A stretch of DNA of 12,667 bases, from contig QHOJ01000182.1 in NCBI GenBank assembly GCA_003218735.1, positions 1 to 12,667 on the forward strand, written 5' to 3'. The notes below the pieces were generated by a model. The model was given only the letters and a program-made list of their open reading frames with translations, ran no database searches and had not been told where the DNA came from. Source of the DNA: Verrucomicrobiota bacterium. Lineage in GTDB: Bacteria > Verrucomicrobiota > Verrucomicrobiia > Chthoniobacterales > UBA10450. Positions 1-12,667 of this stretch are shown piece after piece (the first letter of the stretch is position 1; each line of letters starts with the position of its first letter). The position numbers and the translations under genes were made by a program.

Positions 1-2107
1 CGTTTGATTGCACCTCTGTTTTCCAACCGTTGATCTCCGCAAGCACCGCTTCCATTTTCGGCTCGCCGAGCTTGTCTTCCGGAAACCACCAATCGAGCGC
101 GCGCAACGGCTCGTCCATCGGATCGTCGGACGCCTTTGCTTTTGTGATCAAGCGCAAGGCGAGCTGATGAATGAACCATGCCTCGGATCGGCAATCGCCC
201 GGAGGATCGACCGCTTTCTCGCGCCATTGCAGCAGGCGTTGCGTGTTCGTGAACGCGCCCGCTTTTTCCGCATGGCCAGCGGCGGGAAAGAAAAAGACTT
301 CCGTCTCAATCTCTTCTGTTTTCAATTCGCCGCGCTCGATTTCAGCCGAATCGTGCCAAAACCTGGCCGGCTCGGTTTCCACCATGTCGCGCACGACAAA
401 CCATTTTAGTTTCGCCATCGACCGTCGCTGGAAACGAGTGTTGGGTGCGCCCACAGCCGAATTCTGCCCGATCAAAAACATCCCCTCCACTTTCCCGTCG
501 GCCATGTCATAGAGGTATTCGAAGAAGGAATGGTCGGCGGTGATTTTTGGGAGCCAATTGTAACCGAAATCATTTTCCGCAGTCGCGCATTTGCCGTAGT
601 AGGCCTTTAACAAGCTAACGAAATAGGCGGGCGTGTTCGACCAGAGTCCCGTCTTCAGCGTGTGCGCGTCGAGATATTTTTGCAGCGTCTCCTCAGTTCC
701 GCCGCGCGGCATCGCCAGATAACCGGGTAAAATGTCATAGAGCGTGGGGATATCGGTCGAGCCCTGGATTGAAGCGTGGCCGCGCAAGGCGAGAATGCCG
801 CCGCCGGGCCGGCCGATGTTGCCTAACAACAATTGCAGGATCGAGGCGGTGCGAATGATCTGCACGCCTTTGGAGTGTTGCGTCCAACCGACTGCATAAC
901 AAATCGCCCCCGTTTTGTCCGGGCCCGATGCCCTAACGAGTGTGTCCGCAACTTTGTGAAAGAGTGATGGCGGGATGCCGCAGACTTTCTCGACCATTTC
1001 CGGCGTGTAGCGCGCGAAATGGCGTTTCAGCTTCTGAAAAACACATTGTGGATCTCGCAGCGAAAAGTCGCGTTCCGGATAACTCAGCCCCTCGCCCTTG
1101 TATTGCCAGCTTTCCATCTCATAGGCGCGCCGGCTTTCGTTCCAGCCGGAGAAATAACCGTCCGCGTTATCTTCAGGGTCCCCGTACTCATCGCGTAAAA
1201 TGCAGGATGCATTCGTGTAGTGCACGACGTAATCGCGGAAGAAAAGTTCGTTCTCGATGACGTGATGGATGATTGCGCCGAGAAACGTGATGTCGCTCCC
1301 GGCGCGAATCGGCACCCAGATGTCGGCCAGCGCGCTCGTGCGGGAGAATCGTGGATCGACATGGATGATAGTCGCGCCGCGCTCCCTGGCTTTCATCACC
1401 CAGCGGAACCCCACCGGGTGCGCTTCGGCCATTGAGGAGCCTTCGATTAGAATGCAATCGGCATTGGCGAGATCTTGTTGCGCAGTCGTAGCTCCGCCCC
1501 GGCCGAAGGAGGTGCCCAGACCGGGCACCGTGCTGCTATGTCATATCCGGGCCTGGTTGGACACACAGACCATCCCCAGGCCTCCGGTGAAAAGTTTTTT
1601 GATCAGATAATTTTCCTCGTTATCAAGCGTGGCGCCGCCGAGATGACAAATAGCAGTGGTGTGATTGATCGGTGAGCCGTCTTTCTTGCGTACGAAGGTG
1701 CGCTTGCGTGATTCCCAGACGCGATCCGCCACCATGTCCATCGCGCGATCCAGCGAAATTTCCGTCCATTCTTTCGCCTTCGGCGCTCGATATTTCATTT
1801 TTGTCTCACGGCGATTGTGCGTGAGCAGCTGAAATGAAGCCGCGCCTTTCGGACAAAGATTGCCCTGACTAATCGGACTCTCCGGGTCTCCTTCGATCGA
1901 AATCAGTTTCCCGTTCTTGTGATAAATGAGCTGGCCGCAACCGACACCGCAGTACGGGCAAATCGATCGCGCCACTTGCGCGTCGTCGATCCGCGCGTGC
2001 ATCGCGCGCGTCTTGTCCGACATCGCCTCGAGCCCCGTGCCGTCGGCGCGCTCCCGAATTTGGCGAATGAGCGGCCATTTGCAGAGCAAGCCAGTGAGCG
2101 ACGTCAT
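1..2107 (-). CDS. Selenocysteine-containing formate dehydrogenase catalytic (alpha) subunit, 3' end beyond window
   Basis: Molybdopterin (bis-MGD) oxidoreductase that oxidises formate to CO2. About 702 residues are visible; the C-terminus lies off the left edge. An N-terminal [4Fe-4S] site is formed by C50, C53, C57 (CPYCGVGC) and C85 (LCPKG). The motif GGATLDNEENYLIKKL follows, then NQARI-(TGA)-HSSTVPGLGTSFGRGGAT, in which the in-frame TGA at 1541-1543 (residue 189) sits where the family has Cys or Sec. I read every codon from 1540 to the edge: the frame stays open and keeps matching the family (AEAHPVGF, HVDPRFSRTSAL, GNIGRPGGGILALRGHASIQG, EVFFFPAAGHAEK). There is no twin-arginine signal, so the enzyme is probably cytoplasmic, closest to the actinobacterial-type cytoplasmic FDH as I recall it. 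The ATG at 2107 is chosen because MTSLTGLLCKWPLIRQ matches how relatives begin. An in-frame TTG at 2131, preceded by AAGGTAG, is an alternative. Confidence 0.93.
1511..1529 (-). promoter_or_regulatory. Bacterial SECIS hairpin in the formate dehydrogenase mRNA
   Basis: In the transcript, a perfect 7-bp stem (GGUGCCC paired with GGGCACC) closes a GGUCU loop. It begins 11 nt after the UGA. The E. coli fdhF SECIS has the same 11-nt spacing and a GGUCU-containing apical loop recognised by SelB. The match in position, loop and stem is direct from sequence; SelB binding is inferred. Confidence 0.92.
1541..1543 (-). other. In-frame UGA read as selenocysteine (Sec189 of formate dehydrogenase)
   Basis: The codon falls exactly at the catalytic Cys/Sec position that follows NQARI/ARV in formate dehydrogenases and is followed by HSSTV. 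The same frame continues for 1,540 nt without another stop. A SECIS hairpin lies 11 nt downstream. Together these make recoding to Sec far likelier than a nonsense mutation. Confidence 0.93.
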
Positions 2108-2151
2108 ATTATTTAATCGCTTGATCGGCAATCTTTGTTGCTACCTTCTTC

Positions 2152-2451
2152 ATGCGCAACGGTAAAGCGCAAAAGCTTGTCGCCGCCGGATACCGCGGCA
2201 AACGTTTGCTGCGTGGAGTCGTCTGCGGACTGATGACAACGGCAGGAGGAATCGGTCACAGGTTGCCATATTTGATTCCAGATGTTCGAACTGCTACGGC
2301 CATTGCCGTTGTGATCGTGGCAATTGAACTCTTGGTCATCAGCTGGATCCGAAAACGGTTTATGGATACCCCCTTTCTCCGCGCGGCATTTCAAGTGACT
2401 GTCGGAGGAGTGTTGGTCTTTCTGGTTGGAATCTGGATTGGAAATCCGTAG
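2152..2451 (+). pseudogene. C-terminal half of a VIT1/CCC1-like membrane transporter (probable fragment)
   Basis: Encodes 99 residues with two strongly hydrophobic segments: about residues 47-64 (TATAIAVVIVAIELLVIS) and about 81-97 (VTVGGVLVFLVGIWIG). An earlier, weaker segment spans about 22-42. The ending, with MDTPFLRAAFQVTVGGVLVFLVG, resembles the C-terminal end of VIT1/CCC1-family iron/manganese transporters as I remember them; full members are roughly twice as long. The frame is closed upstream by a TGA at 2122-2124, only 28 nt before the ATG, and the formate dehydrogenase gene begins on the other strand at 2107. The missing N-terminal half therefore cannot be directly upstream. No Shine-Dalgarno sequence precedes the ATG. 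It could instead be a real short membrane protein, and the family assignment is from memory. Confidence 0.5.
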
Positions 2452-2533
2452 CCGACCTGGAGCCGCTCGGCAGTTTTGCGAGTTGTCTAGCGACACAACG
2501 CGGGACTTCTTCTACCAGGGTGCGCGCCTCAAT

Positions 2534-2552
2534 CCTCTCCCTGAGGGAGAGG
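2534..2552. repeat. Short palindrome (CCTCTCCC/GGGAGAGG) in non-coding DNA
   Basis: A perfect 8-bp inverted repeat with a TGA loop, followed by further GGAGGGAGAAG-type sequence. It lies in the gap of roughly 180 nt between the VIT-like fragment and tRNA-Leu, where I see no gene. The gap ends in an A-rich stretch with repeated ATCT units (about 2606-2630). Such palindromes are commonly dispersed in multiple copies, but only one copy is present here. Confidence 0.5.
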
Positions 2553-2635
2553 CGGAGGGAGAAGCGCGGCGGGCGTTGGCTGGCTTTGCTGTTGTTGCAA
2601 TCGCAAATCTGAAATCTACAATCTAAAATTCCATA

Positions 2636-2717
2636 GCCAGGGTGGCGAAATTGGCAGACGCGCCAGACTTAGGATCTGGTGGAGAAATCCTTAGGGGTTC
2701 GAGTCCCCTCCCTGGCA
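2636..2717 (+). tRNA. tRNA-Leu (anticodon UAG)
   Basis: A full class II cloverleaf is visible. The acceptor stem is GCCAGGG (2636-2642) with CCCTGGC (2710-2716), and the discriminator is A2717. The D-stem is GCG/CGC. The anticodon stem CCAGA/TCTGG encloses loop CTTAGGA with anticodon TAG at 2670-2672. A long variable arm (about 2680-2692, with GGA/TCC pairing) is typical of Leu. The T-arm is AGGGG-TTCGAGT-CCCCT. A full CCA is not encoded; CA follows the discriminator. It reads CUA and probably other CUN codons. Confidence 0.97.
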
Positions 2718-2800
2718 CAGAATGCTTATTCTTGTGTACCTTCGTGGGATGTTTGAGTCATTTCGGGAAAAGGCGGAATTAGCCGTTGCTCCTACACCCT

Positions 2801-3361
2801 TTAAATTTTGTTCATTGATTGGATGACGTCGAAGTGCTTCGTCATACGGACCACTGGCAAAGTAAGATCGGCCGACATCCGAATTTCGTATCGCTCGGCG
2901 GCGGAATAGTCAAAGGCAGCGTAAAATGCCTCGCCCGCGAGCGTGGCCACGAGCTCGGCCGAGCGAAAACCCGCGGCCTGAATCGCCGATTCGCACGCGG
3001 CCAGGATGCCACGGCCGATGCCGCGACGTGCCCATTCCGGATGGACGAAGAAAGCTCTTATGCGAGCTGAATCGCATTCGGGGTTGAGCAAGGGATCCTC
3101 GCCGGCTCGTCCACTGTCGCCTCCAAATAGCGAGTTGCGCTGGCTCCAACCTCCGCAGCCAACGATTTGACCGTCACGCTCAACGACGAAATACGTCCCA
3201 TCACGGATTAGCTGTCTATCCACACCAAACACTGGGCCAAGCGCGGCCTCCATCTGCGCCGGAGAATATTGAGGGGCCTGAAGCGTTCTGACGGAAACAG
3301 GAATGAGTCTCTCTAACGCCGGGATATCGTCTTGTCTTGCCAATCGCGGTCGCCAATCCAT
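2801..3361 (-). CDS. GNAT-family N-acetyltransferase
   Basis: A 186-residue single-domain protein of the GCN5-related acetyltransferase fold, which transfers an acetyl group from acetyl-CoA to an amine. After an N-terminal RPRLARQDDIPAL segment, strand beta-4 and the acetyl-CoA pyrophosphate loop are clear: IRAFFVHPEWARRGIGRGIL at about residues 101-120, with the R/Q-x-x-G-x-G/A signature in RRGIGRG. The C-terminus contains GEAFYAAFDYSAAERYEI, the usual FY..xGF region, here with Asp-Tyr in place of Gly-Phe/Tyr. The substrate cannot be told from sequence. The ATG at 3361 is chosen because AAAGG lies about 8 nt upstream; a longer frame to 3463 would overlap the divergent TonB remnant. It stands alone, divergent from that remnant. 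Confidence 0.9.
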   Translation of the reverse strand: MDWRPRLARQDDIPALERLIPVSVRTLQAPQYSPAQMEAALGPVFGVDRQLIRDGTYFVVERDGQIVGCGGWSQRNSLFGGDSGRAGEDPLLNPECDSARIRAFFVHPEWARRGIGRGILAACESAIQAAGFRSAELVATLAGEAFYAAFDYSAAERYEIRMSADLTLPVVRMTKHFDVIQSMNKI

Positions 3362-3409
3362 CCCGATACCTTTCTGCCACGGCTTTGAATCTGATAGTTT
3401 CGCACATAG

Positions 3410-3886
3410 GCGGGCACTAAGCACGCCGTCCGGTTTCGTGGAAAACTCGACTGGACGTCGCACAACATTGATTTAAATGCGACCGTGCATATGGTCGATG
3501 GGTTTCGGGAACAGCTCTATGCCAAGCAGTTTGATGGATTTTGGAAGCAGCACTGGGTGCATCCCACCTGGTTCACAGACGCGCAGCTTTCCTACAGCCT
3601 GATCTTCACCCCTCCGGTGGAAGCGGCGCCGGTACCTGGGTACTCGAAGGGCGGCAAGGAAGTGGTAGGCAAAGAGAAGGAAGCGCCGCCTACGGTTGCT
3701 TACAGCATGCCGTGCTGGAAAACTATCCTGAACAACTCCACCATCACGGTGGGTGTGAACAATGTCTTCGGTGAAGACCCGCCAAAGTCGTTTGGGTTCG
3801 AGTTTGGCAACTCCGTCGGCTATCCGGGCAGCCTCTATGATGACCTGGGACGGTTCTGGTATGTCCGGCTGATCAAGAAGTTCTAG
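3410..3886 (+). pseudogene. C-terminal remnant of a TonB-dependent outer-membrane receptor
   Basis: The frame is open from 3410 and is read as ...WTSHNIDLNATVHMVDGF... through the hallmark C-terminal strands VGVNNVFGEDPPKSFG, then YDDLGRFWYVRLIKKF and TAG. The terminal aromatic Phe and the VNNVFG-DPP pattern are typical of TonB-dependent receptor barrels. Such receptors are usually 600-1000 residues, and only about 150 remain. Upstream, the frame is closed by TGA/TAG codons at 3386, 3392, 3395 and 3407. No signal peptide, plug domain or plausible start is present. The 3' end and its terminator are intact, so the gene has lost its 5' part. The nearest ATG (3509 or the one at 3485) would give an isolated barrel fragment with no export signal. 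Confidence 0.75.
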
Positions 3887-3914
3887 ATTCGATTTCTCCA
3901 ATCAGTTAGGTTAC

Positions 3915-3946
3915 AAAGAGGCAGCGATGAAAACCGCTGCCTCTTT
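3915..3946 (+). terminator. Rho-independent terminator after the TonB-receptor remnant
   Basis: A perfect 12-bp stem, AAAGAGGCAGCG (3915-3926) with CGCTGCCTCTTT (3935-3946), encloses an 8-nt loop. The descending arm ends in TTTT. It sits 28 nt after the TAG of the receptor remnant. The A/T ends of the stem also allow some function on the opposite strand. Confidence 0.85.
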
Positions 3947-4201
3947 TGCTTCGCACCAGCGTCGCAGCAACTGTGATTTTGGTGCGACCGGATTCTGCCC
4001 GAACGATTGGGATTCGATTAATACTTTCGCCCGCTGTAATGAAGCCGAGATACGCTAGATTATAGGTGCGCTGCGGCTTGCGGACAAGATCGGCCTTGTG
4101 GCTTGCGGCAAGCTAGCTTTTCACGACCGCTCCGAGGAGATTTGTAGATATGGGACACCCCGAGAAGACTCAAATATTCTCTGAATGTACATTTTGCCGT
4201 C
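3947..4201. other. Non-coding gap between convergent genes, with repeat-like sequence
   Basis: No convincing gene is seen here on either strand. An inverted repeat, TCGCACCA (3951-3958) with TGGTGCGA (3980-3987), lies just after the terminator. At about 4070-4115 the motif CTTGCGG occurs twice, the second inside GCTTGCGGCAAGC, a 5-bp hairpin. This may be a degenerate dispersed element, but no second copy exists in the window to prove it. Confidence 0.4.
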
Positions 4202-4894
4202 TCAGAGGACGCGCCATTCCAGTTCGCGCACACGTTCTTTGGTTTCCCATAAACGTTTTCCTCCAAGAAATGCGTTTTCGTTTCGTCCCGGCTCGATGCC
4301 TTTCGGAAATGTATCGAAGCGTCTGACATTGCCTCCACCAAGGACAACGTAATCAGCGATGAACGATCGCCTTAACTGTGTCACGGCATAAATCACTTCG
4401 CGTTTCCATTTTTTTTCACCGAGAAGCGCTACGCCCGGGACGCCGAGATAATTTTCAATGATTTCGTCCTCCGGATAAGGGAGATCGCCGAGCTCCAGCG
4501 GCAACAGAGTCCTTTCCCAGACAAGCGCAGAGCCAAGACCGGTCCCGAGTCCAAGAAAGAGCATGCGACCGCCACCATGATAACTGCCGAGCGCTTGCAT
4601 GGCCGCATCGTTAATGACTCGCGCCGGTTTACCGAGCGCCCTGGCAAAATCGAAGCCAGCCCAGCCTTTGCCCAAATGCTTTGGGTCTCTTGTGATGCGG
4701 CCTCTGCGCACCGGTGCGGGGAAGCCGATTGAGACGACGTCGAATTTCCAACCGCGCACTGTCTCCTTGAATTTCGCGACCATTTTTTTTGGTCGCATCC
4801 GAGACCCAGAAGCAAAACTACGCCGGACAAGCGGTGACATCAGCAATTTCACTTGCGTGCCGCCGATATCGACGACAAGAACTTTTCTCTTCAT
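4202..4894 (-). CDS. Polyphosphate-glucokinase-like ROK-family sugar kinase
   Basis: A 230-residue kinase of the actin-like ATPase/ROK superfamily, expected to phosphorylate glucose using polyphosphate or ATP. Phosphate-1 motif DIGGTQVK is at 10-17 and the SIGFPAPV segment at about 55-62. The catalytic Asp is in INDAAMQALGSY (D96). The phosphate-2 motif LGLGTGLGSAL (about 114-124) and a C-terminal GGGNVRR adenosine-type motif follow. The sequence resembles bacterial PPGK proteins, which lack the Cys-rich zinc site of other ROK kinases. The usual E-x-G-H is ELGD here. The ATG at 4894 is preferred over an upstream TTG (4900). It lies 28 nt after the restored stop of the DUF4388-like gene, suggesting one operon. 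Substrate and phosphate donor are inferred. Confidence 0.82.
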   Translation of the reverse strand: MKRKVLVVDIGGTQVKLLMSPLVRRSFASGSRMRPKKMVAKFKETVRGWKFDVVSIGFPAPVRRGRITRDPKHLGKGWAGFDFARALGKPARVINDAAMQALGSYHGGGRMLFLGLGTGLGSALVWERTLLPLELGDLPYPEDEIIENYLGVPGVALLGEKKWKREVIYAVTQLRRSFIADYVVLGGGNVRRFDTFPKGIEPGRNENAFLGGKRLWETKERVRELEWRVL

Positions 4895-4900
4895 GCGCAA

Positions 4901-4917
4901 CCGCCGTTTTTCGGCGG
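4901..4917 (-). promoter_or_regulatory. Hairpin just upstream of the ROK kinase start
   Basis: In the minus-strand transcript, a perfect 6-bp stem CCGCCG/CGGCGG with an AAAAA loop ends 6 nt before the ATG at 4894. It occupies the place where a ribosome-binding site would lie, so it could modulate translation. There is no U-run, so it is not a standard terminator for this strand. Function is inferred. Confidence 0.4.
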
Positions 4918-4922
4918 CAGTC

Positions 4923-5892
4923 TTATCCCCGCCGGCCCATCAACCGGGTGACGCGCTGTAACATGCTCTTGCGTTCTGGTGGCGGGGCGGTGCTGGCCGG
5001 CCAGCATTCCACGATCTCAAGCGCAACGAAACGGAACAGTGTCGAACGAGCCAGTTTCAAATCGAGCCGGAGATTCTTGGCAATTTGCTGGACAGACCGG
5101 ACACCATTGAACTGCGATGCAAATTGCGCTTCGTCCGACGTTAACTGAAGTTTTCGCTTGAACGAGACGCAGGCTTTTCAATGCCCAATCATCGACATCT
5201 GGCTCGGGCGTCACGTCATTACAGCCACTCGGGAATTCCACGTTTTTCTCGAACATGAGCCAGACCCGCGGTGCCAGCCAAAGCTGCGAAAACAGTTTTT
5301 GGCCATAATGCTGCGCCAATTCCATAGCGACTGGGCGCGTGATTGCTTCTGCCTGTGCCAGCGTGAGGAAAAGTGGCGTGCCGGTTTCGGACTGCTCGGC
5401 GCGGGCTTTGGCAACAATCTCTGCATCGACGTTGGCAAGCGTGGCTGGCGATTCCGGGCAATAAAGTTCCAAGTCCCGGGTTGTGGCAAAAACAATCTCG
5501 CCATTCTGCGTCAGAAGATCTATTGGCTCTTGGTCCCAGAACAAACGCAACGATCCGCTGAGTTTCTCTTTAACGATGGCTTGGAGCGCCCGGTTCAACG
5601 GAAAGAAACTCGTTTGACCGCAAAAGTACACATCGGCTGTGGTTGACTCTTTCGAAACATCATCGGCTACAGTTTCATTATCCGCGGCAGGCTGGGCCCA
5701 ATCCGCCGTTGGCGGCGGTGCGCTCCACCAGTCTTGGGATTTGCCCGGGCCTTCCGGGGGTGCGCTGATTTGGTTTGCGGCAGTTTCCTCCTCCTGCGAA
5801 ACCGATTCACCGCTCGCTTGATCTAGATCTGCGCTATTCTCGGATTCGACTCCAGATTGTATTGGATTTGGTTCGCCGGATGTTTTCGGCAT
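4923..5892 (-). pseudogene. DUF4388-like (PATAN-type) protein gene, interrupted by a frameshift
   Basis: The ATG at 5892 has a strong GGAGG six bases upstream. The product starts with about 85 acidic, Ser/Glu/Pro-rich, presumably disordered residues (ENSADLDQASGESVSQEEET). A globular region follows, with FFPLNRALQAIVKEKLSGSLRL and a NGEIVFA turn resembling DUF4388/PATAN domains that occur with bacterial signalling and motility proteins. After DDWALKSLRLVQ, near 5157, the frame drifts into Cys-rich nonsense and ends at 5017. One frame over, a sensible C-terminus resumes as RKLQLTSDEAQFASQFNGV, then a helical winged-helix-like stretch (SVQQIAKNLRLDLKLARSTL), ending at TAA 4923. I read this as one gene broken by a +1 change or a slightly larger deletion. 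It lies 78 nt after the acyl-ligase stop. The family call is moderate. Confidence 0.72.
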
Positions 5893-5970
5893 AATGGTCC
5901 TCCACGGTTTCGCTAAGCAAATGCGATGTGAAGGTTTATTCAAGAACCCAATCAGCGCAACGGCGATCTC

Positions 5971-7347
5971 TTAGTTTGTCGCAAAACGGCGCGCGAGCTC
6001 GCGCCTGCTGATCTTACCGCGCTCATTGACCGGAATGACATCGAGAATAAAAATTCGCCTGGGCACTTGCCAGCCGCTCAATCCGCTGCGGCAAAATTGC
6101 AACAGATCGGCTTCGGTGACGCCCGGTGCAGAGATAACACATGCCGCCACTTCCTCATTCCGCAAGGGCGAAGCGCGACCAAACGCAACCGCCTGACGCA
6201 CGCCGCGAAAGCGCAGCAAGTGCGCTTCCACTTCCGCGGGATTCACTTTCTTCCCGGCTACGTTGATTACGTCCGAAATTCGGCCAGCGATCTGAAATCC
6301 ATGCTCCGTTTTCGTTAACAGATCGTCAGGGACAAAAAATCCGCGGCCAAGTTTTTCGTCGTCTGGCTCCGGAAAATAACCGTCCCCCACGGCGGCGCTG
6401 CGCACACGAACCTGACTCGCCGAGGCCACGCGATCGATAACCTCAAGAAGGACATCTTCCATCGGCGTGCCGACAAAACCTTCGATCTCATGGGTAGCCT
6501 CGCGACCGTAACAAATTCCGCCGCACTCGGACGCGCCGTAAAACGAGTGAATCGGCAACTTGAATTTCTCTCGGAATTTTTTCGCGACGGCGACCGGCAA
6601 CGGAGCGCCCGCCGAAATGCAAAGCCGCAGTTTCGGCAACTGCGGGATATCTTCCATTTCGCAGAATGCCTGATAGAAAACCGGCATTCCGGGAAAAACT
6701 GTCGCGTTTGTCCGTGCAAGATCAACAAGAACGGCGCGCGGCGTTCGGTCGCGGCTCAAAACCATCGGCACGCCGCGGGCAATAAGCGGCGTGAGCAAGT
6801 TACTAAAGCCGTAAGAATGCGAAATCGGAATCACGCCGAAATTGAGATCGGCATCGCTAATGCCCATGGTCTCGCAAATCTGATTGCAATCGGCCAGCAG
6901 CTGTTTGCTGCGAAACCGGACGGCGCGCGGTGCAGCTGTCGTCCCAGAAGTTAATTTCAAGAGGGAGGGAGGCTCTCTGTCCCAATGTGGCGAACCGCGA
7001 TTACCGATCTTATGAACCGTCGTCTCCACAATTCCGCTTGCCTGACAGATTTCCAGAGCCGCGTCGCGTTGTTGATCGCTGATCGATTGTTCCAGAGGAA
7101 GGACAATCAGGCCTTTGCGCAAAGCTGCGATCAAAATCGACGGCCAATCTTCGTGGTTACCAATTTGGATTGCGACAACACTATGCTCTGGGAAGATGTC
7201 GATTGTTGCTTGGAATTCCCGCGCGCGCTCTTCGACTTCACGAAATGTCCGCAGGATTTTGCCGTCTGTTGCGAAAATCGCGGGTGCATCGACTTTCTGC
7301 GGAAACGTCTCGCTCCACGCGATAAGCAGTGGATCGGTCGACTTCAT
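5971..7347 (-). CDS. AMP-forming acyl-CoA synthetase/ligase-like enzyme
   Basis: A 458-residue member of the class I adenylate-forming (ANL) superfamily, which activates a carboxylic acid as acyl-AMP and usually passes it to CoA or a carrier protein. Motifs in order: the phosphate loop [15 protein letters not shown] (TSGTT at 133-137), HSYGFSNLL, the [10 protein letters not shown] motif, [20 protein letters not shown] near the C-terminus, and the catalytic-lysine region [11 protein letters not shown] (K445). The phosphate loop has Ala and Arg where TSGTTGxPK has Gly and Lys. Length is slightly short for the family (about 500) but the fold looks complete. No carrier-protein domain is fused. 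The substrate is not predictable from the window. The ATG at 7347 is chosen; a GTG at 7356 is possible. It is divergent from rpmE with about 50 nt between starts, and appears to lead the minus-strand operon. Confidence 0.88.
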
Positions 7348-7397
7348 GGCTTGCACAAAATCATTCGCGCGGTTACATTCCGCGCTCGCTTCCGAAC

Positions 7398-7625
7398 ATG
7401 AAAGCAGCCATTCATCCAGAGTATTACGAGACCGACATCGTCTGTGCGTGCGGCGCGGTGTACCACACCCGCTCGACGCGTCGCGATATTAAGATCGGTA
7501 TTTGTGCCGCTTGCCATCCATTTTTCACCGGCGAACAAAAGTTCGTCGATACTGCCGGTCGGGTGGAAAAATTCACCCGCCGTTATGGCAGCACCAAAGC
7601 CACGCGGGCTGAGAAGAAAGCTTAG
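7398..7625 (+). CDS. rpmE: 50S ribosomal protein L31 (zinc-binding type)
   Basis: 75 residues beginning [19 protein letters not shown], the standard L31 opening. Cysteines C16, C18, C36 and C39 give the C+ zinc-binding form rather than the Cys-less paralogue used under zinc limitation. [19 protein letters not shown] is the characteristic family tail. It binds 23S/5S rRNA at the central protuberance and forms bridge B1b. The ATG at 7398 matches homologue starts; upstream in-frame codons belong to the divergent promoter region. No strong Shine-Dalgarno is seen. It heads the rpmE-prfA-prmC-murA run. Confidence 0.96.
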
Positions 7626-7665
7626 CCGTCTTCTGTAGCGGCGGTCTGTGATCGCTGCAGCCTTT

Positions 7666-7684
7666 CGGCGCCCATAGAGCGCCG
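7666..7684 (+). other. Small hairpin between rpmE and prfA
   Basis: A 6-bp stem CGGCGC/GCGCCG with a 7-nt loop, 8 nt before the prfA ATG at 7693. No T-run follows, so it is not a standard terminator. It may affect prfA translation. Low certainty. Confidence 0.3.
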
Positions 7685-7692
7685 CTCCACCA

Positions 7693-8675
7693 ATGGATTT
7701 CAATCTTTTAATTGAACGCAAACGCGAACGCTTCGCAGAACTCGAACGCGAAGTCGCTGATCCGCGTCTGTTTGATAATCGCAAGCGCGCCGGCGAAATT
7801 ATGCGCGAACATGCGAGCATCAAGGGCCTGCTCGAAAGCTGGAAGGAGCTCGAAGCGGCGCGACGTCAGTTGGACGACAACCGCGAGCTCGCCACTTCGC
7901 GTGATGTCGAGATGGCGGCGATGGCTGACGACGAAAGGAAATCCGCGCCGGCACGGGCGGGAATGAAGCAGCGATTTTCGCCGCCGATCTTTACCGGATG
8001 TACAATCGCTACGCGGAATCAGCCGGATTAAAAACCGAGGACCTGGAATCGAGTCCATCGGAGCTTGGCGGACTAAAAGAAGTAATTTTTCGCATTTCCG
8101 GCGAATCGGTTTTTCGAAAACTGCGTTACGAAAGCGGCGTTCATCGTGTCCAACGTGTTCCGGCGACGGAAGCGCAAGGCCGGATTCACACTTCTACCGC
8201 CACGGTAGCGGTGCTGCCCGAGGCGGAAGATGTCGATCTCGAATTGAAGCCAGAGGATTTGCGAATTGAGGTCTCGCGCGCTGGCGGTCCGGGTGGACAA
8301 GGAGTCAATACAACCGATTCCGCGGTCCAAGTCCTGCACATCCCCTCCGGAATGATCGTGCGTTGCCAGGATGGACGAAGCCAAATTAAAAATAAGGAAC
8401 GGGCGCTTAGTATTTTGCGGGCACGCTTGCTGGAGCGAAAGCAACGCGAGGAAGCCGAGAAATATAGTGCGCAGCGCCGCGGGCAGATTGGGACCGGCGG
8501 TCGCGAGGAAAAAATTCGTACCTACAATTTTCCGCAGAGCCGGGTGACCGATCATCGCATCGGAGTGACACTTTATGATTTAGATCGTGTCATGAACGGC
8601 GATCTCGGCGAGTTGATTCGATCGCTGCAGGCAGCGGACGTGGCGGAGCGGTTGAAAGAATCCTCGCTCGCGTGA
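7693..8675 (+). pseudogene. prfA: Peptide chain release factor 1 (RF1), with internal deletion and frameshift
   Basis: RF1 recognises UAA and UAG stops and triggers peptide release. The first 81 codons (MDFNLLIERKRERFAELERE to MADDE) are a normal N-terminal helical domain. Near 7933-7940 the frame changes: the original frame runs to 8031 as nonsense, while the other frame begins at [20 protein letters not shown] (from 7938) and runs to 8675. That part holds the PAT codon-recognition motif ([16 protein letters not shown]) and the catalytic GGQ loop ([16 protein letters not shown]), so it is RF1 rather than RF2. Compared with E. coli RF1, the approximately 31 residues between the EMAQDE-like and E-x-RAGTGG segments, including LLLPKDP, are missing. 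Read as one protein it would be about 328 residues against the usual 355-360. It is followed by prmC, whose product methylates this GGQ. The gene should be essential, so an assembly or sequencing error is a serious alternative to true inactivation. Confidence 0.9.
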
Positions 8676-8686
8676 GCACTCTGCTC

Positions 8687-8790
8687 TTGTCATTTCGATC
8701 GAAGCGCCCACGCACGGCGTAGCTTTATCGCGAAGGCGGGATCAAATAATAGTGAGAGATCCCTTGACTCCGCTCCGAATGACAAAGAAA
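8687..8790. repeat. Palindromic intergenic repeat, copy 1, running into the start of prmC
   Basis: The left arm begins TTGTCATTTCGATCGAAGCG (8688). The right arm at 8753-8790 reads TGAGAGAT... to GACTCCGCTCCGAATGACA and on to AAGAAA; its complement begins TTTGTCATTCGGAGCGGAG, so the arms are imperfectly inverted. The right arm matches the segment at 12181-12218 (minus) at 32 of 38 bases. The prmC ATG (8779) is inside it. No transposase is present; it looks like a REP/MITE-like non-autonomous element. Confidence 0.7.
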
Positions 8791-9591
8791 CCCGTATTGA
8801 CTGTGCTCGACGTGCTGCAGTCAACCGCCGCGTATTTCAAAAAGCGCAAGATCGACAGTCCGCGTTATCTCGAATTCGAACACGAGCTGTCCGAATCCGA
8901 ACTGGCGCCGTTGCGCGAACTGGTCAGGCGACGCGGTGAAGGCGAGCCGCTTCAACATTTGCTCGGGACGGTGGAATTTTGCGGCCACGTTTTTCTCTGC
9001 GATAAACGCGCAATGATTCCACGGCCGGAAACGGAGGAACTTGTAGAAATATTGAAATCCGAAATCCGATCCGCCTCAGGTGGACCGAAATTCGAAGTTC
9101 TTGATGTTGGAACCGGCAGCGGAGTAATCGCGCTCACCTTGGCGAAGGAGTTTCCAGAGGCAAAAATTTCCGGGACCGATATTTCTGAGGAGGCGCTTGG
9201 CCTCGCCCGGGAAAACGCGGAGCGGCTTGGCTTGAGCGACCGTGTGCATTTCGTGAAAAGCAACTTACTTCAAAATGTAGATGGGGTTTTTGATCTCATT
9301 GTTGCCAACCTTCCCTATATCGCGGCGCAAGATCGACATACGCTTTCGCGGGAGGTTTTGCGCGATCCGGAAGTTGCGCTCTTCGCCGGCGGGCAGGGGG
9401 ACGAATTGATCCAGGAACTGATTGTGCAGGCGCCAGCGCGCCTGCGCCCGGGCGGAAGGCTGGCCTTGGAAATCGGGCTGGGCCAGAGTGAACCGCTTTT
9501 TTCCAGATTGGCGGAAAAAAATTACCGCGACATTTGTTTGAAAAACGATTATTCAGGTAAAACACGATTCCTGTTTGCCAGGTATGGATAA
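8779..9591 (+). CDS. prmC: Release-factor glutamine N5-methyltransferase
   Basis: A SAM-dependent methyltransferase of 270 residues that methylates the glutamine of the GGQ loop in RF1 and RF2. The N-terminal helical substrate domain contains GEPLQHLLG (about 55-63). The linker IPRPETEELVE (80-90) is typical of the family. The SAM-binding motif LDVGTGSGVIAL (108-119) is followed by GTDIS. The substrate motif normally NPPY is NLPY here (177-180), followed by the usual DPxxALFAGxxG segment. The ATG at 8779 gives MTKKPVLTVLDVLQS; an in-frame GTG at 8752 would add residues encoded purely by the upstream repeat. No Shine-Dalgarno is visible. The last 8 nt overlap murA, implying coupled translation. 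Confidence 0.93.
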   Translation: MTKKPVLTVLDVLQSTAAYFKKRKIDSPRYLEFEHELSESELAPLRELVRRRGEGEPLQHLLGTVEFCGHVFLCDKRAMIPRPETEELVEILKSEIRSASGGPKFEVLDVGTGSGVIALTLAKEFPEAKISGTDISEEALGLARENAERLGLSDRVHFVKSNLLQNVDGVFDLIVANLPYIAAQDRHTLSREVLRDPEVALFAGGQGDELIQELIVQAPARLRPGGRLALEIGLGQSEPLFSRLAEKNYRDICLKNDYSGKTRFLFARYG

Positions 9592-10846
9592 GATTCTTAT
9601 TCACGGCGGCTATCCGCTCTCGGGCTCTATCAAGGTGAGCGGTTCGAAAAATTCCTCGCTGCCGATTCTGGCCGCGACGTTGCTCACTCGGGAGCCGTGC
9701 GTCGTTCATGGGGTACCGGACCTGAGCGACACGCATTACATGTTGCAAATTCTAATCCACCTGGGTGCGCAAGTGGAACGCGCCAGCGGCACGGTGAGCG
9801 TATCGGCTGACAACATCGGATCGGTTGCGCCTTACGACGTCGTTCGCAAAATGCGGGCTTCTATTTGTGTGCTCGGGCCGCTGTTGGGGCGTTGCAAAGA
9901 AGCGACTGTGTCGTTGCCCGGAGGCTGCGTGATCGGTGATCGACCGATTGATCTACATTTGAAAGGCTTTGAAGGGCTCGGGGCGGCGGTGCGTGTAGAA
10001 GGCGGCAACGTGAAGGTTTTTGCGCCGAAGTTGACCGGTGCGGTAATCAATCTGCGGGGCAAATTCGGCCCGACGGTCCTCGGCACAGATAACGTGATGA
10101 TGGCCGCTGTGCTCGCGGATGGTGTGACGGTGATCGAAGGAGCCGCACAGGAACCGGAAGTTGTCGATCTTGCGAATTTTCTGAACAAAATGGGCGCGAG
10201 GATCGAAGGCGCCGGAACGCGCCGGATCATCATTGAAGGCGTGGCGGCGTTACACGGAGCGGAACATGACGTTATTCCGGACCGAATTGAAGCGGGAACG
10301 TTTCTGGTGGCTGGGGCAATTTGTGGCAACGGAATCACCGTTAAGCGGGTCGAGCCGGAGCATCTTCGCTCAATCACGGACGCACTGGTCAGTTGCGGTT
10401 TTCCAATCAACGTCGCCGACCACGCGATTTCAATCTCGCCCAATGGGGAGGCGAAGGCGCTCGAACTAACCACCGACCCGTATCCTGGTTTTCCAAGTGA
10501 TATGCAGGCGCAGATGTGCGCATTGCTCTCCACCACCGACGGCATCAGCGTCGTAACGGAAAATATTTTTCCACAACGCTACATGCACGTTGCCGAACTA
10601 AAACGCATGGGAGCGGAGATGCAGCTGGAGGGCGCAACTGCGGTGATCCAAGGGGTCGATCGTCTTTTTGGCGCGCCGGTGATGGCGAGCGATCTGCGCG
10701 CGTCCGCCGCACTGGTGCTTGCCGGATTGAAGGCGGACGGAACCACGGAAGTGAGCCGTGTTTATCACATCGATCGCGGCTACGAACGGCTCGATGAAAA
10801 ATTGAGCGAACTCGGCGCGCACATCGAACGAGTAAAAGAAACGTAG
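9584..10846 (+). CDS. murA: UDP-N-acetylglucosamine 1-carboxyvinyltransferase
   Basis: Transfers enolpyruvate from PEP to UDP-GlcNAc, the first committed step of cytoplasmic peptidoglycan precursor synthesis. At 420 residues it is full length. Lys22-Asn23 lie in [12 protein letters not shown]. The catalytic cysteine C115 is in [18 protein letters not shown]; Cys here, rather than Asp, predicts fosfomycin sensitivity at the target level. D306 in [10 protein letters not shown] and R332 in [18 protein letters not shown] correspond to E. coli D305 and R331. The C-terminal [18 protein letters not shown] is standard. The ATG at 9584 overlaps the prmC stop by 8 nt; an upstream in-frame TTG (9575) is less likely. 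No frame damage was seen. Confidence 0.97.
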
Positions 10847-10920
10847 CACGAGGCTTTTTCTTGCGCTCATCCGCAGCAAGCGGAACACTTGTTCTATTAC
10901 TCGAGCGAAAGGTTAAGCCA

Positions 10921-11202
10921 ATGGAAACATCGACAGGTCACATTCTCGGTCCGTTGATTGTTTGGCTGGTGAAACGCGGCGATTCTGCTGAGATCGACGA
11001 GCACGGAAGGGAGTCGCTCAATTTTCAGATCTCGATGTTGATCTATAACTTGATCGCGGGCATACTCTGTCTGGTGTTGATCGGGTTTGTCATCCTCGGC
11101 ATTCTCCACATTTTGAATCTGGTTCTGGTGATCGTCGCCTCGATCCAGGCAAGCGAAGGGAAGCTCTATCGCTATCCGATTACGATCCGACTGATCAAAT
11201 GA
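10921..11202 (+). CDS. Small DUF4870-like membrane protein, apparently short at the N-terminus
   Basis: 93 residues. GHILGPLIVWLVKRGDSAEIDEHGRESLNFQISM is the diagnostic core of DUF4870 (Tic20-like) proteins. It is followed by a long hydrophobic region (about residues 40-76) that can form two membrane segments with a tight turn, ending ASEGKLYRYPITIRLIK. Family function is unknown. The ATG at 10921 follows AAAGG at about 8 nt spacing. As I recall the family, members usually begin with another 20-30 residues carrying a first hydrophobic helix (W-x-x-LCHLSAL type) before GHILGP. Here only METST precedes that core, so the first helix is absent or deleted. It lies 74 nt after murA. Confidence 0.85.
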   Translation: METSTGHILGPLIVWLVKRGDSAEIDEHGRESLNFQISMLIYNLIAGILCLVLIGFVILGILHILNLVLVIVASIQASEGKLYRYPITIRLIK

Positions 11203-11335
11203 ATGACGAAGCACAAATGACGAATGACGAAAGAAATTCGAATGCTCAAATGACAAAACGGCAGCTAAGCGCGTGCGCTTTGTCATTGGGATTTCGCCAT
11301 TCCTTCGTCATTTAGACATTCGACATTCGTCATTT
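11202..11335. repeat. Nested palindromic repeat between convergent DUF4870 and nfo genes
   Basis: Several perfect inverted pairs nest around one centre: AATGACGAAG 11202-11211 with CTTCGTCATT 11303-11312; AAATGACGAATG 11215-11226 with CATTCGTCATTT 11324-11335; AATGACAAA 11249-11257 with TTTGTCATT 11279-11287; and a central AAGCGC-GT-GCGCTT at 11267-11280. The first two pairs are not collinear, so alternative foldings exist. Direct ATGACGAA units recur. It touches the stop codons of both genes and may act as a two-way transcript end, though no long T-run is present. It is probably a dispersed element in the genome. Confidence 0.75.
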
Positions 11336-12192
11336 TAGTCTGCTAGCGCTCGTAACGTCCTCAGATTCATCACGTCCTCAGCGAGGTCTTTGCCTTTTGG
11401 TGTTTCCAGTACTTTCGGGATTTTTCGAAAACGGCGGTGCCGCATAATGAAGCGGAAGGCAGCCAGACCGATTTTGCCCTTGCTGATGTGCTCATGTCGA
11501 TCCACGCGCGAGCCGCGCGCGGTTTTGGAATCGTTGAGATGAATCGCAACGAGACTGTCGCGACCGATTGTTCGATCAAATTGGGTGAACATTTTTCGCA
11601 TGGCTGTTTCGCTGGCGATGTCGTATCCGGCTGCAAATACGTGCGCCGTGTCCAAACAAACGCACAAACGCTCCGGCTCGCGCACGCCGCCGATGATGTA
11701 ATTGAGATGCTCGAATTTATGTCCGAGGCATGAACCCTGGCCGGCTGTCGTCTCGAGTGCGATCCGTGTCTGCACTTTCGGAATTCGAGCAAGCACCCGG
11801 TTAATCGACGCAATAACTTTGTCGAGCCCCGCGTCTTCACCGGCGCCGAGATGCGCGCCCGGATGTAAAACAAGGAACGGGAGCTCAAGCTGGTCGGCCC
11901 GAATCAATTCTTCTGAAAGAGCGCGCAACGAGTTCGCGTGAAACTGACGATTGGTGGCGGCGAGATTAATGAGATAGTTCGCGTGCGCAAAGATCGACAA
12001 TAACTCGCCGCGCTGCACGTGATTAAGAAAAGCCGCAATCTCCTCGCGCGTGAGCGGACGCGCGAACCACTGCATGTTGTTCTTAACGAATATCTGGATT
12101 GCGGTGCAATTGATAGAGCAGCCGCGCTCGATCGCCATGTCTACGCCACCGCCGATCGACATGTGGGCGCCGAGAAGAACTTTCTTTGTCAT
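11335..12192 (-). CDS. nfo: Deoxyribonuclease IV (AP endonuclease, endonuclease IV)
   Basis: A 285-residue TIM-barrel enzyme that cleaves DNA 5' of abasic sites in base excision repair using three zinc ions. All nine metal ligands can be placed (E. coli counterpart in brackets): H70 (H69), H110 (H109, in LHPGAHLG), E147 (E145, in ALETTAGQG), D181 and H184 (D179, H182, in CLDTAHVFAAGYD), H218 (H216, in IHLNDSK), D231 and H233 (D229, H231, in DRHEH) and E263 (E261, in LETPKG). The ATG at 12192 gives MTKKVLLGAHMSIGGG, aligning with E. coli M-x-IGAHVSAAGG. Upstream in-frame ATG (12219) and TTG (12225) would translate only repeat DNA. No Shine-Dalgarno is visible, and the start codon is inside a palindromic repeat. 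Confidence 0.95.
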   Translation of the reverse strand: MTKKVLLGAHMSIGGGVDMAIERGCSINCTAIQIFVKNNMQWFARPLTREEIAAFLNHVQRGELLSIFAHANYLINLAATNRQFHANSLRALSEELIRADQLELPFLVLHPGAHLGAGEDAGLDKVIASINRVLARIPKVQTRIALETTAGQGSCLGHKFEHLNYIIGGVREPERLCVCLDTAHVFAAGYDIASETAMRKMFTQFDRTIGRDSLVAIHLNDSKTARGSRVDRHEHISKGKIGLAAFRFIMRHRRFRKIPKVLETPKGKDLAEDVMNLRTLRALAD

Positions 12193-12266
12193 GTCGAGCG
12201 GAGTCGAGACATCTCTCATTGTCAATTTCTGAACAGCAAGAGATTCCTCGACTTCGGAATGACAAA
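12181..12266. repeat. Palindromic intergenic repeat, copy 2, running into the start of nfo
   Basis: Inverted arms TTTGTCATGTCGAGCGGAG... (12185-12216) and AGAGATTCCTCGACTTCGGA...ATGACAAA (12239-12266) flank a short unpaired centre. The left arm carries four extra bases. The arm at 12181-12218 (minus) matches the prmC-proximal arm at 8753-8790 at 32 of 38 bases. The element fills nearly the whole gap between the AsmA-like gene stop (12269) and nfo, and supplies the nfo start codon. Confidence 0.8.
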
Positions 12267-12268
12267 GG

Positions 12269-12667
12269 CTAGAACCGTTTTGGGTGCCAGTCGGGTTTCT
12301 TCAAGCTTCCCTCGCCGGTGTATTCAAAAAGCTTATACATCGGCGTTAGCAGCACGCCCGGTCCCTTCATATTCAGCCGCAAAATGAAATCGAGTTTGTC
12401 GTCGAGAAAATGAATGTCGCCATGGCCAAGCATACTGAAGAGCATGCCGGCAGCTTCGAAATCGTCGGTGTGAATAACACCCACGTTGATCTGAAGGTTA
12501 GCGCCGGCTTTATGCGCGATGCTGTACCCGCTGCCAGGGACGATGTGGTTCAGAATTCCTGAAAGCGGGCCAAAAATAGGAATCGCAAATACATCGCCGT
12601 TGGTCACTTCCACCTTTCCGCGGCCACGCATGGTGCGTGGGTCGCTCCCGAGACCGGTGAATTCGTA
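12269..12667 (-). CDS. AsmA-like protein, C-terminal end (5' part beyond window)
   Basis: The frame is open to the right edge; 132 residues are visible. Alternating polar/apolar strands (KVEVTNGDVFAIPIFGPLSG, NLQINVGVIHTDDFEAAG, LDDKLDFILRLNMKGPGVLL) and the ending PMYKLFEYTGEGSLKKPDW match the C-terminal region of large AsmA-like/YhdP-type proteins as I know them. Those span the periplasm as beta-rich bridges and are linked to lipid transport and outer-membrane integrity. The last domain typically has the F-x-L-FGPLS then GxGxS/A then DDF pattern seen here. An internal ATG at 12631 is not the true start. Specific function is not established. Directly upstream of nfo on the same strand. Confidence 0.75.
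   Translation of the reverse strand, partial: YEFTGLGSDPRTMRGRGKVEVTNGDVFAIPIFGPLSGILNHIVPGSGYSIAHKAGANLQINVGVIHTDDFEAAGMLFSMLGHGDIHFLDDKLDFILRLNMKGPGVLLTPMYKLFEYTGEGSLKKPDWHPKRF

What the first reader, a model, noticed from the sequence alone, without database searches (positions are those of the whole stretch)
1511..1543. Selenocysteine formate dehydrogenase with a near-ideal SECIS element
A single in-frame TGA falls on the active-site Cys/Sec codon. Exactly 11 nt later a perfect 7-bp stem closes a GGUCU loop, with the same spacing and loop as E. coli fdhF. Gene callers will split this gene in two or call it broken. It implies the organism encodes SelA, SelB, SelD and tRNA-Sec, which is noteworthy for a probable Verrucomicrobiota lineage.
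Basis: partly seen in the sequence, partly recalled or inferred. Interest (0 to 1): 0.75.

Follow-up and report, generated by a model that had tools for sequence, protein, structure and literature searches.

The report
Selenium formate dehydrogenase in soil Verrucomicrobia
The gene carries a genuine selenocysteine signal in a formate-oxidising enzyme of a soil bacterium: a known kind of enzyme in a little-studied lineage, and one whose stored protein copies are usually cut short.

Summary
On the minus strand, TGA 1543-1541 interrupts a formate dehydrogenase (FDH) alpha subunit at the active-site Sec/Cys codon; 11 nt later a 7-bp stem (1529-1523/1517-1511) closes the loop GGUCU. It meets the four published bacterial SECIS constraints. 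Folding energy alone is not unusual. The strong evidence is comparative: 87 of 87 TGA rows keep 6-7 of 7 pairs, and two four-fold degenerate third codon positions (18, 30) pair in 76 of 76 tree rows, switching together in six of six independent cases; 10 Cys rows keep 3-6 pairs. The part downstream of the TGA is still under selection. Congeners carry a selC-selD(Sec)-selA-selB cluster (selA over cut-off in 21 of 25 same-genus genomes), and its right-hand neighbour is also missing from this assembly. The prediction about gene callers holds: 115 of the 120 best database hits lack the part before the Sec site. New member of a known kind.

The parts
1..2107 (-). fdhA-like gene: formate dehydrogenase alpha subunit (ATG at 2107-2105, runs off the contig end at 1)
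   Evidence: uncut orthologues in relatives have open frames of 1088-1134 aa. The start is chosen by likeness to congeners' N termini
1826..1978 (-). N-terminal 4Fe-4S domain (PF04879, residues 52-102 of P0001)
1541..1543 (-). in-frame TGA = selenocysteine codon, residue 197
   Evidence: aligned with the X (Sec) position of PDB 1kqf and 1h0h; TGA in 87 of 97 homologous rows, TGC/TGT in 10
1530..1540 (-). 11-nt spacer between UGA and SECIS stem
1523..1529 (-). SECIS stem, 5' arm GGUGCCC
1518..1522 (-). SECIS apical loop GGUCU
   Evidence: GGTCT in 77 of 87 TGA rows, AGTTT in 7, AGTCT in 2, GGGCT in 1
1511..1517 (-). SECIS stem, 3' arm GGGCACC
1526..1528 (-). GTG (Val202) inside the SECIS stem, taken as the start of a truncated 'formate dehydrogenase' in database entries
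   Evidence: ORF 2-1528; the alignments of 92 of 120 database hits begin at residue 202

Best explanation
The gene encodes the molybdenum/tungsten catalytic subunit of a formate dehydrogenase of the FDH-N-like type, in a soil Verrucomicrobiota lineage. UGA at codon 197 is read as selenocysteine: the hairpin just downstream in the mRNA is bound by SelB carrying Sec-tRNA-Sec, which places Sec before release factor 2 can terminate. Sec197 would be the metal ligand in formate oxidation to CO2, with electrons passing through the N-terminal 4Fe-4S cluster, an FDH-beta-like ferredoxin subunit and an NrfD-like membrane subunit to the quinone pool. Shown here: the frame, the codon, the hairpin, its covariation, purifying selection downstream of the codon, a Sec cluster in congeners, and beta-like and NrfD-like genes beside alpha genes of relatives. 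Inferred: SelB binding, actual Sec insertion, metal ligation, the electron path, and that the Sec cluster is present in this strain but unassembled.
For: Frame, codon and hairpin. Published bSECIS constraints (PMC13188914, section 5) met: loop 5 nt (allowed 3-9), stem 7 bp (4-16), G in the first two loop positions, UGA-to-loop spacing 18 nt (16-37), MFE -13.7 or lower (limit -7.5). Conservation: 87 TGA rows have 7 pairs (55) or 6 pairs (32), 10 Cys rows have 3-6. Covariation: positions 18 and 30, both four-fold degenerate third positions, pair in 76 of 76 TGA tree rows (GC 36, CG 33, TA 5, TG 1, GT 1); on the 69 GC/CG rows 6 of 6 independent switches are concordant, sign test p 0.031; Cys rows pair in 5 of 10. 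Selection on the window branch downstream of TGA: 49 synonymous against 7 nonsynonymous changes in 319 codons. Machinery in congeners: selA over cut-off in 21 of 25 same-genus genomes, selD in 22, tRNA-Sec at 59 bits or more in 19, in one cluster in the three loci read. TGA-FDH and selA go together: 14 of 16 genomes among relatives and 6 of 7 in the phylum draw (codon checked). Right neighbour of the cluster absent in G000. Beta-like protein (G007) and NrfD-like protein (G037) beside alpha genes.
Against: The window's own assembly shows no selA, and nothing over cut-off for selB, selC or selD. G026, rated 99% complete, also has TGA-FDHs (at contig ends) without selA. Energy alone does not beat shuffles, and synonymous resampling of the window alone is only p = 0.064. 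The sign test rests on six independent switches. The tree is a quick one with SH-aLRT support only. No expression or proteomic data.
Confidence: 0.95

Rival explanations
1. The species has recently lost Sec decoding, and the gene is a relic that now makes a truncated 196-residue protein.
For: No selA, and nothing over cut-off for selB, selC or selD, in the window's assembly. G003 shows that a decayed FDH remnant can occur in the genus.
Against: The assembly is 80% complete, and the AddB-like right neighbour of the cluster is also missing. Downstream of TGA the window branch has 49 synonymous and 7 nonsynonymous changes. No other stop in 710 codons. SECIS intact.
Confidence: 0.04
2. The TGA is a sequencing error or a pseudogene mutation of a Cys (TGC/TGT) codon, and the hairpin is coincidental.
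For: The assembly has at least one suspicious spot, the 94-bp prfA deletion.
Against: TGA at the same codon in 13 of 13 same-genus genomes whose orthologue covers it, the window's own counted (the decayed G003 remnant left out), and in 70 of 80 loci from named genomes, with the same kind of hairpin.
Confidence: 0.005
3. UGA is read as tryptophan or cysteine by a changed code or a suppressor tRNA rather than as Sec.
For: A database entry (P0003) shows W at this position, perhaps from a TGA=W translation (inference).
Against: In the same window TGA ends other ORFs, including the prfA 3' ORF. The TGA sits at the Sec/Cys position, with a covarying SECIS and Sec machinery in congeners.
Confidence: 0.005

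Closest known systems
E. coli formate dehydrogenase H (fdhF) SECIS
   Same: 11-nt spacer, GGUCU at positions 22-26 from the U of UGA, UGA at the active-site codon (sequence checked)
   Different: Window hairpin is 19 nt with 7 unbroken pairs; the fdhF hairpin is 17 nt with a bulged U17 (bulge recalled). FDH-H is a more distant relative (715 aa; E 5.5e-45 against 1.2e-159 for FDH-N).
E. coli formate dehydrogenase N alpha subunit (FdnG, PDB 1kqf)
   Same: Best match among solved structures (E 1.2e-159, residues 43-706), Sec (X) at the aligned position
   Different: No twin-arginine signal seen by eye at the N terminus. In relatives the partners differ: an NrfD-like protein (G037) where FDH-N has a cytochrome b (recalled), and a beta-like subunit (G007) below the FDH-beta cut-off (180.6 against 334.7).
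Sec formate dehydrogenases of Acidobacteriota and Actinomycetota
   Same: 53-67% identity, TGA and the same kind of hairpin in most
   Different: The Verrucomicrobiota sequences fall in one group of 16 rows with one Planctomycetota and one unassigned row, SH-aLRT 99. One Actinomycetota group has Cys and no intact stem.

Membership tests
Bacterial SECIS element (bSECIS consensus model, PMC13188914 Fig. 2A legend) | apical loop 3-9 nt and upper stem 4-16 bp | tested here: met
   5-nt loop, 7-bp stem (criteria read)
Bacterial SECIS element (bSECIS consensus model, PMC13188914 Fig. 2A legend) | at least one G in the first two loop positions | tested here: met
   loop GGUCU
Bacterial SECIS element (bSECIS consensus model, PMC13188914 Fig. 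[quoted passage not shown]
   18 nt (11 + 7)
Bacterial SECIS element (bSECIS consensus model, PMC13188914 Fig. 2A legend) | MFE at or below -7.5 kcal/mol | tested here: met
   -13.7 and -14.8 kcal/mol; does not clearly beat shuffles
Bacterial SECIS element (bSECIS consensus model, PMC13188914 Fig. 2A legend) | directs Sec insertion through SelB | not testable with these tools
   needs a reporter, binding or proteomics experiment
Formate dehydrogenase-N alpha subunit (TIGR01553) | score over the curated cut-off 814.2 bits | tested here: inconclusive
   window part, cut by the contig end, 696.8; the post-Sec ORF of congener G007 alone reaches 823.6
Formate dehydrogenase-N alpha subunit (TIGR01553) | Sec or Cys at the catalytic position before His, 4Fe-4S domain, molybdopterin domain | tested here: met
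FDH-N complex (FdnGHI type) | beta subunit over the TIGR01582 cut-off and a cytochrome b gamma subunit | tested here: inconclusive
   not met in the relatives scored: beta of G007 180.6 against 334.7 bits, third gene of G037 NrfD-like. The window's own partners lie beyond the contig end and were not tested, so it is not filed under this complex
Sec-decoding organism | selA, selB, selD and tRNA-Sec in the same genome | tested here: inconclusive
   not met in the window's 80%-complete assembly: no selA, none of the others over cut-off; met in congeners such as G007, G011 and G014. Incompleteness is the likelier reason

The most novel reading that the evidence does not exclude
The recoding signal writes part of the enzyme. 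In this FDH family the residue six after Sec is Pro (codon CCC in the stem) in 87 of 87 Sec rows and Ala, Val, Ser or Thr in 10 of 10 Cys rows. Within the family the SECIS would hold a proline near the active site, and when Sec was exchanged for Cys (one clade, in Actinomycetota) stem and proline were released together. Alongside this, a whole soil Verrucomicrobiota genus would depend on Sec for formate oxidation, hidden because its enzyme is usually deposited without its first part. A late check limits the idea: five more distant Sec FDHs have Ala or Val there and keep the GGTCTGG core, so a SECIS does not need that proline.
Probability: 0.3. Interest if true: 0.4.

Novelty: new member of a known kind. 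Interest (0 to 1): 0.3.

Why it matters
Sec formate dehydrogenases and bacterial SECIS elements are long known. What this adds is a Sec-using soil Verrucomicrobiota genus (selA over cut-off in 21 of 25 genomes, against 26 of 387 in a phylum-wide draw) and a countable annotation fault: 115 of the 120 best database relatives lack the part before the Sec residue. A survey of formate metabolism or selenium use that relies on such predicted proteins would miss the active-site residue.

Tried and rejected
Rejected: sequencing error or pseudogene (relatives share the codon); a changed code (TGA ends other ORFs in the window); the idea that the hairpin's energy proves it (it does not). Synonymous resampling as a stand-alone proof was weak (p 0.064 for the window; 15% of Sec rows under 0.05), because Pro and Gly codons already supply most pairs. 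I suspected a broken FDH in G202 (a TAA was reported inside the match); the TAA lies just before the start, so the gene is whole as far as read. A tblastn of the phage collection matched 25 records, none at 60% identity or more; the three listed are at about 40%; not followed. The 10 Cys rows form one group, so the link between proline and Sec rests on a single event, and distant Sec FDHs without the proline speak against a general rule. The left-flank test of the Sec cluster was not decisive: G017, which has selA, also shows only a weaker relative of that protein.

Literature: searches listed no paper whose title or shown abstract start treats Sec in soil Verrucomicrobia. I read passages only of PMC9312934, PMC5330540, PMC8211732, PMC12013277 and PMC4807772; a term search in PMC5029168 found nothing to show; of PMC13188914 I read passages and one section. 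The other listed papers, among them PMC7857533 and PMC8674449, were seen as listings only. Subscription journals are mostly not held, so absence in print is not claimed.

Full report
What is there. The window is a whole contig (G000:C20, 12,667 bases) of a 1.49-Mb, 322-contig assembly rated 80.26% complete. On its minus strand a formate dehydrogenase alpha gene starts at ATG 2107 and runs off the contig at base 1. Table 11 splits it into two ORFs, 2131-1541 and 1528-2. Read with TGA as Sec it is one frame of 710 codons (from 2131) with a single TGA, at residue 197. The best solved relative is FdnG of E. coli (1kqf, E 1.2e-159), aligned so that residue 197 falls on its X, the selenocysteine. 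Pfam finds the 4Fe-4S and molybdopterin domains.

The hairpin. UGA (1543-1541), 11 nt, GGUGCCC, GGUCU, GGGCACC (to 1511), folded as described at -13.7 (33 nt) and -14.8 kcal/mol (41 nt). It meets the four constraints of the published bSECIS model (section 5 of PMC13188914). The register equals that of fdhF, with the difference that the stem is unbroken. Energy alone is not evidence: 13, 25 and 169 of 200 shuffles fold at least as well for three lengths.

Comparative evidence. All 80 have the site: 70 TGA, 10 TGC/TGT. Adding 17 rows from the window and unnamed relatives gives 97 rows, 87 TGA and 10 Cys. Relatives' fragments that do not reach the site (G001, G008, G021) and the decayed G003 copy are not counted. 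Of the 87, 55 have all seven pairs and 32 six; the 10 Cys rows have 3 to 6. Pairs 19-29, 20-28 and 21-27 never vary in the TGA rows and so say nothing on their own. Pair 18-30 joins two four-fold degenerate third positions; in the 76 TGA rows of the tree set it is GC 36, CG 33, TA 5, TG 1, GT 1, always paired. On the 69 rows that are GC or CG the state changes six times at each position, and six of six independent pairs go together (p 0.031); in the Cys rows it pairs in 5 of 10. The protein sequence does not explain this.

Selection. Between the window and its nearest orthologue (G016, L108) 398 codons are equal, 198 differ silently and 54 by residue. Polarised with other congeners, the window branch has 26 silent and 9 replacement changes in 185 codons before the TGA and 49 and 7 in 319 codons after it. 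One of the three outgroup rows (G010) falls out of register (46% equal residues), which can add a few chance matches. The part beyond the TGA thus looks still under protein-level selection.

The machinery. In the window's own assembly selA has no match; the best selB-like match is 180.3 bits (cut-off 242.25) and the best selD-like 39.7 (cut-off 125). The best tRNA-Sec-like match is 44.2 bits (cut-off 47). That search is loose: all 39 genomes and all 14 controls ring, 27 of 39 and 5 of 14 over the cut-off; I read the separate group at 59 bits or more as true tRNA-Sec. Among the 25 genomes of the genus, selA is over cut-off in 21 (G004 has a partial match below it), selD in 22 (with one in-frame TGA in the 20 whose match covers the start), and tRNA-Sec at 59 bits or more in 19. 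In the three loci read (G016, G011, G007) the order is selC-selD-selA-selB; in the two that reach further a protein with a PDDEXK nuclease domain follows (AddB-like; PF12705), then a helicase-like ORF (AddA-like by eye). The AddB-like protein is absent in G000 and G005 and matched in the other 4 of 6 genomes tested. The left-flank protein has partial matches in all 6, with best ones only 58% and 53% identical in G000 and G005; but G017, which has selA, is no better (53%), so that flank does not decide. The simplest reading is that this stretch is among the roughly 20% not assembled. A real deletion of the whole stretch is not excluded.

Concordance. Of 16 relatives with a TGA-bearing FDH, 14 have selA; the exceptions are G000 and G026. 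In the phylum draw (387 genomes) the listed TGA-bearing FDHs are in G000, G051, G202, G092, G096, G375 and G378, with the TGA at the catalytic codon in each; six of seven have selA over cut-off, against 26 of 387 overall, so 20 genomes have selA without such an FDH in the list (one search did not list all weak matches). G026 is rated 99% complete in 20 contigs; its two TGA-FDHs lie at contig ends (C2 end, C5 start), so a missing stretch is plausible there too, but this is unexplained.

Family and history. A tree of 86 sequences (quick method, SH-aLRT only) puts the Verrucomicrobiota FDHs in one group of 16 rows (99; one row Planctomycetota, one unassigned), next to 17 Acidobacteriota rows. The 10 Cys forms are one Actinomycetota group (98). 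In relatives the alpha gene may be followed by an FDH-beta-like gene (scored for G007) and an NrfD-like gene (scored for G037); other loci were read by eye. The complex is FDH-N-like in its catalytic subunit but apparently not in its membrane part. The nearest named genomes are Verrucomicrobia MAGs (AV47, AV44, AV94, AV34, AV69; titles with depths in cm), which I take to be soil samples; equal contig length suggests that AV47 is G016.

Annotation fault. Of the 120 best hits listed (of 7999 under the E-value limit among 8000 scored), 115 lack the N-terminal part (no CPYCGVGCG motif). The alignments of 92 begin exactly at Val202, whose GTG lies inside the SECIS stem. Five have the N-terminal part: three span the site (P0002 with C, P0003 with W, P0096 with C) and two skip it by an internal gap (P0007, P0012).

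The proline. The residue at Sec+6 is Pro in 87 of 87 TGA rows and Ala 5, Val 3, Ser 1, Thr 1 in the Cys rows. Against a general rule: five more distant Sec FDHs (L083, L202-L205) have Ala or Val there, and P0096 (60% identical) shows C with Pro, though whether its letter is a true Cys or a Sec written as C is not known. As the Cys rows are one group this is a hypothesis, not a result.

Verdict. A true selenoprotein gene with a true SECIS; the enzyme family, signal and machinery are known. New is the lineage and the extent of mis-annotation.

Noticed in passing
window 7693-8675 (+), at 7936/7937: prfA (release factor 1) lacks 94 bp present in 5 of 5 congeners compared, which shifts the frame. 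Real loss or assembly fault cannot be told; other window ORFs still end in TAG.
   Followed up: partly
window 2026-2178; L078 14335-14478, L079 3759-3879, L084 2881-3009, L085 1642-1799: The region around the FDH start (leader plus first ~45 codons) has 70-82% identical copies elsewhere in congeners, before coxB-like genes (by eye) and before an FDH beta-like gene. A shared leader or a spreading repeat; unexplained.
   Followed up: partly
window 2152-2451 (+): An ORF matching only the last third of the VIT1 family (profile 136-213 of 214), head to head with the FDH: probably a truncated gene remnant.
   Followed up: no
L089 8152-8241 and 8417-8506 (G011:C160): Two identical tRNA-Sec genes in a 124-bp exact direct repeat 265 bp apart.
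   Followed up: partly
L082 end, L083 start (G026:C2 and C5): A 99%-complete genome has two TGA-bearing FDHs, both cut by contig ends, and no selA.
   Followed up: partly
L086 6315-6470 (G003:C151): A decayed remnant of the Sec-FDH in a genome that keeps selA, selB, tRNA-Sec and a selD with in-frame TGA: what the machinery serves there, apart from SelD itself, is open.
   Followed up: no
L076 3080-7627 (G016:C5): G016 has two FDH copies; one lies beside an MFS transporter (PF07690; oxalate/formate-antiporter-like only by eye), with no beta gene seen by eye in the 14 kb read.
   Followed up: no
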